From the NCBI RefSeq assembly GCF_003634695.1, contig NZ_RBWV01000009.1, positions 496,001-560,000 of the forward strand: a stretch of DNA of 64,000 nt, given 5' to 3'. This stretch comes from Motilibacter peucedani. GTDB lineage: Bacteria > Actinomycetota > Actinomycetes > Motilibacterales > Motilibacteraceae. The number at the start of each line of letters is the position of its first letter. Positions within the stretch are counted from its first letter, which is position 1. Made by a program: the position numbers and the translations under genes. The notes below the pieces were generated by a model that was not told where the DNA came from, searched no databases, and was given only the letters and a program-made list of their open reading frames with translations. Below, one piece after another: positions 1 to 64,000 of the stretch.

Positions 1-768
1 GTGGAGGGAGACCACGAGGTCGGCCTGGAAGTCGTTGGCGAACTCCGCGCGCGCGGTCTCGTCGAGCTCCATGTCGGGCCGCCGGGTGAGGAACGCCTGC
101 ACGCCTGTGGCGACGAGCCGGCCCTCGACGCGGGCAGCGAGGTCCTCGACGACGGCGGCCTCGTCGAGACCGGAGCTCTGCACACCGCGGTCGGACCCGC
201 CGTGTCCTGGGTCGATGACGACGACCTTGCCGGCCAGGCGGGGCCCGCTGCGCGCGATGTGGAGGTCCTCGCGCAGCGCGTCGGGCCGCCCGCCGATCAC
301 GGTGCGGCGCAGCCGGTCGAGCGCCTTGAGGGTCGCGGGCCCGCAGATGCCGTCGGGCACGACCCCGACGTTGCGCTGGAACTCGCGCAGTGCGGCGTCG
401 GTGTCGGCGCCGAAGATGCCGTCGGCGCGACCGGCGTGGAAGCCCATGTCGAGCAGCCGGCGCTGCAGCTCGAGGACGTCGTCGCCCGCGAGCGGGTGGG
501 TGACGGTGTAGTGCAGGATCCGAGCGCCCAGCTGCCAGCGCGCCTCGTCGAGCGCGCGGTAGGTCGCCGGGCCGACGACGCCGTCGCCGGTGATGCCGCG
601 CTCCTGCTGGAAGCGACGCACCGCGGAGTCGACCTCGGCGTCGAAGCGGGCGTCCGCGAGCGCGGCCAGCGCGTCAGCGGGCGGCGGCAGCAGCCCGAGC
701 AGGACGAGCTTGTGCCGGATCTCGGCCACCGCAGGGCCGCGCGACCCCAGACGCAGTGGCTCGGTCAT
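1..768 (-). CDS. cwlM: CwlM-type N-acetylmuramoyl-L-alanine amidase (partial, C-terminus beyond window)
   Basis: Cell-wall amidase-like protein, cut by the left edge: 256 N-terminal residues are visible. Two peptidoglycan-binding type 1 domains come first (about 5-75 and 85-155), each with the LQ/FQ-rich helix and a D-G-x-x-G-P/A-T pattern. Amidase_3 follows from about 175, opening with VVVIDPGHGG, which holds the first zinc-binding His, and the visible part stops at VSLH, normally a second ligand region. Start ATG at 768 with GGAG upstream. In mycobacteria CwlM acts in the cytoplasm as a regulator of MurA/peptidoglycan synthesis rather than as a secreted hydrolase, and no signal peptide is visible here, in keeping with that. 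The position next to trxBA is the conserved one. Whether the remaining catalytic residues are kept cannot be seen. Confidence 0.88.
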   Translation of the reverse strand, partial: MTEPLRLGSRGPAVAEIRHKLVLLGLLPPPADALAALADARFDAEVDSAVRRFQQERGITGDGVVGPATYRALDEARWQLGARILHYTVTHPLAGDDVLELQRRLLDMGFHAGRADGIFGADTDAALREFQRNVGVVPDGICGPATLKALDRLRRTVIGGRPDALREDLHIARSGPRLAGKVVVIDPGHGGSDRGVQSSGLDEAAVVEDLAARVEGRLVATGVQAFLTRRPDMELDETARAEFANDFQADLVVSLH

Positions 769-892
769 CAGGCGGCTCCGGGGAGAAGGACGGCTCGAGC
801 ACGAGCGCGCCGGGCGGGCCGGCGCAGCGGGTGCCCGGCAACGGCCCATCGTAACTGCCACCGGGAGGGCAGCCTCGCAACGCGGCCGCTGC

Positions 893-3562
893 TCAGTCCT
901 CGTCAGGGACGCTGGGAGGTACGCGGTTCGGCCCCGCCTCGGCGGGCCGCGGACGGTCCTGGCGGTGCAGGCGGATGGCCACCAGCGCCACGTCGTCCTC
1001 CTGTTGCTCCGGCAGCATCTGCGCCAGCAGCCGGTCGCACAGCTGCTCGAGGGGCAGCCCCGACGAGCCGAGGCGGGCGAGGGCCTCCCGCAGCGCCTGG
1101 AGCCCGTCTTCGAGGGACTCGCCCCGCCGCTCGACCAGCCCGTCGGTGTAGAAGAGCACGGTCGACTCCCGCTGGACCGTGACGACCTGCTCGGAGCGCT
1201 GCTCGGCCGGGTCGATGCCCAGCAGCAGGTCGGGCTCGGCGCTGCTCAGCACGCTCACCGTGCCGTCGGGGTGCAGGACCATCGGCGGCGGGTGCCCCGC
1301 GTTGGACCAGCGGATGCGGGTCAGTCCCTGCGCGCGCTCCTCGGGCGTCTGCTCGACGCGGGCCACGACGACGGTGGCGGTGACGCCCACCTGCAGGGTC
1401 TCGATCGCGGCGTCGACGCCGCGCAGCACGGCGGAGGGTCCGAGACCGGAGTAGACAGCGATGCCGCGCAGCAGCGTACGCACCTGTCCCATCGCCGCGG
1501 CGGCGGCGGTGTCGTGCCCGACGACGTCTCCGATGACGAGCACGGTGGCGCCGTCGGGCTGGAGGAACGCGTCGTACCAGTCGCCGCCGACCTGCGCCGC
1601 TTGGGCAGCGGGGACGTAGCGGACGGTGATGGCGGTGTGGTCGGGCTCTACTGGGGCGGTCAGCAGCGAGCGCTGGAGCCCCTCGGCGATGTCGCGCTGC
1701 TGGCGGTAGAGGCGGCTGCTGTCGAGGGCCAGCCCGGCACGGCCGGCCATGTCGCGGACGATGTCGAGGTCGCGGTCGTCCAGCGGGCCGCGCGCAGCGC
1801 CGTTGAACAGCGTGAGCATGCCGACGGTGCGCCCGCGACCCTGCAGCGGCAGCACGACGAAGGAGTCGGGAGCCAGCTTCGCGACCAGCTCTCGCGCCTC
1901 GCCCTCGACGAAGACCTGCGCCACCGACTCGGTCGCGCCGCCGCGGCCATGCACCAGCGTGCCGGCGCGCAGCGCCTGCAGCACGTAGGCGTCGTCCTGC
2001 AGCTCGCGGAAGCGCAGCTCGGCGTAGCGGTCGAGCAGGGGCATGGCGGCGGGGTCGACGTGGTGCCAGGCGACGTCGCGGAGCCCGCGGCGCGAGGCGG
2101 CGTCGTGGTCGTCGTCGACGAGGGTGACCAGGCACCAGTCGGCCAGCGCGGGGACGACCAGCTGCGCCAGCCGGGCCACCGCCTCCTCGGCCTCGAGCGT
2201 GCTGCTCAGGGCGGTCGTGTCCTCGGCGAGCAGCTGGGCCCGCGCCGCCGCCTGCTGCGCCTCGTCGTGGGCGGCGCGCCGCTCGGTGATGTCGAGGAAG
2301 TAGACGGCTAGCCCGTCCGGGTCGGGCCAGGCCTGGACCTCGAACCACGCCTCGAGCGGCGCGGGGTACCACGCCTCGAAGCTGGTGGGCTCGCCGGAGA
2401 CCATGGCCGCGCGGTAGTGCGTCTCGAAGTCGGTGCCGAGCGCGAGCGGGAACAGCTCCCACACGTCCTGCCCGAGCAGCTGGTCGCGCGCGTGGGCGAG
2501 CAGCCGCTCGGCCCGCCCGTTGACGTAGGTGAACCGCCACGAGCGGTCGAGGTGGAAGAAGGCGGCGTTCATCGTCTCGAGCACGCGTGCGACACGGGCC
2601 TCGGAGTCGCGCTGCGCAGTCGTGTCGTAGGCCGCACCAAGGACCCGGACCGCCGGCCCGGACTCCCCGCCGAGGGCGCGACCGCGTGCCGCGACCCAGC
2701 GCATCGCACCGTCGGGACGCACGATCCGGTACTCGGCGCTGTAGCCGCCGCACGTCTCGACCGCGGACTGCAGCGCGTGGGCGACGCGCTCGCGGTCGTC
2801 GGGGTGCAGCAACGCGTTGAAGTCGTCGATCGTCCCGACGAACCCGTCGGCGCCGCCGGCGATGCCGAACAGCTGCACCATGCGGCCGTCCCAGCTGAGC
2901 TCGCCGGTGCGCAGGTCCCAGTCGAAGGTGCCGACCTCCGCCGCCTCGATGGCCAGAGCGAGGGCGACCTGGCTCGTGGTGTGCTCGTCGCTCAGCGCGG
3001 CGAGCTCCAGCTCGGCGACCACGGAGCTGGCGAGCTTGGACAGTATGGAGACCTCGACCGGGGACCAGGACCGCGGCGAGAGGTCGAAGACGCACAGCGC
3101 TCCGACGGTGCTTCCGTCTGAGGTGGAGAGCGGCACGCCGAGGTACGACCCCACCTGGCCGCTCGAGACCGGTGGCAGGCCGGAGACCCTGCTGTCGTGG
3201 ACGGCGTCGGGCACCACCAGCGGCGCGCCGGTCGTCACGGTGACGGTGCAGAGCGAGTCGGCGCGAGGGGAGCGGAGTCCGACCGACGCCGCTGCCCCGC
3301 CTGCGCCGCCCACGACCGTCTGCACGTCGGTGATCAGCGAGATCTGCGACGAGGAGGCGTGCAGCAGGGTGGACGCCAGCTCGGCCAGCCGGTCGAGCCC
3401 GGTGCCGGCCGGAGCGTGCGCGACCAGGCGCGACGCGGTCGAGGGGCCCTCGCTGGCCGGGGCGTCCGCCATCGGCGCTCCACTCTCCGCTCGGGGCTCG
3501 TGCGCTGGCGGCGCGGGCGGCCCTCCTCGTCGTCCGCGCCGGTGCAGGGCGGGGACCTCCAT
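893..3562 (-). CDS. GAF-PAS-PAS-GAF-SpoIIE (PP2C-type) serine phosphatase
   Basis: Multi-sensor phosphatase predicted to dephosphorylate an STAS anti-sigma-factor antagonist in a partner-switching pathway. In order: GAF (about 45-172), two PAS domains (about 185-300 and 305-415, the first with a typical PAS-PAC linker), a second GAF (about 430-600), and a C-terminal SpoIIE/PP2C domain with metal-binding GGDWYDAF, GDVVGHD, a SNAGHPPP motif, YTDGLVERR and a final DDVAL. The start at 3562 lies 4 bp after the stop of the RsbW-type gene and would couple the two; ATG 3472 (residue 31) has the better ribosome-binding site (GTGGAG) and would give 859 residues. No membrane segment is seen, so it should be cytoplasmic. 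Light, redox or ligand sensing by the GAF/PAS domains cannot be assigned. Confidence 0.85.
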   Translation of the reverse strand: MEVPALHRRGRRGGPPAPPAHEPRAESGAPMADAPASEGPSTASRLVAHAPAGTGLDRLAELASTLLHASSSQISLITDVQTVVGGAGGAAASVGLRSPRADSLCTVTVTTGAPLVVPDAVHDSRVSGLPPVSSGQVGSYLGVPLSTSDGSTVGALCVFDLSPRSWSPVEVSILSKLASSVVAELELAALSDEHTTSQVALALAIEAAEVGTFDWDLRTGELSWDGRMVQLFGIAGGADGFVGTIDDFNALLHPDDRERVAHALQSAVETCGGYSAEYRIVRPDGAMRWVAARGRALGGESGPAVRVLGAAYDTTAQRDSEARVARVLETMNAAFFHLDRSWRFTYVNGRAERLLAHARDQLLGQDVWELFPLALGTDFETHYRAAMVSGEPTSFEAWYPAPLEAWFEVQAWPDPDGLAVYFLDITERRAAHDEAQQAAARAQLLAEDTTALSSTLEAEEAVARLAQLVVPALADWCLVTLVDDDHDAASRRGLRDVAWHHVDPAAMPLLDRYAELRFRELQDDAYVLQALRAGTLVHGRGGATESVAQVFVEGEARELVAKLAPDSFVVLPLQGRGRTVGMLTLFNGAARGPLDDRDLDIVRDMAGRAGLALDSSRLYRQQRDIAEGLQRSLLTAPVEPDHTAITVRYVPAAQAAQVGGDWYDAFLQPDGATVLVIGDVVGHDTAAAAAMGQVRTLLRGIAVYSGLGPSAVLRGVDAAIETLQVGVTATVVVARVEQTPEERAQGLTRIRWSNAGHPPPMVLHPDGTVSVLSSAEPDLLLGIDPAEQRSEQVVTVQRESTVLFYTDGLVERRGESLEDGLQALREALARLGSSGLPLEQLCDRLLAQMLPEQQEDDVALVAIRLHRQDRPRPAEAGPNRVPPSVPDED

Positions 3563-3566
3563 CCTG

Positions 3567-3989
3567 TCAGCGCTCCACGCGCGCGTCCTCCGGGGCGACG
3601 TCGAGCTCGAACCACACGTCCTTGCCGTCGCCGGGCACGGTCTCCGCCCCCCAGCGGCGCGAGAGCGCCTCGACGAGGACCATCCCCCGCCCGTGCTCGG
3701 AGTCGGGCGCCGGCGCGCGCGTGGCCGGCATCACCGAGCTGTCGTCGTGGACGGAGACGCGCAGCAGCCGCGGCCAGCGCCGGGCCGTGACCGTGACCGC
3801 GCCGCGACCGTGGCGGACGGCGTTGCCGGCGAGCTCGCTCACCAGCAAGGTGGCGACCTCGACGACCGGTCCGGGCGTCGCCCAGGAGGTGAGCACGCGG
3901 TCGAGGAACCGGCGCGCGGACCCGGCTGACTCGGGGCTCGCCGGCAGGCGTACCTCCCGCGTGGACCGGTCGTCGCAGTCTGTGCTCAC
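3567..3989 (-). CDS. RsbW/SpoIIAB-type anti-sigma factor kinase (HATPase_c_2)
   Basis: ATP-binding regulatory kinase of 140 residues. The GHKL fold shows an N-box (LLVSELAGNAVRHG), a degenerate G1 box (VHDDS) and a G2 box region (HGRGMVLVEALSRRWG). Such proteins phosphorylate STAS antagonists or hold a sigma factor; neither partner lies next to it. It is followed at 4 bp by the SpoIIE phosphatase, which fits an opposing kinase/phosphatase pair. GTG start at 3989; a TAGGAC hexamer 6 nt upstream could serve a leaderless transcript. Many actinobacterial members of this family have no proven target, so the sigma factor cannot be named. Confidence 0.82.
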   Translation of the reverse strand: MSTDCDDRSTREVRLPASPESAGSARRFLDRVLTSWATPGPVVEVATLLVSELAGNAVRHGRGAVTVTARRWPRLLRVSVHDDSSVMPATRAPAPDSEHGRGMVLVEALSRRWGAETVPGDGKDVWFELDVAPEDARVER

Positions 3990-4078
3990 GCTCGGGTCCT
4001 ACCCCGCCACCGCGCGAACGCACCTCCGCGGCGCAGGCCTCACCCGGCCGGGTGCCCCGACGCCCTCCGACGCGACGA

Positions 4079-4111
4079 GGACCGCCCACCCGGCGTGCAG
4101 GTGGACGGTCC
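4079..4111 (-). terminator. Probable trxBA terminator hairpin
   Basis: Inverted repeat 19 nt beyond the trxA stop: arms 4079-4090 and 4100-4111 with a 9-nt loop. Read on the minus strand the RNA forms a 12-bp stem with one G-U wobble, and the wobble would be a mismatch on the other strand, which supports leftward use. A second perfect palindrome, CACCCGGCCGGGTG (4041-4054), follows. There is no U-tract, as usual in high-G+C actinomycetes. Confidence 0.6.
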
Positions 4112-4129
4112 CCCAGCGCGGGCAGTCGC

Positions 4130-4447
4130 TCAGATCAGGCCTTCGAGGTCCTTGAGCAGCAGGCGCTTCGGCTTGGCGCCGACGATGGTCTTCACGACCT
4201 GGCCGCCCTGGTAGACGTTCATCGTCGGGATCGAGACGATGCCGTACTGCGAGGCGATGCCGGGGTTCTCGTCGATGTTGAGCTTGACGATGTCGATCTT
4301 GTCGGCGTACTCGCTGCCGATCTCGTCGAGGATCGGGGCGACCTGGCGGCACGGGCCGCACCACTCGGCCCAGAAGTCGACGAGGACGGGCTTCTCGCTG
4401 GCGAGGACCTCGGTGGCGAACGTGGCGTCCGTGACTGCCTTGCTCAT
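4130..4447 (-). CDS. trxA: Thioredoxin
   Basis: Small dithiol oxidoreductase of 105 residues, the normal length. The active site WCGPC (Cys30, Cys33) and the cis-proline loop SIPTM are intact. It passes electrons from TrxB to ribonucleotide reductase, peroxiredoxins and other disulfide substrates in the cytoplasm. It lies 49 bp downstream of trxB on the same strand, so both probably share the sigma-R-type promoter upstream of trxB. ATG start at 4447 behind GAAGGGAAG. Confidence 0.97.
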
Positions 4448-4496
4448 GTGGTGCTTCCCTTCGGTTGGGCGGTGGGGTGCAGGTGGGTGGGGGTCG

Positions 4497-5474
4497 CTAG
4501 ATGAGGACGGCGGCCTGGACGGCGTCGCCGGTGAGGGCGACGTCCTCGAGCGAGGCGAGGTAGCGCTCGGCGTCGAGAGCCGCCGCGCACCCCGAGCCGG
4601 CCGCGGTGATGGCCTGGCGGTAGGTGTGGTCGACCAGGTCGCCGGCCGCGAAGACGCCCGGCAGGTTGGTGCGGGTCGAGCGGCCCTCGGTGAGGACGTA
4701 GCCGTTCTCGTCGAGGTGGACCTGGCCGTGCAGGAGCTCGCTGCGCGGCGCGTGGCCGATCGCGACGAAGACGCCGGTGACGTCGAGGTCGCGCTCGCTG
4801 CCGTCGACGGTCGAGCGCAGCCGGACGCCGGTCACCTTGTCCTCGCCGAGGATGTCGGCGACCTCGGAGTTCCAGGCGAAGGTGATCTTCGGGTTGTCGA
4901 GCGCCCGCTCCTGCATGATCTTCGACGCGCGGAGGGTGTCGCGGCGGACCACCACGGTCACCGAGGCGGCGAAGCGGGTGAGGAACGTGGCCTCCTCCAT
5001 CGCGGAGTCGCCGCCGCCGACGACGACGATGTGCTGCTCGCGGAAGAAGAAGCCGTCGCAGGTCGCGCACCACGAGACGCCCTTGGCCGACAAGCGCTTC
5101 TCGTTGGGCAGGCCGATCTCCTTGTAGGCGGAGCCGGTGGCCAGGATGACCGCCTTGGCGCGGTGCTCGGTGCCCTCGCCGTCGACGACCGCCTTGACCG
5201 GGCCGGTGAGGTCGAGCGAGACCGCGTCGTCGGTGACCAACTCGGCGCCGAAGCGCTCGGCCTGGGCGCGCAGCGCGTCCATCAGGTCGGGGCCGGTGAT
5301 GCCTTCGGGGAAGCCGGGGAAGTTCTCCACCTCGGTGGTGTTCATGAGCGCACCGCCCTGCGTGACCGACCCCTCGAGGACCAGCGGGCGCAGGCCGGCG
5401 CGGGCCGCGTAGATGGCGGCGGTGTAGCCGGACGGCCCCGACCCCACGATGACCACTTCACGTACGTCGCCCAC
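4497..5474 (-). CDS. trxB: Thioredoxin reductase (NADPH)
   Basis: FAD/NADPH-dependent reductase of thioredoxin, 325 residues. Visible: the N-terminal FAD site [10 protein letters not shown], the redox pair in [10 protein letters not shown], the NADPH-site [12 protein letters not shown], and the C-terminal ATGD-like AAGDLVD. The frame extends to TTG at 5480, but GTG 5474 is preferred because GGGAGG then lies 8 nt upstream; from TTG the gap would be only 2 nt. First gene of a trxB-trxA pair with a sigma-R-type promoter at 5543-5569. Confidence 0.96.
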
Positions 5475-5511
5475 GAGCAAGTCCTCCCGACACGTCCGAC
5501 CCGAGCACAGC

Positions 5512-5540
5512 GCGGAGGCGGCTCCGTACGCTGCCTCCGC
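5512..5540. other. Inverted repeat between anti-sigma gene and trxB
   Basis: GCGGAGGC (5512-5519) and GCCTCCGC (5533-5540) form a perfect 8-bp stem with a 13-nt loop. It sits between the stop of the anti-sigma gene and the trxB start. It could end the sigM operon, or form the 5' end of the trxB leader, because the transcription start predicted from the sigma-R-type promoter falls near 5535. The two roles cannot be told apart from sequence. Confidence 0.4.
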
Positions 5541-5542
5541 TC

Positions 5543-5569
5543 AACGGATGCTACGGGCCGCCCATTCCC
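5543..5569 (-). promoter_or_regulatory. Sigma-R/SigH-type promoter for trxBA
   Basis: On the minus strand GGGAAT (5564-5569) is followed by exactly 18 nt and then GTT (5543-5545). This is the consensus of the thiol-stress ECF sigma factor of actinomycetes (GGGAAT-N18-GTT), which is known to drive trxBA in Streptomyces. About 60 nt of leader would precede the trxB GTG. The sigma-R gene itself is not in this window. Confidence 0.75.
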
Positions 5570-5604
5570 CCGGGCGCTCGCCCGCACGGCCCTCGCCGAG
5601 CGGC

Positions 5605-6501
5605 TCAGCGGCCCGGCCGAGCAGCGTCTGTCACCAGCAACGGTTCCCGCGCCTGCTCGGCGCCGCACGGCTGGCGCACCACGGTCAGCCGCAGCCGCGA
5701 CGCGCCGACCGGCTGGACGACCAGCAGCGCGGAGCGTCCGCGGAAGCTCCCGGGGAGCACCAGCTCGGGCGCGGCGCCGCCGAGGCCGCCGAGGCACGCG
5801 GGCGGGAGCGCGGGCGAGTCGCTGAGGTCGTACGCGCCGGTGAGCAGCACGCGCGCCTGCGCCTCGATCCCGGCGGGCGTGGTGGCGAGCACGACGCCCG
5901 ACGGAGCGGCGGGGGCAGCCCCGGTGGCGGCGCTCGCCGCGGGCGCCGAGGTCGTGCGCGACGAGCCGCCGCCTGCGGCCGCGGAGGCCGCGGACTCCGC
6001 CGCCGCGCCGGCCGAGGCCGCGGCGGACGCCGCGGGCGCTGCCGCCGCCCCCGAGGACCCCGACGAGTCGCTGGCGCCGCCGGTGTCGGGCAGTACGCGG
6101 GTGAGCCCGTAGACCGCGAAGCACGCGGCGGCCACGGCGCCGAGCTGCACCAGCGAGCGGTTCGGCCGCGGACGCCGGCGAGCCCGGGCCGCCGGGGCGG
6201 ACGGAGCCGGCGGCGGTTCCGGCAGGGCGTCGGGCCGTGCGGAGAGCCCGGTGGTCCAGCGGGCGCGCAGCGCCGCCGGCACCGGCTCGACCTGCCGGAG
6301 CTCCGCCAGCCCGTCGCGCACGTCGGCGATCGACGCGAGCAGGGCTGTGCAGCGCGGGCACCCGGCGGCGTGCCTGCGCCAGGACACGGCCTCGTCCGGC
6401 TCGAGCAGCCCGGCGTCGAGGTCGGCGGCGAGGTCCAGGTCGAGGTGGCCTGTGGCCTCGTCCGGGGTGCGGGCAGGCTGCAGCGGCTCCTCCGAGCTCA
6501 T
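5605..6501 (-). CDS. Transmembrane anti-sigma factor with zinc-finger (ZAS) motif
   Basis: Predicted membrane-bound partner that holds the SigM-like factor, 298 residues. The cytoplasmic N-terminus carries HAAGCPRC, the H-x3-C-x2-C zinc anti-sigma motif. One membrane helix follows the arginine-rich stretch (about residues 120-138), then a long Ala/Ser-rich linker and an extracytoplasmic domain with two cysteines. The start ATG at 6501 overlaps the sigM stop by 4 bp (ATGA), which couples their translation. The low-complexity linker is long for the family but in frame. The signal that releases the sigma factor is unknown. Confidence 0.85.
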   Translation of the reverse strand: MSSEEPLQPARTPDEATGHLDLDLAADLDAGLLEPDEAVSWRRHAAGCPRCTALLASIADVRDGLAELRQVEPVPAALRARWTTGLSARPDALPEPPPAPSAPAARARRRPRPNRSLVQLGAVAAACFAVYGLTRVLPDTGGASDSSGSSGAAAAPAASAAASAGAAAESAASAAAGGGSSRTTSAPAASAATGAAPAAPSGVVLATTPAGIEAQARVLLTGAYDLSDSPALPPACLGGLGGAAPELVLPGSFRGRSALLVVQPVGASRLRLTVVRQPCGAEQAREPLLVTDAARPGR

Positions 6502-7136
6502 CCGGCACCTCCCGACCCGACCGTACGAGGGTCCGACGCAGCGTCCGCGCCGGAGGTTCCGCCCCGGCGTCCAGGGGCGAGCAGCGGTGCCAGCCGCGCG
6601 CGGCCGCGGGCGCACCGGCTCTTCACCGTGCCCTCGGCCACCTCGAGCACGTCGGCCGCCTCGCGCACGCTCAGCCCCTCGACGTCGACGAGCACGAGGG
6701 CCAGCCGCTGCTCGGTCGGCAGGGTCGCGAGGGCCGCCGCGAGGTCCACGGTGTCCTCGCGGCGCCCGATGGCGTCGACCGGGTCGGCGACGCGCTCCTC
6801 GCCGGACTCGCTCTCGGGCAGCGCGTCGGCCGCGCGGACCGTGCGCCGGCGCACGCGGTCGAGGCAGGCGTTCACGACGATGCGGTGCAGCCAGGTGGTG
6901 ACCGCCGAGTCGCCGCGGAAGCTGCCCGCGGCCGAGGCACGGAACGCGGAGAGCAGGGCGTCCTGCACGGCGTCGGCCGCCTCCTCGCGGTCGCCGATGG
7001 TACGCAGCGCCACCGCCCACAGCCGGTCGCCGTGCCGCTCGACCAGCTGCCCGAACGCCTCGCCGTCACCGGTCGCGCGGTGGCGCGCGAGCAGCGCCGC
7101 GTCGTCGAGGGCGGCGTAGTCGACGAGCGGGCTCAC
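6498..7136 (-). CDS. sigM: ECF RNA polymerase sigma factor, SigM type
   Basis: Extracytoplasmic-function sigma factor of 212 residues. Region 2 is seen at about 22-95 (FGQLVERHGDRLWAVALRTI, AADAVQDALLSAF, TTWLHRIVVNACLDRVRRR) and region 4 at about 130-185 (LPTEQRLALVLVDVEGLSV with a following helix-turn-helix ending in TVKSRCARGRARL). GTG 7136 overlaps the stop of the pseudokinase gene (GTGA) and the gene overlaps the anti-sigma gene by 4 bp. The murJ-pseudokinase-sigM-anti-sigma-trxBA order matches the SigM locus of mycobacteria and streptomycetes. Target promoters cannot be predicted here. Confidence 0.9.
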   Translation of the reverse strand: MSPLVDYAALDDAALLARHRATGDGEAFGQLVERHGDRLWAVALRTIGDREEAADAVQDALLSAFRASAAGSFRGDSAVTTWLHRIVVNACLDRVRRRTVRAADALPESESGEERVADPVDAIGRREDTVDLAAALATLPTEQRLALVLVDVEGLSVREAADVLEVAEGTVKSRCARGRARLAPLLAPGRRGGTSGADAASDPRTVGSGGAG

Positions 7137-8602
7137 GGCGTGGTGCCGCTGACGCGCACGTCGTCGACCTCGGCGCGGAAGGCGTCGGCGCGATCGGTCG
7201 CCGGCGGCAGCCGGGTCAGCCAGACGGTGAGGTAGCGCGCCTCGACGGCCGGCTGCACGGCCAGCCGCGTGGTGGCGCCCGCCGAGCTGGTGGCGGCCGC
7301 AGGCGTACCGGTCGGTGCGGCCGTCGGCCGCTCGCTCGAGGCGTAGACCTGCACCGCGGCGCCCGGCACGGCGAAGTCGAGCTCGACCGCGTCCACCTCC
7401 CGCACGCCTCCCAGGTCGAGCAGCAGCCCCACGCCTGCCTTGAGCCCGCCCAGGTCGGGCCGGTGCAGGTAGGCGACCGTGCGCCAGCCCGTGGACGGGT
7501 CGCCGTCGACGGCGAGCTCGCCGCGGCCCTCGGTGCCGTTGCCCAGCGGGTCGAAGCCGGTCGCGGCGCGGACGGCGAGCGGCGAGGGGCTCGGGGCCGG
7601 CGTCGCCGAGGCGCGCGCGACCGGCTTGCCCGGCCGCACCCGCTCGCCGGGGTCGTGCTGGACGGCGCGGGTCACCTGCCAGGCGAGCAGCCCGAAGCCG
7701 ACCGCGAGCACGGTGCCGACCGCCGCCGGGGCGAGCCACCGCCGGCGGCCGGGCTCCTCGGCCTCGGCCGGCTCCGGCGCCTCGACCGGCAGGGCGCGGA
7801 AGAGCCCCGCCAGCTCGCCGGCCGCCGGCTCGGGCTCCGCACCGAGACCCGTGCAGCGCGCGACGAGCTCGTCGAGCTCGTGGCTGACGTGTGCGCGCAC
7901 CTGGCGCGGCGAGGTGGCGCGGCCGGGCTCGCCCGCGGGCGGCGGCAGGGCGACGGGAGGCCCGGCGTTCGGGTGGGCCAGCGGCCAGCGGGCGGTCAGG
8001 GCGGCGTAGGTGACGGCGGCGCAGCGCTGCGCGGCCGAGCCGGGACCGCCCGGTGCGCCCCAGTGCCGGTCGAGCGAGACCCGCGCGCCGTCGGCGGTGA
8101 GCAGCACGTCGCCGGGCGTCAGCGCGGGCAGCGGCAGAGCGGGGTCGCCGAGGGTGGAGACGGCGGTCAGCGCCTCGCCCAGCACGATGCCCAGCGAGCG
8201 CACCCGGGCGTCGTCGAGCGGGCCGTCGCGCAGCAGGACGGTCTCGAGGTCCTCGCCGACGACCCACTCGGTGACCACCAGCCCGGCCAGGTCGTCGGCC
8301 TCGCCCGGCTCGAGGTGCTCGGCGTCGAGGACGTCGAGCACCCGCACGAACGCGGTGCCGAGCAGGCGGGCGGCGGCGCGCGCACCGGCGAGGACGGCGG
8401 CGGCGTCGGGGCCGGGACCCACGAGGTGGACGGCGACGGGGCGGCGCAGCAGCTCGTCGCGCGCGCGCCAGTGCCGCTCGTCGGTGCCCGCGGGTGCGGC
8501 TCCCGCCGGTGCGGCGCCGCCCGCGGGGGCGACGTCGAGCGCGTCGACCAGCAGGTAGCGCCCTGCGAGCAGCGAGCCAGGGACCACGAGGCTCGGCTGC
8601 AC
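7133..8602 (-). CDS. Membrane pseudokinase with C-terminal discoidin-like domain
   Basis: 489 residues. The N-terminal 265 or so resemble a PknB-type kinase fold but lack working motifs: where HRD would be is LTPGDVLL, and no DFG or clear Gly-rich loop is seen. One membrane helix (about 290-310, APAAVGTVLAVGFGLLAW) is followed by a Pro/Ser linker and an outer domain with GELAVDGDPSTGWRT, typical of F5/8 type C-like or NPCBM-like folds. In mycobacteria the equivalent pseudokinase is the C-terminal part of the MurJ (MviN) protein and recruits FhaA when phosphorylated; here it is a separate gene 40 bp after murJ. Overlaps sigM by 4 bp. Confidence 0.8.
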   Translation of the reverse strand: MQPSLVVPGSLLAGRYLLVDALDVAPAGGAAPAGAAPAGTDERHWRARDELLRRPVAVHLVGPGPDAAAVLAGARAAARLLGTAFVRVLDVLDAEHLEPGEADDLAGLVVTEWVVGEDLETVLLRDGPLDDARVRSLGIVLGEALTAVSTLGDPALPLPALTPGDVLLTADGARVSLDRHWGAPGGPGSAAQRCAAVTYAALTARWPLAHPNAGPPVALPPPAGEPGRATSPRQVRAHVSHELDELVARCTGLGAEPEPAAGELAGLFRALPVEAPEPAEAEEPGRRRWLAPAAVGTVLAVGFGLLAWQVTRAVQHDPGERVRPGKPVARASATPAPSPSPLAVRAATGFDPLGNGTEGRGELAVDGDPSTGWRTVAYLHRPDLGGLKAGVGLLLDLGGVREVDAVELDFAVPGAAVQVYASSERPTAAPTGTPAAATSSAGATTRLAVQPAVEARYLTVWLTRLPPATDRADAFRAEVDDVRVSGTTP

Positions 8603-8642
8603 GGGCCCACTGTAGGCGCGGCACGGCCGCTGGGAGTACGCC

Positions 8643-10235
8643 CTAACGGCGGAGGCTGCCCACCAGTTCGCCCACCTCGCGCACCCGCATCCGCGCGCAC
8701 GCCCAGAGGTAGCCGAGCAGCAGCACGAGCCCGGCCACCGCGCCCGAGAGCACCTCGGGGCCGAGCGCGTCGCCGAGCAGCCGCCGCAGCCCGAGCAGGA
8801 CGGTGAGGCCGAGCAGGCCGCCGACGACGGCGGCGAGCACCAGGCGTACGTAGGTGCGCACGACGCGGCGCTCGTCGAGGCCGCCGAGGCGCCGGCGCGC
8901 GAGCGTCGCGGTCACCGCGAGCGCCACCCAGTAGGTCACCGCGTAGACCCCGGCCAGGCCGACGGTGCGCCACTCGGCGGACAGCAGCGGGGTGACCGCG
9001 AGGGCCAGCGCCGCGTTGCAGGCCGAGACGACGCAGGCGATGAGGAACGGGGTGCGGGTGTCCTCGTAGGCATAGAACGAGCGCAGCAGCACGTGGTGGC
9101 AGGCGAAGGGCACCAGCCCGGCTGCGAAGACCGCGAGCACGATGCCGATGTAGGTGCCGTCGGCGCGGCCGTTGGCGCCGTGCCCGAACAGCGCGGCACC
9201 GGCGGTCTCGCCGAGCAGCATCAGGCCCGCCGCCGAAGGGACGATCGCGACGCCGACCAGGCGCAGGGCCTGCGAGAGCATCTCGCGCACCCGGCCGGTG
9301 CGGCCCTCGGCGGCTGCGGCCGACATCGTCGGCAGCAGCACGGTCACGAGCGACACGGTGATCACCGAGTGCGGGAGGATGAAGAAGAGGTACGCGTTCT
9401 GGTAGGCGTTGATGCCCACGCCGCGCGACGTGCCGAACTGGTCGCCCGCCGAGCCGGCCAGCGCCACGACCACTAGGTAGGCCGCCTGGTTGACCAGCAC
9501 GAACCCGATCGTCCACTTCGCGAGCGTCGCCGCCTTGCCGAGGCCGTAGCCGCGGAAGTCGGTGCGCGGGGTGAAGCGGTAGCCGGCGGCGCGCAGGTAG
9601 GGCAGCAGCACGACCGCCTGCGCCACGACGCCGAGCGTCGTGCCGAGGCCGAGGAACGCCGCCTCGCCGTGCGAGACGCTGCCCGCCCGGCCGGGCTCGA
9701 TGTCGGCGCGCACGAGCAGCAGCCCGACCGCGATGGCGACCACGTTGTTGACGATGGGCGCCCACATCATCGGGCCGAACACCCCGCGGCTGTTGAGCAC
9801 CTGGCCGAGCACGGTGTAGACGCCGTAGAAGAAGATCTGCGGCAGGCACCAGTAGGCGAACAGCACCGACAGCGGCCGCCCGCTGACGTCGTTGTGGTAG
9901 GTCAGCCGGATCACCAGCGGCGCGGCCACCGTCGCCACGACGGTCAGCACGAGCAGCGCGATCCCGGTCAGCGTGAGCAGCCGGTCGGTGTAGGCCTTGC
10001 CGCCGTCCTCGTCGTTCTTGGCCGCGCGCACCAGCTGCGGCACGAACACCGCGTTGATCACCCCGCCGACCAGCAGCAGGTAGATCATGTTGGGCACGGT
10101 GTTGGCCACCGCGAAGGTGTCGCCGACCAGCCGGGTGCCGATCGCGTAGGTCAGCACGAGCGAGCGCACCAGCCCCAGCACGCGCGAGGCGACGGTGCCG
10201 ACCGCCAGCAGACTGCTCGACTTGACGAGGCTCAC
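8643..10235 (-). CDS. murJ: Lipid II flippase MurJ (MviN)
   Basis: Polytopic membrane protein of 530 residues with about 14 predicted helices, of the MVF/MATE-like fold. The N-terminal segment (SLLAVGTVASRVLGLVRSLV) and the NTVPNMIYLLLVGG and INAVFVPQLVRA motifs are characteristic. It flips the peptidoglycan precursor lipid II to the outer face. GTG 10235 overlaps the stop of the DUF6049 gene by 4 bp. The pseudokinase that regulates MurJ in mycobacteria is encoded directly downstream. Confidence 0.93.
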   Translation of the reverse strand: MSLVKSSSLLAVGTVASRVLGLVRSLVLTYAIGTRLVGDTFAVANTVPNMIYLLLVGGVINAVFVPQLVRAAKNDEDGGKAYTDRLLTLTGIALLVLTVVATVAAPLVIRLTYHNDVSGRPLSVLFAYWCLPQIFFYGVYTVLGQVLNSRGVFGPMMWAPIVNNVVAIAVGLLLVRADIEPGRAGSVSHGEAAFLGLGTTLGVVAQAVVLLPYLRAAGYRFTPRTDFRGYGLGKAATLAKWTIGFVLVNQAAYLVVVALAGSAGDQFGTSRGVGINAYQNAYLFFILPHSVITVSLVTVLLPTMSAAAAEGRTGRVREMLSQALRLVGVAIVPSAAGLMLLGETAGAALFGHGANGRADGTYIGIVLAVFAAGLVPFACHHVLLRSFYAYEDTRTPFLIACVVSACNAALALAVTPLLSAEWRTVGLAGVYAVTYWVALAVTATLARRRLGGLDERRVVRTYVRLVLAAVVGGLLGLTVLLGLRRLLGDALGPEVLSGAVAGLVLLLGYLWACARMRVREVGELVGSLRR

Positions 10236-12325
10236 GCGGGAGAGGTCCCTTCGGGGTGGGGCGAGTCGGTGCCGGGTCGCCGGCGGCGCACGATGCGGGC
10301 TCCCGCGGCGAAGAGGAAGACGACTCCGGCGAGCGCGACGACCGCCTTGGCGGGCCCCCCGGCTCCTCTGACCCGGAGCCGCAGCGGCTGCGCGTCGCCG
10401 AAGAGCTTCCCGCGCGGGGTGATCAGCTGCATCGTGATGTCGGCGGGACCGTTGGCGCTCGCCCTGGTCTGCACCGAGACGCGGGTCGCCTTGCCCGCTG
10501 GCACGCGCACGACCTTGGTGGTCTGCACCGAGACGCGGCCGGACTTCGAGAACGCCACGGCGACGCGTACGTCCTGGTCGAGGTCGTTGCGCACGGTCAG
10601 CGGGAAGCTCGACCCGCCGGGCACCGTGATGTGCCCGTTGGTCACGACGCGCACCTGCGCCTCGCGGGCGCGCAGCGCGCGCTCCGAACGGTCGAGGAGC
10701 GTGGCGCCGTCCTGCGTCGCGACGACCGACTCGAGGCGCAGGCGCTCCGCGGCGTACGCGGCGGCGAGCGCCGTGGCGCGCTTGGTCGTCGCCAGCACGG
10801 TGGAGAACTGCGTGCCGGCGGTGGCGTGCGCGGCCACCGAGGTGAGGTAGCTGCGGCTCAGGGACGCCGAGACGGTGCCGGAGGGCACGTCGGCCTCGCG
10901 CTCGTCGGTCGCCGGCTCGGCCGCCAGCGGGGCGAGCGAGCTGGGCACCACCCAGTCGGCGGCCGCCAGCGTCGCGTGCAGCGCCCGGGCGTAGCCCGCG
11001 CTGACCGGCACCCAGTCGCGGGGCAGCACGACGACCAGGGCCCGCGGCCGGCCGGGCAGCTCGGCGGTGTGCATCGCGGTCTCGGCGAGGAAGCGGGCGA
11101 GGGCGTCGGCGCGCCGTGAGGTGCCGGTGAGCAGCCCGGTCAGCGCGGTGTCGGAGAGCAGGGCCGGGCTCGACACGCCGTCGCCGAGGCGCACGTCGGT
11201 GCGGGCGGAGGGCGTGGAGCTCGCGTCGGGGTCGGCGGGCACCCAGCTGCCGGGAAGCACGACGGTGTGGACGCCGGCCCGGTCGAGCGCGGCGACCTGC
11301 CGCGCCGTCCAGCCCTCGCCCTGCGGCAGTCCGACCCGCACGGCGAGCGAGGCGCCGAGCACGGTGGAGGCGACGGCGCGCGCCCTGGCGACCGCGGCCT
11401 TGAGGTCGGCCTCCCGCCGGGCGGCGACCAGCGCGGCCACGTCGACGTCGCCGTAGGGGAGCAGCGTCACCGCCCCGGGCTGCGCGGCCCGGGCCCGCAG
11501 GGCAGCGAGCACGTCGGCCGCGGCGGCGCTGCGCGGGCGCCGGGTGCTGCCGGTGGCCGTCGCGACGAGGTAGCCGGTGGGCCGCGCCATCTCGGCGAGG
11601 TCCTCCGCGAGCATCGGGTCGAGCGCGAGGGTCCAGCCCTGCGAGGCGTCGAGCAGCGTGCGGAGCCGGCCGTCCGCGGCGACCTCACGGGCGAGGCTGT
11701 CGTCGACGAAGACGTCGTCGGCCGTGCGGTGGGGCTCGTCGTGCAGCGGCCAGACGACGGCCAGCTTGGTGGCGCGCTCCTCGTTCGCGGCCGGGACCCA
11801 GGGCAGGAAGGTCTTGTCCAGCGCGACGCGGCGGGTGCCGCCATCGGGGTCGTCGGCGCGCACGTCGAGGGAGAGGACGCGCACGCCGACGTCCGGGCCG
11901 CCCGACACGGCGGCGGCGGGCAGGACGACGCGGAACCGGTGCGACGCACCCGCGGCGAGGCTCGCCGACACGTCGACCAGGGTGCCCGGCGTCCCCTCGG
12001 GCGAGGTCGACTCCACGGCGTTCTGGAGCTGGGCCCGCACGGTGACCGAGCGGCGCACCCACACGCGCACGGTCACGTCCTCGAGCGGCTCGGCCGCGGT
12101 GACCACCCCGGTGACGACCACGTCGGTGCCGGGCCGCGCGACCTGGGGGCTGAGGCTCGACAGCGCCACGGTGGCCGGGCCCCCCGTCGGGTCCCCGGGC
12201 GCGGGGACCGCGCTCGACGGTGCCGGCGTGGGCGCGGCCGCGGCCGCCGGGCCCAGCGCGCCCGCCAGGCAGGGCAGGGCCACGAGCAGGACGAGGGCGC
12301 AGGTGCGGAGTCGCCCGCGCGTCAC
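10232..12325 (-). CDS. DUF6049 family secreted, membrane-anchored protein
   Basis: 697 residues. A signal peptide (about 1-31, ending in a Pro/Ala-rich stretch) is followed by a large extracytoplasmic part with beta-rich N- and C-terminal regions, and a single helix near the C-terminus ([18 protein letters not shown]) followed by arginines. This is the protein always found between the NUDIX gene and murJ in actinomycetes; its biochemical role is not established, but the place suggests cell-envelope assembly. GTG 12325 overlaps the NUDIX stop (GTGA). The frame is open further upstream but that part lies inside the NUDIX gene. Confidence 0.82.
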
Positions 12326-12960
12326 GCCGTGTCCGAGAGCATCCGCCGGGCGGTGTCGACCAGCCGGCGCTCCCCGTCGTAGGCGAGCCGCTCGCGGAGC
12401 TGGTCGATCGGCACCCAGGCGACCTCGGTCACCTCGACGTCGGCGTCGGAGAGCTCGCCGCCGGAGGCCTCGAGCAGGAAGTGGTGCACGGTCTTGTGGA
12501 CGCGCCGGTCCTCCGCGACGAACCAGAAGTCGACGGTGCCCAGCGGCGCCACGACGCGCCCGCGGATGCCGGTCTCCTCCTCGACCTCGCGGATCGCGGC
12601 GTCCTCGGTCGTCTCGCCGGCCTCGATGTGGCCCTTGGGCAGCGACCACAGCAGCCGGCCCCGCCGGTCGAGCCGGCCGATCAGCGCGGCGCGCATCTGC
12701 CCCATGTCGACGACGAGCCCGCCGGCCGAGAACTCCTCCACCCGGGAGAGGCGGCGGCGCGCGTTGCGGGCGACCGGCTTGGGGCGGGGCGGGTCCTGCG
12801 GCGGTGCGGCGTGCTCCTCGAGGGGCTGGGCGACGGGCTGCGCCGCCGGCTGCTCGGAGGCCGCGAAGGGCACCGGCACGCCGGCTGCGGGCGTCGCTCC
12901 GGACGGCCGCTGGCGGCTCGCCCGCCGCGACCGGTCCTCTTCGCCCGGCGTACGCGCCAT
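12322..12960 (-). CDS. NUDIX hydrolase (MutT4-like)
   Basis: Nucleotide- or (d)NTP-type pyrophosphohydrolase, 212 residues. The Nudix box is complete: [20 protein letters not shown] followed by TGI, matching G-x5-E-x7-RE-x2-EE-x-G. The first 65 or so residues are Pro/Ala/Arg-rich and probably disordered. First gene of the leftward operon ending in the anti-sigma gene; divergent from pcnA with 44 bp between starts. A TAACAT hexamer lies 7 nt before the ATG, pointing to a leaderless mRNA. The real substrate is unknown. Confidence 0.88.
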
Positions 12961-12967
12961 GACGTCG

Positions 12968-12996
12968 ATGTTAACCGTCGCCGCGACCCCTACCCT
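12968..12996. promoter_or_regulatory. Divergent promoter region, NUDIX gene and pcnA
   Basis: Two TAnnnT hexamers face away from each other: TAACAT on the minus strand (12968-12973), 7 nt before the NUDIX ATG, and TACCCT on the plus strand (12991-12996), 8 nt before the pcnA GTG. Neither gene has a Shine-Dalgarno sequence. Both transcripts would start at or next to the start codon, as is common in actinobacteria. No convincing -35 boxes are seen. Confidence 0.5.
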
Positions 12997-13004
12997 TGTA
13001 GCCC

Positions 13005-14471
13005 GTGCCTGTCGCCGCGTCCTCCCCTCCGCCCCCCGAGCCCTCCGACCCGTCGGCGGTGCGGCGCCGCGCGGTCGCCGAGCTGCTGCGCGCGACGCCG
13101 GTCACCGAGGACCTCGGCCGCCGGTTCGCCGCCGCCGGCCACGAGCTGGCCCTCGTCGGCGGATCGGTGCGCGACGCGCTGCTGGGCAGGCTGGGCACCG
13201 ACCTCGACTTCACCACCGACGCCCGTCCCGAGCAGATCCTGGCGCTGGTGCGCCCGTGGGCCGACGCGGTCTGGGACGTCGGCATCGCCTTCGGCACCGT
13301 CGGTGCCCGCAAGGACGGCTGGGACTGCGAGATCACGACCTACCGCGCCGAGAAGTACGACCGCGAGTCGCGCAAGCCCGAGGTCTCCTTCGGCGACTCG
13401 CTCGAGGACGACCTGCGCCGTCGCGACTTCCGGGTCAACGCCATGGCGGTCGCCCTGCCTGGCACGACCTTCGTCGACCCCTTCGACGGGTTCGCCGACG
13501 TCGCCGAGCGCATCCTGCGCACGCCCGGCACGCCGGAGGAGTCCTTCGACGACGACCCGCTGCGCATGATGCGGGCCGCGCGCTTCGCCTCGCAGATCGG
13601 CTTCGTGCCGGCCAACGACGTGGTCGCGGCGATGACCGCGATGTCCGACCGGCTCTCCATCGTGTCGGCCGAGCGGGTCCAGGCCGAGCTGACCAAGCTG
13701 CTGCTGGGCGACAGGCCGCGCCTGGGCCTCGGCCTCATGGTCGAGACGGGCCTGGCCGACCAGGTGCTGCCCGAGCTGCCCGCGCTCGCCCTCGAGATCG
13801 ACGAGCACCACCGCCACAAGGACGTCTACGAGCACACGCTGACCGTGCTCGAGCAGGCGATCGCGCTCGAGGGGTCGCTGCCGGGCGGTGGGCCCGACCT
13901 CGTGCTGCGCCTGGCCGCCCTGCTGCACGACATCGGCAAGCCGCGCACCCGCGTCTTCGAGGCCGACGGCGGGGTGAGCTTCCACTTCCACGAGGTGATC
14001 GGCGCCCGCATGGCGAAGGCGCGGCTCAAGGCGCTGCGCTACGACAAGGCGACGATCGAGGACGTCTCGCGCCTGGTCGAGCTGCACCTGCGCTTCCACG
14101 GCTACGCCGAGGGCGCCTGGACCGACTCGGCCGTGCGCCGCTACGTCCGCGACGCCGGCCCGCTGCTCGAGCGGCTCCACGCGCTGACCCGCTCGGACTC
14201 CACGACCCGCAACAAGCGCAAGGCCCTCGCCCTGCAGGTGGCCTACGACTCCCTCGTCGAGCGCATCGAGGCGCTGCGCGCCCAGGAGGAGGTCGACGCG
14301 ATCCGCCCCGACCTCGACGGCACGCAGATCATGGAGGTCCTGGGCGTGCCCCCGGGCCCGGTCGTCGGCAAGGCCTACAAGCACCTGCTCGAGCTGCGCA
14401 TGGACAACGGGCCGATGGCGCACGACGACGCCGTCGCGGCGCTGCAGGAGTGGTGGGCGGCGCAGCAGTAG
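13005..14471 (+). CDS. pcnA: CCA tRNA nucleotidyltransferase (polyA-polymerase family) with HD domain
   Basis: Adds or repairs the 3' CCA of tRNAs; 488 residues. The nucleotidyltransferase head shows [13 protein letters not shown] and the metal-binding DLDFTT (about residues 45-70), then the [10 protein letters not shown] motif and the RNA- and SrmB-binding region ([16 protein letters not shown]). An HD domain lies from about 265 with [10 protein letters not shown] and [12 protein letters not shown], implying an added phosphohydrolase activity. GTG start at 13005, apparently leaderless. It stands alone, convergent with the LLM gene 13 bp downstream. Confidence 0.94.
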
Positions 14472-14484
14472 CCGCGTACGCCGC

Positions 14485-15354
14485 TCAGAGCTCCGCGAGC
14501 CTCGGCACCACGGTCTCCCCGACCCGCTGCACCCAGGCGGGCAGCCCCGCTGCGCGCGAGCTGACCCAGACCGTGCTGACGCCGAGCTGGGCGTAGGCCC
14601 GCATCCGCGCCACGAAGGCGTCGGGGTCGGCCAGGGGGTCGATCCCCGACACGACCGTCTTCGCGACCGAGGCCGGGTCGCGGCCGACGTCCTCGCAGTG
14701 CTGGTGCAGCACGGCGGTCTTGGCGGCCAGCACGTCGGGGCCGGCGTCGAACAGGTTGCAGGCGCTGGCGTACTGCGCGACCAGACGCAGCGTCTTGCGC
14801 TCGCCCATCCCCCCGACGACGATCGGCGGCCCGCCCGCCTGGAGCGGCTGCGGCTGGCAGATCGTCTCCGCCAGCGAGTAGTGCTCCCCCTCGAACGGCC
14901 CGTCGTCGGCGCTCCACATCTGCCGGCAGATCCGCAGCGTCTCCTCGAGGCGCTCGAAGCGCTCGGCGACCGGCGGGAACGGCACCCCGAGGCCGAGGTG
15001 CTCGCGCTCGTACCACGCGGCACCGATCCCCAGCACCGCCCGGCCGCCCGACAGGACGTCCAGCGTCGCCAGCGTCTTGGCCAGCAGCCCGGGGTGGCGG
15101 TAGGTCACGCCGGTGACGAGCAGCCCGAGCTGGATGCTCTCCGTCTGCCCGGCGAGGAAGCCGAGGGTCGTGTAGCCCTCGAGCATGGGGTCGGTCGCCG
15201 GCGCCGTGCCGTCCATCTGGAACCAGTGGTCCATGAGCGTCAGGGTGCGGAAGCCGGCCTGCTCGGCGGCCTGCGCGGTCGCCGCCAGGCCGGAGGCGAT
15301 GCCCTCCGGCGGGCCGAACGGCGTGAAGTCCATGACGTGCAGGGCGATCTCCAT
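14485..15354 (-). CDS. LLM-class (luciferase-like) F420-dependent oxidoreductase
   Basis: 289 residues with the luciferase-like TIM barrel: DHWFQMDG near the N-terminus, TGVTYRHPGLLAKTLATLD, and the signature SGGRAVLGIGAAWYEREH. Actinobacterial members usually use coenzyme F420, less often FMN; the substrate is unknown. ATG 15354 is chosen; a TTG three codons upstream (15363) is possible but less likely. No Shine-Dalgarno is clear. Its neighbour is an MFS exporter on the same strand, 45 bp upstream, so they could be cotranscribed. Confidence 0.8.
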   Translation of the reverse strand: MEIALHVMDFTPFGPPEGIASGLAATAQAAEQAGFRTLTLMDHWFQMDGTAPATDPMLEGYTTLGFLAGQTESIQLGLLVTGVTYRHPGLLAKTLATLDVLSGGRAVLGIGAAWYEREHLGLGVPFPPVAERFERLEETLRICRQMWSADDGPFEGEHYSLAETICQPQPLQAGGPPIVVGGMGERKTLRLVAQYASACNLFDAGPDVLAAKTAVLHQHCEDVGRDPASVAKTVVSGIDPLADPDAFVARMRAYAQLGVSTVWVSSRAAGLPAWVQRVGETVVPRLAEL

Positions 15355-15399
15355 GCGGGCCAATCTGCCGTACGCGGCGCCCTCCCGCGCCGGTTCCGC

Positions 15400-16734
15400 T
15401 CAGACCGCGGCGGCGACCGCAGCCGCCCGCCCCTCGACCGGGTGCGGCGTGCGGCGGGTCACCACCGCGTACGCCGCTGCTGCCGCTGCGTAGGCGAGGG
15501 CCATCAGCCACGACAGCGCCGTGCTGTGCCCGCCGGTGGGGACGAGTACGGCCGCCGCGACAGCGGCCGACACGAAGGTGACGTTGAAGACGGTGTCGTA
15601 GAGGGAGAACACCCGGCCTCGGAAGGCGTCCTCGACCGACTGCTGGACGACCGTGTCGACGCAGATCTTCACTCCCTGTGCCGAGATGCCGAGCACGAGC
15701 GCGGTGGCGACGACCGTCGGGTGCGCGACCGGGAGCAGCGAGGCGGCGGCCTGCGCCACGGCGGCGAGGGCGAGCAGCAGCGCCACCCACGTGCTCTTGC
15801 GGATGCGGGTGGTCACCTCGGGCGTCAGCACCGCGGCGAGGAAGTAGCCCACTCCACTGGCGGCGACCACCTGGGCGAGCCCCGCGAGCGCGGCGTCGGT
15901 GTCGCTCGGGTCGTGCAGCGTGTTGCGGTAGAGCAGCAGGGTCGCGACCGTCCACAGGCCGTAGACGAAGCGGTGCGCGGCGATCGCGCTCAGCGCGCGG
16001 AAGGCCGGCCGCGTGGCCGCGACGTGCGCGGCGCCGTCGGCCATCCCTCGCGCCACGACGCGCAGCGCGTGCCCGAGCGGCGCGGGCACGTTGACCTCGT
16101 CGGGACCCAGCTCGTCGCGCGGGATCCGGGAGGCGACCGCCGCCGCGGCGCAGGACAGGACCGCTGCCCCGACCAGCACGCCGGCCTGCGCCCCGTCGCC
16201 GCCGCCGAGCAGGGTCCGCAGCCCGAACGCGAGCCCCGCACCGATGAGCGAGCTGGCGGTGCCGGAGGTCGTCGAGACGCTGTTGGCCATGACCAGCTCG
16301 CGGGGCGGCACGACGTGCGGCAGTGCGGCCGACAGGGCCGAGAGGTAGAACCGGTTGACCGACAGGATGACCAGGCCGGTGGCGTAGAGCCCGACGCCGG
16401 CGTAGTCGGCCGCGACGCACGCGCCGAGCACCAGCACGAGGGCGGCCTTGAGCAGGCTGGCCCGGGCGAGGATGCGCTGGCGGCGCCAGCGGTCGAGCAG
16501 CACCCCGGCGAACGGCCCGACCAGGCTGTAGGGCAGCAGGGTGGCCGCGAAGGCGAGGGCCGCGTCGGTGGCGGTGGCCTGGCGCTCGGGGGAGAAGAAG
16601 ACGAACGAGGTCAGCGCGACGGTCGTCATGCCGTCGGCCGACTGGGCGGTCAGCCGGGTCGCGAACAGCCGGCGGAACCGCCTGCTGCGCAGCACGTCGG
16701 CGAGGTCACCCAGGAAGGACCCCGGACTCGGCAT
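15400..16734 (-). CDS. Major facilitator superfamily transporter
   Basis: 444-residue MFS protein with about 12 helices; the loop between helices 2 and 3 carries GPFAGVLLDRWRRQRIL, the MFS motif A in the form seen in enterobactin-exporter-like permeases. Probably a drug or metabolite exporter; substrate unknown. The frame begins with GTG 16737, but ATG 16734 sits 6 nt behind a TAGTCT hexamer (16741-16746, minus strand), which fits a leaderless start. It lies next to ino1 only through the hairpin region 16757-16817. Confidence 0.8.
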   Translation of the reverse strand: MPSPGSFLGDLADVLRSRRFRRLFATRLTAQSADGMTTVALTSFVFFSPERQATATDAALAFAATLLPYSLVGPFAGVLLDRWRRQRILARASLLKAALVLVLGACVAADYAGVGLYATGLVILSVNRFYLSALSAALPHVVPPRELVMANSVSTTSGTASSLIGAGLAFGLRTLLGGGDGAQAGVLVGAAVLSCAAAAVASRIPRDELGPDEVNVPAPLGHALRVVARGMADGAAHVAATRPAFRALSAIAAHRFVYGLWTVATLLLYRNTLHDPSDTDAALAGLAQVVAASGVGYFLAAVLTPEVTTRIRKSTWVALLLALAAVAQAAASLLPVAHPTVVATALVLGISAQGVKICVDTVVQQSVEDAFRGRVFSLYDTVFNVTFVSAAVAAAVLVPTGGHSTALSWLMALAYAAAAAAYAVVTRRTPHPVEGRAAAVAAAV

Positions 16735-16756
16735 CACGCCAGACTAACCGGCTGCT

Positions 16757-16817
16757 CCCACGACATCGTGGTCCCGGATCGCCCCATAGGGGTCGCCAGG
16801 CACCACGATGTCGTGGG
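16757..16817. repeat. Perfect 16-bp inverted repeat downstream of ino1
   Basis: CCCACGACATCGTGGT (16757-16772) and its exact reverse complement (16802-16817) with a 29-bp spacer that itself holds CCCC-ATA-GGGG. Each arm is nearly self-palindromic. It starts 8 bp after the ino1 stop in the direction of transcription, so it can act as the ino1 terminator, yet it also lies just upstream of the MFS promoter. The arm core ACATCGTG recurs in the hairpin at 18821-18869. Confidence 0.8.
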
Positions 16818-16824
16818 GGTGGGG

Positions 16825-17904
16825 CTAGCGCTCGACGTCGCCGCGGATGAAGGCCTCGACGTTCTGCTTCGCGAGGTCGTCCGCGTACTGCACGGGCGGG
16901 GACTTCATGAAGTAGGACGCCGCCGAGAGGATCGGGCCGCCGATGCCGCGGTCCTTGGCGATCTTGGCAGCGCGGACCGCGTCGATGATGATGCCGGCCG
17001 AGTTCGGGCTGTCCCAGACCTCGAGCTTGTACTCGAGGTTCAGCGGGACGTCGCCGAACGCGCGGCCCTCGAGGCGGACGTAGGCCCACTTGCGGTCGTC
17101 GAGCCACTGGACGTAGTCCGACGGGCCGATGTGCACGTTGCGGGCACCGAGCTCGTGCTGCAGGTTGCTCGTGACGGCCTGGGTCTTGGAGATCTTCTTC
17201 GACTCGAGGCGGTCGCGCTCGAGCATGTTCTTGAAGTCCATGTTGCCGCCGACGTTGAGCTGGTACGTGCGGTCGAGCTGCACGCCCCGGTCCTCGAACA
17301 GCTTGGCCAGCACGCGGTGCGTGATGGTCGCGCCGACCTGGCTCTTGATGTCGTCGCCGACGATCGGGACGCCGGCCTCGGTGAACTTGGCCGCCCACTC
17401 GGGGTCGGAGGCGATGAAGACCGGCAGGGCGTTGACGAAGGCGACCTTCGCGTCGATGGCGCACTGCGCGTAGAACTTGTCGGCCACCTCGGAGCCCACC
17501 GGGAGGTAGGACACGAGGACGTCGACGCGCTGGTCCTTGAGCACCTGCACGATGTCGACGGGGGCGTCGTCGGACTCGGTGATGGTCTCGCGGTAGTACT
17601 TGCCGAGCCCGTCGTGGGTGTGGCCGCGCTGCACGATGACGCCGGTGGGCGGCACGTCGGCGAACTTGATCGTGTTGTTCTCCGACGATGCGATCGCGTC
17701 GGAGAGGTCCTGGCCGACCTTCTTGGCGTCCACGTCGAACGCGGCGACGAACTCGATGTCGCTGACGTGGTAGGGCCCGAACTGGACGTGCATCAGGCCG
17801 GGGACGCGGCTGGAGGCGTCGGCGTCCTTGTAGTACTCGACGCCCTGGATGAGGGAGGAGGCGCAGTTGCCCACTCCGACGATTGCTACGCGAACGGAAC
17901 CCAT
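16825..17904 (-). CDS. ino1: Inositol-3-phosphate synthase
   Basis: Converts glucose 6-phosphate to inositol 3-phosphate, the first step to phosphatidylinositol, mycothiol and related lipids. 359 residues, typical for the bacterial form. The NAD-binding motif [13 protein letters not shown] is at the N-terminus; the conserved [20 protein letters not shown] and [12 protein letters not shown] are present. ATG 17904 is preferred over the in-frame GTG 17922 because GAGGAG lies 10 nt upstream; the padR stop overlaps that ribosome-binding site, so translation of the two is coupled. Regulation by the PadR-type protein encoded just upstream is expected. Confidence 0.95.
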
Positions 17905-17918
17905 CCGGAAAGCACTCC

Positions 17919-18557
17919 TCACGGTTGTTGCGTGCCGGACGGGCCGGCCACGTCGTTGTCGTTGTCATGGGCGGCACGCGGAGCCCGGGGGGCACTGCTG
18001 CCGATGGCGCGCTCGTCGTCGATGAGCTCGCCGAGCCAGCGGACCTCGCGCTCGACCGAGTCGAGCCCGTGGTTCTGCAGCGCGAGGGTGTAGGTGTCGA
18101 GGCGCTCGCGCGTGCGGACGAGGGACGTGCGGAACTTCTCCCGCCGCTCCTCGAGCCGTGACCGACGGCCCTCGAGCACCCGCAGCCGCGTCGCCGCGTC
18201 CGCGTGGCTGAAGAACGCGAGGTGGACGCCGAAGCGCTCGTCCTCCCACGCGTCCGGTCCCGCGTCGGCGAGGAGGTGCTGGAACTCCTCCTTGCCCTCA
18301 GCGGTGATCTTGTAGACGATCCGGGCGCGCTTGCCGGCCGTGGCCGGGGCGGCGTCCGGGTCGTCCGGGCTCTCCTGGGCGATCCAGCCGGCCTCGAGCA
18401 TGGTGCGCAGGGCCGGGTAGAGCGAGCCGTAGGAGAAGGCCCGGAAGGTGCCGAGCAGCAGGTTGATCCGCTTGCGCAGCTCGTAGCCGTGCATCGGACC
18501 CTCGTGGAGCAGGCCGAGGACCGCGAGCTCGAGCACGCCGGTGCGCTTGGCTGCCAC
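17919..18557 (-). CDS. PadR family transcriptional regulator
   Basis: 212-residue repressor. The N-terminal winged helix of PadR type is clear: [21 protein letters not shown], then [18 protein letters not shown] coiled-coil dimerisation helix (about 115-165) follows, with a charged, low-complexity tail. GTG start at 18557 behind GAGAGGGGG. It is immediately upstream of ino1 and behind a 13-bp operator array, so it very likely controls its own operon, hence inositol phosphate production. The effector is unknown. Confidence 0.9.
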
Positions 18558-18628
18558 CGGCCACCCCCTCTCGGTCCGCGACCAGCCCGCTGCCGGTCAG
18601 TGGTTCCGCCGAGCCGAGCACCGCTCTC

Positions 18629-18693
18629 CGATACATCGGTGCGATGTAGCCGACCGATGTAGTGATGCGATGTATCGACTCGATACATCGACG
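18629..18693. promoter_or_regulatory. Five-unit 13-bp CGAT repeat array (PadR operator)
   Basis: Five perfect 13-bp units start at 18629, 18642, 18655, 18668 and 18681; each begins CGAT followed by ACA or GTA. Units 1 and 5 read CGATACATCG, units 2-4 CGATGTA. Together they give a 7-bp palindrome (TACATCG/CGATGTA, 18632-18648) and a 10-bp palindrome (CGATGTATCG/CGATACATCG, 18668-18690). A sixth CGATAC at 18695 is out of phase by one base. Located 72-136 bp before padR; half-sites ACATCG/CGATGT fit PadR-type operators. Confidence 0.7.
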
Positions 18694-18815
18694 ACGATAC
18701 GGCGCAGTCCGGCGCTCTGCAAACGCGACACGCCGACATCACCCCGCCGGACGCGTACGCGGTGGGCTCGGAGTGCTGCGGCGACCCGGGCCGCCACGCC
18801 CCGCCCCGCCCCGCT

Positions 18816-18869
18816 GATTGGCACGATGTGACTTCTTGCCAATCGGATGGGCAAGAAGTCACATCGTGC
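18816..18869. repeat. 20-bp perfect inverted repeat between padR and the DUF5318 gene
   Basis: GCACGATGTGACTTCTTGCC (18821-18840) is exactly complementary to 18850-18869 with a 9-bp spacer. A shorter alternative hairpin, GATTGGCA (18816-18823) with TGCCAATC (18837-18844), would exclude the larger one. The region between the two divergent genes (18558-18959) otherwise holds only the 13-bp array and the promoter of the DUF5318 gene. The role is unknown; an operator or a transcription barrier is possible. Confidence 0.75.
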
Positions 18870-18946
18870 GGGCCCACGGCAGCGCTCGAGAGCCGGGCGC
18901 ACTCGGACGCGGAACTGCGCACCTCGTCGCATCCCGGGCACGCCCG

Positions 18947-18952
18947 TACGCT
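18947..18952 (+). promoter_or_regulatory. -10 element of leaderless DUF5318-ponA transcript
   Basis: TACGCT, 7 nt before GTG 18960. No Shine-Dalgarno sequence is present upstream of that start. This fits transcription beginning at the start codon. Confidence 0.45.
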
Positions 18953-18959
18953 GGACGGC

Positions 18960-19463
18960 GTGCAGGCGCGCACCCGCGACGTGGTCGACTACGCGCTCCA
19001 GCGCAGGGCCGCGCTGGCTGCGCTGGCCACCGGGCGCGCCTCGCGCGAGGAGGTCTGCGACGCCCAGCCCTACCTCCGCAGGGCTGCCGTGCACCTGGGC
19101 GAGCTGACCGACCGGCTCTGCCCGGTGTGCCGGCGCGAGCAGCTGCTGCAGCTGGTCTACGTCTACGGTGACGAGCTGGGGCAGTTCTCCGGGCGCATCC
19201 GCAAGGCGGCCGACCTGCCGGAGATCGCGGCCACGAGCGGCGACGTGAAGGTCTACGTCGTCGAGGTGTGCGCCGGCCCGCCGGTGGTGCCCGGGGTGCC
19301 CCGCATCGACCGCGGGCTCGACGGTCGCCGCGACTTCCGGCGGCCCGCACGCACGCGGCAACGAGGCTGCGGATGGAACGCACTGGTCCTGTCGTACGTC
19401 GTGGGCGACGGGGTCCCGAGACGCCCACCGCGGCGCCGACCGACGATCGAGGACGAGCTTTGA
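18960..19463 (+). CDS. DUF5318 family protein
   Basis: 167 residues, conserved in actinomycetes directly upstream of the class A PBP gene. A Cys pair, LCPVCRREQL (about residue 45), and a later GCGWNAL sequence near residue 140 may form a metal site; YVYGDELG is another conserved stretch. The function is not established, but the invariant link to ponA suggests a role in envelope growth. GTG 18960 is chosen because it follows TACGCT by 7 nt. The gene stop overlaps the TTG start of the PBP gene. Confidence 0.8.
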   Translation: MQARTRDVVDYALQRRAALAALATGRASREEVCDAQPYLRRAAVHLGELTDRLCPVCRREQLLQLVYVYGDELGQFSGRIRKAADLPEIAATSGDVKVYVVEVCAGPPVVPGVPRIDRGLDGRRDFRRPARTRQRGCGWNALVLSYVVGDGVPRRPPRRRPTIEDEL

Positions 19464-21676
19464 GCAGCAGCACCCGGCCACCCGCGCCGGCGAAGGGCTT
19501 CATCGACTACCCGAGGGCCGGCCGCGGCATGCCGTGGAAGCTGCTGCCCTCGTGGCGCCAGGTGCTGCTGCTCGGGGTGCTCGGCGCGGCCATGCTCGTG
19601 GGCGCGTTCTTCGTGGCCTACGCGCGCACGACGGTGCCCAGCGCCGACGCCGCGGCGGTCGCGCAGACCTCGACCGTCTACTACTCCGACGGCAAGACGC
19701 TCATGGGCAAGATCTCCGGCGGCACCAACCGCACGATGATCCCCGACATCGACACCATCCCGGTGGTGCTGCGTCAGGCCGTGATGGCCGCCGAGGACCG
19801 CGACTTCCAGACCAACAGCGGCGTCTCGCCCAAGGGCATCGTCCGGGCGTTCTGGACCAACATCAAGGGCGACTCCAAGAGCCAGGGCGGCTCGACCATC
19901 ACCCAGCAGTTCGTGCGCAACTACTACGCCGACGTCGGTCAGCAGAAGACCTACCAGCGCAAGATCCACGAGGCGATCCTCGCCATCAAGATCAACAAGC
20001 AGAAGTCCAAGGACGAGATCCTGCGCGACTACCTCAACACGATCTGGTGGGGGCGTCGCTCCAACGGGCTGCAGGCGGCCGCGCAGGCGTGGTTCCCCCG
20101 CGGCCTGAACGACTACAAGTCGCTCAACCTGAGCCAGTCGGCGTTCCTGGCGGGGGTCATCCAGGCGCCCGACACGTTCGACTACCGCCGGCACGAGGGC
20201 GCGGTCGACGCGGGCAAGCGGGCCAAGGCCGAGAAGCGCTTCCGCTACGTGCTCTCCGGCATGGTCCAGAAGGGCTGGATCACCCAGCAGCAGGCCGACG
20301 CCGCCAAGCTGCCGCAGCTGGTCGTCAGGGACGACCTGGTCACCAACTACAGCGACAGCCCCACCGGCTACCTGCTCAAGTTCGTCCGCGACGAGCTCAC
20401 GAACTGGGGCTTCACCGAGCAGGAGGTCGAGGGCGGCGGGCTGCGGATCATCACCACGTTCGACCACGACGCCCAGGTCGCGGCCGAGACGGCGATGGAC
20501 CCCGACAAGGGCCAGTTCCCCAAGACCGACGCCGAGGACGTGCACGCCGGGCTCGCCAGCATCGACGTGAAGACCGGCGCGGTGATCGCGATGTACGGCG
20601 GCAAGAACTACCTCGAGCGGCAGATCAACGACGCGACGCAGCCGGTTCTCCCCGGCTCGACGTTCAAGCCCTTCGCGCTGGCCGCGGCCATCGAGGACGG
20701 GCACAGCATCTTCTCGCGCTACTACGGCAACTCCCCGCTGCCGGCGACCGGCACGCGCAACGAGTTCGGCGACGACTACGGCTCCCGCGTGTCCCTGCTC
20801 ACCGGGCTCGAGAAGTCCATCAACACCGTCTACGTCGACGCGGCCATGGACATCGGTCCCGAGAAGGTGGTGCACGCGCTCACCGACGCCGGCGTCCCTG
20901 CGGATGCGCCGGGTCTCGCTGCGGTCCCCTCCGTGCCGCTCGGCACGGCCAACGTCTCGCCGCTCAACATGGCGCTCGCCTACTCGAGCTTCGCCGGCCA
21001 GGGCGTGCGCGTGAAGAAGCCGCACTCGGTGGCTCGGGTGCTCTACCGCGACAGCCGCGACCCTTGGAAGCCGCCGGGCAACCCGACCGTCAAGGCCTTC
21101 CCCAAGGACGTCACGGCCGACGTGACCTACGCGCTCTCGCAGGTCGTCGATGCGCCGGGCGGCACGGGCACGGAGGCGCGCGCGGTCCCGGGTGCCGTGG
21201 CGGGCAAGACCGGCACCCACGGCCAGGACGACAACACCCTGTCGGCGTGGTTCGTCGGGTTCAGCCCGCGCATCGCCACGGCGGTCGACTTCTACAAGGG
21301 CAACGGGCGCGAGGACCTCGACGGCGTCGGCGGCGACACCCACGCCGCCTTCTTCGGCGGTGGCTTCCCGGCGCAGATCTGGACCGCCTACATGAAGGCC
21401 GCGGTCCAGCTGAAGCCCTGGAAGACCTCCGACGACTTCCCCGAGCGGGTCTGCAAGAACTGCAACGGGCAGGACACGTCCAACGACAGCACCCCTGCCC
21501 CGACGAGCTCGCCGAGCTCGTCGCCGAGCACGAGCGCGACACCCGTACGCCCGACGCCCACCCCCACGCCGACGCCGTCCCAGCCGGCGACCTCCGAGGC
21601 GCCGGTGGAGCCGGCGCCCGACGGCTCCGGCGCGCCCGCGGCCCCTGCCGCCCCGCAGCCGGGTGCGTCAGGGTAG
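19460..21676 (+). CDS. Class A penicillin-binding protein (transglycosylase/transpeptidase)
   Basis: Bifunctional peptidoglycan synthase of 738 residues, a PonA1 relative. A short cytoplasmic tail and one membrane helix (about 33-55) precede the GT51 domain with AAEDRDFQ and GGSTITQQFVRN. The transpeptidase shows SxxK at Ser400 (STFK), SxN at about 453 (SIN) and KTG at about 583. A Pro/Thr/Ser-rich tail ends the protein. TTG 19460 overlaps the DUF5318 stop and has GAGGACGAG upstream; the frame opens earlier but that part lies within DUF5318. Acts at the outer face of the membrane. Confidence 0.93.
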   Translation: MSSSTRPPAPAKGFIDYPRAGRGMPWKLLPSWRQVLLLGVLGAAMLVGAFFVAYARTTVPSADAAAVAQTSTVYYSDGKTLMGKISGGTNRTMIPDIDTIPVVLRQAVMAAEDRDFQTNSGVSPKGIVRAFWTNIKGDSKSQGGSTITQQFVRNYYADVGQQKTYQRKIHEAILAIKINKQKSKDEILRDYLNTIWWGRRSNGLQAAAQAWFPRGLNDYKSLNLSQSAFLAGVIQAPDTFDYRRHEGAVDAGKRAKAEKRFRYVLSGMVQKGWITQQQADAAKLPQLVVRDDLVTNYSDSPTGYLLKFVRDELTNWGFTEQEVEGGGLRIITTFDHDAQVAAETAMDPDKGQFPKTDAEDVHAGLASIDVKTGAVIAMYGGKNYLERQINDATQPVLPGSTFKPFALAAAIEDGHSIFSRYYGNSPLPATGTRNEFGDDYGSRVSLLTGLEKSINTVYVDAAMDIGPEKVVHALTDAGVPADAPGLAAVPSVPLGTANVSPLNMALAYSSFAGQGVRVKKPHSVARVLYRDSRDPWKPPGNPTVKAFPKDVTADVTYALSQVVDAPGGTGTEARAVPGAVAGKTGTHGQDDNTLSAWFVGFSPRIATAVDFYKGNGREDLDGVGGDTHAAFFGGGFPAQIWTAYMKAAVQLKPWKTSDDFPERVCKNCNGQDTSNDSTPAPTSSPSSSPSTSATPVRPTPTPTPTPSQPATSEAPVEPAPDGSGAPAAPAAPQPGASG

Positions 21677-21687
21677 GAAAGGACGCC

Positions 21688-23151
21688 GTGAGCACTCCGC
21701 GAAGCGACCCCGCGCCCGTCCCGCCCAGGGAGCCCACGCGTACGTCGCGGGGCGGCGTGCTGCCGACCCTCGACGACCCGGTGGTGGCGGGCGCGAGCGA
21801 GCTCGTCGGCGGGCCGGCCGGCCGGCGCCTGCTCGTCGAGTCGCGGTGGTGGACCCCGCTGCGCGTGTGCCTGCTGTTCGCGGCGCTGACGACGCTGGTC
21901 TTCGGCTTCGGGGCCAAGGAGCACTGCCGGTCGTCGGGCTGGGTGCCCAACAACATGTACTTCCACGCCTGCTACAGCGACGTGCCGCCGCTCTACTCGG
22001 GCCGCGGGCTCAACCAGGGACTGTTCCCCTACGTCCACAGCGACGCGGTGCTCGCCGCCCACGGCGTCTACAGCCAGGTCGAGTACCCCGTGCTCACCGG
22101 GATGCTGATGTGGGTCGAGGCGAAGCTGGTGCCGGGCGACAGCAAGGACCCGTTCACCACCTACTTCGACATCAACCTGCTGTTCGCCACGGCCTTCCTG
22201 CTCGGCATGGTCGCGCTCACCGCGCTGACCGCTCGCCGACGGCCCTGGGACGCGGCGCTCGTCGCGCTCGCCCCCGCTGTCGGGCTGGCGATGACCATCA
22301 ACTGGGACATGCTCGCGGTGGTGCTGCTGGCCGGGGCGATGTACGCGTGGGCGCGCGACAGACCGGCGCTGACCGGGGTGCTGCTCGGGCTCGGCACGGC
22401 GGCGAAGCTCTACCCGGCACTGATGCTGCTGCCGCTGCTGCTGCTGGGGTGGCGGACCAGACGGCTCGGCCCGGTCGGAGCGGTCGCCGGGTGGGGTGCG
22501 CTCACCTGGTTCAACTGCAACATCGCCTTCGTGCTCGTGAACTTCGAGGGCTGGAAGGAGTTCTACTCGCTGAGCCAGAGCCGCCCGGCCGGCTTCAGCT
22601 CGATCTGGTACGTGCTCCAGATCAACGGCCACGGCTTCACCCCGCTCAACACCTGGGCCAGCGGCCTCACAGTCGTGCTCTTCCTCGCCATCGCAGTGCT
22701 CGCGCTGAAAGCGCCACGCAGACCACGCCTGGCCTCCCTGACCTTCCTCGTGGTGGCTGCGTTCCTGCTCACCAACAAGGTCTACTCGCCGCAGTACCTC
22801 CTGTGGCTGGTGCCGCTGGCTGCCCTCGCCCGGCCGCGCTGGCGCGACTTCTGGATCTGGCAGGCCGGCGAGCTCGTCCACTTCTTCGGCATCTGGCTCT
22901 ACCTGGGGCAGTACGCCGACCCGAAGCGCGGCCTCGGCGACACCGGCTACACCTGGACCGTGCTCGCGCACGTCGCCGGCACGCTGTGGCTCGCCGGCAT
23001 CATCGTGCGCGACATCCTGCGGCCCGAGTGCGACCCGGTGCGCGCCGACGGACTCGACGACGACCCGGCGGGCGGCGTGTTCGACGGTGCTCCGGACGCC
23101 GGTCCTGCTGCGGTGGCGGAGGACCGGCCGGCCGTCCCCGTCGCCGGGTGA
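21688..23151 (+). CDS. GT87-type polytopic glycosyltransferase (DUF2029)
   Basis: 487-residue integral membrane protein with about 10-12 helices, of the polyprenyl-phosphate-sugar-dependent (GT-C) class. NINWDMLAVVLLAGAMYAWA and GTAAKLYPALMLLPLLL are typical for GT87 mannosyl- or arabinosyltransferase relatives. GTG 21688 follows GGAAAGGA by 4 nt, 11 bp after the PBP gene. In mycobacteria a GT87-like gene holds the same place after ponA1. The acceptor is unknown; lipoglycan or wall polysaccharide assembly is an inference. Confidence 0.82.
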   Translation: MSTPRSDPAPVPPREPTRTSRGGVLPTLDDPVVAGASELVGGPAGRRLLVESRWWTPLRVCLLFAALTTLVFGFGAKEHCRSSGWVPNNMYFHACYSDVPPLYSGRGLNQGLFPYVHSDAVLAAHGVYSQVEYPVLTGMLMWVEAKLVPGDSKDPFTTYFDINLLFATAFLLGMVALTALTARRRPWDAALVALAPAVGLAMTINWDMLAVVLLAGAMYAWARDRPALTGVLLGLGTAAKLYPALMLLPLLLLGWRTRRLGPVGAVAGWGALTWFNCNIAFVLVNFEGWKEFYSLSQSRPAGFSSIWYVLQINGHGFTPLNTWASGLTVVLFLAIAVLALKAPRRPRLASLTFLVVAAFLLTNKVYSPQYLLWLVPLAALARPRWRDFWIWQAGELVHFFGIWLYLGQYADPKRGLGDTGYTWTVLAHVAGTLWLAGIIVRDILRPECDPVRADGLDDDPAGGVFDGAPDAGPAAVAEDRPAVPVAG

Positions 23152-24281
23152 GCAGCGCGCTGCCGCAGGACGCGGCTCAGGCGAGCCGGTCGTCGCTGCT
23201 CCCGCCGCTCGCCGTGTGGCTGCTGACGCGGGTCGGCGTCTACCTGCTCGTGGCGATCGGGGGCTATGCGTTCCACGACGGACCACTCGTCCCGCACGTG
23301 CAGCGCTGGGAGCGGTGGGACGCCCAGCTCTTCGAGCGCATCGCCGCCCACGGCTACTCCTACGCCAACGACGAGGCGTTCTTCCCAGGCTTCCCCCTGC
23401 TGCTGAGGGGCATCTCGTCGCTGGGCATCTCGCCCGGGCTGTCGGGGCTGCTCATCTCGCTGGTGGCCGGCGCCGTCGGAGCCCTCGCCCTCGCCCGGCT
23501 GGCCGAGCTCGAGGGCGGTCCGGCCGCGGGGGAGCGGGCGGTGCTGCTGCTGGTGCTCTCCCCGGCGGCGGTGTTCCTCGCCGCCGGCTACACCGAAGCG
23601 CTCTTCCTCGCGCTCGCGGCGCCCGCCTGGCTGGCGGCCCGGCGCGGCCAGTGGTGGCTGGCCGGCTGCCTCGCGGCGGGGGCGTGCAGCGTACGCATCT
23701 CAGGCGTCTTCCTCGTCGCCGCGCTGGTCGTCGAGTTCCTCACCGCGTCCTCCGGCCGCGACGCGGGAACCGGCGCGCGCCGATGGCGCGAGCTGCCCGC
23801 GCTCGCCCTCCCGCTGCTGCCGCTGGTGTCCTACGCGGCCTACCTCCAGCACACCAAGGGCGACTGGCTGGCCTGGCAGCACGCGCAGGAGGCGGGATGG
23901 GGCCGTCGTTTCACCAACCCGGTCACGGTGCTGCGCACCACGTGGGACGCGGCGTTCGGGTCGAGCCAGGACCTCACCTTCCGCGTGGACTTCCGCCTCG
24001 AGCTGGTCGCCATGGCGGTCGGCGTCGTGCTGACCGCGGTGCTGCTGGTCGTGCGGCGCTGGGGAGAGGCGACCTACGTCGGGCTCAGCGTGCTCGCCCT
24101 CGGGACCTCGACCTGGTACTTCTCCGTGCCGCGGGCGACCCTGCTGTGGTGGCCGCTGTGGGTCGGGCTGGCGGTGCTGACGCTGCGGCACCGGCTGCTG
24201 CTCGTGGCCTACCTCGCCGTCGTGGCGCCGGTGTCGGCGGTGTGGGTCGTGCTGTTCACGACCGGTCGCTGGGCCGGCTGA
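23148..24281 (+). CDS. Mannosyltransferase-like membrane protein (PIG-V family)
   Basis: 377 residues, about 9-10 helices. Near the N-terminus RWERWDAQLFERIAAHGYSY matches the PIG-V/GPI-mannosyltransferase pattern with an acidic residue needed for the dolichol- or polyprenyl-phosphate-mannose donor, and FFPGFPLLLR follows. GTG 23148 overlaps the preceding stop (GTGA), so it is the last gene of the DUF5318-ponA-GT87 unit. Its end runs 26 bp into the convergent soxR gene. The acceptor is unknown. Confidence 0.78.
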   Translation: MSSALPQDAAQASRSSLLPPLAVWLLTRVGVYLLVAIGGYAFHDGPLVPHVQRWERWDAQLFERIAAHGYSYANDEAFFPGFPLLLRGISSLGISPGLSGLLISLVAGAVGALALARLAELEGGPAAGERAVLLLVLSPAAVFLAAGYTEALFLALAAPAWLAARRGQWWLAGCLAAGACSVRISGVFLVAALVVEFLTASSGRDAGTGARRWRELPALALPLLPLVSYAAYLQHTKGDWLAWQHAQEAGWGRRFTNPVTVLRTTWDAAFGSSQDLTFRVDFRLELVAMAVGVVLTAVLLVVRRWGEATYVGLSVLALGTSTWYFSVPRATLLWWPLWVGLAVLTLRHRLLLVAYLAVVAPVSAVWVVLFTTGRWAG

Positions 24282-24732
24282 CCGGGCGGCGCACCGCGGG
24301 CGGCAGGTACCTCGCGCCGGGGCCCCGCTCGCCCGCACGGTCCCCGGGGTTGGACAGCGCGCAGGTGCGCATCGAGAGGCAGCCGCAGCCGATGCAGCTG
24401 GTGAGCCCCTCGCGCAGCGCCACCAGGCCCTCGATCTGCTCGTCGAGCCGGGCGCGCCACGAGCTGGAGAGCCGCTCCCAGTCGGCGGGGGTGGGGGTGC
24501 GGGCGAGCGGCAGCGTGGAGAGCGCGTCGCGCACCTCGTCGAGCTTGAGCCCGACGTTCTGGGCGGCGCGCACGAACGCGAGCCGGCGCAGCACCGAGCG
24601 CTCGTAGCGGCGCTGGCCGCCGGCCGTGCGCCCGCTGGCGATCAGCCCCTCCTTCTCGTAGTAGCGCAGCGCCGAGGTCGCCATGCCGGCCCGCGCCGCC
24701 ACCTCGCCGATCGTCAGACTGCCGCTCGCCAC
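24256..24732 (-). CDS. soxR: Redox-sensitive transcriptional activator SoxR (MerR family)
   Basis: 158 residues. The MerR winged helix (LTIGEVAARAGMATSALRYY) and dimer helix are followed by the [2Fe-2S] ligands CIGCGCLSMRTC, spaced C-x2-C-x-C-x5-C as in SoxR. In actinomycetes SoxR answers redox-cycling compounds and activates a few enzymes and exporters. GTG 24732 is taken as the start; the frame reaches ATG 24783, but that reading would run through the SoxR box. Divergent from the SDR gene across a shared operator. Confidence 0.9.
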   Translation of the reverse strand: MASGSLTIGEVAARAGMATSALRYYEKEGLIASGRTAGGQRRYERSVLRRLAFVRAAQNVGLKLDEVRDALSTLPLARTPTPADWERLSSSWRARLDEQIEGLVALREGLTSCIGCGCLSMRTCALSNPGDRAGERGPGARYLPPAVRRPVSRPSDRS

Positions 24733-24743
24733 GTCCCCACCGC

Positions 24744-24765
24744 TTGACTTGAAGTTCACTTCAAG
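24744..24765. promoter_or_regulatory. SoxR box in the soxR/SDR divergent promoter
   Basis: An 18-bp palindrome, CTTGAAGT-TC-ACTTCAAG (24748-24765), overlaps a TTGACT -35-like element on the plus strand (24744-24749). This is how MerR-type activators bind between -35 and -10. No clear -10 is seen. It lies 17 bp before the SDR start and 16 bp before the soxR start, so both genes may respond. Confidence 0.65.
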
Positions 24766-24781
24766 ATGCAGCCTGCACCGC

Positions 24782-25519
24782 ATGACTCCTCATGCGCAAG
24801 CCCCTGTCCGGCCGGTCGCCCTGGTGACCGGCGCCTCCCGCGGCCTCGGCCGTGCCCTCGCCCGCGAGCTCGCAGCACAGGGCTGGGCCCTCGTGCTCGA
24901 CGCCCGCGACCCCGTCCGCCTCCACCGGGTGGCCGTCGAGCTGGGGGCGCTCACCGACGTGAGCGCCCTGGCCGGGGACGTGGCCGACCCTGCGCACCGC
25001 GAGGCGCTCGGCCGTGCCGTGGACGCGCACCGCCGCCTCGACGCGCTGGTCAACAACGCCAGCGTCCTCGGCCCGAGCCCTCTGGTGCCCCTGCGCGAGC
25101 TCGACCTCACCGAGCTGCAGCGCACCTGGACCGTCAACGCCCTCGCGCCGCTCGCCCTCGTGCAGCGCGTCCTGCCGGCGCTCGAGCGCACCGGCGGCGC
25201 CGTCGTCGACGTCAGCTCCGACGCGGCGGTCGAGGCCTACGCCGGCTGGGGCTGCTACGGCTCGGCCAAGGCCGCGCTCGACGCGCTGACCGCGGTGCTG
25301 GCGGTCGAGCAGCCGGAGCTGACCGTCTACGCCTTCGACCCCGGCGACATGGCGACCGACCTGCACCAGCAGGCGTTCCCTGGGGAGGACGTCTACGATC
25401 GCCCCGCGCCCGAGTCGGTGGTGCCGGCCCTGCTCGAGCTCGTCTGCGGGCGGCTGCCGAGCGGGCGCTACCGGGCGGCGGACCTCGCCCCGGTCGAGGC
25501 AGAGGCGGTGACCGCGTGA
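24782..25519 (+). CDS. Short-chain dehydrogenase/reductase
   Basis: 245-residue NAD(P)-dependent oxidoreductase. Visible: the cofactor motif TGASRGLG, the NNAS motif, the catalytic Ser region VDVSSDAAV and the catalytic YGSAK. Substrate unknown. ATG 24782 is chosen, 17 bp after the SoxR box, which suggests redox induction. The gene overlaps the QueA-like gene by 4 bp (GTGA), so the two work as a unit; the same pairing occurs in other actinomycetes (from memory). Confidence 0.87.
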   Translation: MTPHAQAPVRPVALVTGASRGLGRALARELAAQGWALVLDARDPVRLHRVAVELGALTDVSALAGDVADPAHREALGRAVDAHRRLDALVNNASVLGPSPLVPLRELDLTELQRTWTVNALAPLALVQRVLPALERTGGAVVDVSSDAAVEAYAGWGCYGSAKAALDALTAVLAVEQPELTVYAFDPGDMATDLHQQAFPGEDVYDRPAPESVVPALLELVCGRLPSGRYRAADLAPVEAEAVTA

Positions 25520-26565
25520 CGGCGGCGGCACCGACGCGTACGCGGTTCGTCCTCCCGCCCGGGCGGCTGGCGACCGAGCCGCCGGAGTGGCGTGGGCGCG
25601 GACGCGACGACGTCCGCCTGCTCGTCGCATCGAGGTACGCAGTGGTCCATGAGCACTTCCCCTCGTTGCGTGAGTACCTCCGTGAGGGCGACGTGCTGGT
25701 CGTCAACAACTCTGTGACGCTGCCCTCGGCGGTGGCCGCACGCGACGGGAGCGGTCGGCGCTTCCCGCTGCACGTGTCGACCGCTCTGGACGACGGGAGG
25801 TGGGTGGTCGAGGCACGGCGACCCGACCAGTCGGGGCCTGACTTCTCGCTTTCCCCGGGGACGAGGCTGGCGCTGCCCGGCGGCGTGGAGCTGGTGGTCG
25901 ACGAGCCGTTCCCCGACGCCGGTGCACGGCCGAGCCGCCTTTGGTCTGCTGTGGTCTCACCCACCGTCGACCGGGCGCGCTACCTCGAGCGGTTCGGGTC
26001 GCCGATCGTCTACGACTACGTCACCGGCCACCCGCCGACCTCCTACTACCAGAACGTGTGGGCGAGCGAGCCCGGCAGTGCTGAGATGCCCAGCGCTGGT
26101 CGGCCGTTCACCGCCGAGCTGCTCGTGCGACTGGTCTCTCGTGGCATCACCGTCGTGCCAATTACCCTGCACTGCGGCGTCTCGAGCCCTGAGCTGCACG
26201 AACCGCCGGCGCCCGAGCCGTTCCGCGTCAGCGAGTCGGCCGCGGCAGCGGTGAACAGCGCGCGTGCGCGCGGCGGACGGGTGGTGGCGGTCGGCACCAC
26301 AGTCGTACGCGCCCTCGAGTCCGTCGCGTCACCCGACGGCACGGTGCACGAGGGCGCCGGGTGGACCGACCTCGTGCTCAGCGCCGAGAGACCTGCGCGC
26401 GTCGTCGACGGGCTCGTCACAGGGCTGCACGAACCGGAGGCCAGCCACCTCGACCTGCTCGACGCGGTGGCCGGGCCGGAGCTGGTCGACAAGGCCTACG
26501 AGGCGCTCGTGCAGGGCGACTACCTCTGGCACGAGTTCGGAGACTCGACCCTGCTGCTGCCCTAG
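25516..26565 (+). CDS. QueA-like S-adenosylmethionine:tRNA ribosyltransferase-isomerase family protein
   Basis: 349 residues, the QueA length. VLVVNNSVTLPSA and the run VYDYVTGHPPTSYYQNVW correspond to the QueA core, as do FTAELLVRLVSRGI, ITLHCGVSS and VVAVGTTVVRALES. QueA moves the ribosyl part of SAM to 7-aminomethyl-deazaguanine in tRNA during queuosine synthesis. No other queuosine gene is in view and the usual HVGAGTF motif reads LHCGVSS, so the true substrate may differ. GTG 25516 overlaps the SDR stop. The stop TAG shares a CTAG with the opposing gene. Codon use is slightly less G+C-rich than nearby. Confidence 0.8.
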   Translation: MTAAAPTRTRFVLPPGRLATEPPEWRGRGRDDVRLLVASRYAVVHEHFPSLREYLREGDVLVVNNSVTLPSAVAARDGSGRRFPLHVSTALDDGRWVVEARRPDQSGPDFSLSPGTRLALPGGVELVVDEPFPDAGARPSRLWSAVVSPTVDRARYLERFGSPIVYDYVTGHPPTSYYQNVWASEPGSAEMPSAGRPFTAELLVRLVSRGITVVPITLHCGVSSPELHEPPAPEPFRVSESAAAAVNSARARGGRVVAVGTTVVRALESVASPDGTVHEGAGWTDLVLSAERPARVVDGLVTGLHEPEASHLDLLDAVAGPELVDKAYEALVQGDYLWHEFGDSTLLLP

Positions 26566-27569
26566 AAGCCGGTCACCCGGTCGAAGGTGGCGGTGGTCAT
26601 GCGCACGTCGACCGGCACCTCGTCGCCGATCGCCGGCGGCGTCTCGTCCTCGTGAAGCACGACCAGCGAGACCTGCATGTGCGGCGGCTCGGCGAACCAG
26701 CGGTGCTTGCCGTCGATGGTGAAGGGCGACAGGCTCAGACCACCTGCCGCCAGCGCACCGGCCGCGAACACCTTGCCGCGCGGGATGGCACCGGCCACGG
26801 ACTTCGGGGCCTCGAGCCCGATGCCGTGGCTGGTGCCGCCCGAGACCACGATGAGGTAGCCGTTGCGCAGCATGTGGTTCTGGCGGTAGCCCACCCGGTC
26901 GCCGCGGGAGACGTCGTGCACGTCGAGCACGGTCGCCCGCGCACGGAACGTCTTGCGGTCACCGAGCCACAGCGCCGTGCCGATGCGCGGGCGCAGCTTC
27001 ACCGAGCGCACCGACTTCTGCAGGGCCTTGAGCTTGTCGCCCTGCACGTGGCTCAGCCACACCGTGCCCTCGGTGATGCCGTGGGCCTTGAGGATCTCGC
27101 GGGACTCCTCCACCGGGTCGCCGACCAGGGGCAGGTGCAGCGACCAGCCCAGGGAGCGCAGGCGGCCGGCGTGCGGCGCCTGCAGCAGACCGTGGCGCCG
27201 CATCGAGGTGCGCAGCTCGACGACGGCGCGGTAGTTGGTGCCGCTGAAGATGGCGACCGCCTCGGGGTGCGCGAGCGTGCGCACGATCTTGGGGTCGGAC
27301 TCGCCGACCTGGTCGCCCGCCAGGCGGGGGTGCCAGGGCTCGAGCACGTGGATGTCGCCCGAGAAGTAGGGCCGCACGACGTCGACCTCGCGCCGCACGC
27401 CGACGGCGATCGTGTCGACACCGAGCCGCGACGCCTCCGCCGCCAGCCGGGTGAGGCCGAAGCCGTAGCCGTTGCCCTTGATGACGGGGACGAGGCCGGG
27501 GTTGCGCTCGAGTACGCGCGCGAGGTGCGCCCGCCAAGCGTCCGCGTCGACGTCGAGAGTGAGCGCCAT
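26562..27569 (-). CDS. Alanine racemase-like PLP (fold type III) protein
   Basis: 335 residues. VPVIKGNGYGFG holds the PLP-binding lysine of the alanine racemase N-terminal barrel, and VGYRQNHMLRNGY sits where the second catalytic tyrosine lies in true racemases. It is shorter than Alr (about 370) and the C-terminal domain is divergent, so the activity is uncertain. It starts 1 bp after the femX stop; an Alr-like gene paired with femX is also known from Streptomyces. A role in supplying or selecting the amino acid for wall branches is an inference. Confidence 0.75.
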   Translation of the reverse strand: MALTLDVDADAWRAHLARVLERNPGLVPVIKGNGYGFGLTRLAAEASRLGVDTIAVGVRREVDVVRPYFSGDIHVLEPWHPRLAGDQVGESDPKIVRTLAHPEAVAIFSGTNYRAVVELRTSMRRHGLLQAPHAGRLRSLGWSLHLPLVGDPVEESREILKAHGITEGTVWLSHVQGDKLKALQKSVRSVKLRPRIGTALWLGDRKTFRARATVLDVHDVSRGDRVGYRQNHMLRNGYLIVVSGGTSHGIGLEAPKSVAGAIPRGKVFAAGALAAGGLSLSPFTIDGKHRWFAEPPHMQVSLVVLHEDETPPAIGDEVPVDVRMTTATFDRVTGF

Positions 27570-27570
27570 G

Positions 27571-28722
27571 TCAGCCTCTCCGAGACATGTAGAGGTCGAA
27601 TCCCTTGTAGAGCAGGCGGTTCAGCGGCAGGTCCCACTCGCCGACGTACTCGACCGCCTCACCGCCCGTGCCGAGCTTGAACTGGATGAGACCGAAGTGG
27701 GGGTCGGTCTCGAGGATCGTGTCGGTGATGCCGCGCAGGTCGTAGACGCTGCACCCGGCGGCGAGCGACTCGCGGATCATCGCCCACTGCACGGCGTTGG
27801 ACGGGCGCACGTCGCGGCCCTCTGTGGACGACGCGCCGTAGGAGTACCACGCGTGGCCACCGACGCGTACGAGCGTGGTGGCCGCGAGCAGCGTGCCCTC
27901 GTGGCGGGCGAGCAGGAGCGTGATGCGCGAGGGGTCCTCGTCGGTCATGGCCCGCCACATGCGCTGGAAGTAGGCCAGCGGCCGCGGGGTGAAGCCGTCG
28001 CGACGAGCCGTCTCGACGTAGAGCGCGTGGAAGGCCGGCAGGTCCTCGGAGCCGCCGTGCTCGACGACGACACCGGCCTTGTCGGCCTTCTTGATGTTGC
28101 GCCGCCACTGCTGGTTGAAGCCGCGCAGCACGTCCTCCTCGCTGCGGCCGGCGAGCGGCAGCTGGAAGACGTAGCGCGGCTGCCCGGCGGTGAAGCCGCC
28201 GGCCTCGGCGGGCGGCCGCCAGCCCCGCTGGCGCAGCGCCTCCTCCACCCGGGTCCCGCGCTCCTCGGTCGCAGTAGGCGGCACGTGGGCCAGCCGCGCC
28301 GCGCCGCCGGAGGCGATGGCCGCCTTCAGCTCGTCGGCGCCCCACCGCCGGGTGACGACGGGGGGACCCATGCGTACGCCGAAGGCACCCTTGCTCCTGA
28401 GGTGCGCGACCATCGGGTCGAGCCACCCCGCGGGGTCGGCGGCCACGGCGTCCCAGTCGAGCACCGGGCCCTCGGGCAGGTAGGCGAGGTAGCGCCGCAG
28501 GCGGGGGAGCCGGCGGTAGAGCACGAGCCCCACCCCGACCAGCTCGCCGCCCGGCGTGAACCAGCCCAGCGACTCGGAGCCCCACTCGGCCTTGACCTGC
28601 GCCCACGAGGGGAGCTGGAGGAAGCTGGCGCTCGGCTGCGCCGCCACGAACTCCAGGTGCTCTTCTCGGCGGACGGGTCGGACCAGCACGACGTGGGAGC
28701 CTACCCAGATCCTGATGATCAT
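27571..28722 (-). CDS. FemX/FemAB-type lipid II peptidyltransferase
   Basis: 383 residues made of two GNAT-like domains. SASFLQLPSWAQVKAEWG near the N-terminus and the central NQQWRRNIKKADKAGV are FemAB signatures; YSYGASSTEGRDVRPSNAVQ and FKLGTGGEAVEYVGEWDLP complete the fold. Such enzymes add an amino acid from aminoacyl-tRNA to the stem peptide of lipid II in the cytoplasm. ATG 28722 is taken; the frame opens at GTG 28755, which has GAGGGG directly before it and is possible. Cotranscribed with the racemase-like gene. Confidence 0.85.
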   Translation of the reverse strand: MIIRIWVGSHVVLVRPVRREEHLEFVAAQPSASFLQLPSWAQVKAEWGSESLGWFTPGGELVGVGLVLYRRLPRLRRYLAYLPEGPVLDWDAVAADPAGWLDPMVAHLRSKGAFGVRMGPPVVTRRWGADELKAAIASGGAARLAHVPPTATEERGTRVEEALRQRGWRPPAEAGGFTAGQPRYVFQLPLAGRSEEDVLRGFNQQWRRNIKKADKAGVVVEHGGSEDLPAFHALYVETARRDGFTPRPLAYFQRMWRAMTDEDPSRITLLLARHEGTLLAATTLVRVGGHAWYSYGASSTEGRDVRPSNAVQWAMIRESLAAGCSVYDLRGITDTILETDPHFGLIQFKLGTGGEAVEYVGEWDLPLNRLLYKGFDLYMSRRG

Positions 28723-28778
28723 CCCTGTCGAGACGGGGTAGGGAGGCTGCGACACCCCCTCTGCCGAAGGAGCGCCCC

Positions 28779-30221
28779 ATGCTGGTCGCCGCCGCTGCAG
28801 CCGGCTCGAGCTCGGGCACCGACACGCGGCTGGTCGTCGCGGCCCTGCTCGGCATCGCCCTGATCATCGGCCTCATCACCGCGCTCAAGCTGCACCCGTT
28901 CGTCAGCCTCACGCTGGGCGCCCTGCTGGCCGCCGGCGTCTCGGGCTTCGGGCTCAGCAAGGGCGCCGACAGCTTCTCCAAGGGCTTCGGCACGACGACC
29001 GCGAGCGTGGGCATCCTCATCGCCCTCGGCGCGATGCTCGGCCGGTTGCTGGTCGACTCGGGCGGCGCCGACCAGATCGTCGACACGCTCGTCGGGCGTG
29101 CCGGCCCTACGCTGCTCCCCTGGGCGATGGCGCTGGTGGGCGCGCTGGTCGGCCTGCCGATGTTCTTCGAGATCGGGCTGGTCCTGCTCATGCCGGTGAT
29201 CGCGCTGGTGGCCGCCCGCTCGGGCCAGCCGCTGATGCGGGTCGCAGTGCCGGCCATCGCCGGGCTCTCGGCCATGCACGGCTTCGTGCCGCCGCACCCC
29301 GGGCCGCTGGTCGCCATCGGGCTGCTCAAGGCCGACCTCGGGCTCACGCTCGGGCTGGGCATCCTCGTCGCCATCCCCTCCCTGCTGCTCGCCGGGCCGC
29401 TGTTCGGCAGCGTCGCGGCGCGCTGGGTGCCGGTCGGCGCTCCGCCGCTCTACGCGGACGGCGGGTCGGGCGCCTCGGCCGGCGCGGGCGCCGAGGCGGA
29501 GGGCGGCGCGGAGTCCGAGGGCGTCGGGGAGGCGGCACGGCGTACGCGGCGGCCGAGCTTCGCCGTCACGCTCGCGACCGTGCTGCTGCCGGTCGTGCTC
29601 ATGCTGGGCAAGTCCCTCGCCGACGTGCTGCAGGACTCGACCCCGAAGGCGCAGCCGCGCCAGGCGCTCGACCTGGTCGGCAGCCCGATGATCGCGCTGC
29701 TCATCGGCGTGCTGGTGGCGCTGTTCAGCTTCGGCACCGGGGTCGGGCTCGGCAAGGAGGCACTGGCCGGCGTGCTCGACCGCTCGCTGCCGCCGATCGC
29801 CGGCATCCTGCTCATCGTCGCGGCCGGCGGAGGGTTCAAGCAGGTGCTGGTCGACAGCGGTATCGCCAAGGTGATCTCGGGCTGGGTCGAGGACAGCTCG
29901 CTGTCGACGCTGTTCCTCGCCTGGCTCATCGCGGTGTTCATCCGCTTGGCGACGGGCTCGGCCACGGTCGCCACCACGACCACGGCCGGCATCCTCGTGC
30001 CGGTCACCTCGCAGCTCTCGAACTCGCACACCTCGCTGCTCGTGCTCGCCATCGGCGCGGGCTCGCTGTTCTTCTCCCACGTCAACGACGCGGGCTTCTG
30101 GCTGACGAAGGAGTACCTCGGGCTCTCGGTAGGCCAGACGATCAAGACCTGGTCGGTGCTCGAGACGATCCTGTCGGTGTCCGGGCTGGCCGTGGTGCTC
30201 GCGCTCTCGGTCGTGGTCTGA
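28779..30221 (+). CDS. GntP family gluconate:H+ symporter-type permease
   Basis: 480 residues with about 12-14 membrane helices. Typical stretches: LHPFVSLTLGALLAAGVSG, GLPMFFEIGLVLLMPV, HGFVPPHPGPL and the C-terminal RLATGSATVATTTTAGIL. Family members import gluconate, fructuronate or related acids. A Glu/Ala-rich cytoplasmic loop (about 225-255) is the variable part. ATG 28779 follows AAGGAG at a good distance. It is alone and divergent from femX; no sugar-acid catabolic gene is adjacent, so the substrate is open. Confidence 0.87.
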   Translation: MLVAAAAAGSSSGTDTRLVVAALLGIALIIGLITALKLHPFVSLTLGALLAAGVSGFGLSKGADSFSKGFGTTTASVGILIALGAMLGRLLVDSGGADQIVDTLVGRAGPTLLPWAMALVGALVGLPMFFEIGLVLLMPVIALVAARSGQPLMRVAVPAIAGLSAMHGFVPPHPGPLVAIGLLKADLGLTLGLGILVAIPSLLLAGPLFGSVAARWVPVGAPPLYADGGSGASAGAGAEAEGGAESEGVGEAARRTRRPSFAVTLATVLLPVVLMLGKSLADVLQDSTPKAQPRQALDLVGSPMIALLIGVLVALFSFGTGVGLGKEALAGVLDRSLPPIAGILLIVAAGGGFKQVLVDSGIAKVISGWVEDSSLSTLFLAWLIAVFIRLATGSATVATTTTAGILVPVTSQLSNSHTSLLVLAIGAGSLFFSHVNDAGFWLTKEYLGLSVGQTIKTWSVLETILSVSGLAVVLALSVVV

Positions 30222-30257
30222 GCGCCTCGTCCCGGGAGTCCTGTCGGTGGGCGGACG

Positions 30258-30263
30258 TACGGT
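30258..30263 (+). promoter_or_regulatory. -10 element of leaderless nfo
   Basis: TACGGT, 7 nt before ATG 30271, with no ribosome-binding site. This spacing selects 30271 over the upstream GTG 30247 as start. Confidence 0.45.
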
Positions 30264-30270
30264 GTCGGGC

Positions 30271-31080
30271 ATGAGCCAGAGCAGCCTGCGGGTGGGTGCC
30301 CACGTCGACCAGGCCGACCCCGTCGCCGAGGCGGTCGAGCGCAAGGCCGACCTGGTGCAGTTCTTCCTCGGCGACCCCCAGGGGTGGAAGGCGCCGGAGG
30401 TCCGCTTCGCCGGCGGTGCGGCGGCGCTGCGGGCGGCCGCCGAGTCGGCGGGCGTCGACCTCTACGTCCACGCGCCCTACGTGCTCAACGTCGCGACCAG
30501 CAACAACCGCATCCGCATCCCGAGCCGCAAGCTGCTCGCCCAGCACGTGCAGGCGGCGGCCGAGATCGGCGCCAGGGGGATCGTGGTCCACGGCGGGCAC
30601 GTGCTCAAGGACGACGACCCCGAGCTCGGCTTCGAGAACTGGGTCAAGACGTTCGAGCGCATGGAGCTGCCGATCCCGGTGCTCATCGAGAACACCGCGG
30701 GCGGCGAGCAGGCGATGGCCCGTCGCCTCGAGCGCATCGCCCGGCTGTGGGAGCGCATCGCCGACCGGGTCGAGAGCGACCGCATCGGGTTCTGCCTCGA
30801 CACCTGCCACGCCTACGCCGGCGGCGAGGAGCTCGCCGGCCTGGTCGAGCGGGTCAAGGCGGTGACCGGCCGCATCGACCTGGTCCACGCCAACGACAGC
30901 CGCGACGCCTTCGACTCGGGCGCCGACCGGCACGCCAACCTCGGGTCCGGCTCCATCGGCGGCGAGGCGGTGGCCGCGGTGGTGGCCGCGGCCGGCGCTC
31001 CCGTGGTCGTCGAGACCCCCGGCGGCGTCGAGGGGCAGGCCGCCGACATCGCCTACCTGCGCGAGGCCGCCGGCGGCTGA
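30271..31080 (+). CDS. nfo: Endonuclease IV (AP endonuclease)
   Basis: Zinc-dependent repair enzyme that cuts DNA at abasic sites, 269 residues. Metal-ligand motifs of the AP endonuclease 2 barrel are in order: GAHV, HAPYVLN, VVHGGHV, LIENTAGG, FCLDTCHAY, HANDS...GADRHANLGSGSIG and VVETP. ATG 30271 is chosen on the TACGGT-N7 spacing. It is transcribed alone, between gntP-like and rpsF. Confidence 0.9.
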   Translation: MSQSSLRVGAHVDQADPVAEAVERKADLVQFFLGDPQGWKAPEVRFAGGAAALRAAAESAGVDLYVHAPYVLNVATSNNRIRIPSRKLLAQHVQAAAEIGARGIVVHGGHVLKDDDPELGFENWVKTFERMELPIPVLIENTAGGEQAMARRLERIARLWERIADRVESDRIGFCLDTCHAYAGGEELAGLVERVKAVTGRIDLVHANDSRDAFDSGADRHANLGSGSIGGEAVAAVVAAAGAPVVVETPGGVEGQAADIAYLREAAGG

Positions 31081-31126
31081 GCGGGCGGCCCTGTGGACGA
31101 CGGTCCCGGCGCGGCGCTCGGCCCGG

Positions 31127-31207
31127 TAGTCTTGTGGGACTGCTCGACGCAGTAGCCCTCCTGCCACGGAGAGACCGTGGCCGCCGAAGTCCAGAGGAGG
31201 TGGGTCA
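31127..31207 (+). promoter_or_regulatory. rpsF promoter and structured leader
   Basis: A TAGTCT -10 hexamer (31127-31132) has no clear -35. The leader then forms a perfect 7-bp hairpin, GCCACGG-AGAGA-CCGTGGC (31163-31181), followed by the GAGGAGG ribosome-binding site (31195-31201). Many bacteria carry an S6:S18-binding element in this leader; the CCG next to the stem would suit that, but the match is only suggestive. Confidence 0.45.
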
Positions 31208-31210
31208 GTC

Positions 31211-31498
31211 ATGCGTCGTTATGAGCTCATGGTCATCCTCGACCCCGATCTCGAAGAGCGCACCATCGCGCCCTCGCTCGACCAGTTCCTCAACGTCATC
31301 CGCCAGGGCGGTGGCAGCGTGGAGAAGGTCGACATCTGGGGTCGTCGCCGCCTGGCCTACGAGATCCAGAAGAAGGCCGAGGGCGTCTACGCCGTCGTCG
31401 ACCTGACCGCCACGCCTGACGTGGTCAAGGAGCTCGACCGCCAGCTCAACCTCAACGAGGCCGTGCTCCGCACCAAGGTGCTGCGCCCGACCCGCTGA
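31211..31498 (+). CDS. rpsF: Ribosomal protein bS6
   Basis: 95 residues, full length, with the [16 protein letters not shown] start and [16 protein letters not shown] of bS6. It binds 16S rRNA next to bS18 in the 30S platform. First gene of the rpsF-ssb-rpsR-rplI operon, with a strong GAGGAGG ribosome-binding site. Confidence 0.97.
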
Positions 31499-31504
31499 GC
31501 CTGC

Positions 31505-31523
31505 GCCGGGCGCCTCGCCCGGC
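31505..31523 (+). other. Hairpin between rpsF and ssb
   Basis: GCCGGGCG-CCT-CGCCCGGC, a perfect 8-bp stem with a 3-nt loop, 7 nt after the rpsF stop. It could tune the level of ssb mRNA by partial termination or processing; there is no U-tract. Confidence 0.5.
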
Positions 31524-31602
31524 ACGTCGTCCCGGGTCCCGGCCCGAGGCAGCTCGTCCCCCCGCTTCCTCCACCCTTCGCGACAGCACAGGAGAGACGC
31601 CC

Positions 31603-32196
31603 ATGGCAGGCGACACCGTCGTCACGATCGTCGGCAACCTCACCAGCGACCCCGAGCTCCGGTTCACCCCGTCGGGGGCAGCTGTCGCGAACTTCACCGT
31701 GGCGTCCACCCCTCGCCAGTTCGACCGCAACAGCAACGAGTGGAAGGACCAGGAGACGCTGTTCATGCGGTGCTCCGTGTGGCGCCAGGCGGCTGAGAAC
31801 GTCGCCGAGTCGCTCACCCGCGGCACCCGCGTGATCGTCTCCGGCCGGCTCAAGTCGCGGTCCTACGACACGAAGGAGGGCGAGAAGCGCACCGTCGTCG
31901 AGCTCGAGGTCGACGAGATCGGCCCGAGCCTGCGCTCGGCCACCGCCAAGGTCAACCGCACGACCCGCCAGGGCGGCGAGGGCGGCGGCTTCTCCGGCGG
32001 TGGCGGCGGCGGGGGCTTCTCCGGTGGCGGCGGTGGCGGCGGCTACAACGGCGGGGGCGGCTTCAACGCCGGCAGCTCCGCTCCGGCCGACGACCCGTGG
32101 GCCAGCTCCGGTCCTGCTGCCGGCTCCGGCGGCGGCGGCTGGGGAGGCTCCTCCGGCGGCGGTGGCGGCGCCAGCTACGACGAGCCGCCGTTCTAG
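31603..32196 (+). CDS. ssb: Single-stranded DNA-binding protein
   Basis: 197 residues. The OB fold (about 1-110) starts [21 protein letters not shown] long Gly-rich linker (about 122-190) is followed by the acidic tip DEPPF that recruits repair and replication proteins. This is the essential copy, given its place in the rpsF operon. AGGAGA precedes the ATG. Confidence 0.96.
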
Positions 32197-32265
32197 CTCC
32201 GCCCTGCACGTCAGCTCCACCCGCACGTCCTGCACCACCCGCACGTCCACTGTCCACCAGGCCCT

Positions 32266-32286
32266 CCCGGCGCCCGAAGCGCCGGG
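32266..32286 (+). other. Hairpin between ssb and rpsR
   Basis: CCCGGCGC-CCGAA-GCGCCGGG, a perfect 8-bp stem with a 5-nt loop in the 138-bp ssb-rpsR gap. Two copies of CCACCCGCACGTCC also lie upstream, near 32217-32250. A processing or attenuation site is possible. Confidence 0.45.
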
Positions 32287-32334
32287 CTACCACGACCGCT
32301 CCCCGGAAGGCGAGCGGCAGACTGGAGCTCCACG

Positions 32335-32571
32335 ATGGCCAAGCCTCCTGTGCGCAAGCCCAAGAAGAAGGTCAACCCGCTGCAAGCGGCGAAGATCGAG
32401 ACGATCGACTACAAGGACACCGCTCTCCTGCGCAAGTTCGTGTCCGACCGCGGCAAGATCCGCGCCCGTCGCGTGACCGGCGTGTCCGTCCAGCAGCAGC
32501 GCGAGCTCGCCAAGGCGATCAAGAACGCCCGCGAGATGGCGCTGCTGCCCTACACGAGCACTGCTCGCTGA
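32335..32571 (+). CDS. rpsR: Ribosomal protein bS18, zinc-free form
   Basis: 78 residues. [19 protein letters not shown] is the bS18 core. Zinc-binding forms have a CxFC-type pair near residue 14 and a further Cys after RRVTGN; here these places read VNPLQA and VTGVS, and there is no cysteine at all. It therefore belongs to the C-minus type although it is in the main ribosomal operon. GGAG precedes the ATG. Confidence 0.95.
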
Positions 32572-32585
32572 GAGGGGACGACACC

Positions 32586-33032
32586 ATGAAGCTCATCCTC
32601 ACCCAAGAGGTCGCCAACCTGGGCGCCCCCGGCGACGTGGTCGAGGTCAAGGACGGCTACGGCCGCAACTACCTCATCCCGCAGGGCTTCGGCCTGCGCT
32701 GGACCCGCGGTGCCGAGAAGCAGATCGACACGATCCGCCGTGCCCGCGCCGCCCGCGCGGTCAAGGAGCTCGAGCAGGCCAAGTCGCTCAAGACGAGCAT
32801 CGAGGGCCTGAAGGTCAAGCTGGCGGCCCGCGCCGGCGGCACCGGCCGGCTGTTCGGCGCCGTGACGCCCTCCGACGTCGTCGAGGCCATCGGGGCCAAC
32901 GGCGGCCCGGTGGTCGACAAGCGCGCTGTCCACATCGTCGAGCCGATCCGCACCCTCGGCCGCCACGAGGTGCGCGTGCGCCTCAACGGCGACGTCGAGG
33001 CCAAGCTCAACGTGGACGTGGTCTCCGGCTGA
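32586..33032 (+). CDS. rplI: Ribosomal protein bL9
   Basis: 148 residues, full length. The N-domain MKLILTQEVANLGAPGDVV and DGYGRNYLIPQG, the long helix and the C-domain (LFGAVTPSDVVEAI) are all present. It binds 23S rRNA near the L1 stalk. GAGGGG precedes ATG 32586. Last gene of the operon. The TCCGGCTGAGCACC around its stop is duplicated (33024-33037 and 33041-33054). Confidence 0.96.
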   Translation: MKLILTQEVANLGAPGDVVEVKDGYGRNYLIPQGFGLRWTRGAEKQIDTIRRARAARAVKELEQAKSLKTSIEGLKVKLAARAGGTGRLFGAVTPSDVVEAIGANGGPVVDKRAVHIVEPIRTLGRHEVRVRLNGDVEAKLNVDVVSG

Positions 33033-33083
33033 GCACCGCCTCCGGCTGAGCACCCGCTCCACCTGCGGCGTCCCGCGCCGCGC

Positions 33084-33127
33084 ACGAGGCCCGTCACCGT
33101 CCTGCGAAGGACGGCGGCGGGCCTCGT
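33084..33127 (+). terminator. Terminator of the rpsF-rplI operon
   Basis: A two-tier hairpin 50 bp after rplI: outer stem ACGAGGCCCG with CGGGCCTCGT (10 bp, 33084-33093/33118-33127) and inner stem CCGTCCT-GCGA-AGGACGG (33097-33114). Very stable, without a U-run. Confidence 0.75.
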
Positions 33128-33198
33128 CGTGGGTTGGGGCACTCCTCCAGCGGGCATCTGCGCGGCTTGGAGTGCCGTCCCAGGGAAGCAGGTGTGCT

Positions 33199-34347
33199 GT
33201 GCGAGCGGTGGTCTACCGCGGGCCGTACCGGCTGCGCGTGGAGGAGAAGGACGTGCCGCGCATCGAGCACCCGAACGACGCGATCGTGCGGGTGACCCGG
33301 GCGGCGATCTGCGGGTCCGACCTGCACCTCTACCACGGGATGATGCCCGACACCCGGGTCGGCTCGACCTTCGGGCACGAGTTCATCGGCGTGGTCGACT
33401 CGGTGGGCTCGTCGGTCGAGAGCCTGCAGCCCGGCGACCGGGTGATGGTGCCGTTCAACATCTACTGCGGCTCGTGCTTCTTCTGCGCGCGCGGGCTCTA
33501 CTCCAACTGCCACAACGTCAACCCGAACGCGACAGCGGTCGGCGGCATCTACGGCTACTCCCACACGACCGGCGGCTACGACGGCGGCCAGGCCGAGTAC
33601 GTTCGCGTGCCCTTCGCCGACGTCGGCCCCTCGATCATCCCCGAGTGGCTCGACGACGACGACGCGGTGCTGATGACCGACGCGCTGTCGACCGGCTACT
33701 TCGGCGCGCAGCTCGGCGACATCGAGCAGGGCGACGTCGTCGTGGTCTTCGGCGCCGGCCCGGTCGGTCTGTTCGCCGCCAAGTCCGCCTGGCTCATGGG
33801 CGCCGGCCGCGTCATCGTCATCGACCACCTCGACTACCGGCTCGAGATGGCGCGCACCTTCGGCCACGCCGAGACCTACAACTTCAGCCACTACAAGGAC
33901 ATCGTCGTGGAGATGAAGAAGGCGACCGGGCACCTGGGCGCCGACGTCGCGATCGACGCGGTGGGCGCCGAGGCCGACGGCAACCTGCTCATGCACGTCA
34001 CCACGACCAAGCTCAAGCTGCAGGGCGGCTCGCCGATCGCGCTGAACTGGGCGATCGACTCGGTGCGCAAGGGCGGCACGGTCTCGGTGATGAGGGCCTA
34101 CGGCCCGCTGTTCAGCGCGGTGAAGTTCGGCGACGCCTTCAACAAGGGCCTGACGCTGCGCATGAACCAGGCGCCGGTCAAGCGCCAGTGGCCCCGGCTG
34201 CTCGAGCACATCCGCAACGGCTACCTCAAGCCCAGCGACATCGTCACCCACCGCATCCCGCTCGAGCACATCGACGAGGGCTACCACCTCTTCTCGGCCA
34301 AGCTCGACGGCTGCATCAAGCCGATCATCGTCCCGAACGCGGCCTGA
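33199..34347 (+). CDS. Zinc-dependent alcohol dehydrogenase (MDR family)
   Basis: 382 residues. Catalytic-zinc motifs AAICGSDLHLYHG and GHEFIGVV, the structural-zinc cysteines YCGSCFFCARGLYSNC, and the NAD-binding FGAGPVGLFAAKSA are intact. It resembles the glutathione-independent formaldehyde dehydrogenase branch in length and in its long insert before the cofactor domain. Substrate unknown. GTG 33199 has AGGTG upstream; the frame opens earlier at 33172. Ten bp separate it from a small protein gene, probably one transcript. Confidence 0.87.
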   Translation: MRAVVYRGPYRLRVEEKDVPRIEHPNDAIVRVTRAAICGSDLHLYHGMMPDTRVGSTFGHEFIGVVDSVGSSVESLQPGDRVMVPFNIYCGSCFFCARGLYSNCHNVNPNATAVGGIYGYSHTTGGYDGGQAEYVRVPFADVGPSIIPEWLDDDDAVLMTDALSTGYFGAQLGDIEQGDVVVVFGAGPVGLFAAKSAWLMGAGRVIVIDHLDYRLEMARTFGHAETYNFSHYKDIVVEMKKATGHLGADVAIDAVGAEADGNLLMHVTTTKLKLQGGSPIALNWAIDSVRKGGTVSVMRAYGPLFSAVKFGDAFNKGLTLRMNQAPVKRQWPRLLEHIRNGYLKPSDIVTHRIPLEHIDEGYHLFSAKLDGCIKPIIVPNAA

Positions 34348-34357
34348 GGAGGCCCTG

Positions 34358-34933
34358 GTGACCTACACCGCCGACAAGCCGCCCCTGCCCGAGACGGTCG
34401 AGCAGCTGAAGGCTCGCATCCCGGGCTGGGGCGCCGACCTCGACCCGGCCGACCGGCCCGCGGTGCCGCGCGAGCGCTTCGACCCGGCGGCCAGCGGCGC
34501 CCACTGGGACTTCCCCGAGCGCCAGCCCGAGACGTACCCGCGCGAGCGCTCGATCGAGCACGCGATGCTGACGCCGGTCTTCGGCACCTCGTGCCCGCCG
34601 AAGGGGCTCTCCGGCGTCATCCGCCGCTACTCCTACGCCCGCTTCAGCGAGGGCCGGGCCGCGCACTGGCTGCTGCTCATCGCCGCCGACCGCGTCGACT
34701 CGCTCGAAGGGGTCGTCAGCTCGATCGCCAGCGGGCGGCCCGACCTGCCCTTCCGCGAGACCGGGCTGCGCGGCGAGGTCTCGGCCCACGGCATCGCGTC
34801 GCGCCGGGGCCAGGGGCGCGTCGACAACGTCCACCAGCCGCTCGACGCCCTGGTCGTCGCCGGGCCGTGGGTGCTCGGCGTCGGAGCGGCCGTGGCTGCC
34901 GTACGCGCGGTGCGGCGCCGAGCGCGCGCCTGA
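34358..34933 (+). CDS. Conserved hypothetical protein beside the alcohol dehydrogenase
   Basis: 191 residues, not recognised beyond a likely conserved family. The N-terminal 60 residues are rich in Pro and charged residues; TPVFGTSCPPKGLSGVIRRYSYARFSEG and HWLLLIAADRVDSLEG are the ordered parts; a C-terminal helix (about 165-182) followed by arginines could anchor it in the membrane. GTG 34358 with GAGGAGG upstream. Cotranscription with the dehydrogenase is the only clue to its job. Confidence 0.72.
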   Translation: MTYTADKPPLPETVEQLKARIPGWGADLDPADRPAVPRERFDPAASGAHWDFPERQPETYPRERSIEHAMLTPVFGTSCPPKGLSGVIRRYSYARFSEGRAAHWLLLIAADRVDSLEGVVSSIASGRPDLPFRETGLRGEVSAHGIASRRGQGRVDNVHQPLDALVVAGPWVLGVGAAVAAVRAVRRRARA

Positions 34934-34952
34934 CCGGTTCCCCGGTGCGGGC

Positions 34953-36272
34953 TCAGGCGCCCGTGCGCACCCACGCGTCCTGGCGCCAGCGCACGACCAG
35001 CGTGACGGCGCGCGCGAGGAGGAAGGCTCCGAAGGCGAGCCACAGCGCGACCAGGCCGCCGCCGCGCGCGTGCACCAGCAGGGCGAGCGGGGCGTAGACG
35101 GCGAGGGTGACCAGACCGGCGCGGGCGAGGTAGGGACCGTCGCCCGCGCCGATCAGCACGCCGTCGAGCACGAAGACGACGCCGGCCAGCGGCTGGAGCA
35201 GCGCGACGACGGCCATCGCTGCGGCCAGCTGGTGGCGCACCTGCGGGTCCGAGCTGAACACCGGCCCGAGCACCGGGCTCAACGCCAGCGTCAGCACGCC
35301 GAGGGCTGCTCCGCCACGGGCGCCCCACACCAGCATCCGCGCTGTCACGGCGCGGGCCTGGTCCTCGCGCCCGGCCCCCAGCCACCGGCCGACCAGCGCC
35401 TGGGCGGCGATCGCGAGCGCGTCGAGCGCCATGGCGAGCAGGCCGAAGGCCGTGGAGGCGATCTGGTGGCCGGCGAGCGCCGGCTCCCCGCCCGGCGTGC
35501 GCGCCGCGACCCACGTCGTCAGCAGCATCGCCGCCCGCAGCGTGACGGTGCGCAGCAGCAGCGGCACCCCGGCTCGTCCGACGGCGCCGACCCCCGCCGC
35601 GTGCGGGCGCCAGGAGACGCCGCGCGCGGACGCAGCCCGCACGACCGGCACGCTGAGCACGGTCGCCATCGCGACCTGCACGACCGCTGTGCCGATCGCC
35701 GACCCGCGCAGCCCGAGGCCGACGGGGTGCACGAGCACGATGTTGAGCCCGGTGTTCGCGATGGCGGCACCGAGGCCGACGACCAGTGGCGTACGCGTGT
35801 CCTGCAGGCCGCGCAGCACGCCGGTCGCGGCGAGCACGACGAGCATGCCCGGCAGTCCCAGCAGCCCGATGCGCAGGTACGCGGTGGCGCCCTCCAGCGT
35901 CGCCCCGCTGCCTCCCAGCGCACGGACCGCCGCCCGTGCGAACGGCTGGCCGGCGACCGCGGCCACCATCCCGATGCCTGCCGCGAGCCACATGCCGTCG
36001 AGCCCGCGGCGCAGGGCGCCAGCGAGGTCACCAGCGCCCAGGCTGCGGGCGACCGACGCGGTGGTCGCGTAGGCGAGGAAGACGCAGACGCTGGCCACCG
36101 TCGCCAGCGCCGCGGCGGCCACGCCGAGCGCCGCCAGCGGCACGGTGCCGAGGCGTCCGACGACCGCGGAGTCGGCCAGCAGGAACAGCGGTTCGGCGAC
36201 CAGGGCCAGCAGTGCGGGCAGGGCGAGCCGGACGACCTCGCGGTCCAGCTCGCGACCCGCAGCGCCCGACAC
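34953..36272 (-). CDS. MATE family efflux transporter
   Basis: 439 residues, 12 helices in two homologous halves, DinF-like (ALPALLALVAEPLFLLADSAVVG at the N-terminus, GHQIASTAFGLLAMALDALAIAAQALVG in the second half). It exports cationic drugs or metabolites with H+ or Na+. GTG 36272 follows TAGGCT by 7 nt, so it is likely leaderless; the frame opens further upstream through intergenic DNA. A MATE gene between rplI and dnaB is also found in Streptomyces (from memory). Confidence 0.85.
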   Translation of the reverse strand: MSGAAGRELDREVVRLALPALLALVAEPLFLLADSAVVGRLGTVPLAALGVAAAALATVASVCVFLAYATTASVARSLGAGDLAGALRRGLDGMWLAAGIGMVAAVAGQPFARAAVRALGGSGATLEGATAYLRIGLLGLPGMLVVLAATGVLRGLQDTRTPLVVGLGAAIANTGLNIVLVHPVGLGLRGSAIGTAVVQVAMATVLSVPVVRAASARGVSWRPHAAGVGAVGRAGVPLLLRTVTLRAAMLLTTWVAARTPGGEPALAGHQIASTAFGLLAMALDALAIAAQALVGRWLGAGREDQARAVTARMLVWGARGGAALGVLTLALSPVLGPVFSSDPQVRHQLAAAMAVVALLQPLAGVVFVLDGVLIGAGDGPYLARAGLVTLAVYAPLALLVHARGGGLVALWLAFGAFLLARAVTLVVRWRQDAWVRTGA

Positions 36273-36304
36273 GACCGCCAGCCTAGGGACCGTGCAGATT
36301 GATG

Positions 36305-36435
36305 TTGTCCACAGCCGGTGGATTTGCATCTGCGCAGGTGGGGAGCCGCGTGTCGCACCTTCGCCACAGTTGTCCCCAGCTCTGTGCACAGGTCCTGCAC
36401 ACGCCGGTGGGCGTGCTGTCCCCAGGCCGTCCCCA
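36305..36435. promoter_or_regulatory. DnaA-box-like cluster upstream of dnaB
   Basis: The 318-bp gap between the MATE gene and dnaB contains one exact actinobacterial DnaA box, TTGTCCACA (36305-36313), and related 9-mers TTGTCCCCA (36370-36378), CTGTCCCCA (36416-36424), CCGTCCCCA (36427-36435), plus TGTGCACAG (36383-36391) on the other strand. DnaA control of dnaB, or DnaA titration, is the likely meaning. Confidence 0.5.
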
Positions 36436-36454
36436 GGCTCGCGCACAGGGCTGC

Positions 36455-36483
36455 TTGATGCGACGGACGATCCTCCCTAACGT
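36455..36483 (+). promoter_or_regulatory. dnaB promoter
   Basis: TTGATG (36455-36460), 17-nt spacer, TAACGT (36478-36483): a good housekeeping-type promoter about 108 bp before the dnaB ATG and just after the DnaA-box cluster. Confidence 0.6.
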
Positions 36484-36590
36484 CGCTCGCGGTCGGGGAG
36501 CGTGCGGCCCTGTCAGTGGTCGGTAGTACACATGTTCGAGGCCGGTGCGGGACGCGCGCCAGCCACGGACGGCGAGGAGGAGCACAGCAG

Positions 36591-39197
36591 ATGTCGGTCG
36601 CCGAGGTCTACATCGCCGACCCGACCGACGGGCGCAGCAACGACCGGCTGCCCCCGCAGAACGTCCCCGCCGAGCAGTCCGTCCTCGGCGCGATGCTGCT
36701 GAGCAAGGACGCGATCGCCGACGTCGTCGAGGTGCTGCGCGGCAACGACTTCTACCGGCCGGCCCACGAGCTGGTCTACGACGCCGTCCTCGACCTCTAC
36801 GGCCGGGGCGACCCGGCCGACGCCGTCACCGTCGCCGCCGAGCTGACCAAGCGCGGCGAGATCGCCCGCGTCGGCGGCGCGACCTACGTCCACACGCTGG
36901 TCTCGATGGTGCCGACGGCTGCCAACGCCGGCTACTACGCGGGCATCGTGCGCGAGCAGGCGATCCTGCGCCGCCTCGTCGAGGCCGGCACCAAGATCGT
37001 GCAGATGGGCTACGCCGGCGACGGCAACGCCGACGAGGTCGTCGACCGCGCCCAGGCCGAGGTCTACGGCGTCACCGACAAGCGCGCGAGCGAGGACTAC
37101 CAGCCGCTCTCCGCGATCATGGAGGGCGCGCTCGACGAGATCGAGGCCATCGGCTCGCGCGGCGGGCAGCTCGTGGGGACGCCGACCGGCTTCGCGGACC
37201 TCGACGAATTGACCAACGGCCTCCACGGCGGGCAGATGATCATCATCGCGGCCCGTCCGGCGGTCGGCAAGGCGCTCGCCCTCGACACCCCGCTGCCGAC
37301 GCCGTCCGGCTGGACGACGATGGGCGAGGTGTGCGTCGGCGACCAGCTGCTGACCGCCGAAGGCCGGCCGACGACGGTCGTCGCGGCGACCGAGGTGATG
37401 GTCGACCGGCCCTGCTACGAGGTGCACTTCTCCGACGGGTCGGTCATCGTCGCCGACGCGCAGCACCAGTGGCTCACCGAGACGCGGGCCTCCCGCCGGT
37501 CGGCGCAGCAGGCGGCCACCGGCTACAACCGCTACCGCAACCAGCGGACCTTCGCCGAGGTCCGTACCACCGAGGACATCGCTCGTACGCTGCGCTGCCC
37601 CACCGCCGACCGCCGGCTCAACCACTCGGTGCGCAACGCTGCGCCGCTCGTGCTGCCCGAGCGGTCCCTGCTCGTGGCGCCCTACGTGCTCGGCGTCTGG
37701 CTGGGTGACGGTCACAGCGCGGCGGCCCGGTTCACCACAGCCGACCCGGAGATCGTGACCTACGTCGAGGGAGAGGGCTACGTCTGCTCGGAGCAGGCTG
37801 GGCTCAACTACGGCATCGCGCTCGCCGCCCCGGAGCGGCTCGTCGCCCGCTCGTGCGTCGTCTGCGGGGCGAGCTTCGTACCGAAGGCCCCTCAGGTCCG
37901 CTGCTGCGGCCAGTCGTGCGGCGGGAAGGCCCGCTTCGTCTCCGACCCGGTGCCTGCTCCTACGTGCTCCTCGTGCGGCGGCCCCTGCAAGGGAGTCCTC
38001 GGGCTCTGCGCGGCGTGCCGCGCGACCGAGGCATCCGTCCAGGCGCAGCTGCGCGAGCTGGGGGTCCTCGGCGACAAGCACATCCCGACCGACTACCTGC
38101 GAGCCTCGGTGCAGCAGCGGCGCGACCTCCTCGCCGGTCTCATGGACACCGACGGGACGGTGCTGCCCTCCGGCGTCCTGCAGTTCGCCGTGACCTGCCG
38201 GCGGCTGGCCATGGACTTCCGCGAGCTCGTGGTCAGCCTCGGCATGCGCTGCACCCTCACCACCAAGCGGGTCAAGGGACGGACGGCCGAGACCTCGACC
38301 GCCTTCGTCTTGACGTTCAGCAGCGACGAGGACGTGTTCCGGCTCGAGCGCAAGCGGTTGGCGCACAAGGAGCGAGGTGCTCGCCTCTTCCAGCGCCGTG
38401 ACAGCCGCTTCGTCACCGAGGTCCGTCGCGTCGCGTCGGTGCCTGTCCGCTGCGTCCAGGTGGACGACGAGTCGCACCTCTACCTGGCTGGCGGGACGAT
38501 GATCCCCACGCACAACTCCACGCTGGCGCTGGACTTCGCCCGTGCCGCGGCGATCAAGAGCCAGCTGACAACCGCTTTCTTCTCCCTCGAGATGGGGCGC
38601 AACGAGATCACGATGCGCCTGCTCTCCGCCGAAGCGCGCGTACCGCTCCACCACATGCGCACCGGCTCGATGACCGACGACGACTGGAACCGCCTGGCAC
38701 GTCGCATGGGTGAGGTGTCCGAGGCGCCGCTGTTCATCGACGACTCGCCCAACATGACGATGATGGAGATCCGAGCGAAGTGCCGGCGGCTCAAGCAGCG
38801 CCACGACCTTCGCCTGGTCATCGTCGACTACCTGCAGCTCATGCAGTCGGGCAAGCGCGTCGAGTCGCGCCAGCAGGAGGTCTCGGAGTTCTCCCGCTCG
38901 CTCAAGCTGCTGGCCAAGGAGCTCGACGTGCCGGTCATCGCGCTGTCCCAGCTCAACCGTGGTCCTGAGCAGCGCACCGACAAGAAGCCGATGATGAGCG
39001 ACCTGCGTGAGTCCGGCTCGCTCGAGCAGGACGCCGACATGGTCATGCTGCTGCACCGCGAGGACCTCTACGAGAAGGAGTCCCCGCGCGCGGGCGAGGC
39101 CGACATCATCGTGGCCAAGCACCGCAACGGCCCCACCGCGACCATCACGGTGGCCTTCCAAGGCCACTACTCCCGCTTCGTCGACATGCAGTCGTGA
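36591..39197 (+). CDS. dnaB: Replicative DNA helicase DnaB with intein
   Basis: 868-residue precursor. The DnaB N-domain starts at about residue 18 (PPQNVPAEQSVLGAMLL). The Walker A motif ARPAVGKS is split after Lys227 by a 415-residue intein (228-642); Ser643 continues it as STLALDFARAA. The C-half shows FSLEMG, the Walker B region LRLVIVDYLQLM and SQLNRGPEQRTDKKPMMSDL. The spliced protein would be 453 residues, normal for DnaB, and its ATP site forms only after splicing. ATG 36591 with GAGGAGG. Unwinds DNA at the fork. Confidence 0.97.
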   Translation: MSVAEVYIADPTDGRSNDRLPPQNVPAEQSVLGAMLLSKDAIADVVEVLRGNDFYRPAHELVYDAVLDLYGRGDPADAVTVAAELTKRGEIARVGGATYVHTLVSMVPTAANAGYYAGIVREQAILRRLVEAGTKIVQMGYAGDGNADEVVDRAQAEVYGVTDKRASEDYQPLSAIMEGALDEIEAIGSRGGQLVGTPTGFADLDELTNGLHGGQMIIIAARPAVGKALALDTPLPTPSGWTTMGEVCVGDQLLTAEGRPTTVVAATEVMVDRPCYEVHFSDGSVIVADAQHQWLTETRASRRSAQQAATGYNRYRNQRTFAEVRTTEDIARTLRCPTADRRLNHSVRNAAPLVLPERSLLVAPYVLGVWLGDGHSAAARFTTADPEIVTYVEGEGYVCSEQAGLNYGIALAAPERLVARSCVVCGASFVPKAPQVRCCGQSCGGKARFVSDPVPAPTCSSCGGPCKGVLGLCAACRATEASVQAQLRELGVLGDKHIPTDYLRASVQQRRDLLAGLMDTDGTVLPSGVLQFAVTCRRLAMDFRELVVSLGMRCTLTTKRVKGRTAETSTAFVLTFSSDEDVFRLERKRLAHKERGARLFQRRDSRFVTEVRRVASVPVRCVQVDDESHLYLAGGTMIPTHNSTLALDFARAAAIKSQLTTAFFSLEMGRNEITMRLLSAEARVPLHHMRTGSMTDDDWNRLARRMGEVSEAPLFIDDSPNMTMMEIRAKCRRLKQRHDLRLVIVDYLQLMQSGKRVESRQQEVSEFSRSLKLLAKELDVPVIALSQLNRGPEQRTDKKPMMSDLRESGSLEQDADMVMLLHREDLYEKESPRAGEADIIVAKHRNGPTATITVAFQGHYSRFVDMQS
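37272..38516 (+). mobile_element. Class 3 intein with LAGLIDADG homing endonuclease in dnaB
   Basis: 415 residues in frame within dnaB. It starts with Ala (ALALDTPLPTPSGW), not Cys or Ser, and ends PTHN before Ser. The class 3 WCT set is present: Trp294 next to block B His292 (QHQW), Cys621 in block F (VRCVQV) and Thr640 in block G (IPTHN), intein Trp67 for the first. Endonuclease blocks C (VLGVWLGDG, 366-374) and E (LLAGLMDTDG, 513-522) are intact. A Cys-rich insert (422-476) lies between them. Confidence 0.93.
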
Positions 39198-39227
39198 GCA
39201 GCTGAGCTCGGGTCGCCCGACGCCGCG

Positions 39228-40130
39228 CTAGCCGGGCTCGGTCCGCAGCTGCTCGGCGAGCTGCACAGAGGCCGCGATCTCGGCCCGCCGGATCGAGACG
39301 CTCTCGACGTTGAAGCCGAACGGCACGCCCAGCCGGCGGCAGAACGCAGCGAGGTCCGCTGCGGTGGCCGAGCAGTGGTCGAAGGACGCCGACAGCGGGT
39401 CGTCCGACCTCTCCATGTCGTTGCACATCCAGCGAGGGACGTCCACACCGAGCCACTGCAGGAACGCCAACGTCTTGAGCGACCCGCACACCGAGAGCGT
39501 GAAGACCACCGGGGCAGGTTCGAGGTCCCGGTCGAGGCAGGCGTAGAAGTAGTCCGATGCCATGCTCTTGGCCGCGTCAGCGTCGTAGACGACCTGGGTG
39601 ACGAAGAACGACGCCCCGTCCTCCTGCTTGCGCAGCATCCGTTCGTGCTCCTGGCCGCTGCTCGTGTGCCGTTCAGGGATCGCGACAGCACCCAGGGGCA
39701 GCGCCGGGGACGTGCTGCGCCAGAGCGCGAGCGCCTCAGTGAGAGTGGAATGCACTGGTTTGGTTCGCGAGGACGAGCCGACGAACACCGTGCTCACCTG
39801 CCGAGGGTCCTGTGCGACGAGCCAGGACCGCAGGTCGGTCGGGTCGTACTTGCCCACGCACCGGTAGACGACGAGCGGACGGTCCCAGTCGGCGAGGTGG
39901 CGCGAGCAGAAGTCGCCGGGGTCCTGCGTCGGCAGGTAGGGGAACGGCCGCTCGTCAGGGTTGCGGTCGCTCTCGTCGTCGATGTCGTAGACGACCAGCG
40001 CGTCGAGGTCGAGCGGGCGGAGCCGCTCGATGGTGACATCGGCGATCCGCTGTGCCTCCTCGGGCGAGGCCGACCCCCGAGGTGGCGTGATGCTGAAGAA
40101 GAGCCTCTCGCGCTGCTGCGACGGGTCCAC
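39228..40130 (-). CDS. Methylenetetrahydrofolate reductase-like protein
   Basis: 300 residues, MTHFR-type barrel. FFSITPPRG, DALVVYDIDDESDRN, the VGKYD region and the sequence ASFFVTQVVYDA fit the family; normal MetF has FFxTQ at this last place. MetF reduces 5,10-methylene- to 5-methyl-tetrahydrofolate for methionine synthesis. It is shorter and more divergent than housekeeping MetF, so it may be a paralogue with another substrate. GTG 40130 has GGAGG 9 nt upstream. Convergent with dnaB. Confidence 0.7.
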   Translation of the reverse strand: MDPSQQRERLFFSITPPRGSASPEEAQRIADVTIERLRPLDLDALVVYDIDDESDRNPDERPFPYLPTQDPGDFCSRHLADWDRPLVVYRCVGKYDPTDLRSWLVAQDPRQVSTVFVGSSSRTKPVHSTLTEALALWRSTSPALPLGAVAIPERHTSSGQEHERMLRKQEDGASFFVTQVVYDADAAKSMASDYFYACLDRDLEPAPVVFTLSVCGSLKTLAFLQWLGVDVPRWMCNDMERSDDPLSASFDHCSATAADLAAFCRRLGVPFGFNVESVSIRRAEIAASVQLAEQLRTEPG

Positions 40131-40306
40131 TGCTGCTTCCTCCCGGGCTTGCCAGCGGGCCACCCTACGCAGCGCGCGCGACAGGACCGCGCGACAGGGA
40201 GGCTGCCGCCGACCGGGTGACGGCGGTTCAGACCCGCCTGTGCCCCCGCCGACAAGACCTCCGAGGCGGTGGGACGACGCCGCACACCGCCCGGAGGAGA
40301 ACAGAC

Positions 40307-41827
40307 GTGCACCGCCGCCAGCGCCTCGCCCGCACCACCACGGCCGCCGCCGTGCTCGTGGCGGCAGCGCTCGCGACGGCACCGGCTCCGCTCGGTGCGG
40401 CCCCCGGCGCTCCGACCACCGGTACGAGCGGGGCCACCACCGGCACGGGCGCGACCACGAGCGTCGACGCGCTGATGGCGCGCACGGGCATCACGCGTAC
40501 GAGCAAGCCGCGTAGCGTCGTCTCGGTCGGGACGCCGACCCTGCGCCCCGGCCAGCGCACGTCCTACACGGGCGTCGGGCTGAAGCCCGGTGCCGTCTCG
40601 ATCTCCCTGGACGGGCGCACGAAGCTCGGCACGACCAAGGCCGACCGCGCAGGCAGGGTCCGCGGCTTCCTCACGGTCCCGAGGGCGGCGAAGAAGGGCC
40701 GGCACAGCCTCGTCTTCGTGTCCGGCAAGATCAAGCTGACCGTAGCCATCGCCGTCGTGGCTATGCCGGCCATGCCGGTCCCCGCCCCGCGCACGCCCAC
40801 GATCCCTGCCGTCAGTGCGCCGGTCCCGACCGCCCCCACGACCGACCAGCCTCCGGCACCGACCGTCCCGGCCGAGCCCGCGGCACCCGCGCAGACCACT
40901 TCGCCCACCGTGCCGGTCCAGTCCCCCGTCCCGACGGTCAGGGTGACCCGCACCTACGCGTACGCGTACACGGCAGTCGAGAACGGCGTCAGCCACCCGG
41001 CCCAGGTCAGCGGCACCGAGTACTCCGACGGCACGGTCGTCGAGTCGGTGTCCTGGGACGGCGCCTACCACCACACCGACACCTACGCGACCGACGGCAC
41101 GGTCACCACCACGTACCCCGACGGCCACCACGTCGTGAGCTACCCCGACGGCTCCTCCGACGTCTACGCCGTCGACGGCACGGTCACCCACCGGCCCGCA
41201 CCGTCCGCGCACACGACGACCCCGCCCGCAGCGCTGGGGCACTACGCCTTCCTCTACAGCAACGGCTACGGCGGCGGGCACTGGAACGGGTGCCACGTCG
41301 TCACGTACCGCGTGAACCCGACCGCCCTGCCTCCCGGGTTCATGACCGACCTGGCCACCGCCCTGAGCAAGATCCACGACGTGACCGGCCTGAGCTTCCA
41401 GTACCTCGGTGCGTCGTCCTACGTCCCCTGGGGCAACGGCAGCGGCACGATCCCCGCCGCCGACGCGGACGCCGACCTGTTGGTCGCCGCAGCGGATCCG
41501 TCGGAGTCGGCGCAGCTCACCAGCAGCACCATCGCCCTCGGCGGCAGCAACTACCAGGTCCCGTCGGGGCGCGAGCCGCAGATCTACCGCGGCTTCTACC
41601 TCTTCAACACGCAGTACGACTCGCTGGCCGACGGCTTCGCGCCCGGCGTCGACAGCAAGGGCTACGTGATGCTGCACGAGCTGGGGCACGTCCTCGGCCT
41701 CGACCACGTCGGCGACGACCCGGGCGAGGTGATGTACCCCTACATCAACGGCGCGTCGTTCGACGGCGGCTACGCGAGCGGTGACCTCGCCGGCCTCCAC
41801 GCGCTCTACGCCAACCCCTGCTTCTAG
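40307..41827 (+). CDS. Secreted matrixin-like zinc metalloprotease
   Basis: 506 residues. A signal peptide (about 1-34) is followed by a small beta domain (about 60-150), a Pro/Thr-rich linker, a region of repeated DGTV/YPDG turns (about 225-300), and a C-terminal metzincin domain. The zinc motif HELGHVLGLDH and the Met-turn EVMYPY are intact. Six or so aromatic repeats (TYAYAYT) precede the DGTV region. GTG 40307 follows GGAGGAG by 7 nt. Substrate unknown. Converges with the ABC permease gene, 1 bp apart. Confidence 0.82.
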   Translation: MHRRQRLARTTTAAAVLVAAALATAPAPLGAAPGAPTTGTSGATTGTGATTSVDALMARTGITRTSKPRSVVSVGTPTLRPGQRTSYTGVGLKPGAVSISLDGRTKLGTTKADRAGRVRGFLTVPRAAKKGRHSLVFVSGKIKLTVAIAVVAMPAMPVPAPRTPTIPAVSAPVPTAPTTDQPPAPTVPAEPAAPAQTTSPTVPVQSPVPTVRVTRTYAYAYTAVENGVSHPAQVSGTEYSDGTVVESVSWDGAYHHTDTYATDGTVTTTYPDGHHVVSYPDGSSDVYAVDGTVTHRPAPSAHTTTPPAALGHYAFLYSNGYGGGHWNGCHVVTYRVNPTALPPGFMTDLATALSKIHDVTGLSFQYLGASSYVPWGNGSGTIPAADADADLLVAAADPSESAQLTSSTIALGGSNYQVPSGREPQIYRGFYLFNTQYDSLADGFAPGVDSKGYVMLHELGHVLGLDHVGDDPGEVMYPYINGASFDGGYASGDLAGLHALYANPCF

Positions 41828-41828
41828 G

Positions 41829-44531
41829 TCACGTCCCGCCCACGCGCAGCACCTGGCCGAGCTTCTGCCGCCGCCGCAGCGACGACTCGACGACCACGAG
41901 CACCGCGACGCCGGCAGGAAGCAGCACGAGCGGCACGACGACGGTCCACGGGACGGCGAGCGCCGGGTCGCTCGGCTGGCCGGTGACCAGGCGCAGCGAC
42001 AGCGACCTCAGGGCCGTACGCGCCAGCACCGTCCCCAGCACCGTCCCTCCGGCGGCGGCGAGGAGGGCGGGCGGCAGCAGCTCGCCCGCGACGGCCCGGC
42101 GCGCCTCGACCGGGCGCAGGCCGAGCGTCCGCAACCGGGCCAGGGTCTGGCCGCGAGCGGGGGCGGTGGCGGCCGCGCCGAGCACGAGGCCCAGCAGCGC
42201 GAGCGCCAGCATCACCGTCGCGGTGAGCTCGGCCAGGCGCAGCAGGGCCTGCGGCAGCGGTGAGGTCCGCCGCTCGTGCTGCACGGCCTCGCGCACGGTG
42301 ATCGCAGCGTCGGGACCGGCCAGCCGGCGCAGCACCGAGGCCGCGCGGGGCCCGGTCGCCCACACCGTGTCGGGCGGGGCGTCGGCCCCGGCTGCTGCGA
42401 ACGAGGCCGCGTCGACGACCACCAGCGGTCCACCGTCGCCCAGCGGCGGTGCACCGCCCACGACCTGGAGGGCCACCGGCTCGCCGTCCCACCGCAGGGC
42501 GAGCTTCCCGCGCAGCAGCGCGGGGTCCGCGGTGCGCACGAGTGCCGGCACCCGGCCGCCGGAGAGCCCGTGCAGCCGGGCCAGCTGCGGCGCGTCGGGC
42601 AACGGCGTGGTGGCCAGCAGCCGCTCGAAGGCGGGTGCGTCGGCCACCACGAGGCGCGCGCTGCCGGTGCTCGTGCCGCTCACCAGCGCGACGTCGGAGA
42701 CCCGGGCGGGGACCGCGATGCGTACGCCGTCGCTCCCCGCCGCCCGCCCGGCGAGCGTCCGCACCGACGCCGACGCCTGCGTGTGGAGCTGCGCGTCGGC
42801 GCCGACCGCGAACCAGGCGCCGTCGGCCTGACCGCTGGTCTGCGTCGCGGCGAGGCACAGCGCGAAGCCGGCCAGCGCGCTGCCCACCGTCACGACCAGG
42901 AAGGGCAGCGGCCGCGCAGCGGTCGTCGAGGCGCGGGCGGCGACGACGAAGGGCACGGTGCGCGTACCTCGCCGCAGCCACCCGCGCGCCAGACGAGCGC
43001 CCAGCGGGAGCAGCCGCAGCAGCACGAGCGCGCCCGTCGCGGCGACCAGCGTGGGCGCGAGCGCCGGCAGCAGCGCACCGCTGACGTCGTCGGGCTCGAC
43101 GGGCACGACGCCGCGCTGCCGGAGCGCCACGAGCGCGGCGGCGGCCGCGAGCAGGACGGCGACCTCGAGCGCACCCCGCCGCAGCTGGGCGGTGCGGGCG
43201 AGGCTGCGCCGGGCCGACCGGTTGGCCGGCGCCCGCCTGCCGCCCGTCGAGCGGGCGGCGGCGCGCACGCCGAGCAGTGGCGGAGCGAGCAGGGCGACGG
43301 CCAGCACCGGCACCGGCCAGGTCAGCGACGGCGGCCGGGAGCCGAGGACGCGGGCGGCCAGCAGCCCCGCCGCGGCCGCCGGCACGGTGACCAGCACCGA
43401 CTCGACGGCGAGCTCGGCGAGCAGCCCGGGCAGCGAGGCGCCGCGGACCCGGAGGTCCGCCAGCGTGGCACGCCTGCGGCGGACGAGCTGCTCGGCCGCG
43501 AGCACGAGCACCAGGCTGGTCGTCAGCACGAGGCCGGCGAACAGGAGGGCGGCCTGCGCCGTCGCCGTCGCCACCCGCCGGCGCGCGCCGTGCAGCACCC
43601 GGTCGAGCTGGCTGCGCCACGTCGGAGAGCCGTCGTCACCGCCCCCGTAGCGCGCCTCGAGCCGCACGACCGCGCCGGCGAGGACTGTGGAGCTACCCCG
43701 GTCGAGCCGCGCCGGTGCCGGGGCGAACGACACCGCGCGGGTGAGGTAGTCGGAGTCGAGGGCGACGCGCGCGTCGGGCAGCGAGGTCGGCGACAGCAGC
43801 CCGCCGACCACCGTGCGGCGGACGAGCGCACCGACGTACGCCTGTGGCGCGAGCAGTCCCGGCGCCTGCTGCCAGGCCGGGTCGAGCGGGTCCACGGGCC
43901 GGAACACCCCGCTGACGCGGATGTCCATGTCGCGCTGGAGCGGGTCGCTGGCGTCGAGCCGGTCGCCGGGGCGGAGGTGCAGCGCCGCCGCCGTCTGCTC
44001 GGACACGCCCACCTCCACCGGCCACGGCCCGGAGTCGGGGGGCACGACGACGGCCGGCTCCCGGGCCGTCGTGCCCGGAGCAGAGCCCGCCGTCCAGCTC
44101 ACCCGGGCGCCGCGCCCGCCCGAGACGTAGGCCAGCTGGAGCACGTCGCCCGCGCCGTGCCCGGACAGCTTGAGGTCCGCGGAGGTGATGCTCGCGGCGG
44201 GCGGCTGCAGCGCGGCGGCCAGGTCGCGAGGGATCTCGAGCCCGGCCAGCTCGACGCTGTCCCGGAGGGTCGCTGCCATGCCGGGGTCGCGCTGCTTGGG
44301 GTCTTCGGCGTAGTCGGGCTCGAAGGGGACGGTGTAGACGAGGTCGGCGTCCGCTCCGGCTCGCGCCACGAGGTCGCTCACCGCCAGGTCCGCCGCGTGC
44401 CCGACCGCGGGCGGCAGGCCCGCCGCCAGGGCGGTGCCGAGCACGACCACGGCACCCGCGAGCGCGAGCGGACCGCGGTCGGCGCGCAGCCGGCCGACGA
44501 CGCTGGGCAGGTGCAGCCGCGGCAGCCTCAC
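41829..44531 (-). CDS. FtsX-like ABC transporter permease, 900 residues
   Basis: Large permease with a signal-anchor-like first helix (about 20-42), a long extracytoplasmic domain, a membrane block (about 285-400, with AALLFAGLVLTTSLVLVLAA), further helices, a second outer domain and a C-terminal FtsX block (about 760-890). The pattern of two outer domains and about 10 helices fits MacB/LolC-type exporters with doubled FtsX units. GTG 44531 overlaps the stop of the 1068-residue permease gene. Last gene of a four-gene unit. Confidence 0.78.
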   Translation of the reverse strand: MRLPRLHLPSVVGRLRADRGPLALAGAVVVLGTALAAGLPPAVGHAADLAVSDLVARAGADADLVYTVPFEPDYAEDPKQRDPGMAATLRDSVELAGLEIPRDLAAALQPPAASITSADLKLSGHGAGDVLQLAYVSGGRGARVSWTAGSAPGTTAREPAVVVPPDSGPWPVEVGVSEQTAAALHLRPGDRLDASDPLQRDMDIRVSGVFRPVDPLDPAWQQAPGLLAPQAYVGALVRRTVVGGLLSPTSLPDARVALDSDYLTRAVSFAPAPARLDRGSSTVLAGAVVRLEARYGGGDDGSPTWRSQLDRVLHGARRRVATATAQAALLFAGLVLTTSLVLVLAAEQLVRRRRATLADLRVRGASLPGLLAELAVESVLVTVPAAAAGLLAARVLGSRPPSLTWPVPVLAVALLAPPLLGVRAAARSTGGRRAPANRSARRSLARTAQLRRGALEVAVLLAAAAALVALRQRGVVPVEPDDVSGALLPALAPTLVAATGALVLLRLLPLGARLARGWLRRGTRTVPFVVAARASTTAARPLPFLVVTVGSALAGFALCLAATQTSGQADGAWFAVGADAQLHTQASASVRTLAGRAAGSDGVRIAVPARVSDVALVSGTSTGSARLVVADAPAFERLLATTPLPDAPQLARLHGLSGGRVPALVRTADPALLRGKLALRWDGEPVALQVVGGAPPLGDGGPLVVVDAASFAAAGADAPPDTVWATGPRAASVLRRLAGPDAAITVREAVQHERRTSPLPQALLRLAELTATVMLALALLGLVLGAAATAPARGQTLARLRTLGLRPVEARRAVAGELLPPALLAAAGGTVLGTVLARTALRSLSLRLVTGQPSDPALAVPWTVVVPLVLLPAGVAVLVVVESSLRRRQKLGQVLRVGGT

Positions 44532-47500
44532 GACGCCACCCTCAGGTGCGCCGTGTCGGCCCGCCGGACCTGCACGCTGACGACCAGCGCGGTGAGTGCG
44601 AGGCAGCCGAGCAGCACGCCGCCCACGAGCGCGACCTCGGTGCCCCACGGCCACTGCTCGAGCACGGCCGGCGTGGGCTCGGCGCCGAGGTCGGAGCGGA
44701 CCAGCCGGGTGGCGAAGGCCGCCGAGGTGACGGCGCCGACGACGGTGCCCGTGGAGAGCAGGAGGGCCAGCACCGCGCCGTGCTGGACGAGCAGCGCGGT
44801 GAGGATCGCGCGCCGGGGGAGCCCGAGCCCGCGCAGCCGGGCCACCTCGAGGGCTCGCGACTCGAGGTCGGCGGTCACGTGCAGGGTGGTGCCGACAAGC
44901 GCCAGCAGCACCGCCGCCACGAGCAGGACGCCCAGCGCGGCAGGCAGCACGACCCGCAGCGGTCCGCGCGCGAGCTCGTCGTCGAGCTCGCGGCGGCTGA
45001 GGACGTCGCCGATGTCGAGCGCCCGCAGCCGCGCCGCCGCGTCGGCCCGCTGGGGGTCGCCCACCCACCAGCCGTCGACCGCGGGGTCGAGCTGCCCCGC
45101 GCCGACCAGCGCCCGCGAGAGCAGGTCGGCGTCGGCCAGCAGCGCGATCCCGCCCGAGAGCGAGGGCACGTAGGGCACCTCGGCCGCGACGCGTACGCGG
45201 ACCGTCGTCGCGCCTACCGTCACCGCGAGCTCGTCGCCCACCGAGCTGTGGATCGTCTGCAGCAGTCGGTGCGAGGCTGCGACGGGGACGACCTGCGGAC
45301 GGTCGAGGGCCGTGGAGAGCACTTCCGCCCTCCCGTAGACCAGGCCGGGCACCGACACCGCCGCACGGGTGCGCACGTCGGTCGCCCCACCCGCGCTGGT
45401 GACCTGGACGCCGGCCGCGGTGACGACCTGCTCGCTCCCGGTCGATCGGTCGCTGCCGGTCGGGGCGGCGGACCAGCCGGTGGACCCGCCGGTCGCCCCA
45501 GGCAGGTGCACCGTGACGGACACGTCGGTGCTGGGCGGTGCGGGCCCTGCGTCCTGGTCCACCGTCTCGAAGCGCAGCGCGACACCGACCAGCTGGAGCC
45601 CCGGTGGCAACGGCACGTTGAGCACGAGCGGGTGCGGGGAGCCGTCGAGCCGGACAGGCGCAGCGTAGGTGAGCGTCCGCAGGCCCGTGGCGTCCTGGGT
45701 CAGCAGGCGGGGGGTCGCGCGCAGCTCGGCTCCGGCCGAGGCGGTGCCGCTGATCGTCACGCCGGTCGACGGGAGAGGCACTCCGACGATCCGGGAGGTG
45801 GGCCTCAGTCGAGAAGCGCTCGCAGCCCACGTCGTGCCGCGCCAGCGGCCGTCCCGGCGCCCGCGCAGCAGGGCGCCCGCGTGCGCGGTGTCGACGGCGA
45901 GCAGGCGGGGGGCCAGCCCCTGCTCGCCGACGAACCAGCCGACGGCGACGGGGCGGTCCGTGACCGGCGAGACGGTGCCGCCGGTCGCGGCGGCCACTCG
46001 CGCTCCCTCACCCGGCTCGGGCGGCGCCACCAGGCTCACCGAGGCGTCGGTGCCCACGCGGATGTCGGCCTGGTCGTGCTGCGAGCGCTGCCACGTCGAG
46101 CCGAACGACGCGCCGAACGTCGTCACGGCCGCGGTGAGCGCGAGCAGCAGTGCCGCGGCCACCGCGCGGGGCCGGCGGGCCGCCTCGAACGCGGCGAGCG
46201 GCAGGACGAGCGCGCGCGAGCGGCGCGCCAGCGCGTCGACGCCGCGCAGGGGCAGCGGCACCACCCGCAGCGCCACCACCGCACCGGCGAGCAGGCACAG
46301 GGCGGGGGAGACGACGCGTACGACGTCGGTGCGGGCGGTGCTCGCGGCGGGCTGGTCGCGCAGCTGCCAGACCCCCACGAGCGCCAGGCCGACCAGCAGC
46401 AGGTCGGCACCCGAGCGGGCCGCCAGGCCGCGCCGGCTCGGCCGCGTCGACGAGTGCTCGCCGCGGTCGCGGCGCAGCGCGGGCAGCACGAGCACGGCGG
46501 CGAGCGCGACGGCTCCGAGCACCACCGCCTGCAGCTGGGCGCCGTCGCTGGACGGCCCCGCAGCCAGGCCGGCGCGCTCGAGGACCGGGAGGTGCGTGAG
46601 CCCGGTGTGCGCCAGGGTGGACAGCGGCACGGCGACCACCGACGCGAGGGCGGCCAGCACCGCGGCCTCGAGCGCGGCGGTGGCCAGCAGCTGGCGCGGG
46701 CCGGCCCCCAGCGCCGCGAGCAGCTCGGTCTCGCCCGCCCGCAGCGCCGTGACGAGCCGGCCGGCCAGGCCCAGCGCCGTCGCCGTCAGCGCGATGCCGA
46801 GCAGCACCACGACCAGCACCACCGTGCGGGTGGCCGACTGCTGCGTCCGCGCCACCGCGAGGGTGCGGGGCAGCTCGGACGAGATGCGCTCGGCCGCCGG
46901 TCGCTGGCGCAGCGCGGCGGAGAGACGGGGGTCGGCGGCACTCAGCCGGGCGGACACCTCGGCGAGCCGCGCGCCCGTCACCCCCGTCAGCACCGGCGAC
47001 GCCGTGACGTCGAGCCGGTCGACGGTGGAGCCGCTGGTCATCAGGTCGGGCAGGGCGACGACGAAGGGGCCGTAGGCCTGCGCCGGCTCGGTGCTGTAGC
47101 CGTCCTGGTAGGCGATCTCGACCCCCGCGCCGCCGAGCGGGTCGCGCTCCCAGCCGGCCGCGGGCCGCGGCCGGAAGGTGCCGACGACCCGCACGTCCAC
47201 CGGCGAGACCGAGTTGCCGCCACCGGTCTCCGCACCGAGCGCGACGCGGGTCCCGGTCGACAGGTGGAGGGCGCGCGCCGTCGCCTCGGGCACCACCGCC
47301 TCGAGCGCACCGCCTGAGCCGCCGGCAGCGGGCCACCGGCCCGTGAGGAGGTCGGCGCGCTCGGTCAGGGCGTCGAGGGCCGAGAGGTAGCCCAGCTGCC
47401 GCGACCCGCTGCCGCCGTCCCCCAGCCGGCGCATCGCCGAGGAGAACCGACGGGTGCTGGTGGAGCCGAGCGGCTCGAGGACCCAGCGGACCACGCCGCC

Positions 47501-47734
47501 CGCACCGGAGGCGACGGAGGTCACGTCACCGCCGCGTACGCCTGTGGCGATGGCGGTGACGTCGAGCTCCTTCGGCTGCGCGCGGACCACGGCGACGTCG
47601 AGCGCGCGCTCCTGCGTGCGCGTGAGCAGCAGCGCGCTCACCCCCAGCAGCGTCGCGCCCGCTGTCACGACGGCGAGGACGGCGGCGAGCAGCGCGAGCT
47701 GGACGCGTGCCCGCAGGAGCAGGAGCCCGAGCAC
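44528..47734 (-). CDS. FtsX-like ABC transporter permease, 1068 residues
   Basis: Second large permease. N-terminal helix (about 10-38), a big outer domain, FtsX helices at about 310-410, more helices at 455-560, a second outer domain, and the final FtsX block at about 930-1055 with LESRALEVARLRGLGLPRR, the typical cytoplasmic loop. It starts 2 bp after the stop of the 230-residue ATPase gene and overlaps the next permease by 4 bp. The two permeases likely form one complex that moves lipids, lipoproteins or peptides; the substrate is unknown. Confidence 0.78.
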   Translation of the reverse strand: MLGLLLLRARVQLALLAAVLAVVTAGATLLGVSALLLTRTQERALDVAVVRAQPKELDVTAIATGVRGGDVTSVASGAGGVVRWVLEPLGSTSTRRFSSAMRRLGDGGSGSRQLGYLSALDALTERADLLTGRWPAAGGSGGALEAVVPEATARALHLSTGTRVALGAETGGGNSVSPVDVRVVGTFRPRPAAGWERDPLGGAGVEIAYQDGYSTEPAQAYGPFVVALPDLMTSGSTVDRLDVTASPVLTGVTGARLAEVSARLSAADPRLSAALRQRPAAERISSELPRTLAVARTQQSATRTVVLVVVLLGIALTATALGLAGRLVTALRAGETELLAALGAGPRQLLATAALEAAVLAALASVVAVPLSTLAHTGLTHLPVLERAGLAAGPSSDGAQLQAVVLGAVALAAVLVLPALRRDRGEHSSTRPSRRGLAARSGADLLLVGLALVGVWQLRDQPAASTARTDVVRVVSPALCLLAGAVVALRVVPLPLRGVDALARRSRALVLPLAAFEAARRPRAVAAALLLALTAAVTTFGASFGSTWQRSQHDQADIRVGTDASVSLVAPPEPGEGARVAAATGGTVSPVTDRPVAVGWFVGEQGLAPRLLAVDTAHAGALLRGRRDGRWRGTTWAASASRLRPTSRIVGVPLPSTGVTISGTASAGAELRATPRLLTQDATGLRTLTYAAPVRLDGSPHPLVLNVPLPPGLQLVGVALRFETVDQDAGPAPPSTDVSVTVHLPGATGGSTGWSAAPTGSDRSTGSEQVVTAAGVQVTSAGGATDVRTRAAVSVPGLVYGRAEVLSTALDRPQVVPVAASHRLLQTIHSSVGDELAVTVGATTVRVRVAAEVPYVPSLSGGIALLADADLLSRALVGAGQLDPAVDGWWVGDPQRADAAARLRALDIGDVLSRRELDDELARGPLRVVLPAALGVLLVAAVLLALVGTTLHVTADLESRALEVARLRGLGLPRRAILTALLVQHGAVLALLLSTGTVVGAVTSAAFATRLVRSDLGAEPTPAVLEQWPWGTEVALVGGVLLGCLALTALVVSVQVRRADTAHLRVAS

Positions 47735-47736
47735 CG

Positions 47737-48429
47737 CTAGCCCGTGACCTGACCGTCGGAGATGCGCACGACGCGGTCGGCCAGCTCCATCATCACCGGG
47801 TCGTGCGTGGCGATCAGGGCGGTGACGCCCTCGGACTCGACCACCGCGCGCAGCAGCGCCATGATCTCGAGCCCGGTCTCCGGGTCGAGCTGGCCGGTCG
47901 GCTCGTCGGCGACCAGCAGGCGGGGTGAGGCGGCGAGCGCGCGGGCGATGGCCACCCGCTGCTGCTGGCCTCCGGACAGCTCGCTCGGCCGCTGCTCGGA
48001 GTGGTCGGACAGCCCGACGAGGTCGAGCAGCAGCGCGACGCGGCGCTCGCGGTCGGCCACGGGGGTGCGCTTCATGCGCAGCGGGACGCCGACGTTCTCG
48101 GCCGCGGAGAGCACGGGCACCAGCCCGAAGGTCTGGAAGACGTAGGTCACCGACTCGCGCCGCAGCCGGCTCAGGCCCTCCTCGTCGAGCCCGGTGACCT
48201 CGGTGCCGTCGACGCGCACGCTGCCCGCGTCCGGCCGGTCGAGACCGCCGATCACGTTGAGCAGCGTCGTCTTGCCCGACCCGGAGCGCCCGACCAGCGC
48301 CACCATCGTGCCGGCCTGCACGTCGAAGGAGACCTCGCGCAGCGCGTGCACGGCCCGCTCGCCGGACCCGAAGCTGCGCCGCACGCCCCGCACGGAGACC
48401 ATCGGCTCCGCGACCACCTCGGCCGTCAT
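47737..48429 (-). CDS. ABC transporter ATP-binding protein (MacB/LolD type)
   Basis: 230 residues. Walker A GRSGSGKTT, Q-loop region YVFQTFGLVPVLSA, signature LSGGQQQRVAIARAL, Walker B LLVADEPTGQLD and H-loop THDP are intact. Energises the FtsX-type permeases downstream. ATG 48429 overlaps the stop of the 309-residue ATPase gene (ATGA). Confidence 0.92.
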   Translation of the reverse strand: MTAEVVAEPMVSVRGVRRSFGSGERAVHALREVSFDVQAGTMVALVGRSGSGKTTLLNVIGGLDRPDAGSVRVDGTEVTGLDEEGLSRLRRESVTYVFQTFGLVPVLSAAENVGVPLRMKRTPVADRERRVALLLDLVGLSDHSEQRPSELSGGQQQRVAIARALAASPRLLVADEPTGQLDPETGLEIMALLRAVVESEGVTALIATHDPVMMELADRVVRISDGQVTG

Positions 48430-49355
48430 GCGCCGGTGTCGGGGCGGATGGCCACCTGGTCGGTCTCGAGCGCGAGGCGCACCCGTCGGGTCAGCGCCAG
48501 CGCCTCGCGGTAGTCCTTGGGCACCTGTACGCGTCCGGCCCGGTCCATGATCGCGTACTCCTCCGCGACGACCCGGTGCTCGCCGTCGGCCCCGGTCGTC
48601 GAGCGCCGCAGCACCTCGCTGCTGGTGCGGCCGGCGCGGATGGCCACGGTCCGCTCGACCTGGCCGCTCACGTCCGGGTCGTGCGTGACCATGACGACGG
48701 TGACGCCCAGCTGCGAGTTCGCGGTGCGCAGAGCGCCGAAGACCTCGCCCGAGGTCTCGGTGTCGAGCTCGCCGGTCGGCTCGTCGGCGAGCAGCACCCG
48801 CGGCCGGTTGGCGAGCGCGACGCAGATCGCGACGCGCATCTGCTCGCCGCCCGACATCTGCGCGGGACGGCGCCGCGCGCAGTGCGCCACGCCGACCGAC
48901 TCGAGCAGCTCACCCGTACGGCTCCTGCGCTCCCTGCGCGGCACGCCCGCCAGCGTCATCGGCAGGTCGACCATCTGAGCTGCGGAGAGGTAGGGCACCA
49001 GGTTGCGCGCCGTCTGCTGCCGGACCAGGCCGACCGCGTGGCGGCGGTAGTGCACGCGCTCCCTGCGCGACATCGACATGAGGTCCCAGGAGGCCACGCG
49101 CGCCCGACCCGCGGTGGGGGCGTCGGTCCCGGCGAGCAGCGAGAGCAGCGTCGACTTGCCCGAGCCCGAAGCACCGATGATGGCGACCATCTCGCCCTCG
49201 TGCACCAGCAGGTCGAGCCCCTGCAGCGCCTGCACCTCGATCGAGCCGGTCTGGTAGATCCGCACGAGGTTGTCGCACACGATGAGCGCGTCGTGGCCGA
49301 ACTCCTGCTCCGGCCCGGCACGTCGTGCGCTCAGCGGCCCGTCGAGCAGGGACAC
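48426..49355 (-). CDS. ABC transporter ATP-binding protein with AbrB-like C-terminal tail
   Basis: 309 residues. The ATPase (about 25-245) has GASGSGKST, signature MSGGEQMRVAICVAL, Walker B VLLADEPTGELD and THDPD. A linker leads to a C-terminal part of about 45 residues, AIMDRAGRVQVPKDYREALA and onwards, which resembles the SpoVT/AbrB swapped-hairpin fold. Family ATPases normally end before this. GTG 49355 follows GGAGG by 7 nt. First gene of the four-gene ABC unit. Confidence 0.87.
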   Translation of the reverse strand: MSLLDGPLSARRAGPEQEFGHDALIVCDNLVRIYQTGSIEVQALQGLDLLVHEGEMVAIIGASGSGKSTLLSLLAGTDAPTAGRARVASWDLMSMSRRERVHYRRHAVGLVRQQTARNLVPYLSAAQMVDLPMTLAGVPRRERRSRTGELLESVGVAHCARRRPAQMSGGEQMRVAICVALANRPRVLLADEPTGELDTETSGEVFGALRTANSQLGVTVVMVTHDPDVSGQVERTVAIRAGRTSSEVLRRSTTGADGEHRVVAEEYAIMDRAGRVQVPKDYREALALTRRVRLALETDQVAIRPDTGA

Positions 49356-49480
49356 GCGGATACCTCCAGGGACGTGGTCGGCCGCGCGCAGACTAGCCCG
49401 CGACCTGCTGGTGCCGCAGCGGTCGACACCGAACCGCAACCTGGCACCGGCGCGGCAAGGGCCGTGCGACGCTGGGATGC

Positions 49481-49894
49481 ATGGCACCCGACCGCTCCGC
49501 GATGCTCGCTCTCTACGAGCGCTACCTCGCCTGCTGCAACGCGCACCGGGCCGACGACCTGGGCGAGTTCGTCTCGCAGCACGTGAGCGGTTCCGGGCCC
49601 GTCGACGGGCTGGCGGCCTACATCGAGAGCGTTCGTGAGGTCTACGTCGGCTTCCCCGACTACCGCTGGGAGGTGCAGGACGTGTTCGTCGACGGCCGCA
49701 CGATCGTCGCGCGGCTGTTCGGCTCCGGCACGAACACAGGCACCTTCAGCGGCATCGCGCCGACCGGGCGGCGGATCCGCACGCAGGAGCTCGTCGTCTA
49801 CCAGGTCGAGGACGGGAAGATCGCCCACTGCTGGGGCGACCTCCACCCGGTCGTCCGCGACGCGTTGTCGGCCGTCGTCAGGGCAGCTGGATGA
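49481..49894 (+). CDS. SnoaL-like (NTF2 fold) protein
   Basis: 137 residues. The pattern MLALYERYLACCNAHR, DGLAAYIESVREVYVGFPDYRWEVQDVFVDG and a closing ELVVYQVEDGKIAHCWGDLH is that of SnoaL-like ester cyclase/polyketide cyclase-type proteins. The substrate is unknown; many members are not cyclases. ATG 49481 lies 7 nt after GACGCT, likely leaderless. Its last 17 bp overlap the convergent hydrolase gene. Confidence 0.8.
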   Translation: MAPDRSAMLALYERYLACCNAHRADDLGEFVSQHVSGSGPVDGLAAYIESVREVYVGFPDYRWEVQDVFVDGRTIVARLFGSGTNTGTFSGIAPTGRRIRTQELVVYQVEDGKIAHCWGDLHPVVRDALSAVVRAAG

Positions 49895-51104
49895 CGCCTG
49901 CGGTGATGGGGGCCTGCTCGCCGTAGGGCGCGCCCGTGATCACGAAGACGCCACCCGAGCGGCTCCACGAGCTCGGGCTGGTCAGCGGGATCGTGAAGCG
50001 GCTGTAGCCGCGCGGCATCGGCGTGCTCATGCGCTCCCACGCGCCGGGGTCACCGGCCGCCCGGTTGATGACGAAGTCGACGTCGTCGTTGCAGCTGACG
50101 ATGATCGTGCCGTCCTTGCCGCCGTAGTCGGCCCACGAGACCGTGGGTGCCGAGGCCGGGGCGTGGCCGTCCTGGTCGAGCAGCTCGATGGACGGGGACG
50201 CGTCGAACTCCTCGGGGTCCCTCGCGAGCTTGTAGTGCACCGGGTAGTAGGTCGCGCTGACGCCGTACTCGTAGGTCATGATCCACAGGTGGTTCGTGAT
50301 CTTCGCGACGGTCGTCATGCCCGGCCGCTTCGCGTAGTCCGTGCCCACCGCGTCGTTGACGACCGGACCCCAGGTGCGGAGGTCCTTGGTGGTCTGGTGC
50401 GCCAGCTTCTGGCCGTAGAGCGGGTCGCGCTGGTCGGAGTAGTAGCAGATCAGCCGGCTGCGGTGCAGCAGCAGGAACGGCTCCCACACCGGCGTGAACC
50501 CGTTCTCCGCACGTGGCGCTCCGCCCTCGGCGACCGTGCTGAGGAAGCTCCAGGTCTTGCCGCGGTCGGTGCTCGCCCAGAGGACGATGCGGGTGCTGTT
50601 GAAGTCGAGCGAGTTGCCGGCGCACAGGATCGCGCCCTGGGGCAGGCCGCCGAAGGGCCGCTGCAGCTCGTAGAACGACGGCTGCAGCCAGATCCTGCCC
50701 TCCTCGCCGCCCACCGTGCTGAGGTAGTGCCACGTGCGGCCGTCGTCCTCGCTGCGGTAGACCGGGAACCCGCCGGGGCTGCCGAGGCTGAACTGCTGGA
50801 AGGTCGCCAGAGTGGTGCGGGCCGTGCCGGTCTGCGGGCCGCCCAGGCGGATCGCGCGCGCGTAGGACGCGCCGGGCCCGTCGAACACCGTGACCGGGCC
50901 GAACGGCGTCTCGCCGTGCCGGGCCCTCGACCTCGCCGACGCCGCCGACGCGGGCGCCGCGGTCCCGAGCGACAGGCCGACCGCGGCTGCCGCAGCCGCG
51001 CTGCCGCCGAGGAACGCGCGGCGCGACACGGGGGTCGGTCCGGGCCTCGAGCCCTGGTGCTGCCCCGCCTCGACGGCCCTGGGGAAGCTCTGACGATCCT
51101 GCAT
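49878..51104 (-). CDS. Tat-exported sialidase-like beta-propeller hydrolase
   Basis: 408 residues. A twin-arginine signal (SRRAFLGGSAAAAAA, about 27-55) precedes a propeller with Asp-box/BNR-type repeats: SEDDGRTWHYLS and STDRGKTWSFLS. The layout is that of the sialidase superfamily, including exo-arabinanases (GH93-like); the substrate cannot be fixed. ATG 51104 with GAGGTG upstream. A strong promoter with a LacI-type site lies upstream (51162-51210), which suggests sugar-responsive expression. Confidence 0.78.
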   Translation of the reverse strand: MQDRQSFPRAVEAGQHQGSRPGPTPVSRRAFLGGSAAAAAAVGLSLGTAAPASAASARSRARHGETPFGPVTVFDGPGASYARAIRLGGPQTGTARTTLATFQQFSLGSPGGFPVYRSEDDGRTWHYLSTVGGEEGRIWLQPSFYELQRPFGGLPQGAILCAGNSLDFNSTRIVLWASTDRGKTWSFLSTVAEGGAPRAENGFTPVWEPFLLLHRSRLICYYSDQRDPLYGQKLAHQTTKDLRTWGPVVNDAVGTDYAKRPGMTTVAKITNHLWIMTYEYGVSATYYPVHYKLARDPEEFDASPSIELLDQDGHAPASAPTVSWADYGGKDGTIIVSCNDDVDFVINRAAGDPGAWERMSTPMPRGYSRFTIPLTSPSSWSRSGGVFVITGAPYGEQAPITAGVIQLP

Positions 51105-51161
51105 GGGTCACCTCGCCTGTGAGATCTCCACCGCGACGCTGCGCGCTCGGGAGCACGCAGG

Positions 51162-51210
51162 TGAATCGTTTTCGAGCCCGGACGCTAGTGGCGTTGTGTG
51201 CCTGTGTCAA
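51162..51210 (-). promoter_or_regulatory. Promoter and LacI-like operator of the propeller hydrolase gene
   Basis: On the minus strand TTGACA (51205-51210), 17-nt spacer, TAGCGT (51182-51187): a near-consensus housekeeping promoter. At the expected start of transcription sits TCGAAAACGATTCA (51162-51175), similar to LacI-family operators with a central CG. The promoter overlaps the 3' end of the upstream 115-residue gene. Confidence 0.6.
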
Positions 51211-51532
51211 CGGTCTCGTCCGGTTGGTCCGCCGGCTGCGACGAGCCCTCCCAGCGCGCGCGGCGCTCGTCGTCCGTCTGCTCCCACCACGGCGTACCAC
51301 GCTCGCCGAGCGCGACCTTCGCGGCGTGTACGCGGTGGCGGGCCGCCCGCTCGGCCGCCTCGTCACCGGCGCGCAGGGCCTGGCCCACCGCGCGCCGCGC
51401 GCTCATGAGCTCCGAACGCAGGCGGGCGGCGACGTTGTCGGGCAGGAGCGGGTCGGTCGCCCGCCACCGGCGCCCGTCGATGACGACGTAGCGGCCGTCG
51501 TCCGTGTGCTCCACCTGCCGACCGGTCGCCAT
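51185..51532 (-). CDS. Conserved hypothetical protein (115 aa)
   Basis: Small, charged protein. RYVVIDGRRWRATDPLLPDN at the N-terminus, a central helix AARLRSELMSARRAVGQALR and VHAAKVALGERGTPWWEQ are, from memory, conserved in a widespread actinobacterial and proteobacterial family of unknown function. No signal peptide or membrane segment. ATG 51532. The gene stands alone; its last bases carry the promoter of the next gene. Confidence 0.72.
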   Translation of the reverse strand: MATGRQVEHTDDGRYVVIDGRRWRATDPLLPDNVAARLRSELMSARRAVGQALRAGDEAAERAARHRVHAAKVALGERGTPWWEQTDDERRARWEGSSQPADQPDETVDTGTQRH

Positions 51533-51732
51533 GCGCTGCTCCTACCCCGCCCGGAAACCGGCTGCACCAGCCGGCGGGTCCTGCCAGCACGGAGGGCGTG
51601 CGCCGTGACGACCGGATGATGCGCCCCTCCCCGGGGCCCTTCGGCGTGCGCTAGACCCACACCACCAGAGCCCCTGCTGCGCGGGGGCGGCGGTGTGCGC
51701 TCCCTCTCGGCGGGGCGGATCGGAGCACCGCC

Positions 51733-53236
51733 ACGACGGCGCAGTCGTCCTACATCACCACGGCGATCCCCTACCTCAACGCGGCACCGCACCTCGGGCA
51801 CGCGCTCGAGCTCGTGCAGGCCGACGTGCTCGCGCGCCACCGCAGGCTCCGCGGGCGAGAGGTGCGGTTCCTGAGCGGCACCGACGACAACGCGCTCAAG
51901 AACGTGACGGCGGCGGCCGCGGCGGGTGCCGGTGTGGCCGAGTTCGTGGCTGCGGGCGCGGAGCGCTTCGCCGAGCTCCGCGACGTGCTGGAGCTCTCCT
52001 TCGACGACTTCCTGCGCACCTACGACGGCGCCTACTGCCACGGGTGCGAGGCGTTCTACGAGGCGGCGGAGGCGCCGCACGGCCGGTGCCCCGAGCACGG
52101 CACCGAGCTCGAGCGGGTCGTCGAGTCCAACTGTTTCTTCCGGCTCTCCGCCCACGCGACTGCGGTGCTCGAGGCGCTGGAGTCGGGCCGCGTACGCGTC
52201 GAGCCGGCGACGCGCCTCAACGAGGTGCTCGCCTTCGTGCGCGGAGGCCTGCAGGACATCAGCGTGTCGTGATCCGCGTCCCGCAGCGGCGGGTGGGGAG
52301 TGCCCGTTCCGGGTGACCCGAGCCAGGTCGTCTACGTCTGGTGGGACGCCCTGGCGAACTACGTGACCGCGCTCGGCTACGGCGGCCCCGACGCCACTGC
52401 GTACCAGCAGTGGTGGCGGGACTCCACCGAGCGCGTGCACGTCATCGGCAAGGGCATCGTGCGCTTCCACGCGGTGCACTGGCTGGCCCTGCTGATCTCC
52501 ACCGGGCAGCCGCTGCCGACCTCCGTGCTGGTGCACGAGTACTTCACGGTCGAGGGGCAGAAGCTGGCGAAGAGCTCGGGCAACGTGGTCGACCCGGCGG
52601 GCCTGGTCGAGCGCTACGGCGTCGACGCGGTGCGGTGGTGGCTGCTGGCCGACGTCGCCCGCACCGGCGACACCGACTTCACCGAGCAGCGCCTGCGCGA
52701 CCGCTACGACCATGACCTCGCCCGGGCTGGGCAACCTCGTCAACCGCACGGTCAGCCTGCTGCACCGCTACCAGGACGGGCGCCTCGCGCCGGTGCCGCC
52801 GGGCGACGAGGCGGCGGGGAAGCTCGCGGCAGCGGCCGACGCCCTGCCGGCGGCCGTGGACCTGGCGCTCGACGCCTTCGACCTGCGGGGCGCTACCGAC
52901 GCCGTGCGCGCGGTCGTCGACGCCGCCAACTGCGTCGCCTCCGTCGAGCGCCCGTGGGAGCTGGGCCGGGCCGCGGCGGACGGCGACGTCGCGGCCGGCG
53001 TGCACTTCAACGCCTTGCTGCACACGGTGGTCGGCGCCTGTCGACGCGTCGCCGTCGAGGTGGGGCCGTTCGTCCCTGGAGGCGCGGCGAAGCTGCAGGC
53101 CCAGCTCGGCGACGGCGCCGAGCTCCCCCCTGCGGCGCCGGTCTTCCCCCGGCTCGAGGTCTGGGACGACGCGGCACCGTACCCCGAGCCGACCGCCCGG
53201 CACCAGGGGGAGCGTCAACGGACATGTGAACGATAA
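51733..53236 (+). pseudogene. Methionyl-tRNA synthetase paralogue, decayed
   Basis: A class I (MetRS-like) ligase with at least four lesions. The N-terminal YITTAIPYLNAAPHLGHALE reads in frame from ACG 51733 with no start codon (probably a lost ATG). The editing/zinc part jumps from SFDDFLRT straight to YDGAYCHGCE, an apparent deletion of about 30 codons near 52020. A TGA at 52270 breaks the frame between DISVS and SASRSGGWG, most simply CGA to TGA. A frameshift near 52725 separates DRYDHDLAR from GLGNLVNRTV. VYVWWDALANYVTALGY and KLAKSSGN (KMSKS loop) remain readable. Not the essential MetRS. Confidence 0.8.
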
Positions 53237-53283
53237 CAATCAGGTCACGGTGCCTTGACGGACTCGGATGTGAGCGCAAACAT
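53224..53283 (+). promoter_or_regulatory. LacI-controlled promoter of the sugar ABC operon
   Basis: TTGACG (53254-53259), 17-nt spacer and AAACAT (53277-53282) form the promoter. Two LacI-type operators frame it: TGTGAACGATAACA (53224-53237) upstream, and GATGTGAGCGCAAACATC (53266-53283), a 7/9 palindrome, over the -10. The lacI gene is the fifth gene of this operon. About 160 bp of leader follow, in which nothing else is seen. Confidence 0.65.
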
Positions 53284-53442
53284 CCATCTCGACCAAGGCG
53301 TCGACGGAAGCGCTGTCCGGCAGGCCAGGCACTCCGAGCTGCGCCGCGGTTCCGCCGAAGGCAGCACCAGGCGGCCTTCTCCGCACCCAGCGCGTGAACC
53401 GTCGTCTCCCCATTCGTCCCACGTCCAAGGAGCTGAGCCACG

Positions 53443-54666
53443 ATGGCTAGCAAGCGCACTACCGCCCTGTCCGCGTTGAGCGTCGCGGGGCTGGTCGCAG
53501 TCCTGTCGGGCTGCGGCGGCTCGAGCAGCCCGGCCGCGAGCGGCGGCGACAGCAGCTCCGCAGCGCCCGCTGCCTCGGCGCCCGCCGCCGCGGCCAGCGC
53601 CCCCGCGTCGTCCGACGCCGGCGCCTCCGCCCCCGCCGCCGCCGGCAGCGGCGAGGTCCCCGCAGCCATCAAGGCCGCTGGCGGCACCTCCGTGCTGCCG
53701 GGCACGCCCCCCAAGGGTGTCGAGGCGCAGTACGGCCCCCTCTGCAAGGGCTCCGACCTCGGCATCGGCAAGATCGACTTCGCCAAGGACACCATCGGCT
53801 GGGCCCAGTCGGAGAAGGAGGCGAACCCGTTCCGCATCGCCTCCACCAAGTCGCAGGTCGACGAGGCCAAGAAGCGTGGCATCAAGCTGCTCACCACGAA
53901 CGCGCAGTCGAACGTGCAGCAGGAGAACAGCGACATCAAGGGCATGATCGACAAGGGCGCGAAGGCCATCATCTTCTCGCCGATCAACTCGACCGGCCTC
54001 GGCGACGCCATCTCCTACGCCAAGTCCAAGCACGTCGCGATGATCCCGGTCGACCGCAACATCACCGGTGTCGAGGGCTGCAAGGAGGTCGGCCCGCAGC
54101 TCGGCTCCGACTTCATCCAGCAGGGCCAGCGGGCCGCCGACGCCATGATCAAGGCGACGGGCGGGAAGGCGAAGCTCGCGATCCTGCTCGGTGCGACCGG
54201 CGTCAACGTCACCGACGACCGCACGACCGGCTTCCTCGACGAGCTGAAGGCCAAGAACGCCACGGGCATCGAGGTCATCTTCAAGCAGACCGCCGACTTC
54301 ACCCGTGAGAAGGGCCAGACCGTCACCGAGACGCTGCTGCAGGCCCACCCCGACGTGAACGCGATCTACGCCGAGAACGACGAGATGGCGCTCGGCGCGA
54401 TCACCGCCCTGCAGGACAAGGGCAAGAACGGCACGGACAAGGTCCACATCGTCTCGATCGACGGCACCAAGGGTGCGGTCCAGGCGATCGTCGACGGCGA
54501 CATCGACGCGGTCATCGAGTCGAACCCGGCCTACGGCCCGGCGGCCGAGGACGCCCTCAACGCCTACGTGAACGGCGACGGTGCCCCCGCGGTCACCATC
54601 ACCACCGACAACCAGTACGACAAGTCGAATGCGCAGGCTGCGATCGACAACGGCACCGCGTACTAG
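53443..54666 (+). CDS. Sugar ABC transporter substrate-binding lipoprotein (YtfQ-like)
   Basis: 407 residues. The lipoprotein signal ends at LSGC (Cys24), then a low-complexity Ser/Ala linker to about residue 75. The type I periplasmic-binding fold (Peripla_BP_4) shows GWAQSEKEANPFRIASTKS, IIFSPINSTGLGDAI, VDRNI and YAENDEMALGAITAL. The operon make-up (binding protein, double ATPase, two permeases) is that of the galactofuranose transporter YtfQRT-YjfF, so a furanose sugar is a fair guess. AAGGAG precedes ATG 53443. Confidence 0.88.
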   Translation: MASKRTTALSALSVAGLVAVLSGCGGSSSPAASGGDSSSAAPAASAPAAAASAPASSDAGASAPAAAGSGEVPAAIKAAGGTSVLPGTPPKGVEAQYGPLCKGSDLGIGKIDFAKDTIGWAQSEKEANPFRIASTKSQVDEAKKRGIKLLTTNAQSNVQQENSDIKGMIDKGAKAIIFSPINSTGLGDAISYAKSKHVAMIPVDRNITGVEGCKEVGPQLGSDFIQQGQRAADAMIKATGGKAKLAILLGATGVNVTDDRTTGFLDELKAKNATGIEVIFKQTADFTREKGQTVTETLLQAHPDVNAIYAENDEMALGAITALQDKGKNGTDKVHIVSIDGTKGAVQAIVDGDIDAVIESNPAYGPAAEDALNAYVNGDGAPAVTITTDNQYDKSNAQAAIDNGTAY

Positions 54667-54677
54667 TCCTCAGCGGA

Positions 54678-54705
54678 CCACGCGAGACCTGATCCACGCG
54701 AGACC
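54678..54705 (+). repeat. 12-bp direct repeat in the binding-protein/ATPase gap
   Basis: CCACGCGAGACC occurs at 54678-54689 and 54694-54705, 16 bp apart, in the 58-bp gap before the ATPase gene. No hairpin is obvious. Meaning unknown; it could come from a small local duplication. Confidence 0.6.
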
Positions 54706-54724
54706 AGAGAGCAGAAGAGGCGAC

Positions 54725-56284
54725 GTGCCAGCAGACCCAGCACAGCAGCAAGCACCGACACTGTCGATCACCGGTGCGAGCAAGCGGTTCGCCGGCGTCG
54801 TGGCGCTGGACGACGTCTCGGTCGACCTCCGTCCGGGGGAGGTGCACGCCCTCGTCGGTGAGAACGGCGCCGGCAAGTCGACGCTGATCAAGCTGATGAC
54901 GGGCGTGTACTCCCTCGACGAGGGGGAGCTCCGCTTCGAGGGGCAGCCGCGGACCTTCAAGTCCGCGCGTGAGGCGCAGCAGGCCGGGATCCAGACCATC
55001 TACCAGGAGGTCTTCCTGGCGCCCCAGCTCTCGGTGGCGCGCAACATGTTCCTCGGGCGGGAGCCGCAGCGCTTCGGCTCGCTGAACCTCGGCAAGATGA
55101 ACCGCGACTCGCAGGAGATCCTCGAGCGCTACGGCATCGTGGCGGACGTCCGTCGTCCCCTGGGCGACCTCGGCCTGGGCGTGCAGCAGATGGTGGCTGT
55201 CGCCCGGGCCGTGTCCCAGGACGCCAAGGTCGTCATCATGGACGAGCCGACCTCGTCGCTCGAGCCCCGCGAGATCGACAAGCTGCTCTCGGTGGTCGCG
55301 CTCCTGCGCCAGCAGGGCGTCGCCATCGTCTACGTCTCCCACAAGATGGACGAGATCTTCCGCGCCTGCGACGTGGTGACCGTCCTGCGCGACGGCAAGC
55401 TGGTGTCCACCGACCCGGTGTCCGCCATGACACGGCGCACGCTGGTGTCGCGGATGCTCGGTCGCGAGGCGACCGACGTGGAGAGCGGACGTACGCAGCT
55501 GAGCGCCCGCGCGGTCGTCGACCGCGAGACCACGCCGGCCCTGCAGGCGCAGGAGGTGTCGCGCAAGCTCGTGCTCGAGGACATCTCGCTGACCGTGCAC
55601 CCGGGCGAGATCGTCGGCCTGGCCGGCCTCCTCGGCTCGGGGCGCAGCGAGACGGCGCGCGCGGTGTTCGGCGCCATGCCCGTCGACTCCGGCTCGGTCG
55701 CCGTGGGCGGGGAGGTGTCGCGCCACCGCTCGCCGGCCGCGAGCATCCGGCGCGGCGTCGCGATGCTGCCCGAGGACCGCAAGGTCGAGGGGATCATCCC
55801 GGGGATGTCCATCCGGGACAACATCGCCCTGGCGGCCCTCCCGCAGCTCTCGCGCGGCGGCTTCATCAACCGGCGCAGGCAGGACGAGATCGTCGAGGTC
55901 TTCATGCGCCGCCTGCGGATCCGGGCCTCCGGCCCGCTGCAGCGGGTCAGCGAGCTCTCGGGCGGCAACCAGCAGAAGGTGCTGCTGGCACGGCTGCTCT
56001 GCCTCAACCCGAAGGTGCTCATCCTCGACGAGCCGACGCGAGGCATCGACGTCGGCGCCAAGGCCGAGGTGCAGGCGCTCATCGCCGAGCTGGCGGAGAA
56101 GGGCCTCGGGGTCATGCTCATCTCCTCCGAGCTCGAGGAGGTCGTCGAGGGCTCGGACACCGTCCTGGTCCTCCGTGACGGCGCCGCCCTCGGCACGCTC
56201 TTCGGGGACGAGATCTCCGAGGACAGCATCATGAACCTCATCGCCGGCGCTGCCGCCGACACCCTGGAGACGACCACGCCATGA
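54725..56284 (+). CDS. Sugar ABC transporter ATPase with two nucleotide-binding domains (YtfR-like)
   Basis: 519 residues. The first ATPase domain has GENGAGKST and VIMDEPTSSLE; the second has the usual degenerate Walker A (GLLGSGRSET) but a canonical signature LSGGNQQKVLLARLL and VLILDEPTRGIDVG. This is the RbsA/MglA/YtfR pattern. GTG 54725 with AGAGG upstream. It overlaps the first permease gene by 4 bp (ATGA). Confidence 0.93.
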   Translation: MPADPAQQQAPTLSITGASKRFAGVVALDDVSVDLRPGEVHALVGENGAGKSTLIKLMTGVYSLDEGELRFEGQPRTFKSAREAQQAGIQTIYQEVFLAPQLSVARNMFLGREPQRFGSLNLGKMNRDSQEILERYGIVADVRRPLGDLGLGVQQMVAVARAVSQDAKVVIMDEPTSSLEPREIDKLLSVVALLRQQGVAIVYVSHKMDEIFRACDVVTVLRDGKLVSTDPVSAMTRRTLVSRMLGREATDVESGRTQLSARAVVDRETTPALQAQEVSRKLVLEDISLTVHPGEIVGLAGLLGSGRSETARAVFGAMPVDSGSVAVGGEVSRHRSPAASIRRGVAMLPEDRKVEGIIPGMSIRDNIALAALPQLSRGGFINRRRQDEIVEVFMRRLRIRASGPLQRVSELSGGNQQKVLLARLLCLNPKVLILDEPTRGIDVGAKAEVQALIAELAEKGLGVMLISSELEEVVEGSDTVLVLRDGAALGTLFGDEISEDSIMNLIAGAAADTLETTTP

Positions 56285-57279
56285 GCACCGCACTCGCCCA
56301 GCGCCTCCCGAGGCTGAGCCGGCCCGCGTCCGGCGCGGAGCTCGCGCGCGACCTCGGCGTCTACATCGCCCTGGCGCTGCTCGTCCTCTACAACGTCTTC
56401 TTCACCCCCTACTTCAACCACTTCGACACCGTCCAGACGCTGATGGTCCAGGTGCCGGCCGTCATGATCGTGTCGCTCGGCATGCTCATGGTCATCGGCA
56501 CGGGAGGCATCGACCTCTCCGTCGGCGCGACGATGGCGATCGCCGCTGCGGTCATGGGCAAGTTCGTCTCGCCCGAGTCGAAGAACGGGCTGCACACCGG
56601 TCTGACCGTCGCGATCGTCGCGGCGCTGCTCGCCGGGCTGGTCGTCGGCATCTTCAACGGCATCGTCGTCGGCGTGGGCGGGGTGCAGCCCATCGTGGCG
56701 ACCCTCAGCCTGCTGGTCGGCGGGCGCGGCATCGCCCTCGTGATCACCTCCGGCGCCCTGATCGAGCTGTTCGTGCCCGGCCTCACCAAGCTCGGACGAG
56801 GGCGGGCGCACGAGATCCCCTACGTCTTCATCATCGCGATCGTGCTGGCGGTCCTCGTCGGCATCCTCGTCCGGCAGACCACGTTCGGCTTCCGGCTGCT
56901 CGCCATCGGCGGCAACACCCGGGCGGCCACGCTGGCGGGTCTGCCCGTGCGCCGCACGATCATCACCGTCTACGCGCTGAGCGGCCTGCTGGCCGCCGTC
57001 GCCGGCATCATCGCCACGGCGCGCACCCGTGCTGCAGACCCCTCCTTCCTCGGACTGGGCCTCGAGCTCAGCGCCATCACCGCGGTCGTCGTCGGCGGCA
57101 CGGCACTCACGGGCGGACGGGTCCGCGTCCTCGGGACCATCGCCGGCGTGATCCTGATGCAGCTGCTCACGACCACGCTGACCGCCCACAACGTGCCGGA
57201 CTCGGCCACCCAGGTGGCCGAGGCGGTCATCATCGTCATCGCCGTCTACATCCAGCGGACCAGCAGGAGCGCCGAATGA
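56281..57279 (+). CDS. Sugar ABC transporter permease (YtfT-like)
   Basis: 332 residues, about 8-10 helices, BPD_transp_2 family. GTGGIDLSVGATMAIAAAVMG and GNTRAATLAGLPVRRT are signature stretches of ribose/galactofuranose permeases. ATG 56281 overlaps the ATPase stop, and the gene overlaps the second permease by 4 bp, so all three are translated together. Confidence 0.92.
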   Translation: MSTALAQRLPRLSRPASGAELARDLGVYIALALLVLYNVFFTPYFNHFDTVQTLMVQVPAVMIVSLGMLMVIGTGGIDLSVGATMAIAAAVMGKFVSPESKNGLHTGLTVAIVAALLAGLVVGIFNGIVVGVGGVQPIVATLSLLVGGRGIALVITSGALIELFVPGLTKLGRGRAHEIPYVFIIAIVLAVLVGILVRQTTFGFRLLAIGGNTRAATLAGLPVRRTIITVYALSGLLAAVAGIIATARTRAADPSFLGLGLELSAITAVVVGGTALTGGRVRVLGTIAGVILMQLLTTTLTAHNVPDSATQVAEAVIIVIAVYIQRTSRSAE

Positions 57280-58355
57280 GCACGGCCAGCCCCCAGCACT
57301 CCGACGACCAGGTGGCCGCGGCCGTCCTGCCGCCGTCGACGGGTGCCGTGCACGACGCGACGAACGAGCTCGGCATCAGCGCCGGCCGCCAGCGCGCCCG
57401 CTCGCTCACCTCGACGCTGCTGCGCAGCGGCGCCCTCGTGGTCCTGCTGCTCACCTGCCTGCTCGCGGCGGTCTTCGACGAGGGCTTCGCCTCGGCCGAC
57501 AACCTGCGCAACGTCGCGCTCGCGGCCTCGTTCCTCGGCATCATCGCCGCCGGCATGACCTTCGTCATCATCAGCGGCGGCATCGACCTCTCGGTCGGCT
57601 CGCTGTTCGCCCTCGGCGTGCTCGTCAGCGCGTTCCAGTCGAAGCACGGGTCGTTCGTGGCCATCGCGATCTCGCTCGCGTGCTGCGCCGCCGCCGGCCT
57701 GGTGCAGGGCCTGGTCATCGCCTACCTGCGCCTGCCGCCCTTCATCGTCACGCTGGCCGGCCTGACCGGCATCCGCGGGATCGTCTACTACATCACCGAC
57801 GAGGGCAACACGGTCCCGCAGGTGCCGGGCAAGAAGTGGTTCGAGCACCTGGGCACCGGCAAGTTCCTCACGCTGGGCCTGCCCGTCTGGATCATGCTCG
57901 TCGTCTTCGCCGTGGGCTGGTGGCTGCTCAACCGCACCGCGTTCGGCCAGGCGGTGCAGACCATCGGCGGCAGCGACACCGCCGCCGAGCTCATGGGCCT
58001 CCCCGTCAAGCGCGTCAAGGTGCTCGTCTACGTGCTGAGCGGCTTCTGCGCCGGCCTCGCCGGCGTGCTCACGACCGCGCTGTCGGGCGGCGGGCAGGAG
58101 GCGCGCATCGGCGACTCCTACGAGCTGGTCGCGATCGCCGCAGTGGTCATCGGTGGCACGCTGCTCAGCGGCGGCGTCGGCTCGATGGCCGGCTCGCTGG
58201 CCGGGATCCTGCTCTGGTACGTCATCAACAACATCGTCGTGCAGGGCCTGCAGTTCAACACCTACGTGCAGCAGGTCATCAGCGGTGGCTTCCTCCTGGT
58301 GGTGGTGGTCCTCCAGACCCAGCTCGGCAGGCGGGCGGCAGGGGCGGTCCGTTGA
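57276..58355 (+). CDS. Sugar ABC transporter permease (YjfF-like)
   Basis: 359 residues of the same family: ISGGIDLSVGSLFALGVLVS, LPPFIVTLAGLTGIRGIVYY and GGSDTAAELMGLPVKRVKV. A hydrophilic N-terminal tail of about 45 residues precedes the first helix. A second permease gene of this kind is the hallmark of the ytfQRT-yjfF layout, where the two form a heterodimer. Confidence 0.92.
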   Translation: MSTASPQHSDDQVAAAVLPPSTGAVHDATNELGISAGRQRARSLTSTLLRSGALVVLLLTCLLAAVFDEGFASADNLRNVALAASFLGIIAAGMTFVIISGGIDLSVGSLFALGVLVSAFQSKHGSFVAIAISLACCAAAGLVQGLVIAYLRLPPFIVTLAGLTGIRGIVYYITDEGNTVPQVPGKKWFEHLGTGKFLTLGLPVWIMLVVFAVGWWLLNRTAFGQAVQTIGGSDTAAELMGLPVKRVKVLVYVLSGFCAGLAGVLTTALSGGGQEARIGDSYELVAIAAVVIGGTLLSGGVGSMAGSLAGILLWYVINNIVVQGLQFNTYVQQVISGGFLLVVVVLQTQLGRRAAGAVR

Positions 58356-58438
58356 CGGCCGGCTGAGCCGGGCGGACGCTGGTCGGAGCCCGTCGTCCCT
58401 CGACCACGCACTGCTGGACCGAACGGGGGTGGGAGTCG

Positions 58439-59473
58439 ATGGTCGCTGCACGCCGGTCGCCGACGATGATCGACGTCGCCACGTACGCCGGCGTCAGCTC
58501 GCAGACCGTCTCCCGCGTGATCAACGGCTCGAGCTCGGTGCGCCCCGCCACCCGGGCGCGCGTGGTGGCGGCGGTCGAGGAGCTGGGCTACCTGCCCAAC
58601 GCCGCGGCCCGCGCCCTGGTGACGCGGCGCAGCCGGACCATCGGTGTCGTCAGCTTCGGCACGCGGCTCTACGGCCCGACCAGCATGGTGTTCGGGATCG
58701 AGCAGGCGGCCCGCGAGGCCGGCTTCTTCGTCAGCGTCGCGAGCGAGCCGACGATCGACGCGCTGACCCTGCGCCGCGCGCTGCACCGGCTCGGTGAGCA
58801 GGTGGTCGAGGGCGTCGTGGTCATCGCACCGCAGAAGCAGGCGCAGCTGGCGCTCACGCGGCTCAGTCCCGACGTGCCGGCGGTCGTCGTCGACGGCCAC
58901 GACGTCGACGGGCCGCCGCGCGTGTTCGTCGACCACTTCTCCGGCGCCCGCGAGGCGACGCGGCACCTGCTCGCCCAAGGCGTACGCACCGTGCACCACG
59001 TCGCCGGTCCCTCCGACTGGGTCGAGGCGGAGGAGCGGCTCGAGGGCTGGTCGTCGGTGCTCCGCGAGGCCGGCGCCGTGGTGCACGAGCCGCTGCGCGG
59101 CGACTGGAGCGCCGCCTCCGGCTACGCCGCGGGACGCGAGCTCGCCCGCGACCCGGCGGTCGAGGCGGTCTTCGTCGCCAACGACCACATGGCCCTCGGG
59201 CTGCTGAAGGCGTTCGCCGAGGCCGGTCGCGACGTGCCCTCCGACTGCCTCGTGGTCGGCTTCGACGGCTCCCCGGAGGCCGAGTTCTTCCGCCCGGCGC
59301 TCACGACGGTGCACCAGGACTTCAGCGAGCTGGGGCAGCGCAGCGTCCACCTGCTCCTCGCCCAGATCACCGGCGGGCCCGCGCCGCTCGCGACCTCAGT
59401 GACGGCGGGGCTGGTCGTGCGGGCGAGCTCCGTACGCCGTGGTGCGCCCGCGCTGCTCGGAGGCGGCCCGTGA
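58439..59473 (+). CDS. LacI family transcriptional regulator
   Basis: 344 residues. The N-terminal helix-turn-helix with hinge is clear (MIDVATYAGVSSQTVSRVIN, YLPNAAARALVTRRSRTIGV), then a sugar-binding core with FVANDHMALGLLKAF. It follows the permease at 83 bp, so it likely controls the operon through the two operators at 53224-53283. Start ATG 58439 after GGGAG. The stop overlaps the GTG of the OrfA-like gene. Confidence 0.92.
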   Translation: MVAARRSPTMIDVATYAGVSSQTVSRVINGSSSVRPATRARVVAAVEELGYLPNAAARALVTRRSRTIGVVSFGTRLYGPTSMVFGIEQAAREAGFFVSVASEPTIDALTLRRALHRLGEQVVEGVVVIAPQKQAQLALTRLSPDVPAVVVDGHDVDGPPRVFVDHFSGAREATRHLLAQGVRTVHHVAGPSDWVEAEERLEGWSSVLREAGAVVHEPLRGDWSAASGYAAGRELARDPAVEAVFVANDHMALGLLKAFAEAGRDVPSDCLVVGFDGSPEAEFFRPALTTVHQDFSELGQRSVHLLLAQITGGPAPLATSVTAGLVVRASSVRRGAPALLGGGP

Positions 59474-59856
59474 GCCAGCACGCCCAGCGCTACTCGCCCG
59501 AGCTCCGCGACCGCGCCGTGCAGATGGTCGCCGAGACGAAGACCAAGCACCGCTCCGACTGGGCCGCCATCGTCCAGGTCGCCGAGCAGCTCGGCGTCGG
59601 AGCGCCCGAGACCGTGCGCCGGTGGGTGCTGCACGCGGGCGCCTCGCCCGCCCGGCCCGCGACCCTGACCGCCGGCGAGGCCGCCGAGGTCGACGCGCTC
59701 AAGCGCGAGAACGCCGAGCTCGCCCGAGAGCGCGACGAGCTCAAGCACGCCAACCTCGAGCTCCGGCGCACGAACGCCGAGCTGCTGCGGGTCAACGGCA
59801 TCCTGCGCGGCGTCGCGAACTTCTTCCTCACCGAGTCCGAGCGGCTCGAGCCTTAG
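59470..59856 (+). CDS. IS3-OrfA-like helix-turn-helix/leucine-zipper protein coupled to lacI
   Basis: 128 residues. RYSPELRDRAVQMVAETK and the following HTH with GVGAPETVRRWV match the OrfA (HTH_21/28-like) protein of IS3-family elements; a coiled coil follows (about 78-112: DALKRENAELARERDELKHA, ELRRTNAELLRVNGILR). It ends with FFLTESERLEP as OrfA does. No OrfB (DDE integrase) and no terminal repeats are seen, and GTG 59470 overlaps the lacI stop (GTGA). It is longer than usual OrfA because of extra heptads. A domesticated DNA-binding protein is likely. Confidence 0.8.
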   Translation: MSQHAQRYSPELRDRAVQMVAETKTKHRSDWAAIVQVAEQLGVGAPETVRRWVLHAGASPARPATLTAGEAAEVDALKRENAELARERDELKHANLELRRTNAELLRVNGILRGVANFFLTESERLEP

Positions 59857-59860
59857 CCCG

Positions 59861-61606
59861 CTAGGGCTGACCGGGCCCGCCGGGGACGCGGGCGGCCAGG
59901 ACCGCGATGTCGTCGGAGAGGTGCGGCGTGACCCGGGCGACGAGCGTGCGCGCCAGCTGGTCCGGCGGCAGGTGGGCGATGCCGCCCGCCTCGCGCCGGA
60001 GCACGTCGAGGCCGTCCGAGAGCGAGGCGCCCGGGCGCTCGACGAGGCCGTCGGTGTAGAGCACGACGGTGGAGCCGGCCGGCACGTCGGCGGAGTGGTC
60101 GTGCCGCGGCAGGTCGGCCACGCCCAGTGGGAGGTCGGCGTCGCCGGCGAGGTAGGCCGGCGCTCCCTCGGCCGTCAGCAGCAGGGGCGGCGGGTGCCCC
60201 GCGTTCGACCACGTGAGGCGCCAGCCGGTCCGCTCCCCAGGGGAGAGCTGGGCGTAGACCGCCGTCGCCAGCTCGAGCGTGCCGAAGTGCTGCAGCAGGA
60301 CGTCGAGCCTGCGCAGCACGTCCGAGGGCGCGGTCGCGCGGTCGGCAGCCACGGCGCGCAGCTTGTGCCGGACCGAGCCCATGGTGCCGGCGGCCTTGAG
60401 GTCGTGCCCGGCCACGTCACCCACCACCAGGGCCAGCCCGCCGTCGGGCACGCAGAACGCGTCGTACCAGTCGCCGCCGACCTGTGCGGCGTCGCCGGCG
60501 GGGCGGTAGGTCGTGCCGATCTCGACTCCGCCGACGCGGCAGGGCAGCACCGGGAGCAGGGCCCGCTGCAGCTGCTCGGCGCGCGCGGTGCTGCGCCGCA
60601 GGAGGTACGCGGTGTCGACCGCCGTCGCCGCCCGCCGTCCGAGGTCCGCGGTGAAGGCGACGTCTGCGGGAAGGAACGGGCGTTCGGGATCGGTGCGCAC
60701 GAGCGTGACCGCCCCGAGGATCCGGCGGCGGGCCTTCAGCGGAGCGGTGATCGCCTCGGCGGCGCCCAGCAACGCGAACAGCGCCAGCCTCGCCGCCCCC
60801 AGCGGGCCCGGCGCCTCCGCCGGGTCGGCGAAGACGGTGGTGTGCTGCGTCGGTGCTCCTCGGAGCACCTGCGCGAGCGAGCCCTGGTCGAGCGAGCTGG
60901 GGTCGGGCAGGCGCCCCAGCACCGAGCGGCCCACCTGCTGCAGCGCAGGGTCGCGGTGCGTCAGGGCTGCGCGGTGCAGTCGTCCGGTGTCCTCGTCGAC
61001 GACGTCGACCACGACCCAGTCGGCGAGCCGGGGCACCACCAGGTCGGCCAGTGCCTGGAGCGCGTCGGACAGGTCGGCGTCGGCGAGTGCCTCCGACACG
61101 TCGGCGAGCACGGCCAGGCGCACGTTGGTCTGCTCCGCGAGCACCGCGCGCATGTGCTGCACGTCTGTCGGCGCTGAGTCGACGGCCTGGAGGGCGACCA
61201 CGCCGCCGACCGGCAGGGCGGCGATGACGGTGGGCGCGAAGGCCCACTCCACCGGCAGGAGGGTGCCGTCGGCGCGGATGAGGACCTCGTCGGCGCCGAA
61301 GGCGGGCCGGGTGCCGACCAGTGCAGCGAACAGCGCGCACTCCTCGCGGGGGAGCCTCCTGCCGTCGGGGTGCTGCGCGTGCAGGGTCTCGTGCAGCGGC
61401 TTGCCGAGGAGCTCGTCCTCGGTGTAGCCGAGCAGTCGGCCGGCGCTCTCGGTCACGCCCGTCACGGCGCCCTGCGCGTCCACGGCGAGCATGGCACCGT
61501 CCGCCGGCCCGAACAGCGCGGGGAGCAGGCCGGCCTCCACCGGCACTCGCGTGTCGCGCGTCTGCAGGCTGCCGTTCAGGCGCTGGGGGGCGCTGTCGTC
61601 GTGCAT
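59861..61606 (-). CDS. PAS-GAF-SpoIIE (PP2C-type) phosphatase
   Basis: 581 residues: PAS (about 30-150, ESAGRLLGYTEDELLGKPLH), GAF (about 170-335), SpoIIE phosphatase (about 355-575) with GGDWYDAF, GDVAGHD, NAGHPPP, YTDGLVERPG and SDDIAVL. Similar in layout and in its last 220 residues to the phosphatase at 893-3562, but with no kinase gene beside it. The target STAS protein is not in the window. It converges with the OrfA-like gene 4 bp apart. Confidence 0.86.
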   Translation of the reverse strand: MHDDSAPQRLNGSLQTRDTRVPVEAGLLPALFGPADGAMLAVDAQGAVTGVTESAGRLLGYTEDELLGKPLHETLHAQHPDGRRLPREECALFAALVGTRPAFGADEVLIRADGTLLPVEWAFAPTVIAALPVGGVVALQAVDSAPTDVQHMRAVLAEQTNVRLAVLADVSEALADADLSDALQALADLVVPRLADWVVVDVVDEDTGRLHRAALTHRDPALQQVGRSVLGRLPDPSSLDQGSLAQVLRGAPTQHTTVFADPAEAPGPLGAARLALFALLGAAEAITAPLKARRRILGAVTLVRTDPERPFLPADVAFTADLGRRAATAVDTAYLLRRSTARAEQLQRALLPVLPCRVGGVEIGTTYRPAGDAAQVGGDWYDAFCVPDGGLALVVGDVAGHDLKAAGTMGSVRHKLRAVAADRATAPSDVLRRLDVLLQHFGTLELATAVYAQLSPGERTGWRLTWSNAGHPPPLLLTAEGAPAYLAGDADLPLGVADLPRHDHSADVPAGSTVVLYTDGLVERPGASLSDGLDVLRREAGGIAHLPPDQLARTLVARVTPHLSDDIAVLAARVPGGPGQP

Positions 61607-61746
61607 GGGGTGAGCACATACCCGGGCGAAGCGCCCTTCGACCCCGTGTGGGCCGACGTCGTGCCCAAGCCCCCCGCCGGGGTGGTCCTGCCTCGCGCTG
61701 TGCGCAACCGTCAGGGCCCGCGCGCCGCGCGGTGCGAGACTGCGGC

Positions 61747-62217
61747 GTGCGACGTACCCCTTTCCTGCTGGCCGGTGTCCCTGCGCTGCTTCCGGCGGTG
61801 GCCGGCTGCACCGGCTCGGGCGCTCCGACCGTGCTGCCGCAGCCGTCGCCGTCGACGAGCCCTGGTGCCGCGCCGACGTCCCCGCAGGCGTCCGCGGGGT
61901 CGCTGCACCTCGAGCCGACCCTGTCCGACTCGCGCCCGGTGCTGGACGTGGCCGGACAGCGCGGGTCCCGGGCCTTCTCCGTGCGCAGCTCAGCCACCGG
62001 TCTGGGCGTTGCCGCGCGCGTCGCCTGCTCCGGCGGGTCGGGGCGGGTGCGGCTCGAGCTCGCCCCTCGAACGGGTCCGTCCATGACCGTCGAGGGCCCC
62101 TGCGACGGGACGCCGTCCTCCTACCTCAGCGGGCACGCGCGGTCGGCGTCGGTCGTCGTGACGGCTCCGCGAGGCGTCCGCTGGTCCCTGCTCGTGGAAG
62201 ACCTCGCGCCCGCCTGA
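61747..62217 (+). CDS. Small putative lipoprotein
   Basis: 156 residues, not recognised. Signal peptide with a lipobox ending AVAGC (about Cys20), a Pro/Ser/Thr linker to about 60, and a compact domain with two further cysteines (VACSGGSG and EGPCDG) that could form a disulfide. GTG 61747 is assumed. Divergent from the phosphatase gene and followed by crcB after 82 bp; no functional hint. Confidence 0.65.
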   Translation: MRRTPFLLAGVPALLPAVAGCTGSGAPTVLPQPSPSTSPGAAPTSPQASAGSLHLEPTLSDSRPVLDVAGQRGSRAFSVRSSATGLGVAARVACSGGSGRVRLELAPRTGPSMTVEGPCDGTPSSYLSGHARSASVVVTAPRGVRWSLLVEDLAPA

Positions 62218-62248
62218 GCGCAGCGGGGGTGGCGGACGCCGGTGTCGC

Positions 62249-62254
62249 TACGAT
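62249..62254 (+). promoter_or_regulatory. -10 element upstream of crcB pair
   Basis: TACGAT, 45 nt before ATG 62300, giving a leader of about 40 nt with GGGAGG before the start. The leader is too short and lacks the conserved bases of a fluoride riboswitch. Confidence 0.4.
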
Positions 62255-62299
62255 CAGCCGCACGGCAGGCCGGCCGGACACCCGCGGGAGGCTCGAGGC

Positions 62300-62737
62300 A
62301 TGACCGTGCAGGCGGGTGACACCTCGCTTGGCACCTCCCTCGACGTCGTGGCAGTGGTGGCCGCCGGGGGCGTGCTCGGCGCCGAGGCGCGCTACGCCGT
62401 CAGCCTCGCGGCCCCGCACGCCGCGTCCCAGTTCCCGTGGGCGACCCTGCTCGTCAACGCGCTGGGCTGCCTGCTCATCGGCGTCCTGATGGTGCTGGTG
62501 ACCGAGCGGTTCCGTCCTCACCGCCTCGTCCGGCCGTTCCTGGGCGTCGGCGTGCTGGGCGGCTTCACGACGTTCTCCGCCTACGCCGTCGACATCAACC
62601 GCCTGCTGCTGGCCGGACGCCCGGCCGTCGCGCTGGCCTATGCAGCGTCGACCCTCGTCGCGGCCGTGCTGGCGGTGTGGCTGGGGGCGACCGCCACCCG
62701 GCGGCTCGCCGGTGCGACCGCGGGACGACCGGCGTGA
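62300..62737 (+). CDS. crcB: Fluoride channel CrcB/Fluc, first copy
   Basis: 145 residues, four helices. AAGGVLGAEARYAVSL, WATLLVNALGCLLIGVLM and GVLGGFTTFSAYAVD carry the Gly-rich, Asn and Thr-Thr-Phe-Ser motifs of Fluc. Exports fluoride. A longer C-terminal tail than usual. Overlaps the second crcB by 4 bp (GTGA), so a heterodimer is likely. Confidence 0.93.
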   Translation: MTVQAGDTSLGTSLDVVAVVAAGGVLGAEARYAVSLAAPHAASQFPWATLLVNALGCLLIGVLMVLVTERFRPHRLVRPFLGVGVLGGFTTFSAYAVDINRLLLAGRPAVALAYAASTLVAAVLAVWLGATATRRLAGATAGRPA

Positions 62738-63102
62738 CCGCGCTGATGGTGGCCCTGGGCGCGGCGGTCGGCGCGCCGGCGCGCTACCTCACCGACCGCG
62801 CGGTGCAGCGGCGGCACCCGTCGCCGTTCCCCTGGGGGACGCTGGTCGTGAACGTGGTCGGGTCCTTCGTCCTCGGCGTGGTCGTGTCGGCCGGGTCCCG
62901 TGGGCACGAGGCAACGGTGGTGGCCCTGCTGGGCACCGGGTTCTGCGGTGCGCTGACGACCTACAGCACCTTCAGCTGGGAGACGCTGCGGCTCGTCGAG
63001 CGCGGCGAGGGTGGGGTGGCTGCCCTCAACGTGGTCGCCTCGGTCGTCGCGGGTCTTGTCGCCGCAGCGCTCGGGTGGGCCGTAGGCACCCCGCTGCGCT
63101 GA
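62734..63102 (+). CDS. crcB: Fluoride channel CrcB/Fluc, second copy
   Basis: 122 residues, four helices: VALGAAVGAPARYLTDRAV, WGTLVVNVVGSFVLGVVVS and GTGFCGALTTYSTFSWE. The arrangement in tandem with the first copy is that of heterodimeric Fluc pairs in Gram-positive bacteria. GTG 62734. Confidence 0.93.
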   Translation: MTALMVALGAAVGAPARYLTDRAVQRRHPSPFPWGTLVVNVVGSFVLGVVVSAGSRGHEATVVALLGTGFCGALTTYSTFSWETLRLVERGEGGVAALNVVASVVAGLVAAALGWAVGTPLR

Positions 63103-63108
63103 GCGGCG

Positions 63109-63981
63109 TCAGAGGGCCAGCGCCCACGGCACCGTCTCGGCGATCACGTGGCGGGCGTTCGCCGCGAGCGGCAGGTTAGTCTCGCGGTAGTAGGGCAGCT
63201 GGATCAGCGCCTGCGAGAGCGACCAGCCGGCGCTGCGGCGCCACGTCTCCTCGTCGACCTGCAACTGTCTGCGGAGCCGTGCGCGCAAGGGTGGTGTCAG
63301 GAGGTTCCAGGCGACACCCAGGTCCGTCGCCGGGTCGCCGCGCCCCACGCCACTGAAGTCCAGTACGCCGGAGAGCCTGCCGCCGCGGACCAGCAGGTTG
63401 CCTGCGGTGATGTCTCCGTGGACCCACGGGCCGGGCAGCTCGGCGGGCGGGGTGTCCCGCAGGACCGCCCATGCAGCAGCGACTTCCGGCGCGTCGACGA
63501 GGTCGGCGACCTCGTCGATGCACGACAGGACCTGGTCGTCCCGGTCGGCGAGCCGCACGCGGCTGCGCAGCGGTGCGGCGGCCGGGTCGAGGCCGTGGAA
63601 GTGGCGCAGGAACGAGGTGAGGTCGTCGACCAGCGCCGGACCGGTCGTCGCGGGCCCGGGGTTGTCACCAGCGACGTAGCGGCACACCGACCACGGGAAC
63701 GGGTAGCCGTCGCCGGGCTCGCCGAGCGCGACCGGCTCCGGCACGTCGACGGGCAGGAGCGGCGCGAGGTGCCGCAGCCACTGCCACTCGTGGGCGATGC
63801 CCTGCGACACCGACGCGATGCGCGGGAGCCGGGCGACCAGGTCGGTGCCCAGCCGGTAGATCGCGTTGTCGGTGCCGGCTGAGGACAGGTGCGTGACCGG
63901 GAGCGCCGCCCACTGCGGGTGCTGGGCGGCGACCAGCCTGGCCACGAGAGCCTCGTCGGTGTCGACCTCGTCGGCGTGCAT
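63109..63981 (-). CDS. Aminoglycoside phosphotransferase-fold (APH) protein
   Basis: 290 residues. The APH/kinase-like fold shows the Brenner motif WVHGDITAGNLLV and the metal-binding VLDFSGVGRGDPATDLG; the N-lobe has SAGTDNAIYRLG and LVARLPRI. Such proteins phosphorylate sugars, antibiotics or small alcohols; this subfamily is widespread in actinomycetes without proven resistance. ATG 63981 (MHADEVDTDEALV) is taken from the usual family start; ATG 63999 is also in frame at the window edge. Converges with crcB, 6 bp apart. Confidence 0.85.
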   Translation of the reverse strand: MHADEVDTDEALVARLVAAQHPQWAALPVTHLSSAGTDNAIYRLGTDLVARLPRIASVSQGIAHEWQWLRHLAPLLPVDVPEPVALGEPGDGYPFPWSVCRYVAGDNPGPATTGPALVDDLTSFLRHFHGLDPAAAPLRSRVRLADRDDQVLSCIDEVADLVDAPEVAAAWAVLRDTPPAELPGPWVHGDITAGNLLVRGGRLSGVLDFSGVGRGDPATDLGVAWNLLTPPLRARLRRQLQVDEETWRRSAGWSLSQALIQLPYYRETNLPLAANARHVIAETVPWALAL

Positions 63982-64000
63982 GCGCCCGGGCGCGGGCATC

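Follow-up and report, generated by a model that had tools for sequence, protein, structure and literature searches.

The window, the whole 64-kb stretch of DNA that we analysed, carries ahead of its padR and ino1 genes an array of 13-bp units that is probably the autoregulatory operator of this gene pair. PadR would nucleate on a palindromic core formed by two of the units, and the extra half-sites would recruit more subunits. An earlier note on this DNA had proposed that the region is the operator of padR-ino1, and sequence comparison makes this very probable, with the core kept in 167 of 179 readable loci. Arrays were also sought upstream of padR-ino1 in relatives. They are present there, extra 13-bp units recurring in 58 of 146 loci, so the doubt raised in the same note, that no close relative might carry an array, falls away. 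Its picture of a five-fold operator was right in that five units are present. Nevertheless, the putative class-wide operator is one palindrome (units 4 and 5), to which loci may or may not add further half-sites, usually a single one; "five-fold" was therefore an overstatement.

The array, its genes and its promoter

The regulator gene padR (17919..18557, minus strand) has a GTG start at 18557. Its product carries the PadR winged-helix domain PF03551 (58.2 bits against a gathering score of 27) and is the orthologue of M. tuberculosis Rv0047c (PDB 8jxk). Rv0047c is also its nearest solved relative (E 1.8e-54), followed by B. subtilis PadR on operator DNA. Foldseek likewise matched the regulator to Rv0047c and to PadR structures, using an AlphaFold model (moderate confidence, pLDDT 76.9) that served for fold matching only. 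The following gene, ino1 (16825..17922, minus strand), encodes inositol-3-phosphate synthase (TIGR03450, mycothiol_INO1; 712.6 bits, cut-off 638), and an in-frame ATG at about 17904 is in our view its likelier start. The window therefore has a gene for an Rv0047c-type PadR immediately ahead of a co-oriented ino1. The best 80 of 583 relatives all show this order and orientation of padR and ino1, and in 22 of them a divergent DUF5318 gene could be seen ahead of padR. An MFS transporter gene (15400-16737) comes 87 bp after ino1 in the same orientation and possibly belongs to the operon.

The mycobacterial orthologue has received some attention. Passages of PMC3899939 term Rv0047c uncharacterised and a suspected regulator of ino1, and part of PMC7174638 describes zinc addition lowering M. 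smegmatis padR and ino1 together. An excerpt of PMC5571309 describes isolates as viable despite a stop codon in Rv0047c, and an inositol supplement as causing no shift in the activity of the compound studied; it does not touch on the operator.

The array lies in the promoter and 5′ leader of padR and ino1, between padR and the divergent DUF5318 gene. Read directly from the sequence, positions 18629-18693 hold five units in exact 13-bp register, each beginning CGAT(A/G)(C/T)A. On the plus strand these are unit 1 (CGATACATCGGTG, 18629..18641), unit 2 (CGATGTAGCCGAC, 18642..18654), unit 3 (CGATGTAGTGATG, 18655..18667), unit 4 (CGATGTATCGACT, 18668..18680) and unit 5 (CGATACATCGACG, 18681..18693). 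Units 4 and 5, the putative core half-sites, are the important pair of the array, one to which the earlier note gave no special attention, forming together a near-perfect 21-bp palindrome (18669..18689, GATGTATCGAGTCGATACATC on the minus strand) that would lie over the transcription start. Unit 3 is the first extra half-site and the one most often present elsewhere, unit 2 is the second and has the same direction, and unit 1 is the third, with the opposite direction and both arms. Both CGAT and ATCG arms are found in units 1, 4 and 5, and only one in units 2 and 3. The earlier note had given the palindrome-forming shape to units 1 and 5 and the other shape to units 2 to 4, which is correct except for unit 4, which is also full (CGATGTATCG). 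It had also extended the array to 18700. The units end at 18693, and the CGATAC at 18695-18700 follows at 14 bp rather than 13 and shares bases with the -10 box TATCGT in reverse complement.

The five units, their register and their shared start are thus borne out, and they are hard to obtain by chance. When the 402-bp intergenic stretch was shuffled 300 times with its dinucleotides preserved, no five-unit run appeared; the count took in every series of five 7-letter units, at periods of 9-20, with at most two mismatches per unit. The motif CGATRYATCG occurs at four places in the 4.19-Mb genome, three of them inside the array, and the 21-bp palindrome is present as a single copy at up to three mismatches. 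By periodicity alone the array is not outstanding: there are 51 runs in the 64-kb window, mostly GC-rich, and several have as few or fewer mismatches. Its Tandem Repeats Finder score is only 33, for which reason a simple tandem-repeat reading was rejected. The convincing evidence for the array is the conservation of its sequence across relatives. Meanwhile, the label "iteron-like" given in the earlier note is a misnomer. No replication context was seen, and the iteron reading was rejected on the adjoining genes tested (padR, ino1, the DUF5318 gene and the MFS gene) and the 740-kb contig.

On the coding (minus) strand the order of elements is a -35 box TTGCAG (18717..18722), 17 bp, a -10 box TATCGT (18694..18699), the palindrome of units 5 and 4, then units 3, 2 and 1, and the gene. 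In a logo of 146 non-redundant loci the -10 and the TTG of the -35 stand at fixed distances from the core, the latter with T 0.68, T 0.52 and G 0.55 at -32 to -30. TATCGT is the majority sequence at -9 to -4 of the core, and in the window it is one base farther away. Transcription generally begins about 7 nt past a -10 box. The start would then fall inside the palindrome, near 18687, and the array would take in this position together with some 60 bases at the beginning of the leader. A generic consensus scan found no sigma-70-type site, and generic promoter and terminator scans found nothing, so the promoter is called from the comparative logo. Unit-like matches upstream of the core were found in 70 of the 146 loci at the -10 region and in 15 one step farther up, placing the -10 itself within a unit-like frame.

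A second palindrome, near-perfect and with 24-bp arms and a 1-nt loop, lies at 18821-18869, in the stretch that separates the putative operator from the divergent DUF5318 gene. We read 19 dispersed copies of it in the window genome and none in the four other genomes of the family, based on 36 strand matches to ATGTGACTTCTTGCC with at most one mismatch. Some copies (L224, L239) change both arms together. It looks like a species-specific dispersed palindromic element of the REP/MITE type.

Conservation of the core and of the extra units

We collected 180 padR upstream regions, comprising four from the window's family, the best 80 of 583 relatives and 96 from further genomes of the class; being the best matches, the 80 lean toward close relatives. 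One region without upstream sequence was dropped (L126), leaving 179 readable loci. The 167 loci mentioned above match the core at 15 or more of 19 positions, a level reached by none of 895 dinucleotide shuffles of the same regions. At 13 or more of 19, 178 of the 179 loci pass (the exception, L125, has a best core of 10/19), as do 29 of the 895 shuffles. This bar is lenient, and we therefore quote the figure for 15/19. The loci scoring 13 (seven) or 14 (four) are accordingly doubtful, and were kept among the 178 that were reduced to 146 non-redundant loci at 80% identity. Across these 146 loci the inner core letters TATC...GATA are almost invariant. The core contains ATGT-N11-ACAT at the promoter, the inverted repeat of PadR-type operators, with a spacer of 11 bp where the canonical one is 8 (to 10) bp.

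In family f18 (L243-L262) and in L182 the right half of the core is changed, from ACATC to ATGTC or ATGTT. In L260 and L182 the downstream units are changed along with it (CGACATGT), hinting at a concerted change of core and array. The 20 f18 regions had been picked for their core match, and were used only in reading by eye and in the autocorrelation described below.

The core follows padR rather than ino1. A padR gene (E ≤1e-30) was found in 250 of 296 genomes of the class, and a core with at most two mismatches, anywhere in the genome, in 214. These comprise 211 of the 250 padR-positive genomes and three of the 46 padR-negative ones (Fisher 2.9e-25, uncorrected for kinship), while a reversed control pattern matched in five of the 296. 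The 39 padR-positive genomes without a core at this stringency belong largely to families f4, f17 and f26, whose cores are more diverged. Among padR-negative genomes, one (G006) has an AT-rich core-like match with two mismatches that is not on its ino1 contigs, and another (G097) has a core-like site with one mismatch. A third (G027) has an exact core at base 208 of contig C277, and its padR may have been lost in an assembly gap. Some other padR negatives may be assembly gaps as well; the ino1 of G003 is cut by a contig end.

Meanwhile, ino1 is present in 17 of the 46 padR-negative genomes, in two of them only as contig-end fragments. The 18 ino1 loci of these genomes have no good core nearby, their best matches (11-13/19) being at the level of shuffles. 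The presence of the core with padR and its absence near padR-less ino1 indicate that the site belongs with padR. Fourteen genomes (L206-L219) have ino1 with neither padR nor a nearby core, eight of them in one genus (f17 g36). The single copy in the window genome is what would be expected of an autoregulator with a single target. This is not general, given the 39 genomes lacking the core and another 13 of the 296 with at least two matches, in one of which (G033) the second is another register within its array.

The extra units follow the core at a fixed step. When loci are aligned on the core, ACATC (at least 4/5) recurs at +13 in 34/141, at +26 in 16/130 and at +39 in 8/105, against 0-4% at other offsets from 5 to 70, and no enrichment is left at +52 (2/79). 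Using a 10-letter template in either orientation (at least 7/10), we found a unit adjoining the core at 13 bp in 58 of the 146 loci, and in 0-5 at spacings of 10-12 and 14-18 bp. Two or more units in a row at 13 bp occur in 18 loci and three or more in nine, with none at each other spacing from 10 to 18. Because we composed this template with the loci already in view, two further results matter more. In loci chosen by a strong first unit, a second was in register in 12 of 32, whereas shifts of 1-6 gave 0 or 1. Across 166 loci, an autocorrelation that needs no template likewise has its maximum at 13: z is 4.7, or 4.2 when the core is left out, and falls to 1.9 beyond the third unit.

The number of extra units varies widely. 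Exactly one in a row is present in 40 of the 58 loci, making promoters with three half-sites the commonest extended form. No unit of at least 7/10 adjoins the core in 88 of the 146 (five of these being too short to tell), which indicates that extra units are dispensable. An array of six units is present in G033 (L112). The window's family has five genomes, four with padR: the window genome (G000) has five units, G004 has four, G002 has five, degenerate ones among them, and hand scoring of the sister species G001 gave only the core and one weak unit. The number of units is thus labile. By eye, several f18 genomes show steps of 14 or 15 bp beside those of 13, and drifted right arms. A core kept in nearly all relatives that we examined, accompanied by a variable number of extra sites, looks like a real and evolvable control switch.

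A stricter pattern, three exact in-register copies of ACATCG, gave 13 matches in five of 393 genomes. Two are at padR-ino1 (G000, G033) and 11 elsewhere (G067, G059 and nine in a single minisatellite of G087), and the pattern is therefore no good marker of the system. This minisatellite (L190, G087:C11:360337-360472) consists of about 11 copies of the 13-bp ACATCGGCCCGTG on another contig than padR, and its sharing of the operator's period and half-site letters is perhaps a coincidence.

A model of control and its alternatives

Based on the comparison, which argues for autorepression by PadR, we infer the following course of binding, repression and recruitment. A PadR dimer would recognise the palindrome GATGTATCG-N3-CGATACATC directly after the -10, and its position over the putative start site would block initiation of padR and ino1. 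The downstream units, at steps of 13 bp, would act as extra half-sites, with recruitment of additional PadR subunits proceeding from the core. The complex, extended into the leader, may make repression tighter or its response steeper. Binding may also be cooperative and control of inositol phosphate synthesis graded, as the earlier note suggested. Lineages would gain and lose extra units, and an inducer would release PadR. One point counts against this mechanism: direct half-sites repeated every 13 bp are not an obvious fit for a dimer with two-fold symmetry. Furthermore, with three half-sites as the commonest extended form, tiling of dimers on pairs of units would not be the whole story.

We tentatively extend this to a modular operator, in which a fixed palindrome nucleates PadR and an ordered oligomer spreads along lineage-variable 13-bp modules, their number setting the strength or steepness of control. 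If so, evolution would tune inositol control by adding or dropping modules. Our literature search found no description of palindrome-seeded spreading for PadR proteins, nor any of this operator or of PadR half-site arrays in the literature it covered, most subscription journals lying outside it.

On another reading, the core and a third half-site would be occupied by two PadR dimers sitting on separate faces of the helix, in the manner of LmrR on the lmrCD operator. The excerpt of PMC5428041 has LmrR placing two dimers on an operator with a 10-bp spacer and one on an operator with 8 bp, which makes two dimers plausible on a core whose spacer, at 11 bp, exceeds the canonical 8. The 40 of 58 extended loci with exactly one extra unit, through which odd totals are common, point the same way. 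Many loci, however, have no clear third unit, and we regard this arrangement as possible, on the lower side of even. It would refine the explanation favoured above rather than oppose it, three half-sites being the basic unit and longer arrays its extensions.

The core might alternatively function by itself, the extra units being neutrally decaying remnants of tandem duplication of a core half by slippage. The 88 loci without a clear first extra unit, the fading of the unit signal with distance and the tidy tandem copies in L248 and L112 are in line with this. In contrast, the third unit is still visible as a weak logo across the 146 loci (C0.61 G0.70 A0.51. A0.64. A0.61), and half-site letters are kept in the extra units while the 3-bp spacers differ, varying from unit to unit in the window. 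These features make slippage remnants unlikely.

Another DNA-binding protein could also occupy the site, with padR merely its target. The putative PadR site here is drawn from sequence comparison and, in the passages of PMC3899939 on inositol control, the LacI-type IpsA is described as controlling ino1 in Corynebacteria, and Rv0047c itself as containing a site. Nonetheless, the core tracks the presence of padR and its sole copy in the window genome is as expected of a one-target self-regulator, so that we consider a different protein quite improbable. Least probable by far is an element acting as RNA, which was rejected: up to nine base pairs could form at the 5′ end of a transcript starting in the core, and at the outermost pair (0/20) G:U (16/146) exceeds non-pairing (12/146), yet a DNA palindrome yields the same covariation, non-pairing cells outnumber G:U over the nine pairs (91 against 38, summed by hand) and A:C exceeds G:U at the most variable pair (3/17; 27/146 against 10/146), so that RNA pairing is not clearly preserved, while no Rfam match lies within 18400-19100 and direct-repeat units add nothing to a hairpin.

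Significance and relation to known systems

Inositol phosphate feeds phosphatidylinositol lipids and mycothiol, as described in part of PMC3899939. A widespread regulator adjoining ino1, present in 250 of the 296 genomes sampled, now gains a concrete candidate operator, and a single main PadR target is predicted in the window genome. The relatives also offer a natural series of promoters, from two to six units, for gauging how half-site number affects repression.

A close counterpart is Rv0047c-ino1 (Rv0046c) of M. tuberculosis, where an orthologous regulator lies upstream of ino1, as here. The literature search returned no description of an operator for this pair, and no paper for the structure entry 8jxk. 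BldC of Streptomyces resembles the proposed system in the cooperative binding of multimers to variable numbers of direct repeats. According to the excerpt of PMC5859096, BldC belongs to another, MerR-like family and binds head-to-tail on 9-bp sites without a palindromic core, whereas here we found a PadR gene, 13-bp units and a palindromic core. Similarly, C. difficile cdPadR1 gives several shifted bands on its own promoter, attributed to two inverted repeats or to oligomerisation (part of PMC5050560). It differs in being of the PadR-s2 type, with an AT-rich spacer of possibly variable length, and the same part of that source mentions no 13-bp register.

B. subtilis PadR and L. lactis LmrR share with the system described here the PadR fold and a promoter with an ATGT...ACAT inverted repeat. 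LmrR is moreover an autorepressor, two dimers of which can occupy a single operator (PMC5428041, in the portion on its operators). Compared with both, the putative operator of padR-ino1 stands apart in its spacer of 11 bp instead of 8-10, in its extra half-sites at 13-bp steps and in its target, an inositol phosphate synthase.
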